From Cloeon dipterum (taxonomy: Eukaryota; Arthropoda; Insecta; Ephemeroptera; Baetidae), in assembly GCF_949628265.1 (NCBI RefSeq), contig NC_088787.1, positions 13,816,501-13,880,500 on the forward strand: a DNA stretch of 64,000 bases. Reading direction: 5' to 3'. Of this stretch, positions 1-64,000 are shown in pieces. How positions within the stretch are numbered: position 1 is the stretch's first letter; every line of letters starts with the position of its first letter. Under the pieces are notes generated by a model, which saw only the letters and a program-made list of their open reading frames with translations, was not told the origin of the DNA and did no database searches. The translations under genes and the position numbers were made by a program.

Positions 1-3000
1 ACACAAACAATACCCTGAATCCAAAAATGAAAAAGGAATTGGAGCTCTGCATCCGCTACAAATGTCATGTTTCAAAAGGAGAATCCAAAATCTAGTTTGC
101 GCTTTGTGAATGTAATAGAAATATATACAATACATATTCCTTATCATATGCACAATGTAGAAACAATAGCGCGATTGATTTTCTTTCTTCGTTTTTGTTT
201 GCTCTCATACAAAACAATTATCCCGCTCCTGATATACTACGTGGGCGGCCTTGTTTTCAGTGAAGGGTGCAAGGACAAAACTGTTTTTGTCATATTGATT
301 ATTCATCCATGCTGAACATGCTTTATCTCTAAATATTTATTAAAAAATGTATAAAATGTCAAGTAGAGACCTTCTAAATTGTTGTGTTATATTTACAATG
401 AAAAATAATGATCTGAAAATACAAACCCCTTGGGAATGTCATGTTGCAAAAGCTGAAGACATGCACGTTTGTGATGCTGGCTGAACATGCAGGCATATTA
501 AATTTTTTACATTATTGATAACTGTAGAGAGCAGCAGTAAACAGGTCTCAAATAGCAGCGCAGAATAATTTTAAGCTGATGATTTAGTTTGCTTTTGTAT
601 TTTTTCATCACGACGATGTCGTAAATTTCTTCTAGCGTACAGTGCTGCGTCCTTGGTAAAAAAAGGGGCTCTGCAATTAGAGAGTGTGAAATTAAAGCAA
701 GTTAGGGCAAAGAAATGGAAGCGTGAGGAATTAAAGAAATGTGCGCGCACCATCCTTAGAGAGGGCGATAAATCCTGACCCAGAAGCTCAAACGAACGCG
801 TGTGTGTACACGCCAGCGTAATGAAGGTTTACAAATTACTTTCGTCTCTGGCGTGAGAGCAGCTCTGGTGCAAAAAGGGAAGAGGACATAAAACTTTTTT
901 CATTGCACTGCAGCTCGCGTTTTTATTTTTTTTTTCTTGCCGCGCCATAGTGGCGTCCATTGAGTAAATGCTATTTTTTTGTGCCGAAAACTATTATCAG
1001 TCTGGAGTGCTTATCCTCGCGCCTAGCCAGGCTGAAAATGAAAATTTCCTAGCGTTTAGATAACGGGCGAATAAAAAGGGTAATTTTACTACTTGTTTAT
1101 TGCTCCTTCCAGCCGAACATCAATTTGGAATCGATTTAAGCAAATTGGCTCTCTGCGTGACGCACGGAACTTCTTTTGGGGCTCTTCTTCCGTGATATAA
1201 GAAAGAATTTTACCCTCTTTATTTGAAAGGGTCGTGGGTAAGAGACATTTTTATTTTTAAAAGACGTCTTCATAATAGGTCACAAGAGTGTAGTAAATTA
1301 TGATCCACAACATCAATCTAATTCAGGAGAAACAAATGCTCGAATGGTTTCAGGTTTTTTTATAAAAAGTATTATATTTTTTCCCAAATCATAATTTCTT
1401 AATTGTCAAATGTTCCTCCCTTGAAACTCATACCTCAACATTTCTAACAAAGTTTGACACTGCGATATCACAAAATAATTTGGGAATATTTTAACGCGTT
1501 TCATTACTTTTGATCTGGCAAAGTGCATTATGTAAAATTCCTGAACATTTTAGAGATTTTTCTGTCGTCCCCAGCTTTCTCCCCACGAAATGCTTATTTA
1601 AATGTCGCAGTCGCGAAGATGATTTATGCAATGCTTCATAATTCATGTCATACTTGACAACGCTGCCGCTGCATTAATCCTGCGTGAATTGGATGAAACG
1701 CACAAAATTTATAGCTTCCGCCAGATTTCTAAGAAAAAAAAGAACGGCGACAAAGGGATTTTGATTCAATTCACAAGATGAAAATTCAAATCAGATCGGA
1801 AACGCTCGCCAAGAACGCAACAGTAGACTCAAATCATCAGTTTTATGCGCTGATGTGTTTGCAGCATTTGCATTTTATCTGCAGGAGCAAGGCAAACAGA
1901 ATTCAAAAGGGTACGAATGCAAATAGGCGTGTTGAACAAAGACTAAACTTTTAAGCAATTTCGACGAAATTTAACAGCCGCTTGGCGCCACGCTGCAAGA
2001 ACGCGGTCCATCGTCGAAGAAAAGAGCAGCAATGTAGGGTGACGCAGGAAAAGCCGTGGAAAAAAGCAGTCCAGTTGCGAGAAAAAAAGGCCAGCTAGCA
2101 GGATACTTTCCGTCCGCCTCCCTCGAAGCAGGGCTTCCACATGCTCACTGCAGGGGCCATAAAGCACAAAAAGCGTGACGCAAATCCACGATAATTTTTC
2201 TGTTCTTTCCCCAAGCAAGAGCAAACAGACAGCAAGGTCGCTGCCGCAATCTTCATTTTATTTAAAGAGGAGTCTGTTTTGCTTGAAGATTTACACTTAA
2301 CTTTAAAGACAAAACAAAAATTATTTCTTTAGGAAACTAGGAAATCGATCTAACATGCATATAATATATTATTATACTTATAAGGTTTAAAAAGGGTATT
2401 ATCTAAAAATAAATTCCTCTTTTGGTTTAGAAACATTTACTTAAGCTTAAACTTTTCTTGAGATAATAACACGCAAAAAGTTGTCCCTGCTCAAACATCA
2501 TATCAAGTTGAAAAAGATAAGTGATAAAAGTGATCTGAAAGCCTTTAAAAATAGGGGGATTAAAAATATATATCCCTCGAATTATTTTGTAAGTCTCTAA
2601 GTCTTATTAAAGTAGTAGAATGCACAAGATTTGCCAACTATGTTGCTTTGTAAGAAGGAACGAAAGGCTATTCGGCTCAAGGGTGGGGATCTACTTTAAG
2701 ATGCCTTGCCACAGATCTTTCCTTTTCCAAGAAGATCCATCCAATTCTGCTGCCGATGCTATTATCGTGATTATACCAAATAAAAAGACTCTTTTTGCTC
2801 TAATTCGCTCTACATGTGTTATTTCCACTCGATTTCCCATCACCCTATTCGCCAAGAGGAGAATATATTTCCGTATAATTTCGACCGCGAGTGCTGCTGC
2901 TGCTGCTGCAACTTATTCTTCAAAAAGATCTCGAGACGTCGTTCGCTCTCCTTTCGTTGCGCTGGATATGAAGTGCCGGCTTCCATGCTGCTCCGGTTAA

Positions 3001-6000
3001 ATTTATCGCTCCAATTACTGCTGGAGGAGGCGTATATGAGAATGAGACGGGTTGTGTGTTTTCCGAGAAACACACCGAAACTTTGTATCATCTCCCGGAA
3101 TTCCCAGAACTCCTAGAATAGTGTGCGAGGCTATTCTTCCGAAAACTGCCGCCTATAAATCTCCGCTAAGGGCCTCTGAGATGAGAATTCTTTGTACTGC
3201 TGTCAAAAAGTCAGATTTTCATTTCTTCCTCACCAGTATTAAAATAGGTTATGATATTTCAGCCGATTAAATCATGGTTTTAGATATTTTAAATAATTGC
3301 TCTTTATATATTTTTAGATTAAGTTCAATAGATGGACCATATTTTAATTATAGACAAATGGACTGTTAAAATTCATGAAACACAAACAAAATAAAATTGC
3401 TACTAAAAGTAGCCTCCACCATCAAATTTCACCCGCACTTCTCCGTAATCTCACTCTCACCTTTGACTCTAAAAGTTGGTGCTAATTCATAGTTTTACTG
3501 TGATATTTTCCGAGAAATACAGCGTTAAAGCCGTAACAATTTTCACGCGAGTGGCAGGTTGATGCACGGTTATTGTTTGACTCCGCTCGCTGTGCCCCAG
3601 CCGTCAACAAATCCACTGTTCCCGTGGCGTGAAATACGCGCGTTCCACTGGTCGCTGCCGACAGCAAAACGAGTTGCGGTCCGCAGTAAAACTCACTGAT
3701 GCAAATCTTTATCACGCGAATTTACGGTGACGAAGCCGAGCGCGAAAGCTGGTTACTCCTCTGCAAATGCCGAATTCGTAGAAGTGGTTTCTTTTTGGTT
3801 ATTTTGCAAGTCATGAAGTGGCAGTTCGTGAGATCAATTTTCACGTGGCATATACAGCCCCTTTTCTACCCTAGCCGCCTCTGAGATCTCACGAACGTGT
3901 TGGATGGCAGCCTCAGGCATGCTGGAGGAGGAGGAGTGATTGGGGTTCTGCATTTTAGTCACTTTTTAACAAATATAAGAAAAGAAAGACTTGCACAAAT
4001 CAAGGAAGCGGATAAGTAATAATAAAATGTTGTATAATCAAAGACCTTCTTTTCAAAATTTGTAAATTAATTTGATATTTATAGGCGCTTTTTGTTCATA
4101 AAAATTTTAATTGTGTAGCATTTGTATAACTGCTACACTATTAATGAAGTTCAATTAGTTTATTTATAAATCTAATAATGGCAAGGAGAAATGTAAAATG
4201 AACTTTGATAAAGTAAAGCACATCTCTCCAATAATTTAGGAGCTTTGAAATTTAATAGAATTATCAACAAATATAATTATTATATATAAATATAGGATAA
4301 TCAGAATTGACAATTAATTATCTTAGTTGAATGAGTTAATTTCCTTCTCACATAAAGCTTTTCTGGGATTGCTACCAAAACCCATCAAAGTGATTTACAG
4401 ATTTAAATTTATTGACTGCCTTTGTTATTTTTGTCTGTTTGATAATTCGCCTTGTTATACCGTTAGGAACATCATTTGCTCGATGCTCTGTTTATATTGT
4501 GGAAACGTTAAGCCAAAGGGATGAAATGCGTTGAATTCCATTTGCTGGTCCGCGTAGCAATTGGATTGTAACGTCATACTTTGAATTACACTCGTACGAG
4601 TACAGTTAAATATACGTATTAAATTAGCGAGTCAAATAATAAACATTATTATAAGATTATCTTACCCCGTGAGGCCCCGGTCTATTATTACATTTCATCA
4701 GAACCTACTAGATAATACTTACGCGCGACCCAATCTCCCGAGTAAGCGACTTGACATTGCGTGCGGTGGTGGAGCTGTCAGGCCAGTGCAAGGTGGAAGG
4801 TAGTGAAGCGCATATCACACGGTAATAGCGATACATATAAATCGAAGCGGTGATGGCACAAACTAAATTTATAATGCCAGTGAGTGGAGGGAACCGCTAC
4901 AAGATGAATTTATTCTTCTTTAAAAAGAGGATGAATAAAATAATTGATGTTAAATATTTCGTGGAATTGAGTTTCCTGACTAAAATTCGCGCCCCTGGGG
5001 TGAGGCGGGTGGCTTTTTTGCACTAGCAGCGACTGGCGACGACAACGATGGTGATGGTGCGATGTGCGGAATTTACTTTTGTGCCGTCACACAAGAGTGG
5101 GAGTTAATAAATTTTGAGGTGCTCTCTTCGATTCAAAGACTCCTCTCGTCTCCTCTCTGCCGTTGTCACAAGTTTAGTCGACCGGCAACTTTGAAACTGG
5201 TGCTCGCACTCGGCGCTTCTCCCAGCGCTGCACAGTTCCAAGTTTGCTAATTAAATTACGGCCACTGAGATAATGGAGTCATTGTAGTCGGGTATCCTTA
5301 TGTCACTGTTACTTATTGACGAAACGTGAATGCTTGCTTGTTTTGTGCTTTCCTGTAGGCTGATCTAATTACAGCAATTGTCCGCTGAAACTCTCATGAC
5401 GAGTTGCCTTCATCGCGTGAATGCGAATTCACCTTTTGTCATGCTAAAAGAAGAGCGCCACTCGTTAGTGCTGACGCTTAATGCACTGAAATGTAAAGTC
5501 ATTTGATTCTAGAGTTACAAAGAAAATGAATATGAAATAAGAATTGCTTGTCGCGTCATTCAAGTTAAATCAAATTACGGAAAGACGAGGGATCTCTTTT
5601 TCCCGGTTCGTTTTAGTTTCTAAAGAAAGAAGACACTTTTTTATATCTGGTATCCACTCTTTACAGTTATTACTAGATTTGCAATTCATAAGCAGCATAT
5701 AAAGAATTATACATACTTTTTTGATAAGATGTTCAAACGTCGTATTAAGAATCAGAGCATTTACGCGATTTATGATTTTTTCCTGAAAATTAGAATAGGA
5801 ATTAAAGTATCTTAATTAAATACTGAGAGTGCAACTCAGCTTCAAACTTCAAATTAACAAATCCCCTCTTTTTCTCAACAGAAGAGTGAGACCTAGAGTC
5901 AAATGAATATTTAATTGGAATTAAAACCAATACCTCTCACAAGTGTTAATCGCTAATGCTTTTTAATTAAAATCAAGTAGCATCTTTTTTAATATTCATG

Positions 6001-6761
6001 AATTAATCTGAAACAGATAATTTACAACCCAATAGTGCCACCCCAATTGCTTTAGTTTGTTGCACGCATTCCACGTCGATTTGCACAAAAGATCATACGC
6101 TATCGCTAAATTAAAATTGTGACACAAGGCTTTTACATGTTATAGTACTGAAGCTAAAATCACATCGTAATCGCAAGGAAATTTATGAAGCGAACTCTAA
6201 ATAGCTAACACAATTAAAAAGTTTTCAGTTGAAGCAGTTTCCTCGGTGTATAAAAAGCTGTTTATTTTTCCATATTTATACAGCAAAATGTCCTACTTTT
6301 CTAGTTTCGGCTTATGGTTGCAGCCTTAATTCATGAGCTACAATTGAGCACGAGTTTGTTAACAAATTTCCATATATTTATTTTGCATCAACGTGTTAAA
6401 ATGCAACATAGTGAATTATTTCGCCATTTGCATTGCGAGATTTTTGTACAGTCTTTTCAAAATCAATAAATAGAAGAGTCGATTTTGGCATTTCATTGGC
6501 ATATATCAACAATATTTTAAGTCTACGTAATTGAAATTCTTATATACTCTTTGATTGAATGACCAGTTTAAGAAAATTCAAACAAAATTAAAGAGATTAA
6601 AGACCAAAGAGTTTTCAACTCTTATAAAACTGGCCGAAAAATCAAATAGAAAATTAATCATTCCATTGAGCATTTTCTTTTCGCCTTAAACAAACCTTTT
6701 TATTAATATTCTGACATATGTACCCGAGCACTAAACTAATAAATGTACATTGCTGTTGCAG
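1..6761. other. intergenic / 5' flank, no gene found
   Basis: AT-rich sequence with many stops in all frames. The open frames present are short (under about 130 codons), have no recognisable domain and do not end in convincing splice sites. It may hold upstream untranslated exons and regulatory DNA of the tetraspanin gene that follows, because the first visible tetraspanin exon is preceded by a splice acceptor rather than by a promoter. Nothing specific is called. Confidence 0.5.
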
Positions 6762-9700
6762 ATGGATTGGAACATTTATTTGGTTGCAAGGTGAACCACG
6801 AGTCGCACAAAGTGGAGCAGCCTGTGATATGCGAGATGCTCTTAAGGAGGGCTATGCGCTACTACCGCCTTTGGATCTACGCGTGCAACGTGGCGCTGCT
6901 GGCGAGCGTCGTGGGCTTCGCGTGCGTCGCCGGACGCACGCTGGCCGACCCGCGACGAGCCCTCATCCCTGCGGTGCGCTACCTTTACCAACCCACCTTC
7001 CTGTACGCCTACCTGGCGCTGATCGTGCAGTGCGGCGCCGTCCAGGTGCTCGGCTGCCTCGGCGCCCTCAGACTGAACGAGCGTCTCCTCGAGCTCTACT
7101 GGCTCTTCCTGTTCCTCCTCCTCTGCGGAGACGTCCTCATCGGACTCAGCTGGATCCTTAGATTTGACCAGGTACAGTAAATTTTGCAATAAATTCGGGC
7201 TCGTAATAGCAAAGGAATTATTTTAGGCACTGTTTTCCAAAACGTGAGCAACACACCGCAGTTACAAATAACATTTTCTTTGCAATGATACGCTACTTGC
7301 TACGCTAAATCTGCCAAGCAAGTGTGCGTGATATGGCTTCATAGAATTATTTCTTGTGTTTTAATCTAAGCCCTTGGTGCAAGGTGGTCCTTTCTCCACC
7401 AGGTTTCCCTCTATAGTGGGAAGTGTGCAAGGACAGAATTCCACTACCAACTTCTATTAATAAAAAGCAAGTACTGGAATTAATTTTTATCACAATTCTT
7501 GTGGTAAAAGAGTGCAAATCAAAATTTCGGGGGATATAGATTGTTTTCAAGGAGGTTGATTTATTTTAAAGTCATGTGGTAAATAAAGACAAAAATCAAT
7601 TATTAAAACATTGGGTTCATTTGTCAGATTAACTATTTTATGAGCTTAAAAACTTTCATTCAAGATTAAAAATAGAAGTCGAAAAAAGTTAAATAAAATT
7701 GCAACTTGCGGGAAAATGTTTGATACAACTTCCCTGCGTATGAATTTTACCTTTTGACAAGTGCAGATGTTAAAAAATGGAAAAGCCATAATTACATTGA
7801 GCTCAATTTTGATTTAATGTTTTTAGAGTTTTCTATGTCGTCTAAAACATGCGCAAGCATTGCTGAATAATTTCGTTGCTGAGAGCAAAATTGCCATTTA
7901 ATTTAAATTTGCGGAAAAGTGTGTTTCCTCTTTTTACTCGTTTCAAAGGCCAGTTGTTAAAATGGGTTGCTAAGGCTATTTCCGGAATTTTCCGGGAAAC
8001 ACAGAAGCCAGTCTCTAATGTCAAATAAACGCCATTTTCATTATAACGTGTATTTCCCTCATCGAAGGTTCTAGTGAAATTTTATAGCTCAAGCAGCTAT
8101 GAAAGTATATAAAAATTATAGTCGGGCTTTAATTTGAAAGTTAGCTCTTATTTATGGAACTTCAGTCAAAAATTTTAATTACGAGAACCTTTCACAACTT
8201 TTATTCTTTTAAAGAGTGTTTGATTAAAGTTACTTATTGACATTTTCAATTTCTGTACTATTTTGCAAGCAGAAAATGGTTCATTTTTAAAAAGAGTGAC
8301 GCAGTTCCATGTGCAATTCGATGAACATTCATATTTTGATTTATATTATTCCTTGTAGTTCACTGTGGCGCTGCTTTCACTCTCGCGTGTCTAAATCCAA
8401 ACAAAGAGATGGCAATAAAAAGCTGGTCGCACATTTTACTTCCCTTCCATAGCAATATATATCTTTTCATGGAACGAGTATAAGGGCTGGAAAAATAGCA
8501 GCAAGCGCATTAAACGTAACAAATGGAACTATTCGCTCTTCTGGTATTTTCCTTTCATTGTACCTGTTGGAAAACACTGTTTGTAAAAAGCGCACACGTG
8601 CGTCCGCATTTGAAAGTACACTCAAATTCATCCTTTGATGTCGAAGCAGTCCTTTCAACCATCAGGGGAGAACCGGCGTTTAACTTTTGAATATTTATAA
8701 ATTGGAAGAACGTTTAGCACACTTTTGCGCCGTCTTTCATCAGCCAGTGAATCCACCGTATTGCATGCTCACACACACTCTGTCGATGTTTGGCGGGTTG
8801 TTTGTGCTTGTTGCGAACAAACAACCGTGAAAATATAAAGCAGGCGGAGAAAGCTACATATACATTCACATTTAATGAGTAAATATTCGGCGCCTCGCTA
8901 TTTCGCGGCGGGCGACGCTTTGTGTATCTTCTTTCGCCTCAGAGGCGCCGTCAAATCTCAATTCTGGAAAAGAAAACAAGCCGTGTTTTCTTCATTTGAC
9001 ACGCGACCACAGAGTTTGCGCCACTGCAATTACTTCAAAGAAAAAGTACATAGCTGTAATTAAAACACCCGAGAGAAAAGTAATAATTACAGCAAGGTCC
9101 TGAGAAAGGAGATGCGCGGAGAATAAAAGGATCTCATCTTTTGGTTTATCGCTCCTTAGTTCTTGCAATGCAACTTCATAAAGTTTCCAACTTCTGTACT
9201 CTTAGTTCAATGATGCTTTGTCAAATTAAATTAAATTAAATTTGAAAAGTTCTAGAATTGGAAACAATTCCCACCTATCATAATTGTACTAGGTAAGTTT
9301 GAACTAATGATAACGGCCAAATCTCAGCTTACAATCATCAGAAATTATAGATTGTAATGGCAATGGCAAAATTGGCCATTTATTATTTGCTTATATTTTT
9401 TGTAAAAATTGCATCATCTGTGTTGATGTTATGCTGGGACTTGACTTCACCTAGAAAATCTAGTACGCGTAAGAGGTTTTCAATGCTATCCGTATCAAGC
9501 CAAAATTTTCCATTAAAAAAAAAATTGATATCCTAAAATTTCTTCAAATACATTTTCCTGCAAATTTAGATTTATAAATGACAAGTGCAATCAAACTAAA
9601 CGTAGTTGATGTCAACTTCCTCTCATAAATGTCGCAAACTTTCAATGAAAATTTTCTCTGGCCTAGTTTGAGTTCGCAGAGCTCCCATCGTATGAAATAC

Positions 9701-12700
9701 ACTCGTTTCCCGCGCGAGATTATTACAAAACTGCACCGACACGTTCGTGGGCACTTCATTCGCGTGACGTCAAACTCAACAACACCAAGTTGACCTCCAA
9801 AGTTTGCTACTCGTGTGACTTTTGAAATAGTAGCGGTGCCGCTGCAGAATCCCGATTGAGGTTTGAGCAAAAACTTCCTGGGGCACTGTCGCCCGCTCGT
9901 TCCATCTAACTAACTGTGCCGCGCCTCAGCTAGCAGCACTAAATATAGAGGGGCATTAATTTGGAACCGAGACAATGGACTCTGGCCGCATACGCTTCAT
10001 TGTGCTCGCCCGAGGTCCCCCTTTTAAGCGGCCATTAAATCAGCAATCCGTCAATCCCGCGGGCAATCCATTAATTAGGCCAAACGGAATGCCTGTGATT
10101 GCAGATTTTTCAACGAGTCTTTCCCTGGCGAGGCGCGCAGGGGAAAAAATACATCAATGCATATATGCGGTTGGCTGAAAAATAAACAAAAAGCAGAGCC
10201 CAGCAGCACCAAGTTTTTATCTCTGGGACCAACTTTTTCGCATGTTTCCAGCGCAATTATTTCGGAATGATAATTGAAGTGCATTCACGGAAGCAGAAGA
10301 AAGGGCATGCGAGCATAAATTAACACGAAATTGGTCTGCCTCGACTGCGACCGCAAAACGAGAGAGACGCTCATTTTTCAGCACAAACTTTTGCCTCATC
10401 CTGCTGCCGCTGGTTTTTGTTTAAAAAGTTTAATCTCTTTCTCGGCGCATTTCTGGCGCAGGGAAAATTTGATAGCAGAGCAGAATTGCCTCGGCTCTCT
10501 TCTTGAGTAGAACATTTAGCCGAGCGTCTTGTTGCGTCTTGCTAACTTTGCCCGACACCAGGCCAGGCAGGCAGGGAAGCCAAGCAAATGGAATTTTTAT
10601 TTACATTGCCGACGCTGCTGCCAAGGCGAATGAGTGACTTTCCACTTTTCAGTCGGGATTCGTGGCAACGGCGAGGAACAGCAAGGAATTCCCTGTAGAA
10701 ATTAGATCCGTCGACCAACCTGCAGACAAACAGGCCTGATGAATAATTTACATGCCAATCCGCCGTTGCAAATTTGATGCGACGAAGGAGGTGTGAGCAA
10801 GCTAGATTGCCCGTGCAAATTATCGCATTGCACCAAGTGGTTTGCGGGCACGTATGTCACGCTTCTTTCGCAGCTTCAATTTTTTTCTGGCATCGCAAAA
10901 ACTACTTTATCTAGTGAGTGGTTTTTAATGAAACTGTATTTGCGCAGATGAAAGGAATTGACGCTCGCAAAGAAACAGGCACTTTTCAAATACACAAAAG
11001 ACGCGTCTCTTACTTCACGACTCTCTAAATATTACAACGCTCTCTTCATTTGAGCTGCACTGAATGAGAAACTTGAGTAAAAGAGAATCTTTAGTGCGTT
11101 CAAAAGCAATACTTTCAAAAGGATTGCGAAATAAGTTTGTGCTTGAAAGATGTAACTGAATAATATACATTCCGTTTAAATGCAACGAAATGGCTTTGCT
11201 GTATTTTAGAAACTCCACAATGTAAGTTTTTCATTAAACTCGCGCACTAAACAATCGATAAAATAGATTTTCTTCATGTTATTTTTATACGCCTCTTCAT
11301 GCATGTAATGCAATTAGCTTTGAAGCCAATTATATGCGAAAGCCAAAACCAAGTTAACGGGCATGGGTTCAGACAGATCAAACAACGAGCTATGCACGCT
11401 CCCCCGTTTAATTATAGACAAAAGAGGGACACGGCGCCTGCCGCTCGGTGCTTATGCAACGCGGTGGTTTCGAATGCGAGGCGGACAGCATAACCAGCAG
11501 GAGATTTAGCAGCATTGCCGGCGAATGTGCGGTTTTCTGTAATGAGCTTAAGTGTTTGCTGCGGCAACGGGATTTATTTGCAGCCATTGTTACCGCAGTG
11601 GCAGGCAGCAGAGGCGGCGGCGGCAGTCTTGACAGTTTTCATTCGGTCCAGCTCGTGTTCTCAATTAAAGACGACTCCAGCAGGCACGCTCGCTCTGGGA
11701 GTTGAAAAGAGAGTGAGTGACTGAGTGCGTCTTGTGGTGCTCTCTTCGCTCTCAAAGCGTGCCCAAAGCTGGCCTATCTTGATTTAGTCACATACGGGAT
11801 GGCTGTCAGCCGGCAACTTTTGTTGAAAAATTGCCCTGCAGAAAGCGGCTAAAAAAAAAAGAAAAACACACTTCTCTGCCTGCTGCCAAGATTGGGCACA
11901 AGATGGCATCGATTTTCCGAGATAACTTTGAGACGGAAATGACACTGGCCTCCACCGCTGAGCGCTAGATGTAATAAATTGCGATGACGAGAGTGCAATT
12001 TTTCAGGGTTTGCACAATCAACGCGCTATCATTTTGAGCGATGGCCAAGTCGTTGTTCCAGCATGGCACTCTATCTAAACGAAAACCGTTATAGCCTTCA
12101 TGAGCTATAACAGAACAAACAAAACGCATGAGAAACTTTATTACTTTTAAAAGTTGGTAATCATACTTAAAATATCATTATGTACTTAAGTCAGTGCAAT
12201 GCTGGTTGAATTGATTTTATTGTTTGAAAGCTCTATAAAAAGACTATGATACGAATCTATTTGTCCTCGGTTGTCAAATTTATAACAATGGATTATGCCT
12301 CCAATTTTTTACTTGGGAGCCAAATGGTTGCAACTTCCCTCGACAGCGATGATGGCCAAAACATATCTAGACGGATGAAATAAAAAAACAGTTGAAAAAA
12401 ATACGACAACAGAAATAAATACACATTTATGTAATTTTATAAAATTAAAAAAAATTATCGAGTGGCTCAGCTCTATGCGGATTAATGCATAACTTTTCCT
12501 CTCAAAAATTTAATCCATCCTGAATTAATCCTCGCGGACCGAGGAACAGTTAAATTTCAGCTTTGGCCAAATTTATCGAAATATTAAATGATTTTCTGCT
12601 TGATTTTCCATCCCTTCCATCGCAAGATAAATGATAATTTGCAAAAAGGAGACAGCATGAATAGCATGCAAACTTTTGAGCCAATTTTCTCCAAAATTGA

Positions 12701-14140
12701 AACGGAAACCTGGGAGATTTTTAGCTTTTTCCAATTTTTTTAAAAACGTATATCAAAGTAAAGGTTAAAAAGGATTTCTCACAAATTTTCTGTAAAGCTT
12801 TACTTAAAAATCTTTAATATAATACTAACGACGGTCAATTTTGTGTGCCATTGCGTGTAAGTTGATGGATGAGGGATTACGAACGATCGAAAATTTGATT
12901 TTTCATTTTCAATGCTCTTCTTTTGTTTCACTGTCATCCTGTTGACGGTAAAATTAAAATAAGAGCGCACAGAGACAAAATCGGAGTTATAAATAGATTA
13001 AAGCTATTCCTCGGCACAATGCTGTTGCCCCCGGTTCGAATGAAAATCCTATTTGATTAACACACAAATCCTTTAAGACGCGTCCTCTACATAGCGCGAA
13101 AGCTGGCGATCAGCCCAAATTGCTTTGTCAGCCCCAATGTGTCCCCACCCCTCTGAGAGCGGCGGCACTAACTTCTAACTCGCTTGTTGCAGATCTGCGC
13201 CGAGATCAAACCAACACTACAGCAGCGCCTGGTGGACGAGTACTCGTCCAACGCCGACTTCACCGAAGTGTGGGACAGCCTGCAACGCAGCGCCAAGTGC
13301 TGCGGCGTGGCCAGCCCACGCGACTTTCTGCCGCTGACGCCGCAGAGTCCCGGCGAGGGGGGCAACAACACAACCATCGTGGTGCCGCACAACCTGCAGG
13401 GCTGGTGGGGGTGGAGCAAGGAGGGCGACGAGAGCATCCTGGTGCCGCAGAGCTGCTGCAGGCCGGTGATGGTGGAGACGACCACCGCCGGCTCGCTGGC
13501 CAACGAGACGCTGCTGCTGCAGAGCAGACAGCGTTGCGAGGTGTTCTCGTCGGGCTGCGAGCAGCACCTGCTCAGGTGGCTGCGCACCAACGCAGACCTG
13601 CTCTTCGTCATCGGCTACTGCGTGGTGGCGTTCGTCAAGCTCAGCTTCCTCGGAATCCTGCACTACGAGATCAGGGAGATGATCCAGAAGATCAAGCTGA
13701 TGCAGCAGGAGCGAGAGGCGTTCGCCAACTCTGGCGCTGACCTGACCCTGGCCAACCACTATCAGGCCCTGCCGACCAACCTGCCCCCCTCCCCTGTGCA
13801 CATGAACCACTTGAACCACGCGCCCGCGACGCAGCCGACCCCGATGCGCAGTGCGCAGTCGCCTGCGCCTGCGCAGCAACAGCAGCAGCAGCCGCTGCCG
13901 CCGCCTCAGCAGCAGTCGGACAGCTTGTTTGGATCGTCGCCGCCGACTTCGCTGCAGGCGCACATGCTCAGCTCGCCGTCGCAGTTCTCGCGGCTGCCGA
14001 ACCACTTGCTGCGCTGCGTCGAGGACGGCAACAACTCGGACACGGGCAGCCACTGCGCCCTCATCTCGTTGGACTGCAAGTCGAGCAGTTTTGAGAACAA
14101 TAACAAAGACACTACTACGTCGCGCCAGACGCAGATCTGA
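6762..14140 (+). CDS. tetraspanin with long Gln/Pro-rich cytoplasmic tail
   Basis: Two visible exons, 6762-7171 and 13193-14140, joined in phase 0. The acceptors are TTGCTGTTGCAG and CGCTTGTTGCAG and the donor is CAG|GTACAG. Exon 1 encodes transmembrane segments 1-3 (starting YYRLWIYACNVALLASVVGF; TM2 near YAYLALIVQCGAVQVLG; TM3 YWLFLFLLLCGDVLIGLSWI). Exon 2 holds the large extracellular loop with the diagnostic CCG motif (SAKCCGVASP), PQSCC and a later GC pair, then TM4 (LLFVIGYCVVAFVKLSF) and a tail of about 140 residues rich in Q, P and S. Tetraspanins organise membrane microdomains. The usual length is 220-300 aa; from the in-frame ATG at 6836 this would be 427 aa because of the tail. The start is unsure: the frame stays open upstream to the acceptor, so an N-terminal exon may lie further left. 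I cannot assign the subfamily. Confidence 0.85.
7172..13192 (+). other. 6-kb intron of the tetraspanin gene
   Basis: This lies between the GTACAG donor and the polypyrimidine-GCAG acceptor. I see no gene inside. It contains one copy of a dispersed repeat at 12536-12805, listed separately. A ggttcgaat string near 13036 resembles a tRNA B box, but no cloverleaf surrounds it. Confidence 0.7.
12536..12805 (+). repeat. dispersed repeat family X, copy 1
   Basis: It shares two blocks with 49165-49470: a first block GGACCGAGGAACAGT(T) followed by TAATTTCA or AAATTTCA, and a second block running from an ACTTTTGAGCC-like start to a shared CACAAATTTTCTGTAAA. A third copy of the second block is at 52061-52212. 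Copies are clearly diverged, so this is an old family. No terminal repeats or coding capacity were found. Confidence 0.6.
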
Positions 14141-14778
14141 CTATCGTGGCGTACGTGCGGCACCATAGCCTTTATAGCGTGATGACGAGCTTAACTCGCG
14201 GCAGATTGTATGAAAATAAGGATTCCTCGGTTGTTCTTTGGCACGTATGACACACATTATCATTCAACACTATATGCATATATTTGGATGATTTGGGAAA
14301 GCGCTTCACCGTATAAAATACAGTACTCGAATCTATATTGTGTAATTCTGTTTCAAATGCGACTCGTCAGTGTCCCTTGATGTGGTCCATTCTTGTGCTG
14401 GACTCTGCCTTTTACTTGATTTTAAGAACCCTCCGCGTTTGACTGAAATACGTTTAAATACTCGACCAAATTTGATAAGCTTTGTATTTTTGAATTTTGC
14501 GAAAATCGCGGCATATGCTGGGTAACAAGTAAGTGTACATCGTCGCGCCGTGTTTATTAAAAGGAACATACTTGCTTTGGGGACTGCTCGTTCCTCTTTA
14601 CATACTATCATCGTGAAATGGCACAACACCCAGACGCTTTTGAGGAAAGTCGTAAAATTTTACTATCAAACGAAAGGCGGTCGTCCCTTTCGAAAATTCT
14701 ATTTCGTGGTTTGACCAGCCGGTGAGCAACGTGTTTCACGTTTCAAGGTATAGCCACCGCATTTTATGGACAATGAAT

Positions 14779-14784
14779 AATAAA
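14779..14784 (+). terminator. candidate poly(A) signal of the tetraspanin gene
   Basis: AATAAA about 640 bases after the tetraspanin stop codon. It is the first canonical hexamer I noticed in the 3' flank. It is a short motif in AT-rich DNA, so the assignment is tentative. Confidence 0.3.
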
Positions 14785-17700
14785 ATGATATGCCGACACT
14801 GCTCGACAAATCAATAGCGGACGGTGTGTTGAGATGATAAATAATTCATGGCTATATACTCACAAAAGAGGCGGTCCTTGGGCCATAAACACATCTCGTT
14901 TGCTCGGCCTCGCTACCAGCACTTTTTGAACAGAACACGGACGGTATCAAAATTACTTTTGTAAAAAGCAGTGCGGATGAGTGGACCCTTTTGAGTGTGT
15001 GCAGCCTAGAGATAGCATCAGAGAGTAGTTACCAAGGGAACCAGCTCGCGAGCTTTATGAAAAGGGAAAAACCGCGGATTTCTAAATATATTCAGCTTGC
15101 AACACACATCGTGACGGGTCATCTGGTTCATTCTTGCATTTGTCGGCGTTTTTAATCATCACTCTGGCTCATCTGATTTTAAATTATCTCACTTAATGAC
15201 ACCTTTGGTCATCAGCTTCTGAAACAAATTTTTAAACAACTAATAATATAAACGTTTGGTGTAAATAATTAAAATTTTTACTCGACCGCGTAATTCTAAA
15301 CTCGTTTGTTGTATATTTTTATTCTTTGTACTTTTCCAGCTTGAGGGCAGTGAAACGCGAGTTTCGTGCATTAAGCAATTTAACGGCGAATTATTCAGTT
15401 TCTGTCTGATAACTTGAAAGCATTTGAAAGACTGATGAATCTCATAAATATAGCGCAATTGGTTCCTGAGATATATCAATATAATTTTTAGAAAACACTT
15501 TTATTTCGAGTGTAATAACGTTTCAAAATTGCGATCGCGACAATAGAGGTCCGATTTCGCTGCCCTATCGCCAACCAAACTGTTTCTTGATGCAATACCT
15601 GCATTCATTTTGAACTATTTTCGACAAAACTTTGTTCACGCATTTAAAAATATCTGCCACTCTCCTGTGAATTTTGTCTGCATGACCAGAAACAATAACT
15701 ATTAATCTAAGCGTCATTAAAAAACAAATCAAAAATGTTTCGTTGGAAATGGTTACACCTTAAATATATATGTTATGTAATAGATGATACTCGATGTTCC
15801 AGATGTACAAATACGCCTGAGCAAGTGCGATGAGAATTAATAGTCAAAAGTGTTATTTCAAATGCATTTTATCGGGAGGGTGAACAACTTCATTGAGTAA
15901 TCAAAATACATTGAATCGACGTTGACACTAATTTATAATTTGATCGACTATGGGCCTCACGTGGCTTCAAACTTTGACGTAAACGCGTATTTTTAAAAAG
16001 GCACTTTTTATCAATGATCGTCACTTCAAATTCACTGCAGCTTACAAAGAGATGAGAAACGATAGAGCTTTAAATTACTAAATTTATAGTCTTTAAAATT
16101 TAATAAACTTTGAATCAGATATTATAGAGGGCGGATTCACACTATAATTGAAATCCAAACTATGCAATGGACGTAAATAAAGAAAAATTTGGTAAGTGCT
16201 ATAAAAACCTTATTCAAGAAATACTAGTTCAATTGAAGTTATAAAATTGTTGAGAGATGTGGAAAATTGTGTGATAACTAATCATCCCATCAAGTTTAAT
16301 GAGTGAGAAGATGTAAGTAAGTCTGTTTCGGGGACAATTCGAGGGTTAAATTTTATTCTTTTTGTGAGAATGATAATAAATTTATGATTTAGTGGTATCA
16401 AAGCGGTCTTTCATTTATTTGCCTGGTTCCAAATTGAAAATAAACGCTCAGCAATCAATATTGAAATACAGAGGTAAACACACTGATTGAGCGCAAAAAG
16501 CGATATTTTCATCAAAACATGTTTATTTTGCAGAGGTACAACAAATAGCACTCGCAATGGCAATTACAAAACATAAACTACCTTTCTACCTCTCACACAA
16601 AGGCTAATTTTGGTTCGCTGAATGTCCATGTTGATGGTAAAATACACAATGATGCATTGCATTAGCACGGAGCTGCTAAAACGAACAAGAATTTGCCAGC
16701 GGAATAACAAACCACACACATATCCACATATAAATGTACATTTGCCAGCCCAGAAGTACACATGCAGCCAAATGTTTATGTTTACTCGGAGCATTTCTCG
16801 TGCATATATTTAGAAAGGGCTCAGCACGTTTGAATGTATATCAAGTTAAAAGCTATAGCTGCTGATGCTGATGAATAATTTTAGCGCCATTCACAGCATC
16901 TGCCTCGCAAACAGCATCACACAATAATTTGTCACAGCAGTCTGCATCTGATAAATTTGCCAGACGGGCTTCACACTCCACCATTTGGCACGGGATAGCG
17001 CGTTCGCTGGGGTCAAACGTCAGCAGCAGATATGAGATATTAATTGATATTCATAAACGCAGTTTACTCATACGGAAAGACTGCATTTTGAAAAGTGATA
17101 AATAAATACAAAATTAATAGGCCTGTTAATAAACGCAGTTTTCGCCTCTCGAATTGCTTGTTTTTAAAAAGCAATTAAATTGATCCCTGAGCTCACGCGC
17201 GTTGAAAGCCAAGAAAGTCTTGAATTTGCTTCACGAGGTATCCATTGGTGGAAGCTGACGTCGGCGGCGCGGAGCGGCGCAGGCCAATCTGATTTGATGT
17301 TTGTTGAGCTCCCAGCGCGTTTCCCAGGCCAAACAGTTGCTTCTCGTTAAAAAGAAAGTAGTTGCCTCGGGCGCTGTAACATAATTGTTTTTATCGAGAT
17401 TAATTAAGCGCTGGGAATCAATCAGTAAACGAGCACGCCTCTTTCCAAGAGCAGTCTTTTGTTTTAATTGAAAAAGTAATCTGCTTTTTGAGGAAAGTTT
17501 AACACGCATCCCATCTTAGAGGATCGAACTTGACAGGAAATTCCTTTGCTTGAGTCTCTTTCGTTGAGGAAATCATAGGAAAATTAAAGTATTTAAATTT
17601 AAACACGTTTGTTATATCATGTAAAATTGGTGTTAATCGCGAGCAAAATAATTGAGTCTCAATAATATTGCAATGAATGGACATGTATTGTACGAACTGC

Positions 17701-18204
17701 ATATAAGAGTAAAAACAAATCATTATAATTGCACACGTTGTTTTGGAATAGCGGGAATAGCTAAAAAGGTGTGGATCAGCCTGGAAGCGTTCGGTTGTTT
17801 TGAGCACTAGGCTGGCTGAGGTCAAGGTCAACCGGCAGCCCAACGGCGCTGGAACTGCCAATTTCCCAGTAAGTTTTGCGTGCGTGTCAAAGGGTTAATT
17901 GATCGTAGAATTTGGCCCCTCCATTTCTACAACTTTTCTGAAAGCAGTTCGCTCACCAGCCAAAAGATTGAAAATTTGATTGAAAATATATTGCTCTGCT
18001 TCCATGCCATATTATTCAATACATTTCATCGCAATCGATGGAGGAAAGGCGTCACGTTGAACACGTTTTCCTCAAAGGAGCAAAGAGGTTTCGTGAAAGC
18101 CATCGTTTTTGTGCGAGATTGCGCCACGCAGGGCCCCTCAACACAGCGTTTTTTGCTGTTATACACGTAAGAATAATTTGATAAAAGCGACAGCTGTTGG
18201 TAGC
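14785..18204. other. intergenic, no gene found
   Basis: AT-rich sequence between the tetraspanin (+) and lipase (-) 3' ends. I searched the minus strand for a C-terminal lipase exon of the expected YYLxTxxxxPYG type and did not find one. Short open frames here have no domain. Confidence 0.5.
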
Positions 18205-20292
18205 CTACCTGTTCGGCGCCTTGAATCCCATGGGCACAGCTTCTGATGGATCGCGACACAAACCCTGTCTGAAGGCGGTGTAGCTAGCACAGTGCATCGC
18301 GGGAAACGCGTTTTCGTGCAGCACGCTGCGGGCGTACACCTCGAAGGCACGTCCGTGGCCGCAGAAAGCTGCAACAGAGAAACACTCTTTAATGAAAAAA
18401 AACGACTTCACTTAAATCAAAGTAACTTTCGAGCCAGACAATTGTGAAAACACACAAAACATCGGTCAGTATAGATTTGTATTAATAAATAATGTGACTT
18501 TTTATATCGCATCATTTCTTATTTGATTTTTTTTATAAAGAAAATAAAATATTTTACTATTCATTATTGAATGAGAAAAATTAATAAACATTATTAGTGA
18601 AATAGAGCAGGAAAACAAATAATCTCTTTTAAAATTATACTCTTGCGATATTTAGAAAAGAATGGAGCTCATAAAATTTGCTGCGGTTTGAATTATTGTT
18701 TAACAGCAGAATGATGTGGCTGACGGGAGTGACGGGTGAGAACTGAATTTTATTCTTTTTTTAAAACAATCTCTCTACTGTTCAACATGAAAGCAAAATT
18801 GTAATAATTAAAACCGTAGATAATTTTTGGCTCACAACAGAAAGGGCAGGACCGCGCTCTAGAAAATTTGATTCAGAATTTGTCCGAAATTGAATTTATC
18901 TGGAATTAGATTTAAAATGATTTAAAATTAGAATATGAAACTGATTAAAAAGGAAACTGCTGGAAGAAAGAAAATTTCAATGAGTTCAATCTCTATTCAA
19001 CTATAAATTTAATGCTGAAAGTATTTTTTGTGTGCTTCTTCCAGCTGGAAAAGTGAGATTGCGCGTATTCACAAAAACACGGAGCCTTTCGTTTCCACTC
19101 AGCAAAATAAATTACCAACTTTTTGCCTAAAATGCACGAGCCTCGATATGAGTGGATCGATTTTCCCCTGAAATAGACCACCCGCGGCTATTTCCGGAAG
19201 AGCTGCAAACACACATACCGGCCGCCTGCTGATTTGCGTAAATTGTGTTTTTATTGGATTCACTTCTCATCCACGGTTTTTGACGAGGCAAGCGGAAAAA
19301 CTGTTTCATTTGCTGAATGGATCGATCACAGGGTATCATGCGATTTCTAGCACACGTTTTCCCTCATTACAAAGTATAAAACAGCAAAGTGGTTTGCGTC
19401 AGGCATTGATTACGTTTTTTTTTTTTGGAGGTGATCAGGTGGATGAGATGCGCCTTTATATTTAAATTTATGCGCGGACAAATGTCAAAAGTTATTTCAA
19501 ATTATCTCCATTTATCGGCGTAAAAAGGGCAAGCGTGACGTAAACGAGTAAGTGATTTGCCCTTTCGTATTTCCTAAAAAGCATCCGTTTTCCGCGCTTG
19601 AATGCCCGGAAAACTCTGATGTACAAACAAAGAGGGCTGAAATTGCACATGTGTTTGGGCTAAATTTAGGCTGATTATTAGACATCTGGCCTCGGCGGAG
19701 GAAAAGATAAAGGGTTAATTACCTCTGCGGTAGTAGTTAGAAGGGAAGCGCAGAATTCTGGGCACATGACACTTAGTTGGCTTTGCTCTGCTGATGTAGA
19801 AATTGGCGTGCCCAAAGTCGTGCGGCCTCTTTTCTGATGGGCTGTCGGTGTCGATTACGTCCACAAAATACGCGTCTCCTGGATCTAGCCGCTGCTCTAA
19901 GGGGAAGTTTGAAATATTTGCCATCGCTGGGTCGAAACCTGCGTGCAGTGGAAAACAATTCGAGACCATTATAAACAAGATGAGGAGCCAAAATTATAAC
20001 ACTCAAAACATTGTCTTTTTTGGTGAGGAAATATGAACTAGAAAATCATTACAAAGGTAAATAAATAAAATTACAAAAATGTTATAAAACTAAAACACAT
20101 GCCAGTTTGTTTTAACATTTAATATGTTAAAATTTTGCAAGCCACAAAAATACATTTTGAACAAACCGGGTTTGCAAAGGAAAAACGTGAGTTTCAAATA
20201 TTTAAAATTAATGCTGTGAGCTGTGAGGTTCATTGCCAAGCTTTTATGCGTGCTTAAGGCAGAGCTGCTGTCCCAAACATTTGTGAATAATT

Positions 20293-20340
<48 letters not shown>

Positions 20341-23300
20341 ATTTGTATGCTCTCCATGCACAGGATGGAATGGAATGATGGAATTTCCTCTCTCGCCTGT
20401 TATTCTGGGCACTCTGACGACGTAGGTCCTTCTGGCTGCCACCCCCATCGCGTGGGCACCCAGGTTGTTCCCAATCAAGTGCAGGTCCTTCAGAGGCCCA
20501 GCGTTTTTCTCCATGAAGTCGAGCATCTGCGCGATCTGATAGCCCAGGGGGCCCACATTTTCCACGGCCGAGTGGTAGAACGGACCGCCTGCAACAAAGA
20601 CTCACTCGTTATAATTGGAAAATCCTGCTTGACAGTGGTGCCCGGCAAGAGTGAGTGTGTGTTTTATATGCATGCAAATAAAAAAAGGGCTGCAGTGCCC
20701 GTGGAACAAAATATGCAACCAGTGTGCCAAGTGAGTTGGCCGTTGGGCTTCAGAAACATAAATTCAGCCCCAAGGAAACCCGCGCCCGGCGGATAGTATC
20801 TCTCTCTCTCCTTGTTCATGCTCGCAGCTAGCTGCTGGTTCATTCAAATTAACCCGATTATATTCCGGGGAATAAAAACGAGAAGCAGGTTGCACAGTGA
20901 GGCCTTTATGAGATTACGAGACCAGTGCCAGTATCCCTGTATAATGAAGTCGCGTACCCGAGGTTTATTAACATTTAAATAGCCTGCTGATTATGCTTTG
21001 GAATTCAGTACGGAAGAGCACCTATCGCGAATGATCATACATTGCAAAGTCCGAGATCGATATATTCTATAAAACAGCTGTAAATGCATGAAAACAAACT
21101 GTTGAGGTAATAAAAGGCACAAGGGAAATGGGCCAACTTGTGTTTGATGGGTTTAATTCGCTATAGCATTATTTGAGAAGGTATATAATATAGAGTTCTG
21201 AAGCCATTTGTGCTTCCTTGTTAAAATCGCTCGCCTAACAAAGGGAGCCTTCCATGCAAGATAGTTAGTTGCTTATTGTTAGTTGCAAGTTCAGCAGAAG
21301 CCCATTTTACTCTTACTTTCGTATGCACAAGTATAACGTAAGCTTGGCTTATATTAAGTAAAAGATATTTATTTTATTAGATTAAACGGAACGGTTAAAA
21401 CCTGCCAACATGATATTCATCCTTATCAAAGTTATTTTCAGAGAATAACTACTCGTAAGTTCAGTTTAATTACAGTTCAATTTAATGGAGACGTGATATT
21501 CAAATCATATTACTATTGAAGGTTATGTAATTTCATTCGCGGCAAAGAATTGAATCACGTCAGCGTGTTCTCTATATACTGTAACTTAGCGCGTCATCTA
21601 GAATCATCTCTTCGATTTTATAATAATTCAAGCTGCGATCGTCATAGAAATCTGAATTGATTGATTATAACAACGGGAGTACGCCACGCTTTTTTTGATG
21701 AAAAATTTCTCGCCACATTATCTAATTAAACTCTGCACGTGCACATTAAAAAATTAAAGCTCATCCCAAATTAGAGTGGAGATCATAACTCATTCGCTGC
21801 TCCTGTCACATTTTTTCACGCTATTTAACAAAGTACGTCACGAATAATGCTGACGCGGAAAACTCATTTACCGCAGCGGAAAAAGTATTTATTTATAGCT
21901 ATGTATATTTGAATTAGACGAGAGCAGCAAAAAGCACTGGAGGAAAAACTTGGAAACGATATTTTTATGTGCACAAATTTTCATCAGCAGTTTTTGCTCT
22001 CACCTGCGAGTGGTCTCCATCCGACTGTGACGAAATTGTAACCACCTCTGGCGGCGTAGGCTGCAGAGAAAAAAAGTGAACTGATTAATTATTTGGGAAC
22101 AATGCAGTTGCACGGTGGCGCAACTCGCCTCTCCTGATGGTCCTCGACTCGATGGAATCGGGCCCGGCCAAATAGCCATGGGCGTAGAATACGGTCGGGT
22201 AATCGGGGTTGATGCCTGCGGCGGTCAAGTTTTCTTTGTCGTACGTGATGAGTATTTTGTAGTCTTCTGCGTCATGTCTATCAAGGAAGAAGAGCAGAGA
22301 ATATTGATTAAAGCAAGCGCACTGACTGTGTCAGCCTGGCTGGCTGCGGGAGGTCAAATAACACGCATGCAAATGACCTCCCAAAGCACAATAAACTGCC
22401 TCCGTCTCGTGTGATCAAAATCTTCATTTGCGTAATGAACTATTTATTGACGCAAAGCGCCGTTTTAACATAGTGAAATTAGGCCTCATTTTGCCGGACA
22501 AGCTGAATTATTGATGCCGCGAGGCACTGAAGTGTAATGCACCAGCTGGAACAACGAAAGCCCATTTCATAACTCGGCCTTTTTACTTGGAGAGTTGAGC
22601 AGAATGGAGTTCACCTAGGAAAACTACGATATGGACCCCTAGGGGCGAGGCGGCGGTGTTTGCCGCTGCTCTAAAGAGGCTAAAACACTTTTCGGTTCCG
22701 GTGACTCGCTTCCCTTGCCTGGGATGGATCGTGCATCATGATTCGCCGGCAGCCCATAAATAACGGGCAAAAAATGAAAGTGCTTTCAGTAATCTAATAA
22801 CTAGAACAACGAAAAATCTCACGGACACAATCCTGAGGGACGAGAAGAATAGCTGCGAAAAGTGACAACATTGAAATCACTTACTCGTTGTGGTTGTACA
22901 GAAGATGTCTCTCAAAAATAGATTGTCGCGATATATGATGGTGATAATTTGATAGCAAAAAAAAGACTAAAATTTATTATGCAACTTTTAGAAGATTGTT
23001 ATTTTATATACTTCAAAAAATCTTGTTAAGATATCCATTCCTATAAAAAAATATGGATTGGTAAAAAGTCATCAAAATTACGAACATTTAATTATTCCCA
23101 ACTTTCAAAAACACATCACACAATGTTTAGTAGCAGAATAATTCTGCTGTTTGAAATATATGTAATGCTTTATTCAGCTTTAATTAAAACGCGGATTTCA
23201 CTCGTAAAGAAAATGAAAAAAGGCTCATTGAGAGACTAACAAGCCAACAATCAAGGAAGCCGCACCACGACTTCATGATTCGCACAGTTAGAAAATCACG

Positions 23301-26300
23301 ACCACCAATTTGTACGAAAATTCTGTGTTCTTTTGTACAATGCATACTCGTCTGTTCAGGTGAAATTACTTTTATCAAGCAGAGCAAAGTGAGCATTTTC
23401 AAAATTGTGTTGGGCAATTTCGACAACTAGCTTTATTGGTTTCTGACATGCTCCAGATTAAATCTCCAAAATAAGTAGCAATTTGTTCGATCGGCCACCG
23501 ATATAAGCCAACGCGGTAGCATGCATTTTATCGTATAGTGTTTTGACCTGCCATTTTTAGTGACCTTGTGCAGCAGCTACACTCGCAAAACGTGTGCGAG
23601 GTTGATCAAATATAAGAGCAAGTTCGCCTAATTAGAGGTTCGAAACGCATGCAGTGTGTAATTTAGGCCTGCGTGAAATTTGCTGCCGCAGCCGCAAGGT
23701 GGTTTGTACGTCGACACGTACGGCGAGGCTGCTCTTTCCAAAAAAGAAAGTTAATTGTGCGGCAGCCGCATTGTAAAGCGCGGCCCGAGCCTCAATTTTA
23801 TTTTGGCTGCTGCTGATAAAATTCACCTCTGGCAGCCTTTGTATCTCTCGGATACATATATACCATGGCGAACAAAAAGGAGCCTTGCCTTTTTTATTCA
23901 TCAAAAGAGCCAAGAGGATTTCGAGCACGGTGCTACTGGGCTTATAAATTTATTGGTCTCTGTCCTGGCGTCGCGCGGATCCAGTTAAATTAATTCCTTC
24001 TGTCGCTTTTACACTCCTCTCCTCTTTGACGCACTCTTGAAACTTTTCAACTGGCTTGTATTTCGCAATTTCCGACGAGCCGGAAAAGAAAAATGAACGC
24101 GCTTGGTAGCTGCCTGCTGCCTTATTTTATCGTGATTTTGCAGAGGATTGAAAATTACACAGCTCAGCCGGTTGAAAAATAAACGATGGAAAAGAGCCGA
24201 GTGTGGTCAATAAAAGCTTTTCTCGCTGAGGGATGTGAAACATTGTCTTACTGATATATATGGAAAAATCTGAGACTTAAAATTAACTTCAAATCTCAAG
24301 AAACTAACGTAGTAAAAATATTAGAGGTCTCATTGTCAGCCGCGAGATTTTAGGCGGTGGCTGGCGGGACCGGCTTAGCCGAATTTTTTGGCAGGCGGCT
24401 GGCGCTGCTGGCAATATTTCCAACGTGAAGTTGGATAGTGCTTAACGGCCTGAAGGACCGGAATACATTTTTTTTCTCCTGCACTTTTTAATTTTTGACC
24501 CTCTTTCACTGGCGGCTTAGCAAGATTCACGGTGGCTGCCCATGTGACCCATGTGACGGCGCAGCGGCTGGCTGAGACCTCTAAAAATATCAATGGAGAC
24601 CTATATTGATTTAATTTAATCAAAGAGAGCTGATAGACATAAAGAACATGTATTTTACTCTGCGAGATGCCCAAGATTTCTTTTGAACTTAAGAGGGATG
24701 AAAAAATCATGCGTTCACGTTCTATGCGGCAATAACAATGACATCATGCACAAAATAAATAAAAGGTATATTTTGGAAATAATGGAGGGCATTTGAATTT
24801 ATATGCCTTTCAAAACTGAATTCGATAACGGCCTTAGAAATTCGCCATTCGCGTACATGCCCATTTCCTATAATATGTGTGCAACTGTCGTTTCCCAGAA
24901 GAATCTCAATATTAAATCGCCCGTTTTTCACATCCCTCACAGGCAGGCTGGCGGCAGCAGCAAGCAGCAGAGTCAGCGTGTTGAGAGACGTGGTGAATTT
25001 AGAGCGTAAAAGCGCAATAAAGAGGCAGAAAAATATATTCCATGGCTGCTTGGCTGGCTGGCGCATCTGATTTGAATGGAGTTAACAGATTATCCCGTCA
25101 CGACTGCTGTGACGTGCTCTTTGGAGCTACAAGGCGCACACGGTGTGGCGAGTATGAGTGAGAGAGAACGAGAGATAGCCAAGCTAGCAGGCGCCCATCA
25201 GCGGAAACACAATAAAATACACGTGCGCCCAGCACATGAGATATGAAGCACACTCGGCAGCAGCCGCTGAGGGTGGTTTCGTGAGATGGTGATTTATTCA
25301 TTACGTTTGTAAGTAGCGCCGCGCAAGAGTTGAATAAATTTGCTCGCGCGACTAACTAAGTAAGTGAGCACATTATTTGCACTGTATCATCCTAGTAAGC
25401 CTTGGACGTGAGCTGCTCTATTAAAAAGAGAAGTGAACGCTCTATTCAAATCAATTTTTGCAAAGCACAAACCTATGTGTATATATAATGGTGGCAATTT
25501 CGATTGCGATTTTAATCCAGATCAAAGTATTATATGCCGATTGCACTAATTGCAATGGAACTAATTATTGAGGCTTCAATGAATCTGCATATAATTTCTC
25601 TCCGTAGTAATATTTTACTCGTCTCACATAGGAATTTATAAAGATTCCCAAAGTATTTATTTATTCGTTAACTTCTGTAAACATAATTTATCAACAGAAA
25701 CGCAGGTGCGTATTGCTAATTTCTAGTGCACAATTTCTGCACGCTTTCATTTATGACTTTGTAAGTTAAAAATATATATTGTGGTTGTTAACACTAATAA
25801 TAGACATTTCCGTAATTTGGCTTTCTGGCCACAAATACATCCTTGTGGCTACAGAGACAAAAACCTGGCTCACCGGAAGTCACCAATCGATTTTTTTCTC
25901 CTGCCTGATTTTCTACTATAGTGCGCGCTTGCTTCGGTGGAGAGCGCGGCTAACCATCTGTGGCTAGATAAATATATTTTCACGACTTGCGGCACCTGAC
26001 CTCGTGCGCCAAACAAAGTTTGCCGTCACGTGCCAGCTGCTTCAGCTGGTGCCTCTATAACTCTAAATTGTTTATAGATATTCCAACTTCAAATTGAGTG
26101 CAATTTCTAGTACCCCTCTAAATACACGATATTTGTGTCTGGAAATTTGTTTGATGTATTTGGAATGATAATATTTAAAATTTTATAAGAGTAGAAATAC
26201 TCTCACGAATTTTATTATTAAAGCCTGGTAAGATTAATTTGTTATATTTTTCCACAGCGTTGACTTTTTTGATGCACCATAATTGAGTAAATACAAATCA

Positions 26301-29300
26301 TGCTCGATTACAAAACCTTAAAGCCTTTGTCCAGAAAGTATTTCCTGAAAATATTTTATTTTGAATTATGCTTCACACACGTCGTGGAAACTAATTAAAG
26401 TTATGAAATTAGAATTTACGTAATAGCTCGGCTTTGCGCAGAGTTTTCTCAGGATGAATGGCTTTGAGTGAAATTTAGTAATTTTGATTTCATTTATAAT
26501 TTCCCGCTTTTGTGTTCTTTTTATGTTTTAAGATGGCAGTTATTTGCGAAAAACCGGTGACTTAAAGAGTACTAACTTTTAAGGAAAAATTGACTGACTT
26601 AAAATACAGTTAACTTAACTATTTATCAATATGCGCAACCTGAATTTCGGTTCATTGTTGATATGAGAAGTGTAAATATTCAAATTGGTCGACCCCATAA
26701 GCTGCGAAATTTCCGATATCGCACGCTTAGCGAGTTACACTCTTCTCTGAATTATGAACACGCATGCAAATTACATAGCATTGTTGTAATTTTATTCGCC
26801 ACGGGGGAATCGGTTGGTTGTGCGGCAACTTCAGAAATGCCGCATCGCCTAGCGCGATCAATTTTTGCCCGTTAATGAAAATGCGGCGTTTGAAGGACGA
26901 TGCTGCAATTTCCAATATATAGACACGCATCAACTAGATACGAATCAATTTCTGCTCTCTCGCTTCAGCGTGCGTGTGGCGCGCTCTAAAACGGAGAAAA
27001 TTGTTATCCTAAAAGTCATTATGACGAGATAGCACTCGTTTCGCTGATGATCTAATTAAAAAAGGAACCTCATTTCTGTTTTAAAAGAGCTGCTCTTAAA
27101 GATAAATGTTGGCGGCTTGAGTCGAGCCACGCGGGCGCCTAAACACTTTCATTTTTCTCGCCGGCGGATGCCTTCCATCAGATAAAACTGCTAGAAACCG
27201 CTGACCTTTTCTCCACAGGGATATGCACTTCGAATTTTGCATAACGGCACACTAATGTCAGCTATTTTGTAATTATTATTGCCACTCTGCTAAAGGCCTT
27301 TAATGGTCCCAGCGATAAATAATAGTAGTTTTTGTGAGTGTTAGCATGCCAAGAATGAAATACAGTCAACACAGAACAATTTGATTTATGATCAGGGTTC
27401 GATTTTGTTGTGAGCAAAAGACCTTGAAAATGTCGTAAAAACGCCGATTTTCTTTCATATATGGAGAAAATAATTAACGTTGTGTAATTTAAATTTAAAG
27501 AAGCATGGCCGTAAATTACGCCTAATCCTTTTTTTATGCGGCAACTTTCTCCAAATTAAAAATAGATATCGATTTTGACCTATCGATTTTGACCAATCAT
27601 TTTGGGAGTTAAATTGAACATGAGCACTCAAGCTCTTTTGGTTTTGGCATTAATTTATAAAAACAAGAAAACGAAATTAATTAGAAACACATGCAGAAAA
27701 AAACGTGCGGAAGAATCACTGACCCATCGTAAAAGCGGTACAAGTGAAAGGTGATGTCTATGCCGGGCCTGATGTCTTGGCAGACGCCGCTTCCTTTTTG
27801 CACAGGAGCAATCTGGACCCACGCGTCTCCATTGAGCAGACGGCCTGGAGGACCTGCAAGGAACCGAGAGAGCACATTAATTGTGACATAACCTGAAAGA
27901 AGAGCAGCTGGTCCAATAACGAGAAAATGAGAACTCTCTCATTTCTTTCTCCTCACAAGGAGAGCCTTTTGTATATCACAATCAATATTTGTTTTTCTCA
28001 TATAGAGCGCACAACATTTCGGAGACTGACTGAGAGAGAGCGAGAGAGCAGATCCCACCCAGACCATTTTTCTTAAGGCAATCGCTGTGCAAGACGCTTA
28101 ATTGGAATCATTCTTTCGCTCCTTGTCAGACTCAACTCGTGACATGACAATTTATCATAGTATTACGCTGATTGAAATATCGTGTTATCTCACTTTTAAG
28201 CCAATTATCTCGCGCTAGAAGGAGAGGTGCGTGCTTTACATGACGTATTTTAAAGGGAAGAAAATGTCGTTACGTGTTTTCAACATCTTCGTGACTCCAT
28301 GAGGCCCTTTAAAAACTGTAATGTTTGCTTAGCAGATACCGAATGAGAACAATTTAGGCGTGCGACGTGACCCACGTACGATTCAACAGCATAAATAAAT
28401 TGAGTGCTTTTAGTATGAAAAAGGTTGAAAATCAAATCAAGAATGAACAGAATTATCAGTAAGTGTCACACATTTTATCGAGCTGGTCTGGGAATTGTAT
28501 GAAAATTACCATTTTATACCGTATTCAATGGCAAAAGTTTTCTATAAAATCCAGAAAGAAAATTTCACTGTCGTTTTCTTCAATGTTAGATTTATGCAAA
28601 GTCTTGTTTCAGCATTTAGAATTCACGGGTGAAGTTTCTAAATTTCTTGACAATGACTAACTCAAACAAGCTGGTCTGTGAGCGTCCTTTTGAGCCACAC
28701 GTGCATGTGAATGAGTGACTAATAATAACCAGCCATAAAACCGTCTGTCGGCACCTTCTCCATTCTCTTTCCGGAGATAAAATGTCAAAACTTTCACAAC
28801 AATAACCCTCCAAGGTGATAATCTGTCGTAATTGGCTAATAATTTTGTCATTACCAAAATTACACGCACAGACCAGCGTAGTTCACAGGCACAAAAAGGA
28901 GGGCAGGCCGTAAATCTGAAACGACAGAGGAACCAGCGTTTTGTGCCACCAAGAGCTGCAGCTGCTGCTGGTCTTATGAAAGGGAAAGCCAAATTTCGAT
29001 GGTGTGGTTTACATCAGTCTACCAAGCACATATTATACGAGGCATAAATTACCTCGCAGGAAAAAGCCCGTTCCAAAAATTATACACACATTTTACGTGC
29101 CTGCTTTTGATCAAGAAAGAGCGTTTTGTGCATTTTTGCCACGTATATATATTAACGAAAATTAACACAGCACTTTGTGGCGAGTGAGTGCCAAAGCAAA
29201 ATATATTTACTTTGGAAATTTAAAAATTTGTAAACGATTAACGAACAATTTGCACAAACGCAAAGAGCAAAACAAAATGACTACCGTTCGTTATAATAAT

Positions 29301-31620
29301 TGTTATAATTAGTTCACAGCTTAATTCAAAATCTGCGATTCTTCTTGTTGCGATAATGTGCAATCAAAATTAAAGGCAAAAACGAGGAATGATTTATTTT
29401 TTTTCATTTGTTCGCAAATTCATAAGCTTCTCTCTGAAGGTTAAGGAGACTATTGTGTTTGAATGTTTCTAAGCGGATGTGTGTGGTTGAATTATTTCAT
29501 GCATAATTTTTTTATTTTTTTTTAATTGCTCTCAGAATTGTATATCTATGAGTAAATACATAAATTTTCAACACATATTTATCAAAACTTCCATAATTTC
29601 ATAATCTGACCTTAGAGAGAAATAATTTTCCTGCAATTTTGTCACGATATCTGTCTGCTCGCACACGTGAACAAGAAACCTCTAAAGCTTGATTTCATTG
29701 CTTTCATTTTACGGCGCGCACTAAAGATGAGCTGCGCGCTAAATTGGCTAGTGTAGCACAATTGCGCTCATACGATCTGCGCATGCAAAATAACGCTCGC
29801 GTCGATCCGTTTACGGCAAAAGGACAAGCTTGAAACCCGACAACAAAGGCTCCGTTATCTCAACCTTTTTTCAGTGAAAGTGCGAGTTTAACGTGTAACG
29901 ACGAGTGTCGGCTCATGTTTTGAAATTCGCTACTAGAGCAGCACTGCAATTACTACATAATTAAAAGATATTCTACCTCAAAGTGGGTTTATTTTAGAAA
30001 AGAAACCATTTACACGTGGAACCTGAGCAGCACGTCTCACGTTCGTTTCTCGCTGCAAGGTTGTTTTTATTATTAAACCGCACAGCCTTAGATTTTACGA
30101 TTCCGTAGAAGAAGCAGTGGTGAGCTATAGAACAAAATGAGACTTTCTGTTTGACTACGTCTCGTTAGTTTCTTCTTTGTGCCGATCACGTAACAAATGA
30201 ATTTGTAGGTACACAAAGTGACAGTGCAACATTTTGTTACGGCAGGCAGAGGAACTCTTTACTAATTGCTGCGTGAGGAGCCTGAGGAATGCAAGTATCA
30301 CACAACAAACAAAACATATACATAAAGAATGAATGAATGAATAGTTTCGCTTACTCATTTTGGCCACTATATTAACCATACAACTAGCGGCAGCTTTAAA
30401 CTATCACAAGGGGCCACTTGACGCCGGCGTGATTTGATTGTAATTGCATTACAATAGTCTCTCAACGTGGCCAATTAACCCGTCAATCAATCTCAAGCGA
30501 ACGGAAAAGAGTCGCGGATCGGCGATTTTGCGCGTTGGGTCAAAGGTGAGTTTCCGCAGTGATGTCTGCACTGCCAACAGGCGCAAATTAATCACGGCTT
30601 GCAAAACTGACACCTCGACTGACTAATTATTGAATTTCGCAAGAATATATATTGACAGTCGCTCTCGAGCCCCCTATGTATGGATTTTCATCTCGCGGCT
30701 GGAGTTTGCAGCAGAGGGAATTAATAGGTCAAGCAATGATCAAGTGCTTGTTCTGCAGCGCAAGCAACCTTGAAAATCAATTTAAACGGCAACTTCCCAA
30801 TTAAGAAAAGCTTGACTAGTTCTTGGATTCTTGTTGACTTTTTGCAACGAGTTTTTTAATGGTACCTGAAGAAACCATTCACTAAAATTTGCTTGTCGAT
30901 GGGTCTTGATTAGGAAACTAATAAACATGCAAGTTTGGCCTCGAGACTAAGTATAATTGATAAATAGTGAAAGGGAACTTAATAAATATTAATGGTCCCC
31001 ATCATATGATGAAAAATAAAACGGAAAAGGAATATTTTAATGTCTTCCAGATTTATTTTCGCAAAGGTTCCAGAAAAGCGGAACAACGAAAGGGATGTTT
31101 ACTTTTAATTTATACTGACTTAAAAAAATGCCTTGCGGCAAACGTAATAAAGCAGGCTCTTCCTTCATTCTCCTCAGGTTTGTGCTGAATCGATATAAAC
31201 ACTGCAGTCCCCGTTAACTATTGTTTTGACGTACGAATTTCAGATTCAAAAGACACCATAAATCTTCATCTCTGCTTCTCGCCAGCTCTAAGGCTGCGGG
31301 TGAAAAGAACAAGAAGTTTTGCCGCAGAGAGCAGGCAAGTCCGAAAGGTCCAATGAGGGAGAGAAAGAAAGAAAGCAGAGGGAACGAGGCGGCTGGCACG
31401 CACAATGCACCTCTTTCGTCTGCCAGATCTGAATAATGCATAATATTATCCCGGCTGCGGTGCGCGCGGGCGCCATAAATGTTCAATATTATCTTTTTGA
31501 TCTGGCCCAGCTTGAATAATTAAGGGATCGAAAGGGTTGAATCAGAAGTTGTAACGTACCACCGGGCCATCCGCTGAGAATGCAAAGCATCCAAATGCCG
31601 AAGCCATGCGGCGGATCCAT
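18205..31620 (-). CDS. secreted pancreatic-lipase-family protein, probably catalytically inactive
   Basis: Seven minus-strand exons, consistent in phase: 31620-31560, 27853-27724, 22277-22129, 22060-22004, 20588-20397, 19938-19723 and 18368-18205, giving 322 aa. Exon 1 gives a short hydrophobic signal peptide (core FGIWMLCIL). Later exons give the lipase landmarks: YPTVFYAHGYLAGP (oxyanion/His-Gly), PFYHSAVENV, LHLIGNNLGAH at the nucleophile elbow, RITGFDPA with the acid residue, and CGHGRAFEVYARSVL with the family histidine. The nucleophile elbow is normally GHSLG; here both H and S are N, so hydrolysis by the usual serine is not expected, as in yolk-protein-like relatives. Introns 3 and 5 require GC donors. 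Translation stops at TAG 18207-18205, lying inside a donor-like AACAG|GTAGGC, so a further C-terminal exon is possible. Confidence 0.82.
20297..20336. repeat. (AT)n microsatellite
   Basis: About 20 uninterrupted AT units in intron 5 of the lipase-family gene, 60 bases downstream (in gene orientation) of its GC donor. It creates open frames made of repeated Ile-Tyr on both strands, which I do not regard as coding. Confidence 0.95.
20397..20588 (-). other. lipase exon 5 with GNNLG nucleophile elbow and GC donor
   Basis: The exon runs from acceptor TTTGTTGCAG to a donor read as ATAACAG|GCGAGA. Only a one-base phase joins it to the next exon, which starts GTTTCGACCCA, giving RITGFDPA, the expected family sequence. 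The nearest downstream GT, at a CCT|GTGCAT site, is in the wrong phase. The codons at the elbow read Gly-Asn-Asn-Leu-Gly-Ala-His. Confidence 0.8.
22128..22129 (-). other. GC splice donor of lipase intron 3
   Basis: Exon 3 ends AGGAGAG, followed by GCGAGT. Joining at this point to exon 4 (CCTACGCC) keeps frame and gives TIRRAYAARGGYNF. A weaker GT alternative (CACC|GTGCAA, 15 bases further on) is also in phase and would add five residues, so this GC donor is less certain than the one after exon 5. Confidence 0.55.
22278..27723 (-). other. 5.4-kb lipase intron 2
   Basis: This is bounded by the donor GATGG|GTCAGT and the acceptor CTTCCTTGATAG. It holds a MITE at 24322-24582. I see no other gene in it. 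Confidence 0.7.
24322..24582. mobile_element. MITE copy 1, AGAGGTCTCA family
   Basis: A 261-bp non-autonomous element whose ends read TAGAGGTCTCA at left and TGAGACCTCT at right, with AAAAATAT directly repeated on both sides (24314-24321 and 24583-24590). The interior is rich in GGCGGCTGGC and ends of the CAGCCGCGAG type, shared with copies near 50240 and 56267. The 7-8 bp duplication suggests a hAT-like mobiliser. There is no coding capacity. Confidence 0.8.
27854..31559 (-). other. 3.7-kb lipase intron 1
   Basis: This separates the signal-peptide exon (donor CCGGTG|GTACGT) from exon 2 (acceptor TTCCTTGCAG). No gene was seen inside. Purine-rich GAGAGA stretches near 28030 and 31355 could be GAGA-type regulatory sequence, which is inference only. 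Confidence 0.6.
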
Positions 31621-32142
31621 AGCCGAAGTTCACTCCTATCGCACACTCACACACACAATGCAAAAGGTGCTCGCTCCTCCCGAGGAGAGAGTAGTACCGC
31701 ACTGACTTGACTGAGATATGTGCGCGTGGACCTCCGAAGAACGCACCTCGCACCAAAAAGGACCACTTTCCCCTCTACACACGCGACGTAATCTCATTGC
31801 CTACACGTGAGTTTGCTGCCGGCTGACCGCCGCCGTCTTTTCGGCCACGATCGCGTATTACCAGTTTTTTGCTTCACGACCGGCGCCCGCCTCAGGGGTG
31901 CTCCGCTCGAAAATTTCTCCAGATACACACCGAGTGTGAGGTTTTTCATCTACGTCATCGAAAATGAAATCATCCTTTTCACATGCTGGTTTCGGATATT
32001 CCGGTTCCTCTTTTTTCCTCATGATTTTAAAGAGCATTGATACTTCAAAAGCCTGGAAAAACCTTGTTTGCCGATGCATGAACTGAGATCCCTTAGGATT
32101 CATTTGAAGCCAAAACTGACCTAAGTAGCAGAGAAATATTTT

Positions 32143-32316
32143 TAGAAAAGTAGCTGCAAAGTTAGCTTGCTTTTCAAATGGTGAGGACTGTCTCCTTATT
32201 TGAAATTCGATTTTATTCCACAACAAAGAGTTTCCTTAAAAGTTTCGTACGCTCTTGGACAGATCTCGACGAGAGGAATCGAAATCTGGCAAGAAAATGT
32301 GGTCAAATGCTGTAAA
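32143..32316. repeat. dispersed repeat R, left half split by the hAT element
   Basis: Matches the reverse complement of 51713-52056 through strings such as AAATGGTGAGGA, TTTTATTCCACAACAAAGAG and GACGAGAGGAATCGAAATCT. It ends exactly at the hAT target duplication GCTGTAAA (32309-32316). The remainder of the same repeat resumes at 47440. Confidence 0.8.
32309..32316. other. 8-bp target-site duplication of the hAT element, left copy
   Basis: GCTGTAAA, repeated at 47440-47447 immediately outside the other end. An 8-bp duplication is the hAT signature. Confidence 0.88.
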
Positions 32317-34035
32317 CAGTGTTCGGAAAAAGCCGGCTTTTTTAGAAAAATTTCGTCCAAGCCGGTTTTAACCGGTTTTTAGCCGGCTAAATTGGCAAAA
32401 ATTGGCTGAAATTAGATTTTCTTCTTTTGAAATACTTAAAGTATAATGAAACAATTTCTCCCCTAATATCAATTTTGAAGCCGCATTTCAATTCTCCAAC
32501 GCCCTTATTTAATTAATGACCTTATTAATTAAGAGGTTAAATGTTGCTTTTCATAATTATTATCCTTTTAATTTATTAGAAAACACGTATAAACATCATA
32601 ATTATGAATATTCTTGCGTTTTAAACAAAATAAATGGTCAGCAAAGAGCAGAGCAGACCTTGAAGCACGCAAGAATGTAGAAGGTACAATCTTCTATCCT
32701 TTAGCTGCTTGTGTTACTGAAAAATATAGTACATCATTTTCATTAACTTGGCTCATCAATTATGCGGTTTTGCTTGCTCACCGAGACTTCAAGTAGCTAT
32801 GACACTTGCAAAGTTTCAGCACCGTCTCGGGTTTTAAGCGGTTGCGTTTGTCAGTCCAGATGTTTTTAGCAGTACTGAACTCACGCTCAATGCCTGCTGA
32901 CGATGGAGGTACTCCTAAAAGGTTTGCAGCAAAGCGGCAGAAGGATTTGAGGTGCTGTCCCTCTCTTGTACGTGCGCAGACTTTTGCCTGCATGACGAGC
33001 CACCATTTTGATGGAGTCAAAGTCTCGGTGATCTTAAGCTGTAGGGTAGCAGGGTGAAAGACATCTGCATCTTGTAGCTCCCACAGTGCAAGATATTGAG
33101 ACCAGGTAGTGCCACCAGCTTCTTCTTCTTCTTGAGGGGCAGGTTCAGAGCTCTCTTGCTCACTTTGGCTCAAAAATGAATCAGCTGCATCCCTGTATTT
33201 AACATCCAAATTCTCAGCTTTTTCTGAAACGTCAGGAAAAATATGTTATTATCGAAATTAAATTTAAATTTTATTTTATTTATTTTTCACGATTATATTT
33301 CTCAATATATTTAAATGATCCTTAAAACAATCACTTAACTGTCATCAATCATATAGATTTTTATAAAATATTTTAGAAGAATAAATCACATCAATTTAAT
33401 TAGAGTAATTGTTATGAAGTTTTACATTTAAAGAAAATAAATGCGATCTGCCAGCTCACCTCTGTTTCGCGGGTCAAGAATGAATGCAAGCCAATGAGCT
33501 GGGGAAAGACCCTCCATCTTTTCTTCAATTTCTTTCTCATATGGTTCTAATTCAGAACAATCAAGGAGACTCAGAAAGGCATCAGCTGCGTCAGAGAGAT
33601 TGGCTTTGTTGGACTGAACCTGAAAAATTTATAAATGAAAATTTTTTATATAGAAACATCTATTGAAATGAAAGCACCCTGTAAAGACTAAATACAAATT
33701 CTGGAAATATTCATACAAATTACACCAAATATGTACCCTATCAACGGCCCTTGCGACAGCGTTCGTCTGCGTACGGAGCGCAATAGCTTCGGCCAACAGT
33801 CCCACATTCCTGAGGAGTTTTTGGATGTCGCGTTCGACATCATTGGGCCGTTCAGACATGATGACCAAGTACTTGCTATGGTTTGAGATGAATGATTTCA
33901 GCGAGTCATCCAGGGAGCACCACCTAGTTTCCACAGGCAGAATTGGCATGGTACCTCCCATTTCTTTCAGTCTTTGCTGCAAATATTATAAAATTAATAA
34001 ATTTATAATATCGTGAAACTTGAATCTTTATATTT

Positions 34036-34038
34036 ACC
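34036..34038 (-). other. hAT transposase intron 3 donor region
   Basis: Exon 3 ends CGATTGGG followed by GTAAAT. It is cited because the splice keeps phase 0 on both sides, supporting that this transposase is intron-containing rather than frame-broken. Confidence 0.6.
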
Positions 34039-35348
34039 CCAATCGCATGCCTTGACTTAAAAAATTTCTGGATTTTCACTACTTGCTTCACAATGACTGG
34101 CTGACAGATTTTTTCACCAAGCTTCGCAAGAAGATGGGCGCCACATCCAAATACCACAAGGCCATCATATTTTTCTTTCAGTTTTCTACGCACTGCCTTC
34201 ATTTTGTTTTCAGAGTCCGAGCAGAAAGCAAAGGGCTGGAAAAGTGGCAAATGAAAATTTTTAATCACGCTTAATCTTTAATGTAGACTCATTGATAATT
34301 TAAAATTTCATTTGGTTCTTTTGATTGATAAAGATTTGCAATTCATAATATCAATGTTTATAATGTTTACCATACGACCATATTTTTCGTTGCAGGTAGA
34401 AATAATATTTTCTGCAACGTTTGTGCAGTATTCAGCTGTTTTAATCTCGGAACCTGCGTTGTCCAGTGCGAGTAGAAAGCATCTACCCTTGACCTGAATA
34501 GATGAGCCAATGATTGGCTGATGAGCCGTTGAAGTCCAGCCATCTTGGCTAATAGAATACGGAAGATTTGTATTCTTCATGAGGTCTTCCAGCGCTGCGT
34601 CAGCTTTCTCAGCACACCTGTCCAGCAGTGGTCCACTGAGTTTTTTACTAGAAGGTGGTGTGTATCCAGGTCTAATAACCTCGAACATCTTCTTGTATGT
34701 TTCACTCGCTGCAGTATTGAACGGGATGGCGTTGCCGAAAACATATTCGGCAACCCTCTCGTCCATGATCTAATTGGAAAGTTAAAATTAAGCAATGTAA
34801 TAATATGTAATAAATAACAACGTGAACAATATAAGTTCTGCATGGATGACGTCAGATTCAATTTTATTTTGTAACTATTTGTACGTGCAATGTATGCATG
34901 CATGTATGTATCAATTCATTTTCATTTAATTTTAAAACGTCTGTTACTTATATTATATTTTCTCTTTCACGTCTTTTACGTACAATTGCTACAAACAGAA
35001 TCACCTACCCGAGCCATGGAAGGCGTTGTTTTGCAAACGAAAGAAGCTAACGAATTCTGTTGCTTTGAAGATCCCGAACCACTTAAACTTTCTGTTTGGT
35101 GCTCCTTCTCCACCAAGTTTTGAACTTCTTTCATTCCTTCCTCAGCTTCCACGACTTCGACTTCCTCTTCATCAGTAGTTGTAATAAGCTCCCGTCTTTT
35201 TCTATTGTCCTTTTTAAAGACCCTGCAGTAATCCGCTAAATGTTTTTTAATACGCTGGGGACGTCCACTCATTTTATCTCCACAGTGGTTGCATACAATA
35301 TTTGTCACTGTCTTCCCAATCGGCTGACTTAACCTTTTCTTCTCGTAC

Positions 35349-35351
35349 ATG
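35349..35351. other. 3-bp target-site duplication of the inner element, left copy
   Basis: ATG directly before the inverted repeat starting CCCAGCAG. The right copy is at 46803-46805. Three-base duplications are typical of CACTA/EnSpm elements. Confidence 0.8.
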
Positions 35352-35371
35352 CCCAGCAGAAAATCTTGAGC
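35352..35371 (+). repeat. terminal inverted repeat, left end of inner element
   Basis: Begins CCCAGCAGAAAAT and matches the reverse complement of 46783-46802 at 18 of 20 positions. Confidence 0.85.
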
Positions 35372-35850
35372 ATTAATGAGCGAGCAAGGCTGCTCATTCT
35401 TGCTCGAGTTGCTTTTTTAGGCATTTTTCATGCTCAGCTCGCTCATCGCTAAAATCGCTCGCGAGCAATTCTTGGTTTTTCTTGCTCGAGCGGCTCGCAT
35501 CAAAAAAGAGCAGAAATTGCTCGCGAGCAATTCTTGTTTTTTCTTGCTCGAGCGGCTTGTATTAAAAAAGAGCGTAAATTGCTCGTTTTTTCTGGCTCAT
35601 TTCCGCTCTGCTCGCTCTTGCTCACTTTTGCTCATGAGCAACCCTTGCTTTTTTCAGCTCAACCTGCTCGAGCTTAATTGAACTCGCTAATTTTCTGCTC
35701 ATTCATGCTCTGCTCGCTCTTGCTCACTTTTGCTCATGAGTAACACTTGCTTTTTTCAGCTGACACTGCTCGAGCTGAAAGTGTCTTGCTAAATTCGGCT
35801 CATTTCACGCTCGGCTCGCTCTCGCTCATTAAACTGGCTTGCGAAAATAT
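35372..35850 (+). repeat. left subterminal repeat array
   Basis: Dense variants of TTGCTCG, GCTCGCTCTTGCTC and TTGCTCATGAGCAA (the last palindromic). The mirror-image array lies at 46380-46782. In plant En/Spm such subterminal motifs bind the accessory protein TNPA; here they are candidate binding sites for the element's own proteins. Confidence 0.8.
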
Positions 35851-35878
35851 TTGCCAAAATATAGACAGTCGCCAATGA

Positions 35879-35884
35879 TTTATT
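35879..35884 (-). terminator. candidate poly(A) signal of the TNP2-like gene
   Basis: AATAAA on the minus strand about 113 bases after the TAA stop at 35999-35997. Confidence 0.4.
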
Positions 35885-35996
35885 TTGGTTTTATATTTAC
35901 GAATCAAATTGAATGCTTCAGATTAACATGCATGCATGAGACCAAAACGAGGATGGGTTATGAATGATAGATAAATAAAACTGTATATTATGCTTT

Positions 35997-38900
35997 TTAC
36001 TGGGCCTCTTCATTATTTGGTGGAACACTAACATACAACTTTCCATTTGTCATTTCCATCAAAATACAAACACCCTTGACCATTTCGGCATCTACCACCC
36101 TCAATCGCTGGTGCGCCACACTTGCTGAATAAAGATGAGGGAGCTTCAGGTCTTCCATATTCAGTTCACGATCGCCCGACCTAATTGTGCACTTTTTGAT
36201 GATGTGTGGCGTGCAGTTCAAAGATAAAATTTTTAATCTGACTTTGTTGTTTTCAACAATTTTCATGACATCTGTGACGATACCAAATGTATTGTCTTTC
36301 AGTTGCACGCAAGAGTCACATTTGCGTGTACCCTTCTGACTCTCAAAAGTTCGAAGGACAAATCCTGACCACAGTGCTTTCTTGAAGTGCTTCCCTTCAG
36401 CATCTTCAGACGTTGGTGGGCCTCTTGTCTCAGGTGGTCCGACTTTGGTAGATTTGCCTTCTAAGAGTTGGGAAACGTACTCTTTTGTTTGTTGCCTCCT
36501 GAGCACTGTCTGTGCAATGTGAGGGAGCGATTCTCTCATGATTGCACGCTCCATTACCTGTTGTGCGGTAGCTTTCGTGCTGCTGATGTCTTTTTTGATG
36601 TCTGGGAACTTTCCTTCATACTGGTATGCCGAAAAGTTTTGTAACGGACCCATTCGAGCAACAGCCAATGGCCAGTGAAGAGACTGATGAAGGTTTGACG
36701 TCATGACCAGAGTTCCGTAGAGTGTCACATATCCTTGAGAATGCTCCTCTAGGTAGGTTTGAGCAGTAATCAGATCAGTCTCCGTAATCGTGGACTGATT
36801 AAGGAGCCAATATGCAGCGACAAATCTGTAAAGCAAGTAAATATAATAATACAGATGGGTGTAAAGTGAAAGTATAGAACAGGCTGGAAATATTTATATT
36901 TAAGAGAAAATCAAATGACAAAAGATATACGTTTTAACTTCAGGGAAGAGATTTCATTTTTCTACTTAAATAAGAGTTTTGAAGATAAAAACAATTTTCG
37001 ATTAATTTTAATTTGTAAAATTTAAAAAATTTACTTGCATAATTAAAAATTTAAGTAGATATAATTAGAAGATTATTAAGTATTTGGGCAGATTGCCGCA
37101 TAAATACAGTATTATTTAATTATTTGCAATTATAAATAAGTTTTAGAAAAAACATTTACCTTGCCCAAACCGCTACATCTTTTGGCTTCTGTACCTCAAT
37201 GAGCAATGGCACACTCAAGTGAAGAGTCCACAACTTTGCCTGGCTAGCTTTCCATGATTTAAAGTCTGTAAATTTTGTGAGCAATCTTGCATTTTTCAGA
37301 GTCGGCAGTCGCACCTCAGACATATTTTTGTCGAGGAGCATTCGCTTTGCAGGAGTGTAAATGTAGTAGTCTTGGCGAAAATTGCTTGTCCACAATTTCA
37401 GGACTGTTTTTGAGTGGCCTACATCAGCTAAAAAAGAGAATATCAATTTAAAAAAGTGTAATCTTCTATAATTAAATAAGTAATTTACCCGCGTGCATCT
37501 GCTCAACTCCAATATTTTCAGGGATGAGAAACCCTGGTAGATCCAGCAGAACGCTTTCATTTTGAACACCCTTGCAGGGCTCACCTGTGCTTAAGGCAGT
37601 GTCCAAATCCTCTTTCCAGGATACGTTAGTGCGTAGTGGCGCACATGGTTCTCGAAAAGTATACCTGGCAAATATCGTGTATTTATGAATGATAATCAAT
37701 AGAAGCAAAAAGCAATAATTAACTGGTGTATAAATTTCAACGCTATATATATATATATAAAATAGCTAGAGGGGCCACAAAAAGTCAAAAACTGAAAAGC
37801 GCGCAGCTTTAAAAATAGAAATATATTAATTGCTTTATGAATTTACTAGAGATGCACAAAGTAGTGGTTAAATATTAAAATATTTAATGTTCTCTCATTT
37901 TCTACGTACCTGTTGTACGACTGCCCAATGGCGTCGTTGGGGTGATAACACCAAGTGCATCCAAATTGAGCATTGTGTACGCATGACCCGATCATCTTGG
38001 GTCTCGCGACCGAGTCTGCGACTGCTGTGAGTGGGAAAATTTTACAGTTTCTCGCTTCTCCGTTGTGGTCCGTCCACTGAATTCCTTTTTCAGCAATATA
38101 CCTAGCCTCTTTAACAAAAGGCTGTAGAAGAACATTCATATCAGGCTCTTTTCGGCCCACCCAGATTGCTGCTAGCTTCACGTTTCGAGACCTAGAGATA
38201 GGGAATAAATAAAAGAGTTGCATATATTAATTATTAATTAGAGAGGGATCAAATAATATTTTTCTGTAGCTACTAAATTTAGAACTTTATAAACGAAAGC
38301 ATGTAATATATTTATCAAGCAGTTATTCAGATTTATTAAATAAAGCTGCTGCGCAGAAAATCGACCATCAGCTTCTAGATCTGCGAGTATTTGTATTTTT
38401 GTCGTTAAATTATTATATTTTCAGAAAGTTGTGCCCTATTATTATTAGCCTGCATATGTATATATATAAAATTTAATGAAATACTTAGTCATATTTATTT
38501 AGCCATATTCATTCAACCATATATATATATATACACATTTACCTCTCCGATTTTTTAATAAAGTTTGGAGCCAACATCAGAGCAAAAATGGATTTCTTCG
38601 AGGCTTCGAAAGCAGGTGCAGCATCCCCGAAAATGTTGTAACTATGAATGGACGGTCCGAATTTTCCACGAAGCGAAGCGTGGATGCTTCCATCTGGGAG
38701 ATCAGAAAAGACTTTCTCTTCTCCATCTGCCCTCACTAATGGCATTTCAGCAAAGTTTCCATCATAGCTCTCGCTATTCTTCTCAAGTGTTGATGACAAA
38801 ATATTCTTCAGCTTGGCGGTAAAGAAGAAATTTTCTTCCTTTTCTGATTTTTTGATCAACTCATTGCATGATGGACAGAGTAACTTTTCTTCTTTCAATC

Positions 38901-40681
38901 CCACATATTTCATGCACTTCTTGCAAAAAACATGACATTCCATTGTGTCACTGGTTGCTTTGTAAAGTTTTTTCAACTTATACTGGTTGTCCGGAAAGTC
39001 ATTAGTTCCAAGGAGAAGATTGAGTCCGCGGAAAATCTCGGTTTTCAAAGAGTCAGTAGAGTTGTGTTTAATGAGTATTGATAAAATGACAAGCGTCATA
39101 TCTGCCACACTTGGACCATCAGGAGGGTAAAGGGGGACCTGTGGCAACTTCAGAAAAGGAGCAGCGAAACTCTCGTTTTTGTCAAATTCCTCTGGTAGTG
39201 AGTCCTCATTTGACTCCTGAAATAATAATAATCATGGCATAAATTTTAATTTTTGGGAAATATATAATTTATGAGAAACTAAAGATTATAATTAAAGAAA
39301 ATTCATTAATATTAATTGACGCATTTTCCCAGCAAAGTTTAAATTCCCAGTTTAAAATGTACCATAAAAGCAAAAATAATATGATGAAAGGTGAGCATTT
39401 AGCTATTAAAGTACCTCCTCTTGCTGCCCATTATTAATTTCTTCGTCGCTATTATCCTCGTCGACGTCGCTCTCATCAACTTCAGAATCATTGAGAGAGG
39501 AAACAGACGTCGTTGTAAAATCATCAGCATCGGCGTCAATCTCGGAGGAGGGAGAAGCTCGTCGTTCCATCTTGGCAAAATAATAATAATGAAAAACATC
39601 ACAATAAATACTTTCTTCTTAATTTTAAACATTAAATGCAACTGTATTACTTCACATTCAGGCTCTTCTTCATAATGGCCATCATCGCTTTCTGGTGATG
39701 GTTGGTCATCGTTGTCACTGCATCTATCAACTCCTCTTTCATCATGCGTTATACGAGTCTGAGAATCTTCATCATTTTCACTTGCCTCACGGTCATATTC
39801 ATCTCCCTTAAATTTTTTTAAATAAATTATATATTATTATTATTAACGTCTCAAAATTGATTTTCTTGTTTGTATTTTTATCAAACACATTAATATTAAA
39901 TTTACTGTGGTATTTTCATTTTTTGTTATCATTTATAAACATTGATTTAAAATATATTTCAAAAATATGAACAAAAAAGTCATGTATTGTAACCATTTTC
40001 GATTCAATTTATTTGTTTGTTTCTCAGGTGATGATCTTCTCAAAATGCACACTTTCTGATTATTGAAAACAATAATGTAAAAAAATGCAAAAGGAAAAAC
40101 AAACATTTATAACAATACAATCATAGTAGTTTTACAAAATGGAATTCCAAATAATATTCTAAAATGTGCCAAATAAAATTGTGTTACCTTCACGGTAGTT
40201 CCATATTAATTTTTTTCTAAATTTTATAGATTTTTAAATTTTGCAAAAAGTTAATTGAAAATTTTAAAGTAGTGAAATGAAAATAATTTTTTTAAGTATA
40301 ATTACTGCAAAACCACAACCCCAAAAATTTCAACAGACTCATCAATCATTGCACACTAATCATCACTAATATTTATTTACAAATTAAATTTTTAAATTCC
40401 TCCTGCATACCAGTCAGAGGCCTATATAAATATTAGAATATTTTCTCATTATAATATTATTTGTATTTTCATTGAAAATTATGAAAAATTATTTTTTCAC
40501 TTACCGGTGATGACATGTTATTAGTGGTCTCTTCTGCATAAGCTTGATCCATAGCTTGGGCTGCTTTCTTCCTCCAGTTATAAATTGTCTGCCTCGGCAA
40601 TTTATTATTACTGTGCAACACACGGTAACTCTTCCTTTTTCGTGGTCCTGCTGAACCACTGCTTTCGAGTTGTTGATCCAT
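35997..40681 (-). CDS. TNP2-like transposase (Transposase_21 type)
   Basis: Eight minus-strand exons in consistent phase: 40681-40505, 39806-39651, 39570-39415, 39216-38543, 38191-37910, 37664-37489, 37427-37160 and 36825-35997, giving about 905 aa. The N-terminus is a basic helix-turn-helix-like piece (LPRQTIYNWRKKA), followed by two acidic exons (Asp/Glu/Ser). Exon 4 has a C-x2-C...C-x2-C zinc-knuckle-like cluster (CHVFCKKC...LLCPSC). The core carries the TNP2 signature: IWVGRKEPDMNVLLQPFVKE, then ADSVARPKMIG...FGCTWCYHP, then GVQNESVLLDLPGF...VEQMHAG, then LHQSLHWPLAVARMGPLQNF. This order matches plant and animal CACTA transposases. The function would be cutting and joining the element ends. 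I did not assign the catalytic acidic residues. Confidence 0.83.
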
Positions 40682-41983
40682 TTTGGTCCTTTTATTATCA
40701 GAAGGAAACCAAAATGTAGATCAGTATATATGCTATATGCACAGGCAAACTCAAAACCAAAACAATAATCCATACGCAGATTCGTTCATATGGAAGCCCA
40801 GGCAGAATGCACGAACAACCAGCGCGCGCTTTCTAGGTAAATTAATTTAGCGGGCAAAGCGTTGCACACACAGAAGCCAATCAGCGTTGAGTGTCGATTT
40901 GGTCTCCAGACGCCACCGCAGACCGCACACTACTGCATTGCTTCCTTACCTCACGATCGGTAATTTCATTATTGTTGTCTCGCACTCTGTTCCGGCTAAA
41001 ATATTCGCCGAAATCACTCTTGAGATCAAAACAACGAGATAGTCGTGACAGTGAATGTAGAAGAAAACGGACTACATCTTCTTAATAATAAATTACCGAC
41101 TCTTGTTGGAAACACAATAAGCAAGGTTAGTTCCTAAATAAGTGTTGATTATGTATTTTTTGTTTGTGTCAATGCATGTCCCGAATTTTAAGTGCGCGCA
41201 GTTATATTTGCGAAGTCACACATGTAAATAATTGAAGATAAACTGTGTAAATGTATGTACATGCACACATGATAATGCATGAACATGCATGCATGAATGT
41301 ACTTTGTGCATGTTTCGTAAATGCATGTACTTTGTGCATGTGTAAATGGATAATTATATAATGACATAGATATGCACAAAAAATGCATATTGCACATACA
41401 TGCATGTACATATTGCATTTATTTACATGCATGTACATAATGCATTTACATGCATGTATGTACATAATGCATTTACATGCATGTATGTACGTAATGCATT
41501 TACGTGCATGTATGTACATTAATGCATTTACATGCATGTATGTACGTAATGCATTTACGTGCATGTATTTACATAATGCATTTACATACATGCATGTACA
41601 TAATGCATTATTTACTTGCATGTATGTACATAATGCATTTACATGCATGTAAATATGTACATAATGCATGTACATGCATGTGTACATAATGAATGCACGT
41701 GCATGTGTACATAATATTGCATGAATATTGCACATACATTTACATGCATGAATGAATATGCATACTTAATTAAAGCACTGAATTCTGACCAAAAGTCTCA
41801 ATTGGATTGTTATTTTTGTTGATTTTATTCTGTGTGCATGTTTTTGCTCAGCAGTGCAAAAAAGAATCAGAAACAGCAATAATGAATACTTAAATTTTGT
41901 TAATTATTTCGTCAATTTCATTTGTAAATGAATATGTTTTATTTATTTCTAATTCATAGGTTGCTCCAGTTAAACTTTTAATC
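40682..41983. promoter_or_regulatory. divergent spacer between the two element genes
   Basis: A 1.3-kb spacer between the two start codons. It must contain both promoters if the genes are expressed. A possible 5' untranslated exon of the BEN gene ends at a donor-like AGCAAG|GTTAGT near 41126, with an acceptor ATTCATAG just before 41960. The spacer also contains the 27-bp minisatellite. No TATA box is assigned. Confidence 0.5.
41240..41750. repeat. 27-bp minisatellite, ACATAATGCATTTACATGC type
   Basis: Repeats of about 27 bases built from ATGCAT, CATGCATG and TATGTACATA. Units vary by one or a few bases. Because the unit is nearly self-complementary and stop-poor, long but meaningless open frames occur on both strands. 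It lies in the divergent spacer of the inner transposon. Confidence 0.9.
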
Positions 41984-44900
41984 ATGACGAGCCAATCTCG
42001 ACCTTCACCAGAGAAGGCTAATCAAGAAGGACGTAATTACGTCGTTATTGAATGGTTCCAGTCGAAAAAAACGCAAGTTTGTTTGGTTGACGAAGTAAAC
42101 AATATGGATGATCCCCCAAAAAAAGGAACCAAGAAGTACAACGTGATTTCTGGAAAAGATAAAAGTGGCAGGCTTGAAACAAAACCAGCTCTGATTTTAC
42201 ATGGCCCAGGTAATTTTTAGTTTTTAACCATCTCTTAAGTAAGTTTTGTTTTTATTAATAATTATTTGTTAAATTAGGCACTTTTTGTGAAATGCAAGAG
42301 ATGGAAAAATTGAGGAAACTTGACGCTGACTGTGTTTTCCCTGGAGAGAGACCCAAAAGGATCCGAAGGTTGCCTGCCAAAAATTTAGAAACTGCCGATG
42401 AGGAAGATAGACCGAGATCTCCGTCAAAGAAAATGGGGAAAAAAGCGGTATATATAAATATATCTATATATTTTTATCAATTGTGTTGCATGTTTCATTA
42501 TATTAATTTCTAGCATGGAACCAGTAACATGCAAATTGATCTGTTAAATGCAATATCAAGAGCTAAAGAGGTGAATTTGCCAAGCGATGAAGACGAAAAC
42601 AACACCTCTCTTGATGGTCCAGGAGCCACTCAAGAAAATCTGGGCAAAGAACGCAAGAAAGCGAGCAAGAAATGCAGTACTCAAGAGAAAAGGGCGCCAA
42701 AGACGAACACTGTGACTAAGACTGGAGCTGCTAATAAGGACACCACCACCCAGAAAGTCAATATTCACAGTTCCCAAGAGAGGAGCAGGCCTCTGGCCAA
42801 ATCCGCTGGTTCCATGAGGCTGGACGGAGGTCGTGGAAATAACAGGCCGACTGCTGGATCGTCTAAGATGTAATGATATCAAATTATTTGATTTTTGCAA
42901 TTGGTAATTTTGTTTCTACAAATGAAAGGCCTGAGAAAGGAAAGGAGAAGGTTCAGTTTACTGAGAGTTTAGCAGCAGGAACCGGTGATGGAGAAGATAG
43001 CGACACCTCTTTTGATGGTCCAGGAGCAACCCAAGAAAATGTGGGCAAAGAAAGCAAGAAAGCAAGCAAGAAATACAGTACTCAAGAGAAAAGGGCGCCA
43101 AAGACGAACACTGTGACTAAGACTGGAGCTGCTAAGAACACCACCACCCAGAAAGTCAATATTCACAGTTCCCAAGAGAGGAGCAGGCCTCTGGCCAAAT
43201 CCGCTGGTTCCATGAGGCTGGACGGAGGTCGTGGAAATTACAGGTCGACTGCTGGATCGTCTAAGATGTAATGATATCAAATTATTTGATTTTTGCAATT
43301 GGTAATTTTGTTTCTACAAATGAAAGGCCTGAGAAAGGAAAGGAGAAGGTTCAGTTTACTGAGAGTTTAGCAGCAGGAACCGGTGATGGAGAAGATAGCG
43401 ACACCTCTTTTGATGGTCCAGGAGCAACCCAAGAAAATGTGGGCAAAGAAAGCAAGAAAGCGAGCAAGAAATGCAGTACTCAAGAGAAAAGGGCGCCAAA
43501 GACGAACACGGTGACTAAGACTGGAGCTGCTAATAAGGACACCACCACCCAGAAAGTCAATATTCACAGTTCCCAAGAGAGGAGCAGACCTCTGGCCAAA
43601 TCCGGTGATTCCATGAGGCTGGACGGAGGTCGTGGAAATTACAGGTCGACTGCTGGATCGTCTAAGATGTAATGATATAAAATTATTTATTAAAATTTAG
43701 CTTTTTCAATTGGTAATTCTATTTTACACATGTCACAGGCTTGAGAAGGAGCATGACGAAGATGCTGACAGCACAGATCATCGTGAAGTTGAGACACATT
43801 CATCCGAAGAAAGACGGCGTCAGATTCAAAGAGGTAAAAATTATAAATGATCATTTTTTATATTATGCACTTAAATTTAATTCTTAGAGTGGTCATCTGA
43901 TGGCCTTTTTTCTGATTGGGATGACGCTGTCGTTCAAGGTGCGATAAATATATATCTGTTAGCGGGCAAAATAAGGGCTATTCACCCAACTGTTTAATTG
44001 ATTTTTATTGTAGGTGAGAGCAGTCACGAGGTTGACCCTTTACCATCAAGGTCGTCTCAGTTTGTGGGTAAAAAACCAAGTCTGGCCAGTGAAGGTGAAG
44101 TTTTGTTTTTTATTTATTTTTATGTATATAATAAATCTCAAATTTAGACCGATCTTGTTGCTGCTCAGTGGAAATGCTACAGTTAATTCACGTGCTGGAT
44201 AGCAAAATTGACCTGCTCCTTAAGTCCAGTGCTGCTATGAGAGGAACGCAAGCTGCTTCCGATGAACCTGATTTGCTACAGATTGTGTGCAACAATTACG
44301 TAAGTCAATTTTAATTTCAGTTTTCATATCATATTTTGATCCCAAATTTCATGATACAGAACTACATCGGCAATGGCTACGTGCTCCTGAGAGGAAGATA
44401 CGCTTCGGTTGATATGTACACGAGTCAGCGTCCTGCGAGATTTGTCACTCAAATGACAAAGGCCGTGTTTGGAGATGACATTTTGAGCAGGTCCCGTCTG
44501 AATGCTGAGCGAGGAGACTTCCTTGCACTTGACTGCAAGCTCGTTGAGTGCATTTTCCGTAAGTGCCTCTCTCTTCTCCTTTTGGTTATCTGAATACTTA
44601 ATTCTTTAGAGCTTGCTTTCACTGTGGTTATTATATGTTAGATTTTTTAGGCAAAAATATGCAGCTAATTTCAGGTCTGAGAAATTTTGAGATGGCTAAA
44701 TTAATGTTGTACAGTTTGAGAGAGCGCAAAACACGTAGTTTTTCTTTGAAAATTTCACCATTTGCCATTTATTATCCTAAATCACGTGTAGGAGTTTTAA
44801 ATTTTAAAATGCTTTGAGTTTAAAAAAAACCGAAAAGTCAATAAAGATAATTATTATTTTACGTGTTTATTATTTTTCTGTTTTGCTGCATGAAAGAATT

Positions 44901-45566
44901 TATTCTGTGAGGTGATTGATTATATTAAATCATATGAGCATAAAGGTAATCTTGCAAAACTTTTCTAATTTTAGTAAGCCAGAGAGCGTACTGCGAGATG
45001 AACAATCTCACCCCACTGACTATGGCAGCAACCAGAAGAATCGTTTCGAATGTTTGTCAGCGTGCTAATCCCAACACAAGTGTGTGGACCAGCCATGGCT
45101 ATCGACAGTTGACAGAAGTTGTTCCCACTGCTGACTGTGATGATGGTGAGTAATTATTTAAATTGTGATCCTTTCTTTTAAATCTATATATTACTAGAAT
45201 TGCTCAATGAAAGTAGAAATAATAGTACCACATTAAAATACGCATTAATTAATTTTTTAAAAATTGCCTTTCTAATTTGATACAATATCGTAAACAAATC
45301 AGAGCCCTTTTAACAAATTGTTTTTATGCCGAAAATATCATACTTTCCGGCCAATCATCATTGAATCGTCGAGATAGATGCATATCATTGATTTTGTTTC
45401 TGGTTTCTGTGACGGTTTATTTGGATGGCAAAGATGAACCTGTTTTTTTTTAATTTTTGGGATTAGGCTATGGCAAATTTATCAGGAAAACGCGAGTTGC
45501 ACTTTTTTTAAATTAATGTACATCTCAATTGATTTGTTTTTAGCTAGCCACACAGACACAGAATGA
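41984..45566 (+). CDS. BEN-domain protein encoded by the transposon
   Basis: Twelve exons in consistent phase: 41984-42209, 42278-42447, 42514-42869, 42929-43267, 43327-43668, 43739-43833, 43888-43938, 44014-44094, 44148-44299, 44360-44558, 44975-45145 and 45544-45566, about 734 aa. The N-terminus (VVIEWFQSKKTQVCLVDEV) resembles the short N-terminal segment seen in some BEN-type proteins, but I cannot name it. Residues about 133-477 are three tandem low-complexity Lys/Thr/Ser/Glu-rich exons. Exons 10-11 (about 605-705) encode a BEN-like fold: IGNGYVLLRGRY...RFVTQMTKAVFGDDIL...LALDCKLVECIF. BEN domains bind DNA or chromatin partners in cellular factors. Its position suggests an accessory DNA-binding role in transposition, which is inference. 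Very short last exon (ASHTDTE). Confidence 0.75.
42514..43724 (+). repeat. tandem exon-intron triplication inside the BEN gene
   Basis: Exons 3, 4 and 5, together with the following introns, are copies of a 398-bp unit (exon starts 42929 and 43327). Copies 2 and 3 are nearly identical in exon and intron. Copy 1 diverges at its 5' part, where its exon begins with unrelated codons. The coding part includes FDGPGATQENVGKESKKASK and ends GSSKM. All three keep the same splice phases, so copy number can change without breaking the frame. Confidence 0.92.
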
Positions 45567-45631
45567 TCCGCAGCTTATGAGGTGAGAAGTTACTCCAAAA
45601 AGTTTATTTTTGTATTTTGAAAATCGGTATC

Positions 45632-45637
45632 AATAAA
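45632..45637 (+). terminator. candidate poly(A) signal of the BEN gene
   Basis: AATAAA 66 bases after the TGA at 45564-45566. Confidence 0.45.
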
Positions 45638-46379
45638 ATACAGCAATTTAGGTTCCTAAAAATGCAAATTTTATTCAAAATATTGCCATTTATGGTTTTC
45701 AAGCAAAGCTGTTTCATATGTTTAAGCAATATTATCGCTCAATCTTATTTAATAATTTTAATTAATTTATTCTTTAATTATTTTCTCGTTTGCATTTCAT
45801 GAGTTCATTAATTTTGGAATTTTCTGTAAGAGCAAAGACACCTAAGACAGGCAAAAACTTTAAAGCAGCAAAACATTTCCTTTTATTGAGAAAAAAAATG
45901 AGCTTTTTTAGATCATGTAATTAACACACAGCTTTTATGAATTTAATACAAGGCTTAAAAACGTATTAGTGAATTTAAATCCCCTGTTCAGTTATAACGC
46001 GCTTGGCTTGGCTAGATAGCATATTTCTTGCTTCTTGCTCATTACCACTTCCATTATTGCATAAAAAACATGCTCTTTTTTGGTTGCAGTTATTAACGAA
46101 CAAGAAATATGCATACTTGAGCCATTCTGGCTCATTTTTATTTTCGATCGCTCATTTATTTGGAACATTCCTGCTCTCCACCTCAGTTCTCGTGATTTGC
46201 TGGCTAAGGCGTGCATATTTCTTGCATGTAAACGCTTTTTGCTTTTTATTGCCTCCTCATATTGTTGCAATAATGCAAGCGTTAATGTGCAATAAAAATG
46301 AATTGACTGTCAAGTCAGTGCTAGCGCGTTTCAGCAGTAAATGGGATTAAAAAAAACTAATTTGAATCAAACGGGAGGG

Positions 46380-46782
46380 AGTACAGAGCTGCAATTGTGA
46401 GCATGAATGAGCCAGAATAATCCTAGAAACGAACTGAGGTTGCGAGCAACAATGTTTAAAAAAGTGTCTATATATGAGCGAGCAACAGAGGCGTTTTTGA
46501 GCGAGTAGCTTGAGCAGATAAAAGCACCTTTGAGCGATAAAAAGCACAAATGAGCCAGAAAAATCCTAGCGAGCAAGAAAGAGCCAATATGTTCCATATA
46601 CGTGCCTAAATGAGCGAGCAACAAAAGCGTTTTTGAGCGAGCAGCAAGGGCAGCAGAAAGCAGCATTGAGCGAAAAATAGCAGAAACGAGCCAGGAACCG
46701 AACTTAGGTTGCGAGCAAGAAAGAGCAAGAATGTCCCAAATACGTGTGTAAATGAGCGAGCAAGAAAGAGCGGCAAAAAGCC
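46380..46782 (-). repeat. right subterminal repeat array
   Basis: Repeats of GAGCGAGCAA, GAGCAAGAAAGAGC and TTGCGAGCAA, the inverted counterpart of the left array. A related block in the opposite orientation (GCTCATTTATTTGGAACATTC near 46150) lies further inside, so the right subterminal region is partly palindromic. Confidence 0.8.
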
Positions 46783-46802
46783 GCTCAGAATTTTCTGCTG
46801 GG
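46783..46802 (-). repeat. terminal inverted repeat, right end of inner element
   Basis: Ends ATTTTCTGCTGGG, the inverse of the left terminus, and is followed by the duplicated ATG. Confidence 0.85.
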
Positions 46803-46865
46803 ATGGGTCCATACCAGATCTTTTTTTCTTCCACAGTTACTGCCACTGGGAGAGGTTTTGGGCAT
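46803..46865 (-). pseudogene. N-terminal fragment of the hAT transposase (21 codons)
   Basis: ATG at 46865, then 21 codons ending GRKKDLVWTH, the usual start of a BED-finger hAT transposase (basic stretch plus VW). The last codon, CAT, is the 3-bp target duplication of the nested element. Deleting that element and one ATG/CAT copy brings this fragment next to the BED finger at 35347, but with one surplus base (35348), so the two parts are out of frame as sequenced. Confidence 0.75.
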
Positions 46866-47439
46866 TCTTATGTTGCACAGTAAAATATAACCCCGGTGAT
46901 ATTCTATTATGCAAAAAGCAAACTAAACAGTGTTCACCTAATACAGCGAAAGACAAACTACTGACTGAAATTGGTAATATTTTGTTCTCCCTCCCTTTCT
47001 TAAGTGCATTGCATTGCTCTATGAAACCGTGTTCTAATGCAACGAGGAGTATGCTACGAACATGTTCCGCTTTGTCTGCGTCCGCGCCTTCAATCCACTT
47101 TGTATAATATTTCTCTCTCCTCCCGTCCTCCCTCCCTCAAACCAGAGACAGGAGACCAGATCGAATAGAAAATAACCATCAACTTGTGTCGCTAGGCTAG
47201 AGCCGCTAGAGCAACGGTATGGTTTCTCATACATAAAACAAACCATAATTTATATTTAGAATATTCAAAAAACAATTTTGTGGTTTATGGCAGAACTAGT
47301 ATCCAGCTCATTTTATCATTTTATGCCTTAAAATTCGACTGATTTAAAAAATGCCAATTAAAGCCTGGCAAAAATTGCTTGGTTTCATCCGGTTTTAACC
47401 GCCCCGGCAAAAACCGGCTGGTCGAAATGGCGAACACTG

Positions 47440-47559
47440 GCTGTAAATATTTTTATAGTAGAAATGTCCTTTTTTGATTATTGCAAATTGTAGAACAAAT
47501 TGCTGCATCCAACAATTCAAATAATTTTAATTATCTTGCTGTATATCGATCCACTTTAA
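47440..47559. repeat. dispersed repeat R, right half split by the hAT element
   Basis: Starts with the second GCTGTAAA and matches the reverse complement of 51713-51835 through TTTTTTGATTATT, AATTGTAGAACAAATTG, GCATCCAACAATTCAAATAA and GATCCACTTT. Confidence 0.8.
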
Positions 47560-49164
47560 AACACTGTCGGTGACACATTGCTGATTTGGTGACTGCTTAC
47601 TGCTCCGGTTTAAAAGCGAGGTGCATTTTTAATTAATTCGATGCTAAACTTGAAAGTCCTAAGAAGATATATATTCGTTTCAATTCACATAGCAGCCACT
47701 AGTTTCTTCTTGTGTAATTTTAATGAAAAACCCAAACTCATTATAACCACGAAAAAGCAGCGCACTCTCTACTCTATATCCGTTCGACAAAAACGAAAAA
47801 GAAATCTACAAGCTTTTTGTATATACAATAATGTTTACGCACGCCAATTTTTATTTTAATGTAATGACCTACACGGGTAGACGAATATTTTAAATCAAGT
47901 TGGAACATTTTATTTATAATTCTATATTGTCTATTTTTTAATTCCTCGATGACAACTATCGTTTTATGGTACTATTGAGAAATAAGATCAAATTTCGAAA
48001 TAAATGAGGGATTAAATTGAATGCCTGTTATTTGTACCACTAATATTGTATATTATGGTGTATATACGTTTGAAAAGGAGAACTGGGATGTATGGGAATT
48101 GAAATAGTTATGTTAAGCTCTAATGTTGTTTATAAAGTTGAGAGTGATTAAGAAGCTATTTTCATTGAAATTTACTAACTACCGTTAGAATACATGAAAA
48201 CATAATTAATAAGCAATTTAACTTTAGCTCGTGTTTCATGTTACAAAGAGCATGGTTGAGAAATGAATTAATAATTGTTGTATGTTCGTTTAATTGCGGC
48301 GCTTATTGCGTGCGATACAGTTCACGGGGAGCTGCACGTAGCTAATTAACGAAAGTGGCAAAAATCGACTTTCGGGCGAGGCCGCGCGAGCATGCATTAA
48401 ATCTGATACGCCTACTCGCGGTGAACACGAATTTAATGAAAAACTTCCGCCGGTTGAATCCGTCGACGTGATCATAAATTTATTGCGTCACTTGAGCCAT
48501 CACCATCGCCGTCCACGTCCAGAGAACCCAATCTGGTGGTGCATGCGAGCGTATAGAGGCATTTGATTGCTCGCTGCTGTTTTTACTGCTGCGCAGCTAG
48601 CAATTGGAGAGCTGGAGAGCGAAGTAAAAGCTTATTTGGCTGTGCGCGAATCAATTTAACGAACGCCGCCGCGTTTGAGCAAAACGCGAGAGAGGCAAAA
48701 TTTGCGCTCGTCGAACGGCTTGTTGAAAAATTGAAAACCTTTTTGCACTGCACGCGCGGGCTCTGCTAAAACACAGCCTCTTTTGCGCTGCTATTCTCTG
48801 TTTATGTGTGTGTGTACATACAGGGTTTATGACAAAAGCAGCAGCGTGCACGGCTTTTGTTGACGCGTTCTTTTCAATTTGCCTGCTGTGGATTGTTTTA
48901 ATAATTAAAATAACGGTCTCCTGAGCTTTTAATACTGCACGAGAACACCAAATGAAATTGGACTTAAAATGATTATTTTAGCTCACTGTGACGAGAACAC
49001 TAAAATTTCATTGTACTGAGAATACATTATCTTAAAGTAGAGTGCTTTACAGGCAGACAATTAAAAATATTTTGCATTTTGTTAACTATAGAGGTAGTTC
49101 ATTGAGTTTGTTGTTTGTGAAATTTAGCCAGAGTTTATCTCTAAAATGTCCAATAATGAAATCA
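47560..49164. other. intergenic, no gene found
   Basis: AT-rich with a somewhat GC-richer block at 48300-48780. Open frames are short and lack domains or splice context. Nothing specific is called. Confidence 0.5.
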
Positions 49165-49470
49165 GGACCGAGGAACAGTTTAATTTCAAAAATTTCTATT
49201 GATTTTGAACCCTTTTCGTCAAAATATATCCAAATGTGTGCAAATTATGAGCTAAAATCCCCTTAATTAAGAAATAAATGGTAACTTTACAATATAGAGA
49301 CAACTTATGCCCGCCGCTTGATTAGCAAGCAAATGTTCGAGCCGATTTTCTTAAAAATTTAAACGGTGTAACCTAAGATATTTTTAGTTTATTTCTTCAC
49401 TTTTAGATAGTATTTCAATTATAAAGGTAAAAAGGATTTTCACAAATTTTCTGTAAAACTTTTTACTTGC
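49165..49470 (+). repeat. dispersed repeat family X, copy 2
   Basis: Shares the blocks described for 12536-12805, including GGACCGAGGAACAGTTT and CACAAATTTTCTGTAAA. Confidence 0.6.
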
Positions 49471-50239
49471 ATAAAATTGAAAAAGCATAAAATGGCGCAG
49501 TTAGGTTAGCAGCCCAAATTTTAGTATCTTTACGGAACATGAATTTCGAGAGTGCATTCCTATTAAAAACGGTCCGCTTGGCACACACCACACACGAGAA
49601 GAATGTGCCGCTTTATAATACTCTCCGCAGCTTCCACATCGTAATCAATTTCTCTCTAGACGCGGAAATGAACGGCGGCACTTTTCTCCGCCCGGCGCAG
49701 AGGAGGAAGAAATTCACGCACCGTGCAAATGATAATTAGCTTTTCTGCGTTCCTCCCAAAAGTGGCTCAATTAAGTCGGATTTAAGGCTGGGAATAATGC
49801 ATGGGCGAAAAGTTTGGGTCGTGACACGGAATAGCAGTTTGTGTTTCCATGCGCGCTCGCTGCTCACTCGCCCGACGTCATTCATTAATTTTTGCGGTCC
49901 CCAACCTACGGCATTCGCACTCTCGGTCCCCACATCCCATATATACCCCGGCCTCATCCAACGCGGCTGCGTTAATTATTAATTTAGAAAACAAACAAAA
50001 CGGCCCGGCTTTTCTTTCTCTCTTAAAAGCAGTTAAGCTTTATTATTCAAATGGCGCTGTGATTTTGGCGCGTACATTTGCATTAAAGTGCCTATCCGGA
50101 AGCAGTGAAAGTTTAATCCGCATCTCTACTTAGGTGAGGCGTGAAATTTTTGTATGTTATGCAAGGATAAAAACAATTAGTAGTAGTAATTTTACAGCTC
50201 ATAAAAAAGAGGAGTTATAAAAATTCTTTCATGAATAGT
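49471..50239. other. intergenic, no gene found
   Basis: Mixed composition. A TATATA string sits near 49940 with no downstream coding exon. Nothing further is supported. Confidence 0.45.
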
Positions 50240-50476
50240 TAGAGGTCTCACAATCAGCCGCGAGATTTAAGGCGGCGGCTGGCAGAACTATGGCTTAGCC
50301 GCATATTTTTGCCTTGCTGCGGCTAGTCATTTTCATCGGCGGCTGGCGCGGCTGTCAATATTTTAAACGTCAAGTTTGATGGTGCTTCAGACATTTTTTC
50401 TCCTGGGCTTTTTAATTTTTTGACCCTTTTTCATCAGCGGCTGGCGTGGCTGGCGCAGCTTACAATTAGCCAGATG
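50240..50476. mobile_element. MITE copy 2, AGAGGTCTCA family, 3' end missing
   Basis: Starts TAGAGGTCTCA and follows the family interior (CAGCCGCGAGATTT, GGCGGCTGGC, TTTTCTCCTG, TTTTTAATTTTTTGACCC) but loses similarity after GGCGCAGCTTA. The terminal GGCTGAGACCTCT is absent. Confidence 0.75.
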
Positions 50477-51712
50477 ATTTCATCAACTTAATGCTAAATA
50501 ATGTTTTTTTAAATCCACGGGCGTGTGACGCATCCTTCCCTGATATGCTATGATTAAAAACAATATTTGGAATAAAACCAGTACTTAAAACTCAACCCCA
50601 TCCGGACACCTTATATAAGCAGAAATAAATAAATAAAATTTGTGCTGGGCGCCCGCGTTATCCGCTAAGCGGTGAAAAAAAGCGGTCTCATATCACACAG
50701 GCGAGGTTATAAAAAAACATTACTGATCATTGCTACATTCTGGAAGATTTTAGATCGTCGTTCCATACGTAGAAATTTGTAGAAACTCTCTTAATTTTTT
50801 TCAGCAATTCACGTCCAAGCCCTTAAAACGCTGAATTGTCTCACAGTAAGCCATATATCGCAATATTTGTGCTTCCCTCTATTTTGCACCAAAACTTGCA
50901 TTTCCCTCCCTATTTATTATGCAGTTTCAATTCTGCAATGAGAAATCTCTTTTGATTATTTTCCCTAACCGAAAAAGTAGTCTAAACACGATATAAAATA
51001 AAAGCAATTTCCAAGAGAGAGTGTTGCAAATAATCCCGGCTCGAAATCCGCTGCGGACGTGGAAAACGATATCCTTCGCGCGCGTGTGTGTGCATTTGTG
51101 GTGAGCTGCGAGGTGAGGATGGATAAAGTTTTGTGTGCACCGGAATGATCACTGGGATGAGAATAATTTTATGCTGCTGCGCGGAGAGAAGCAATTGCCC
51201 ACGGGTGTGTGGAACGAGACACAAAGCTTGGAAAGGATCTTTACTTCTCATCAGGATGGCATATATATGTTTTGTTTTATAGTCAAACACTCCAGGAGCG
51301 GTGCCGCGCGCTCAATCTACAGTAGTTATGTAACCTGCACACTTGGTAATGGATATTTTAAAAGATATCGCTCCATCATGCCCTTCTTAAGGTGTTATGA
51401 AACTCGTCCAAGATGTTTTTCAATATGCATGATGGACGAGAAAACTTACCATACATTATATATGTCACTTATAAAATGCTTTGCTTGCAAAAATTTGTGC
51501 TCAACCCCGTGGAAAAAATATTCAGCATAAAAATAAATTTGTAGGACATCCAATCCAAGCAAATCTTTCAAGTCTATCGGGTTTTGTGATATTTTTTGTT
51601 TCTTTTTATTCTAGAGACTATACAGAGATCAGCACATTATGTTTAGCAAAAGATGATATGATGGTATGACTAAATCTGAATGGAGCTTAATTACTGTGAG
51701 AATTCAGAGCCA
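50477..51712. other. intergenic, no gene found
   Basis: AT-rich with a GC-richer patch at 51000-51320. The open frames do not show a domain. Confidence 0.45.
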
Positions 51713-52056
51713 TCAAAGTGGATCAATAGAGGGCGACAATTGAAAATTATTTGAATTGTTGGATGCAATAAGCAGTTGATCGATAAACAATTTGTTCTAC
51801 AATTTGGAATAATCAAAAAAGGGCCTTGCTAATAAAAATTAAAACTTTTAAAATTTTCTTTAAAATTTACAGAGTTTGATCACATTTTCTTGGCAGATTT
51901 CGATTCCTCTCGTCAATATCTATTCAACAGCGCAATGAAAAATTTTAGGGAAACTCTTTGTTGTGAAATAAAATGAGATTTCAAGTAAGGACACAGTCCT
52001 CATCCTCACCATTTGAAACGCATGCTTACCTTCGCAGCCACTTTTCTCGCCACTTA
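51713..52056 (-). repeat. dispersed repeat R, uninterrupted copy
   Basis: On the minus strand it matches 32143-32316 followed by 47440-47559 and has a single CTGTAAA where the hAT element sits in the other copy. It contains about 60 extra bases around the junction. It abuts a family-X repeat at 52061, so R and X may be parts of one larger element. Confidence 0.8.
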
Positions 52057-52060
52057 ATCA

Positions 52061-52212
52061 GCATGCGAACTTTTGAGCTGATTTTCTCAAACATATAAAC
52101 GGCAAGGCAGCCTGGGAAATTTCTATAACTTATTTTACCTCATTTTTAGATACGGGTATTTCAAGTAAAATAAAGTTAAAATAATTTTTCACTAGAGCTT
52201 TATTTAGAATGC
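52061..52212 (+). repeat. dispersed repeat family X, copy 3 (partial)
   Basis: Corresponds to the second block of the family: GCATGCGAACTTTTGAGC, CAAACATATAAACGGCAAGG, then a weaker match to the terminal CTGTAAAGCTTTACTT. Confidence 0.5.
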
Positions 52213-52401
52213 TTGTGAGCTAAATTGCACACTCACAATATATATTCTCACTGTGAGAATCAAAATGAGGACTATACAAAATATACTTTTAAAGAGAGAA
52301 TTCTCAAAATATTAATTAACTTTCATTTTCAGAGTAAAAGTATAACAAAATATAAGAATAATATAAAAAAATATATCTCTATTTGTAGCACTCTCCTTAA
52401 T

Positions 52402-52607
52402 CAGGGTTCGCAAGTATTTACCAAGTAGTGGTATTTATTTACCAGCATGGTATTTAACGGTAAATACCAGAAAACTGAAATTTTTATCATAGTTCAATAA
52501 ATAGTATAGGTGAAAGTGTGCTCCGCAGCAAAAAAACTGGTAAATACCGGTAATTACCCCTCTGGTATGGTAAAAATATGAAATTCTGGTAAATTCCGAA
52601 CTATGCG
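52402..52607. mobile_element. 206-bp hAT-type MITE
   Basis: Flanked by an exact 8-bp duplication TCCTTAAT (52394-52401 and 52608-52615). The left end CAGGGTTCGCAAGTATTTACC is imperfectly inverted at the right (AGTTCGGAATTTACCAG on the minus strand). The interior repeats GGTAAATACC-like motifs. No coding capacity. Confidence 0.75.
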
Positions 52608-52611
52608 TCCT

Positions 52612-53220
52612 TAATGCAACAGAAATAGAGAATTTTGATTTTAATCACATTTCGCTGCAGCTGGACTTTCGACCGCAGTTTGGTCGCATTAAATTTCTTT
52701 TAAATCCGGAGAGCGTATAACAGCGACGGACCCGGATCAAATGGCCAAATTCGTGTTTTGTCAATTTCGTTTCTCTGATATTGTTAATCAGTTAAGTTCA
52801 AATTTAAATAGTCGGTTGTTGAGATTTTCGCTCTGATTGCGAATTAAATTTTATCATAGTGACGTCAAGTGTCATTTTGAGTTCAACTTTATATGCAGAA
52901 CATAAATAATATGTCCTAACTACCAAGAGTTTGTAGTGGTTGCGGAGCCTAGCTCCCACTCCTTTTTCATTTTTAGTCTAGGGTATTGTTATTAATGTTT
53001 GTTAGAAATTCGTTAATGCAACAGGAGAGAGAGATTTTGAATTTAAATTAGTTTTCGCTGGACACACGAGCCAAAAAGTCGCATCTTAAGAGTTCCGAGA
53101 GCGTTTAATTGTGAAGGACCCGGCTCAATCGGGTAAATTCTTTTCTAATTTAAATTGTTCTTCAAGTCAATTCTCTTAAATTGTTAATACTAAAGTCGAT
53201 TATGAATTCTGTCTAAAGGT
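52612..53220. repeat. two diverged tandem copies of a ~400-bp segment
   Basis: TTAATGCAACAGAAATAGAG at 52611 and TTAATGCAACAGGAGAGAGA near 53013 begin parallel stretches that share TTTCGCTG, GAGAGCGT, GGACCCGG and TTGTTAATAC/TCAG-like motifs in the same order. The MITE at 52402-52607 ends exactly at the start of the first copy. Confidence 0.55.
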
Positions 53221-53935
53221 CCTTGTATTCTGTTAGAATTAGTCGCCAAGTGACTGTTTCATAAAGAGAAGATTATTTGTTGAAGATCCCGCAAGGTTTC
53301 ATTTTCACCTCCTAACCCCCAAAAGTTTATTCATCACTCTTTCCCTAAGTAACTATATATATAATACACGCATAAATATGTATGTATGCGCGTATACTGT
53401 GCTATTACATATTATTTTTCCTGTTAAATATTTTTGCATGTTATTATCGTTATTATTATTCAGGTGCTGTTAGTTGTGGGTTAACAAAATAAAATATTGT
53501 TTATGTTTTTAGCATTCTTGCACGCATGAATGGTGTGCGTGACATAGAGCACACAAGCACTCGCACCCGCCACGCCACTTAAAGCTGTTTCGGTGTTTCG
53601 TATTTTAATCTTACTTTTTCATTCATTCCCTGCTCACTAGGAGGTTGCTGGTTGCTGTTGCTGGCAGGCAATTTATTTTAGTCGCACGACAGCACGGGGA
53701 GTCAAATTACACCTCGCTCGCGCCATCTAGCGAACACTTCGCATACTCGAAGGACGCTTGGCTGTGGCAGTGGAGACAAGAAAGTGTCTGCTGGTTAGTG
53801 GCTAAGCGTGACGCCCGCTCTCCTCATTCCCACATCACTTGAGCGCATTCACATCCAACACAAAAAGCCGAAAAGACGAGCGTAGCGAAAAGCAGAAGCA
53901 GCCACACATCTCATTCCACGTAAGGAAAGGTGCAA

Positions 53936-56900
53936 ATGGCCGAGAAAGTTCCCGAGACGGCGGCCCCAGAGGCCGACGGCGGCAGCCTTCTGGTCGAAGT
54001 GTTACTGCAAATCATCAACAGCCCTCTCAACATCGCACTTGTCGGTCTGATCCTCGTGCTGGTCTACAAAATCTGGGGTAGCCGGCAGTCCTCGACGTCC
54101 TCGGCCGCTCCCGAACCCGAGCCGGAGCTGCCCAAGCTTAGGCGCGACTTCACGGTCGAAGAGATGCGCGAGTACACCGGCGACGGCTCGGACGGCCGCA
54201 TCCTGATCGCTGTGAACGGCAAGGTCTTCGATGTCACCAAAGGCCGCCGGTTCTACGGACCTGGTTTGACCGATATTCGCCCGAAAACGAGCTCCAAACT
54301 GAGCACCAACTGATTTTCAGGTGGTCCGTATGCCGCTTTCGGAGGCCGAGATGCCAGCAGAGGGTTGGCCACCTTCCAGGTGGGTCCTGGCAAGGATGAA
54401 TGGGACGACCTCAGTGACCTTAACTCGACTGAAATGGAGTCGGTCCGTGAATGGGAAATGCAGTTTACTGGTAATTTGCATTCGCCTTCTTGATGTTATT
54501 CCACGTGACATGGCAGTTTTGGAGTCGCGTGGTCTTTCACTGTCAATTTTGTTTATTTTAATCTGATTTAATTCATTGAAGTGAAAGTCACCTTCAGAGC
54601 GGATTTATAAATATTTCAACAGCTCGTTAATTTTCACTCAATTAGCATTCATCTGTAAATATTTATTGGTGTTTCGCTGACCTGACACTTATTCGCTCGG
54701 AGAACTACGAATTTTTACAATTAGCGATATAATGCGCACGAACTTAAAGACGCAGTAAAATTATCGTAGGAACTTATAAACATTATGTGGGCAGGTCACC
54801 GTGCAGATTTGAGGGTTTTGGTAGTTAAGATAAGATAAGTCGGTGAAGTGATCAGAGCCAACTTGAAAACAATTTTTGCTGTCAAGAAGGCAAGTAAAAT
54901 TCAGAAGGAAACATCTCTATGTTGTACGGTTCATTGATTGCTGAGACAATGAAAGCATGCAGCTCAAAAGTGAAACCGCATTGATGGCAGGCAGTGCCAA
55001 GTCAACTGTGCAAGCCTGGCCTTTCTTTCTTGCTACCCAGTAATAGACGGAAATATCGACATAAAATCCAAAGAGATTAATGAAGTTCATTTTGACTCTT
55101 AAGCAAAATTGAAACCAAACTTTAAAATCTCATTAGTTTAATTGCTCTAATGTCTTAAATTACAAACAACACTCATTATTTTGTCTGTATTGTTTTTTGG
55201 ACAGTGACACCTGCCTTATTATGTAACGACATTTCAAAACAAAAATTAATTTTCAGTTGATCTGGGCAGATACTAGATCCTGTAGAAAGTGATAGTAAAG
55301 CAATATTGATAACAGTAATTATTAACGTTGCAATGACGCCTATCAATCTGCAAACCGCCAATGGCAATCTGACCGTGGGCAACAGGAAGAAAGTGTGACA
55401 ATTTCCGTTTGCTTTTGCCATTTCTCCACACATCTTTCATGTTACTTTAACTGGAAGTGTTTAGATTTTCTTGCCGCAAACAACATTGCTCACATGCTCA
55501 CTCAAAGAAGGAAACAACAACGCATTCCTTTCGGTTTCCAATAAATATGATTGTAGATTGTAGAAAAAGGAAATCAATTTTTCGCCATCTGGAGGTTTGA
55601 ATGAGGAAAGAATCCATTACCAATTTTGATCTTTTCAAAACTGGTGCGCAATTAAATGTTTTCTTCTCTGTTTAATAATGGCGATTTCCTTTTATTGAGT
55701 TTCTAAAATTTATTGATGCCTCAAAATTTCTTGTTAACAACAAGTTGATTCTGATGATAAACCAAAATTTACCGAGGACGCACTATTTACAAGCAGTAGC
55801 TGCTAAATTTGTGTGATTTTCAGTATGAAATTCCTTAGCATACCTTGATGAATGAAATTTTTTTAAAAAGTACAATTCCCTTGTTGGAGGGGAAAATTTT
55901 CCATTTGCTTAAGGTCAGTCAGTCAGGAAGGGGAATTTAAAAATTGTACTACAAGATCAGTAACAGAATTTAAGAATTTTAATATTTCACTTCCAACTGA
56001 ATTGGTCTCTATTTTTTCATTCTTAATCGGTCCAGGCAACATTCCACCGCACCCCACGTGAAAAGATAAAAATAGAATACCAACTTCAAGTTTGACGAGT
56101 CAAATCTTCAGCATACATGGTTGAGCACTGACAGCACTGTAAATAATTTAAAGCTTTTTACTGTCGATGTGCTTGCCTTTAAATTATTGTTTCCATAAAA
56201 GTAAAAAGATTGTTCATTTCTAAGATAATTTCCTGGAATCTTGCTGAATACCAAAAGCTACTAGCCAGAGGTCTCAGCCGCGAGATTTTAGGCGGCGGCT
56301 GGCAGGACCATTCTTAGGCTATTTTTTTTTTTTTTTTTTTTTTTTTTTGCCTGGCGGTGGTAGCCGGCCATTTTCACCGGTGGCAGGCGCGGCTGACAAA
56401 TATTTTAAACGTGAAATTTGATAGTGCTGAACGAATACATTTTTTTCTCCCGCACTTTTTAATTTTTGACCCTTTTTCACGGGCGGCTGGCGCAGCTTAG
56501 CCAGATTTACGGCAGCTGCCCACTTGACCCAAAAATTTCCTGCTAGCGCAGCGCAGTGCGTTTGGCTGAGACCTCTACTATAAACTAATTATCATTTTAT
56601 TGTTTTTGCTTGTTTTATTAAGGGTTTGTTTAGATTTGGCAATTAAAGAGTAAAAACGAGAAAAAAACACAAATAAAAAATTAAACTAATTTACCTTAAA
56701 CCTCAAATTCAAATTGGAGTAGATACAAATAAATCATTATTAATAGCGTTAATAGCCAACCATGGTAGTTCAAACTTAAATAATTAAACCGTACAAAATC
56801 AATTTTTTGTATTTGATAAGAAGTATCTTGTGTACTTGGATTAATACTGATTAAATGATATTTTCAGAAAAATATGAATACGTTGGCCGCTTGTTGAAGC

Positions 56901-56971
56901 CAGGAGAAAAACACAACAACTATTCTGACGAAGAGGAAGAGCAGCCAGAGGGAAAATCCAAAGATGAATGA
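53936..56971 (+). CDS. PGRMC: membrane-associated progesterone receptor component (PGRMC/MAPR family)
   Basis: Three exons, 53936-54263, 54321-54470 and 56868-56971, giving 193 aa, the normal length for PGRMC1/2. ATG at 53936 has a good context (GCAAATGG). Order of parts: acidic luminal N-terminus, one transmembrane segment ([16 protein letters not shown]), and a cytochrome-b5-like domain ([14 protein letters not shown]...[16 protein letters not shown]). [19 protein letters not shown] contains both tyrosines of the family's haem face, including the axial-ligand position. WDDLSDL and the acidic tail YSDEEEEQ match the conserved phospho-site region. The protein is expected in the ER membrane, binding haem and supporting cytochrome P450 and sterol metabolism. 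Intron 1 is only 57 bp with a weak donor CCTG|GTTTGA. Intron 2 holds a MITE. Confidence 0.95.
56267..56576. mobile_element. MITE copy 3, AGAGGTCTCA family, in PGRMC intron 2
   Basis: Ends AGAGGTCTCAGCC and GGCTGAGACCTCT are perfect inverted repeats of 13 bases. The interior matches copy 1 and contains a poly-T run of about 30 bases near 56320-56348. The target duplication is not clear. Confidence 0.85.
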
Positions 56972-57429
56972 AAAACTGTAAGCCAAGAAGGAAAATCATC
57001 TCCGCCCCTAACAACCAAGTATTTCCCAAGTGAACTGTCACGAAACACGAACCGCCTCTCTGAATCTAATCCTAATCGCTGTGTGTGCTGCTGCTGGCAA
57101 ATGCGTGTGAGCACTCAATTCGTATCAGGGATCGCCCCTGCAAATTTGTGCCGGATTTTCCTTTACTCTTGCACTTGTTGATTCCATTGTCACACACACA
57201 CACTCTTCAGTTTTGTCCTGCATTGCTTTTTAGTGTTGCCAATGGAAGTCAACCATCTTTCTTGTCTTACTGCTGAGGCTTGCACTTAAAATTAGTTGTC
57301 CGTGAGGGTGCGAGGCTGGTGTTCCCTTTTCTCACTTATAAGTGAATACTAGAGAATTGCCAACTTTGAACCTTTCCATGCATGTGTGGGCGAAGCGCCT
57401 TGCTTTTGGTCATATCTAGTGCAGGTGGA

Positions 57430-57435
57430 AATAAA
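57430..57435 (+). terminator. candidate poly(A) signal of PGRMC
   Basis: AATAAA about 460 bases after the stop. Another AATAAA lies at 58162-58167, so alternative 3' ends are possible, the distal one approaching the convergent methyltransferase gene. Confidence 0.4.
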
Positions 57436-58193
57436 CTACCTTAAAATTAATGAGTGAGTAGCTGTGTTAATATGATTTAGAGAGATTGCTTTGAATGAAT
57501 ATTTGTTGAAATATCTGCATATCTATCTGTCATCACAATCTCACCCTTTCGTTCATTGTCATTTGAAAATCTGTGATGAGTATAAACCAAATTTTAAATT
57601 ACCCATATATATATTTGTTTTAGTACTTTTATATGTCTTGTCTTCTGAAGCAAGCAACCCGATTCTTGGACTGTTAATTTATTTTCGTGCAAATTCCTGA
57701 TTCCAACACTGATTCACCACTTAATGATTGTTATGTTAGCCTTTTTAAGTAACTCACCAACCTGTACGCAGAGGACAATGTTCTTAGTTACTGTTGAGGA
57801 GATATGTATTTTTCTATTGGAATGACTGTTGAAGCAAGTGACGACTGTAAGAATTGGTAGCAAGTCAAATGGGAACATTTTTATTAAGACTGAATTAGGG
57901 CGCCAAATTAAAAATTTGCACCAACATTCATCAGATAGATGTTACAGGCTTTTTTAATGAATTTAACGCACTGCTTTGAATTGAAAATTCGTTTCTGCCT
58001 CAATTATTGTCTCACTATAGTCTGCGTCTTTGGTTATGGATTGCTTTATGAATTAAGTTCATACACCATTGTATTTGTAATAGGTATTAATGTGAAAGCT
58101 TATATAGGCGATTATAAAAACTTTTGATTCTGCCAAACGATTGAATGGGATAAAATTATAAAATAAACAAGAATTAATAACACAAATTTGCAT
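57436..58193. other. convergent 3' region, no gene found
   Basis: AT-rich stretch between the proximal PGRMC poly(A) signal and the methyltransferase poly(A) signal. It is probably in part the PGRMC 3' untranslated region if the distal signal is used. Confidence 0.5.
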
Positions 58194-58199
58194 TTTATT
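58194..58199 (-). terminator. candidate poly(A) signal of the methyltransferase gene
   Basis: AATAAA on the minus strand 63 bases after the TGA stop at 58264-58262. Confidence 0.5.
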
Positions 58200-58261
58200 G
58201 TGAAATTATAAATGCATAAAATCTGAGGTCTCCTGCCTGACGCTATACTTTAATTGTTATG

Positions 58262-58983
58262 TCACCTTTCTCCTTCAGGGCTTTCTGTCTTCATATTGGC
58301 AACATAGAAGAAGTAATGAAACCCGTCTCCAAATGTTTCATAGTTAACTTCCCAAAAAGTCTTCCTGATCAGAGGCAGCCTGAAGTGTGGCTGAGCAAAA
58401 GTAACAGATATAAATTTTCCAGTCTGAGAAAGCACATGATGGACCTGAAAAAAATTTATTCATTTTACAGTTCATTGGTAAGGGAAATTCGTACATTTTC
58501 CATTATCTGGGACATCATTTCTGCACCTTTATCAGAAATGTGCCACACATCTTCATCCACAAGCAGCGCATCCAAAGTGCCCTTTTCAATGACGACATCA
58601 AAAGAACGAGCCAAGAACGCCAAATGTTTGATGTCCATTGTTATCCATTCCATGCTAGGGAGTCTTTGGTTCATTTTCTTTAAAACGATATCCGAAAAAT
58701 CAACATTGACGATATGCTTGTATCCATCATTGTACATACTTTCGCTAAGAGAGCTGTTGCCACAACCTAAATTTAAGTGTGCAAATAATATGGTTGGTTT
58801 TTTCAATTAATTTTTATAAAAGTTACCCAACATTAGGATTCTATCAGTCTTCTTGACATGCCGCTCTAATAAATGAACGAAATCCTTGTAGGTTTTAAAC
58901 CAGTCATAGTTTTCCTCAACCGAGTACCGTTCATTCCAGTAGTTAACATCCTGGTAGCTCTTATTTGAAGGAGGGAGGTCCAT
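58262..58983 (-). CDS. EEF1AKMT4: EEF1A lysine methyltransferase 4-like protein
   Basis: Three minus-strand exons: 58983-58827, 58766-58495 and 58444-58262, 203 aa. Class I SAM-dependent methyltransferase. SYQDVNYWNERY and YDWFKTYKDF are the conserved N-terminal motifs of the METTL13/EEF1AKMT4 group. DRILMLGCGNSSLSE is motif I (SAM binding), NVDFSDIV the acidic loop, WITMDIKHL motif II, and FDVVIEKGTLDALL the post-II signature. The human relative methylates translation elongation factor eEF1A on a lysine and acts in the cytoplasm; the substrate here is inferred from similarity. Exon joins are exact: TTGG|GTAACT to TTTAG|GTTGTGG gives LGCGN. It is convergent with PGRMC. The ortholog call is firm to family level, less so within the METTL13/EEF1AKMT4 pair. 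Confidence 0.9.
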
Positions 58984-59337
58984 TATGACATATCCTTGAA
59001 TATGAAAATTATGATTTAGATGCAAAACTCTCTAAACATTAATATGAATTACATATATTATAATTCAAACTTCTTCAAACACAACATGTATTTTTGAAAA
59101 CTATATTAATTAATGGTTTATTAAACGCAAAATATGCGTGCAACACTCTACGTCTAAAGATTACTCAATTTTTACACATTTTCGCTGCTTCTCTCAAAGT
59201 AAGTTTTCTTGCTGTACACTTTTGGATAAAAACTATATTATGATTGTATATTATGATACAAGTAAAAAATTAATTTTAAAACTATGATATGGAGAGCTTT
59301 TCTTTGAAAAATGGGAAAAATGAACACATTTACCTAC

Positions 59338-59500
59338 CTACACTTTAGGATCAGTGGCAACAGTAACAACAAAAACAATCAGGATGGACCAGGGATGGAC
59401 CAGGATGATACTGTAGTGTGTCGTGACTGTCGTGTAAACAAAATAAATGAAGAGAGGCGTGTCCATTCCAGACTCTCTGGAGGGAGGACAGATCAGCCAA
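59338..59500 (-). promoter_or_regulatory. possible 5' untranslated exon of the methyltransferase gene
   Basis: The minus strand has a strong donor AGTGTAG|GTAGGTAAAT at 59338/59337, and an acceptor-like TTTTCATATTCAAG lies a few bases before the start codon. The upstream part is less AT-rich than its surroundings. The 5' end is not determined. Confidence 0.3.
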
Positions 59501-60372
59501 AGAGAGCAGGCCATTGAAACCCGCCAATTTTCCCTTTAGCTTGAACTCTCAGCACGTGCTGTTTGTCTGACTGACTTTTACAAACTTATAGACATAAAAA
59601 CCCATTTGAGTATTAAAAACTGAATTATGCTGTCTCAAAAATGCAGTTAAGACTTTAAACTAGTTTTTAGGGTTGAATAAAAACGGCAAAAAATGATTTT
59701 TTTCTGATTTAACGAATTACACCGCTAAAATTTATGCATAGCATAATACTATACTATTAACCTTACCACGACATACATACTATTAAAAATTAAACTATTT
59801 TGAAGCCTATATTCGAAAGAATATTATTTTTAAATAAAACAGAGTTTCTTTGTGAGGATTTTGTTTTGCATTTTTGGCAAAGTTTTGTATAATTATTTTG
59901 ATTTAAGATTTTTTTTCTAACTATAATCAATTTTTAAATGTTGTTTTACACATTCATGGTTTAATAAGTTGCTTATATGGTTTTTGATTCAAGAAACATT
60001 TTCATAAAAAAAGGAAACTTTATTTTGAAACATAACTCAAATATCTTCATTACTTCCCATTTCTTCTGCTGTGACTAACTCGAAGAAAAAAACGTTTTTT
60101 TTTTCATTGAAAATAAATGCAGCTTTTTCGGTGTTGCAAGCTGCTTTAGCAGGTAATTTCTGTCAAGGGAAAATAAAAATCTCGCCAAACACCAAAGGGA
60201 GCTGAATTTATTTTTAGTTGAAAAATTATCATTTCTGCCTTTTCATTCGCTTCGATACATAATTAAATTGTGATCATCAGATATAAATATATTATCAATT
60301 TTTAACACAGTGGTTGCTTATCTTGATAATTAGAACACAAAATGTTACATTTTACTCACAATAAAATAAGTG
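59501..60372. other. intergenic, no gene found
   Basis: AT-rich. It contains a minus-strand AATAAA near 60209 that may serve the lectin gene. Nothing else is supported. Confidence 0.5.
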
Positions 60373-62179
60373 CTAAGCTTCGCAATAATCAGGCACTTCG
60401 CAAATAATACAAGAACAACCCCAATTACAATCAATTTCTATAAGTCTGATCGGCACAATACCCGCAACACTGATACACAATTCTGTCGTCGGATTAAATT
60501 TCGTTATTGCAGAATCTTCTGAGCCTAGCATTGATTGCTTAATATCTGACCCAGTTGATTCCCAAACGAATGCCTTTTGCCTTTTGGTGCCGGAGCGATC
60601 TCTTCCGGAAGTGCAGCATTCAACTCCTATATTAAGTCATGCGATGTTTTATTTATTATTAAATTTTTGCTTACAACTACTAATAGTATTAAATCATTTT
60701 GCAGCATTTTATGACAAGAATTCAGATCGCGGCGTGAGTGTGTTTTGCCACAGTCAGCCTGATGATTGGAACTGGACTTTGATTTACCGTTCTTAGGATA
60801 GATTTTGCTGAATTCCGCTAGTTCTTCTTCCCTCTCAAACGATGCCATGACCATGCCTCGTTTGCTGCAATATGCAATTGCTTTTATCCTGTCCGCCTTT
60901 TGCCCGTTCTAAACAAAACCCATTTTATTAAAACACATTGTACAAAGCTGTGTTGCATGATTGGATTACTTTAGATTCAAAGATGTGGTATGTGCCAACA
61001 GAAATGCTTTGTTTAGCAACATCGCCTGGAAAATTAGATTTTGTAAAAATTAATTTAATTGGTTTGATATGAAGCAACTATACCTAAAATCATTACTATT
61101 AAAACAAGTAAGAAAAATATGATTATATACCTGCTCGGTTTGTACATCGTGGGTCCTGCGAAGAAGCCTAGAAATAATTAATCAAATAATCAATTTATCC
61201 ATAGATTGCCAAATTCGCGTGAATTTGCTATTGAAAGGAGCAGTGGTGGACAACTTTTACCTTGCTTACTTTGTTTGTAGTGAGCAACGCTTTAAAATCG
61301 TTGAGCCAGGATAAAATCTTTTCTTCCGAATTTTGGAGACTCGCCTGCAAAGATTTCATTGAATTTTCATAAATATAAACTAATTGTGTCGTCTCTCATA
61401 CCTTTATCTCTTGTTGAAGATTTTCATAACTCAGTTTAATTTCCTCAATTCCAGACTGGCAGGACTTAATCGTAGTTTCGTTGAATAAAAATTGTACTTC
61501 AGACCTGATTTTATGAATTGAAATGCCATAATGCACAATATCTTATAATCATAATAGAATAAAAATAATTCAACTAATTCATTACTTGAAGTCTGACAGT
61601 GCCTCCACCAAGCCTGCAGTATTAGAGGGGGTGTCTTTTATTGTCAGGCTTCTAATTCCATCTTTTATCTCATTCAAGCTGTATAAGAATTAAAAAATAC
61701 ACTTGGTGTTAAATTAAACAATCTACAATAAAATGTTGAATAGAGGTCATAGCCGGAAAATTTTCAATTTGATTCATACCTTTTATGGATGCTATGTGCA
61801 TTTAAGATTGTTAGGTCGTCCACCTTAAAAACAATTTAACAAACCTAAATATTTTTCTTGAAACGAAACACAGGAAACTAATTTAAAAGGAATCTTAAAT
61901 ATTGAAACGTAATTCATAGAAAATTGTAGAATTTACTGATTTTAGACATAGAAAGTTTGAACATTCTATATTATATTATAATTTTCGAAATATATAGATG
62001 AGACAATGAAGTTATAGTAGTCATCAACCGCTTTCCTTTAAATTATTCTGTATTGGGTGGAACACAGTTAAAAAAATACTTACATCGTCATTCTCGTAAT
62101 CACGAATTATTGTTTCCTCGTCTGATTGAATGCGTTGAACACTGGCCAATGCAAAGGAAAAGAGCAAGAAAAGCTTCAT
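60373..62179 (-). CDS. secreted coiled-coil C-type lectin
   Basis: Nine minus-strand exons: 62179-62084, 61823-61780, 61678-61586, 61504-61402, 61344-61261, 61167-61131, 61025-60970, 60908-60788 and 60626-60373, all in phase, 295 aa. Exon 1 is a signal peptide (MKLFLLFSFALASVQ). Residues about 25-140 are an acidic helical stalk (IKDGIRSLTIK, IEEIKLSYENLQQEIK), probably a coiled coil for oligomerisation. The C-type lectin domain follows: VGTYHIFESK, AIAYCSKRGMVMASFEREEE, ECCTSGRD, FVWESTG and the final disulfide pair around CIICE. The EPN/QPD and WND calcium-sugar motifs are not present, so calcium-dependent sugar binding is doubtful. Such proteins serve as haemolymph recognition factors in insects; the ligand is unknown. 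The short exons and small introns differ from the large host introns elsewhere. Confidence 0.87.
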
Positions 62180-63390
62180 TTCTAAACAGCTTCGCGAAAC
62201 CACTAATTAGTCATTAAGATATCAAAGGCACATGTGCTTGGTACAGAAATTTCACTCTTAATAGAGAGGCTGGGGATCAAAACAAGATGCCCACACACCG
62301 ACCGCAGCAGGAAAAGGAAATTAGGGGGATAAGAACACCAGTCCTTGATAGCGGTGACGCTTTATCACAATTCAGCAGTCGTTTGCTATCGTGGTTGCTC
62401 CATTGACATTACATGTCGGCACATCGGCAGTCTTTCCTGTATACTAAAATACATAATATGTATATATATTACCCAATGGAAGAACCAAGAATTATAAAAC
62501 CCTATTTTATGTAATGGTACGTAATATTTACCATTATGTTTATTTTAAATCCAAATTGTTTGTTAACTGCAGCTCATCAGTGAGGAGAGAAATCAAATTT
62601 GTAATTGCTGCTAGATGTTTTACTTACTTAGTGCATTAAAAATAAAGTTTATTAGTAGTGCACGTTGTTTTGTATGTACTAATTATATATTATTACGTAC
62701 AAAATATTACTCTATACCTGGTCTTTATCTTTGTATTAAATCGTTTAATCCTGTACGTTTTCAAAAAATTGTAAACATATTTTATATCAAATCAATGATT
62801 TATTAAACGCGCAACACTAAACCTATAATTTATCAATTTTTATATATATTTTTGCTACTTCTCTCAAAGTCAATTTTCTTGCTGCACATATTTGAGTGTG
62901 ATTTTTTTCACATGGCTCTCAACAGAAATTAAATCTAATTGCTAAATCATCATTAGAGGTTCATAATGAAAGGTTGTATTACTACAGAAAATATAGTGAT
63001 AGCCATGACTAGCAAATCTTGTATAATAAATATTTCTATCAGGAAAATCTGGGCCACGCCAGTTCTCAATAATCAGATTATAGTTTCAGTCTCGTAAAAA
63101 TTCGGCACAAATTAACAAGTCTATTTGTTTTCTTTGATTCATAAAACATTTATTACACATAAGTCTCTGGTAAGTTAAATTTATGTAAGTCAGTTACACA
63201 CAAATTGAGTCTTTCGCGATCATTTCATAAAGGTAACGAGATCTACTAAACTTACAAATTCCAAGAACTTTTTTTAAAATAGCGAGTTTTATCTCTTTCT
63301 AGATTATCTAACTCTATAAATATATTTTAGTAATTGATTTTAATGAATTTTGAGACAGTCAAGGCTACGTCGTTGAGTGATCCGAGGCGT
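62180..63390. other. intergenic and lectin promoter region
   Basis: AT-rich, no gene found. The lectin promoter should lie in its first few hundred bases (62180-62450). Confidence 0.5.
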
Positions 63391-63725
63391 TTGAAAACTG
63401 GCCACGTTCAGGGGTGCAGCAAGCAGCACTTCCACCCCGCGGCCAGCGTCCGCAAGCGGCGGCGGGTGGGGGGCGCATGCGTCACCCTCGGCGGCTGCAA
63501 GGGTGGAAGCGCGCAGGCGGCACACGCTGAGCACCGCGAGCGGGACTCGGCAGTGTGCGGGAAAAAGCACAGGAGATAACACAGTCGAGAAGTGGCTGCT
63601 CTTGTCTCAGGACGTCCAGCGAGCGCGAGACTGCCAGGTCAGCTTCGAGTGTGACCTCCGACCCTCGACGGCCAGCACCATAGGCGAGTACGCTTTCGGC
63701 GCGGATCCGGCCACCAAGACGCACG
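63391..63725 (+). other. GC- and CpG-rich putative first exon of an unidentified gene
   Basis: A sharp rise in GC and CpG content after 63380, with a strong donor ACGCACG|GTGAGTGC at 63725/63726. The frame ending ...SFECDLRPSTASTIGEYAFG is open up to the donor but contains no ATG, so any coding part would need an upstream splice or another frame. The protein is not recognised. It could equally be an untranslated first exon or CpG-rich promoter. Confidence 0.3.
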
Positions 63726-64000
63726 GTGAGTGCTTGTGTAGGCGCATTTTGCGGCGCGCGCGGCTAATTGGCCGCCACGTGGGTGCGGATAAGCGCCGGC
63801 GTTGATTAAAAAGCGCGTTGTTTTCGGACGTATTAATTAAATCGTGCGCGTCAGTAGTGGGAAGGCAATTTCGCCGGGTGGTGCCGCCTTTTTTCGTGTT
63901 AGGCGCTCGGGGTGGCTGGCTGGCTGGCTGGCGCGTTTAATGAAATTCTAACAGCCGCTTTGTGTAATTTATTTTACTTAAATTGCGCGCTCGACGGCGA

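Follow-up and report, generated by a model that had tools for sequence, protein, structure and literature searches.

A two-gene CACTA-superfamily transposon of the mayfly Cloeon dipterum with a probable BEN-like partner gene

The genome of Cloeon dipterum carries a two-gene element of the CACTA superfamily, taken in the broad sense, in which a transposase gene lies beside a divergently transcribed partner gene whose protein probably ends in a BEN-like domain. The element is complete within the window (the whole stretch of 64,000 nucleotides analysed here, positions 13,816,501 to 13,880,500 of contig NC_088787.1), where it was rebuilt at positions 35352-46802 and measures 11,451 bp. On balance, we favour the explanation that it is an autonomous, recently active cut-and-paste transposon that uses two proteins, the second of them being an established gene of the element.

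Structure and copies of the element

A reading made earlier from the sequence alone had proposed an element with matching ends, a 3-bp duplication and two divergent genes, the partner gene having 12 exons. All of these were rebuilt in place, with both frames open and with every internal splice site of the two genes of the GT-AG type. The features are as follows.

35349..35351: left target-site duplication, ATG, 3 bp (letters and comparison of copies)
35352..46802: complete CACTA-type element (ends and duplication read; three further copies with the same ends)
35352..35371, plus strand: left terminal inverted repeat CCCAGCAGAAAATCTTGAGC (letters and further copies)
35352..35851: left subterminal repeat region with TTGCTCG and GCTCGC motifs (8 of the 17 TTGCTCG sites of the element in this 500-bp bin; tandem units of 62 and 102 bp)
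35997..40681, minus strand: transposase gene, 8 exons, 905 aa (rebuilt from GT-AG exons, frame open)
41394..41715: 27-bp CATG-rich tandem array between the two coding regions (tandem-repeat reading)
41984..45568, plus strand: partner gene, 12 coding exons, 734 aa, with an N-terminal part, a charged linker (by eye) and a probable BEN-like C-terminus (rebuilt exons; open in all four copies)
42602..43688, plus strand: tandem 398-bp repeat across exons 3-5 of the partner gene (three units in the window copy, C2, and in C4; two in C1 and C5)
44360..45145, plus strand: probable BEN-like domain, exons 10 and 11 with a phase-1 intron between them (pairwise shuffle tests against the host BEN protein L025)
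46352..46802: right subterminal repeat region (6 of the 17 TTGCTCG sites in this 451-bp bin; tandem units of 136 and 20 bp)
46783..46802, minus strand: right terminal inverted repeat CCCAGCAGAAAATTCTGAGC, read on the minus strand (letters and further copies)
46803..46805: right target-site duplication, ATG, 3 bp (letters and comparison of copies)

Copies were sought in the host genome (190 Mb, 10 contigs), where match counts are lower bounds. The C-terminus of the partner found four near-identical places and one distant relative, and the transposase found the same four places along with at least eight more distant ones. All four near-identical places are full copies with two ends each, located on four contigs (C1, C2, C4 and C5, with the window copy on C2), and all four hold both genes inside their ends. 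Each is flanked by a 3-bp target-site duplication, namely ATG in the window, CAT in C1, TAT in C4 and TAA in C5. With three more copies that share these ends, carry both genes and have 3-bp duplications of their own, the element is far beyond chance. When indels are left out, C1 is 99.89% identical to the window copy and C4 and C5 are each 99.86% identical to it, which indicates recent movement. The transposase is open in three of the four copies (C1, C2 and C5) and disrupted in C4, where 2 bp have been inserted in exon 4 and 1,808 bp in exon 8; the partner gene is open in every copy. In C1 and C5 the partner measures 621 aa, with one 398-bp exon repeat unit fewer; two splice sites flagged in these two copies fall within the absent unit. 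A search of the host genome for an empty site, with the 200 bp to the left of the element as query, found no second copy of that flank. A TTAGG telomere pattern likewise matched nothing.

The ends of the element read CCCAGCAGAAAATyyTGAGC. They contain the CCC core (CCCAGCAG) and start with CCCAG, the CACTA core being absent. A relative of 3,063 bp on C4 (L078/L079) is bounded by similar but diverged ends (68% on the left, 74% on the right) with a TTT duplication, and neither protein was matched within it by tblastn at E <= 1; it has the look of a non-autonomous follower. The starts of this relative are found again at two C1 sites, and at one of these (L077) a stretch of 32 residues matches the transposase (E 0.065). 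Copies consistently lacking the BEN gene had been named in advance as evidence against the two-gene element, and what was found is the gene in four of four full copies, together with this one relative that lacks both genes.

The terminal inverted repeats with a short duplication agree with the CACTA superfamily in the broad sense, where it is 2-3 bp long. Subterminal repeats, a feature of the CACTA superfamily, are also present, and tandem units occupy much of the left and right subterminal regions. For TTGCTCG, a motif chosen after ranking words at the ends, 14 of the 17 sites lie in the two end bins, which make up 951 of the 11,451 bp. Similarly, the two 500-bp bins containing the 27-bp array (40852-41851) account for 36 of the element's 75 CATG sites, an enrichment that carries little weight because the array is one unit repeated. 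CATG is given as the preference of the BEN protein NACC1 in the available text on that protein, and by analogy the array is a possible second target of the partner.

The transposase and its known relatives

Judged from its sequence, the transposase is of a divergent CACTA type that lies below the Transposase_21 cut-off and keeps the catalytic pattern intact. In a Pfam search, Transposase_21 scored 17.8 bits against the 905-aa protein (E 0.0021, cut-off 28.6); among the relatives, L046 reached 18.3 bits and L050 had no match. Residues D447, C466, C469, H676, H680 and E700 are invariant in an alignment with seven relatives, one of them partial, from which one of the eight distant places (L052) was omitted because its reading frame is broken up. 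The D-19-C-2-C and H-3-H-20-E patterns are intact in the window transposase, and strict spacing among the seven relatives is kept in six for D-C-C and in five for H-H-E. D361 (assigned by eye), D447 and E700 are listed as putative catalytic residues, and C466, C469, H676 and H680 as putative zinc ligands. The D-19-C-2-C and H-x-H-20-E spacing is shared with RAG1. A structure model of the catalytic part of L046 has a fold like that of RAG1 and Transib (9-14% identity among the matches listed), from which the window element differs by its 3-bp duplication, its ends and an additional C-terminal part. The four full copies, the intact catalytic pattern and this model of a relative together uphold the earlier proposal of a CACTA-type element with two genes.

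Among described elements, animal TRC of the CACTA superfamily (SmTRC1 and relatives), as presented in the available text of PMC1636069, resembles the window element in its CCC-starting terminal repeats, its CXXC motif and two aspartates about 80 residues apart (86 in the window). A Hydra element is likewise given as starting with CCCAGCC in the available part of PMC4298943. On the other hand, the TRC duplication is stated there (PMC1636069) to be 2 bp, against 3 bp in four of four copies here, and the DG and L/V/I-D-X-L/M-H-X3-L-G motifs of TRC are altered in the window transposase, where the DG motif and the D of the DxMH motif have changed and the latter stretch reads VEQMHAADVG, outside the pattern. 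The window element also has an eight-exon transposase gene and a divergent partner gene; no partner gene is described for TRC in that available text.

Maize En/Spm shares with the window element two element proteins, subterminal repeats and a many-exon second gene, according to the available text of PMC2613891, and the 3-bp duplication is the one stated for CACTA inserts in the part of PMC8195511 at hand. The ends of En/Spm are CACTA, whereas those of the window element are CCCAG. Furthermore, TnpA and TnpD are described as splice forms of one transcription unit (PMC2613891, in the same portion), whereas the window partner is probably BEN-like and is divergently transcribed. A search of viral contigs with a few peptide patterns confirmed no relative of the transposase family or of the BEN-like pair.

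The C-terminal domain of the partner protein

The earlier reading had proposed a profile search of the 734-aa protein against BEN, and had said beforehand that the lack of a match in exons 10-11 would count against it. Pfam BEN (PF10523) gave no match to E 10 for the whole partner, for its parts or for its distant relative on contig C3, in the same search in which the host pieces L023 and L025 did match. DUF4806 (PF16064) had no match in the window partner, and its N-terminal part matched no Pfam family. A PDB sequence search with the domain and with the pair profile returned only a ribonuclease (E 0.46-0.47). The score of the window domain against a home-made BEN profile did not stand out from those of shuffles (235 of 729 scored shuffles attain it, against 24 of 765 for the C3 relative), and hhalign gave the window domain E 0.2 against BEN and 0.32 against DUF4806 partners, with 0.18 in a further run.

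Pairwise comparison with one host BEN protein points to a probable BEN-like domain. The window domain and the C3 relative were each compared with three Pfam-positive host BEN proteins (L023, L024 and L025) and with four DUF4806 domains, making 14 shuffle tests. Against L025, the best of the seven targets tried, the score of the window domain was reached by 1 of 1000 shuffles. In extended tests its score of 45 was reached by 14 of 20,000 shuffles of either sequence, and the score of 53 obtained by the C3 relative by 1 and 0 of 20,000, while thirteen 100-residue control pieces, cut from the first 800 residues of the transposase and the first 500 of the partner, scored 18-31 against the same protein. 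The other host BEN proteins were reached by 32 (L023) and 94 (L024) of 1000 shuffles for the window domain, and by 84 and 17 for the C3 relative; among the host BEN proteins themselves, L023 against L025 gave 452 of 1000, and the other two pairs 1 and 0.

Exon 10 and its C3 counterpart, folded from a two-row alignment (pLDDT 52.5), gave two strands before a helix at low confidence. In the available description of the NACC1 BEN domain two strands also precede a helix, the structural criterion for BEN being two strands and five helices with the last helix binding DNA. No BEN chain appeared among the best 50 of 180 structure matches to the exon 10 model, which offered nothing useful. Since one host BEN protein out of three shows pairwise similarity to it, we read the C-terminal domain as probably BEN-like and as lying outside Pfam BEN membership. 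The partner thus differs from known BEN proteins (NACC1, BANP, BEND3, BEND6, Insv) and from DUF4806 proteins in having no Pfam match to either family, and shares with BEN proteins the similarity to one host member and the strand-strand-helix order predicted, at low confidence, in exon 10. Both domain labels of the sequence-only reading accordingly survive only with '-like' attached, Transposase_21 falling short of its cut-off and BEN standing by the pairwise test and failing as a Pfam match.

In the literature searched, from which subscription papers and Repbase were outside the scope, no description was found of a BEN-type partner gene in a CACTA element. BEN domain and CACTA co-occur in one publication, where the available text mentions them separately. 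BEN domains are also mentioned in work on bracovirus-borne or wasp genes in moths.

Partner genes at related loci and the role of the partner

The window element is not alone in having a partner gene, since other CACTA-like transposase genes in this genome also have one next to them. The downstream flank was read at five of the eight distant transposase places (L046, L047, L049, L050 and L053, leaving out L051, L052 and L054). Four of the five have a same-strand partner gene downstream (F046, F047, F049 and F050, named after their loci), and in the 4.1 kb downstream at the fifth (F053) no partner gene was seen by eye. These four genes share the layout of an N-terminal domain, a linker and a C-terminal domain. 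Their N-terminal domains resemble that of F046 (E 1.9e-16 for F047, 2.6e-5 for F050 and 0.002 for F049), and their C-termini are mutually related (0 to 29 of 1000 shuffles across six pairs). Pfam DUF4806 scores are 33.0 bits for F049 (cut-off 25), 23.7 for F046 and 15.8 for F047, with none for F050, and a search by family with PF16064 gave one weak place (E 0.028), adjoining L046. The F047 element has CCCACCAAGAAA ends 9,081 bp apart and a 2-bp duplication, CT. Of the five other transposase genes, this is the one for which exact CCC ends matching over 10 or more bases could be located; the upstream span was 0.5-0.9 kb for three of the five, and ends may lie beyond it.

DUF4806 is called a BEN domain subtype in the available text of PMC11075544, which cites Pan et al. 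2023. It is described in partial sources as recurrent in animal genomes and of unknown role, and the DUF4806 literature searched names no transposon partner in its available text. Given that DUF4806-type partners stand beside four of five other transposase genes and that DUF4806 has been named a BEN subtype, these elements seem habitually to carry a BEN-superfamily partner, the window element being the divergently arranged, intron-rich case among them. The suggestion of a distinct two-gene lineage is supported but, in view of these other partner genes, was too narrow.

These partners also bear on the nature of the window domain, which might instead be a diverged DUF4806-type or other helical DNA-binding domain, with the two-protein system still holding. 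The absent BEN profile match, the DUF4806 partners adjoining other transposase genes, and a phase-1 intron at a matching place in the four DUF4806 partners, the window gene and the C3 gene (hand alignment) all favour this alternative, as does the subtype statement in the available text of PMC11075544, by which the line between BEN and DUF4806 is thin. We nevertheless consider it rather unlikely, as 63-416 of 1000 shuffles reach the score that the window domain obtains with the four DUF4806 partners and 1 of 1000 the score with the host BEN protein L025, and as the low-confidence model of exon 10 has two strands before the helix like NACC1 BEN. Similarity of the window partner to the four DUF4806 partners is not significant in either the N- or the C-terminal part, and a profile built from the four performs at chance level (196 of 726 and 250 of 879 scored shuffles); a piece of the C3 relative matches the N-terminus of F046 (E 0.003), out of register. 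We retain the BEN-like reading, and infer that the window partner shares descent with the DUF4806-type partner genes.

Beyond the four copies, the host genome yielded a single relative of the partner, at C3:15142736-15145088. It is single-copy, 30-48% identical per matched piece, and has the same layout with a phase-1 intron at the same place. In the surrounding 19.7 kb nothing matches the window transposase, and a relative of the transposase gives one weak match (E 0.19); the C3 gene could be either a one-time transposon gene or one of the host's own. Such a single-copy gene, with no clear transposase nearby, is what one might expect if the partner were a host chromatin gene that a CACTA element had recently captured and carries as cargo. 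We regard this scenario as improbable: 30-48% identity is far from the 99.9% between copies, nothing resembling a closer or recent donor was found in the host genome, and four other transposase genes have partner genes of their own. The recent capture that the earlier reading had offered as an option is thus unlikely, and we keep to the partner as an established second gene of the element.

By analogy with maize En/Spm and in view of the dense short repeats inside the ends, the partner most likely plays the role of plant TnpA, binding end repeats and assisting the transposase. In En/Spm both TnpD and TnpA are needed and TnpA binds subterminal repeats, and TnpA-like proteins of different elements show little similarity (PMC2613891 and PMC8195511, in their available portions). 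In the proposed mechanism, the transposase, with its RAG1/Transib-like catalytic core, would cut at the CCC ends. The partner would bind the repeats inside the ends through its BEN-like domain, multimerise and draw the ends together; in addition, it may modulate the region that separates the two divergent genes. It would thereby do the job that TnpA does beside TnpD, as a DNA-binding protein unrelated to TnpA. A role in host chromatin, either in anti-silencing or in steering insertion, seems to us quite unlikely for the partner, given end repeats that are dense and of the kind bound by plant TnpA, and given that nothing in the data indicates a host target.

To our knowledge, little is known about how animal CACTA elements recognise their own ends. 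A BEN-like partner encoded between the ends would give both DUF4806 and end recognition a testable function, the binding of subterminal repeats. The RAG1/Transib-like model of a relative links this transposon group to the RAG story. More speculatively, and short of an even chance in our estimation, animal CACTA elements could represent an old two-protein system in which a BEN-superfamily protein, of BEN or DUF4806 type, replaces TnpA and the transposase combines a RAG1-like core with a BAH-like chromatin-reading tail. These observations suggest a transposon origin for some host BEN or DUF4806 genes, and if the old two-protein system holds true, many orphan animal BEN and DUF4806 genes would be former transposon partners.

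Insertion site and internal repeat

The site of the CACTA element is the 5′ end of a hAT transposase gene, and a genome search with the 200 bp left of the element found this flank once, with no second copy. Features in the window are:

13172–14137, exon of a tetraspanin gene (59.2 bits)
32778–35416, minus strand, pieces of the hAT transposase gene (Pfam)
42602–43688, tandem 398-bp exon–intron repeat forming exons 3–5 of the partner gene

In the Pfam search of the hAT pieces, Dimer_Tnp_hAT scored 33.1 bits and DUF659 fell below the cut-off. The number of 398-bp units varies among copies of the element, with three on host contigs C2 and C4 and two on C1 and C5.

Related ends elsewhere in the genome

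Ends at C1:38416606 and C2:8959210 show 76–78% similarity to the right and left ends of the element, respectively, with no second end within the 2 kb fetched. Diverged versions of both ends bound a 3,063-bp element (C4:3722904–3725966) flanked by a TTT duplication, in which tblastn (E ≤ 1) found no coding match to the transposase or partner protein. Related starts occur at C1:18863637 and C1:31795410.

A single-copy relative of the partner gene

L021, a single-copy relative on C3 (15142736–15145088), shares the layout of the partner gene. No clear transposase was found in the 19.7 kb around it. L021 is positioned below a same-strand, 225-codon open frame with a best Pfam match no better than E 0.11. 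L021 is possibly a domesticated partner or a host gene.
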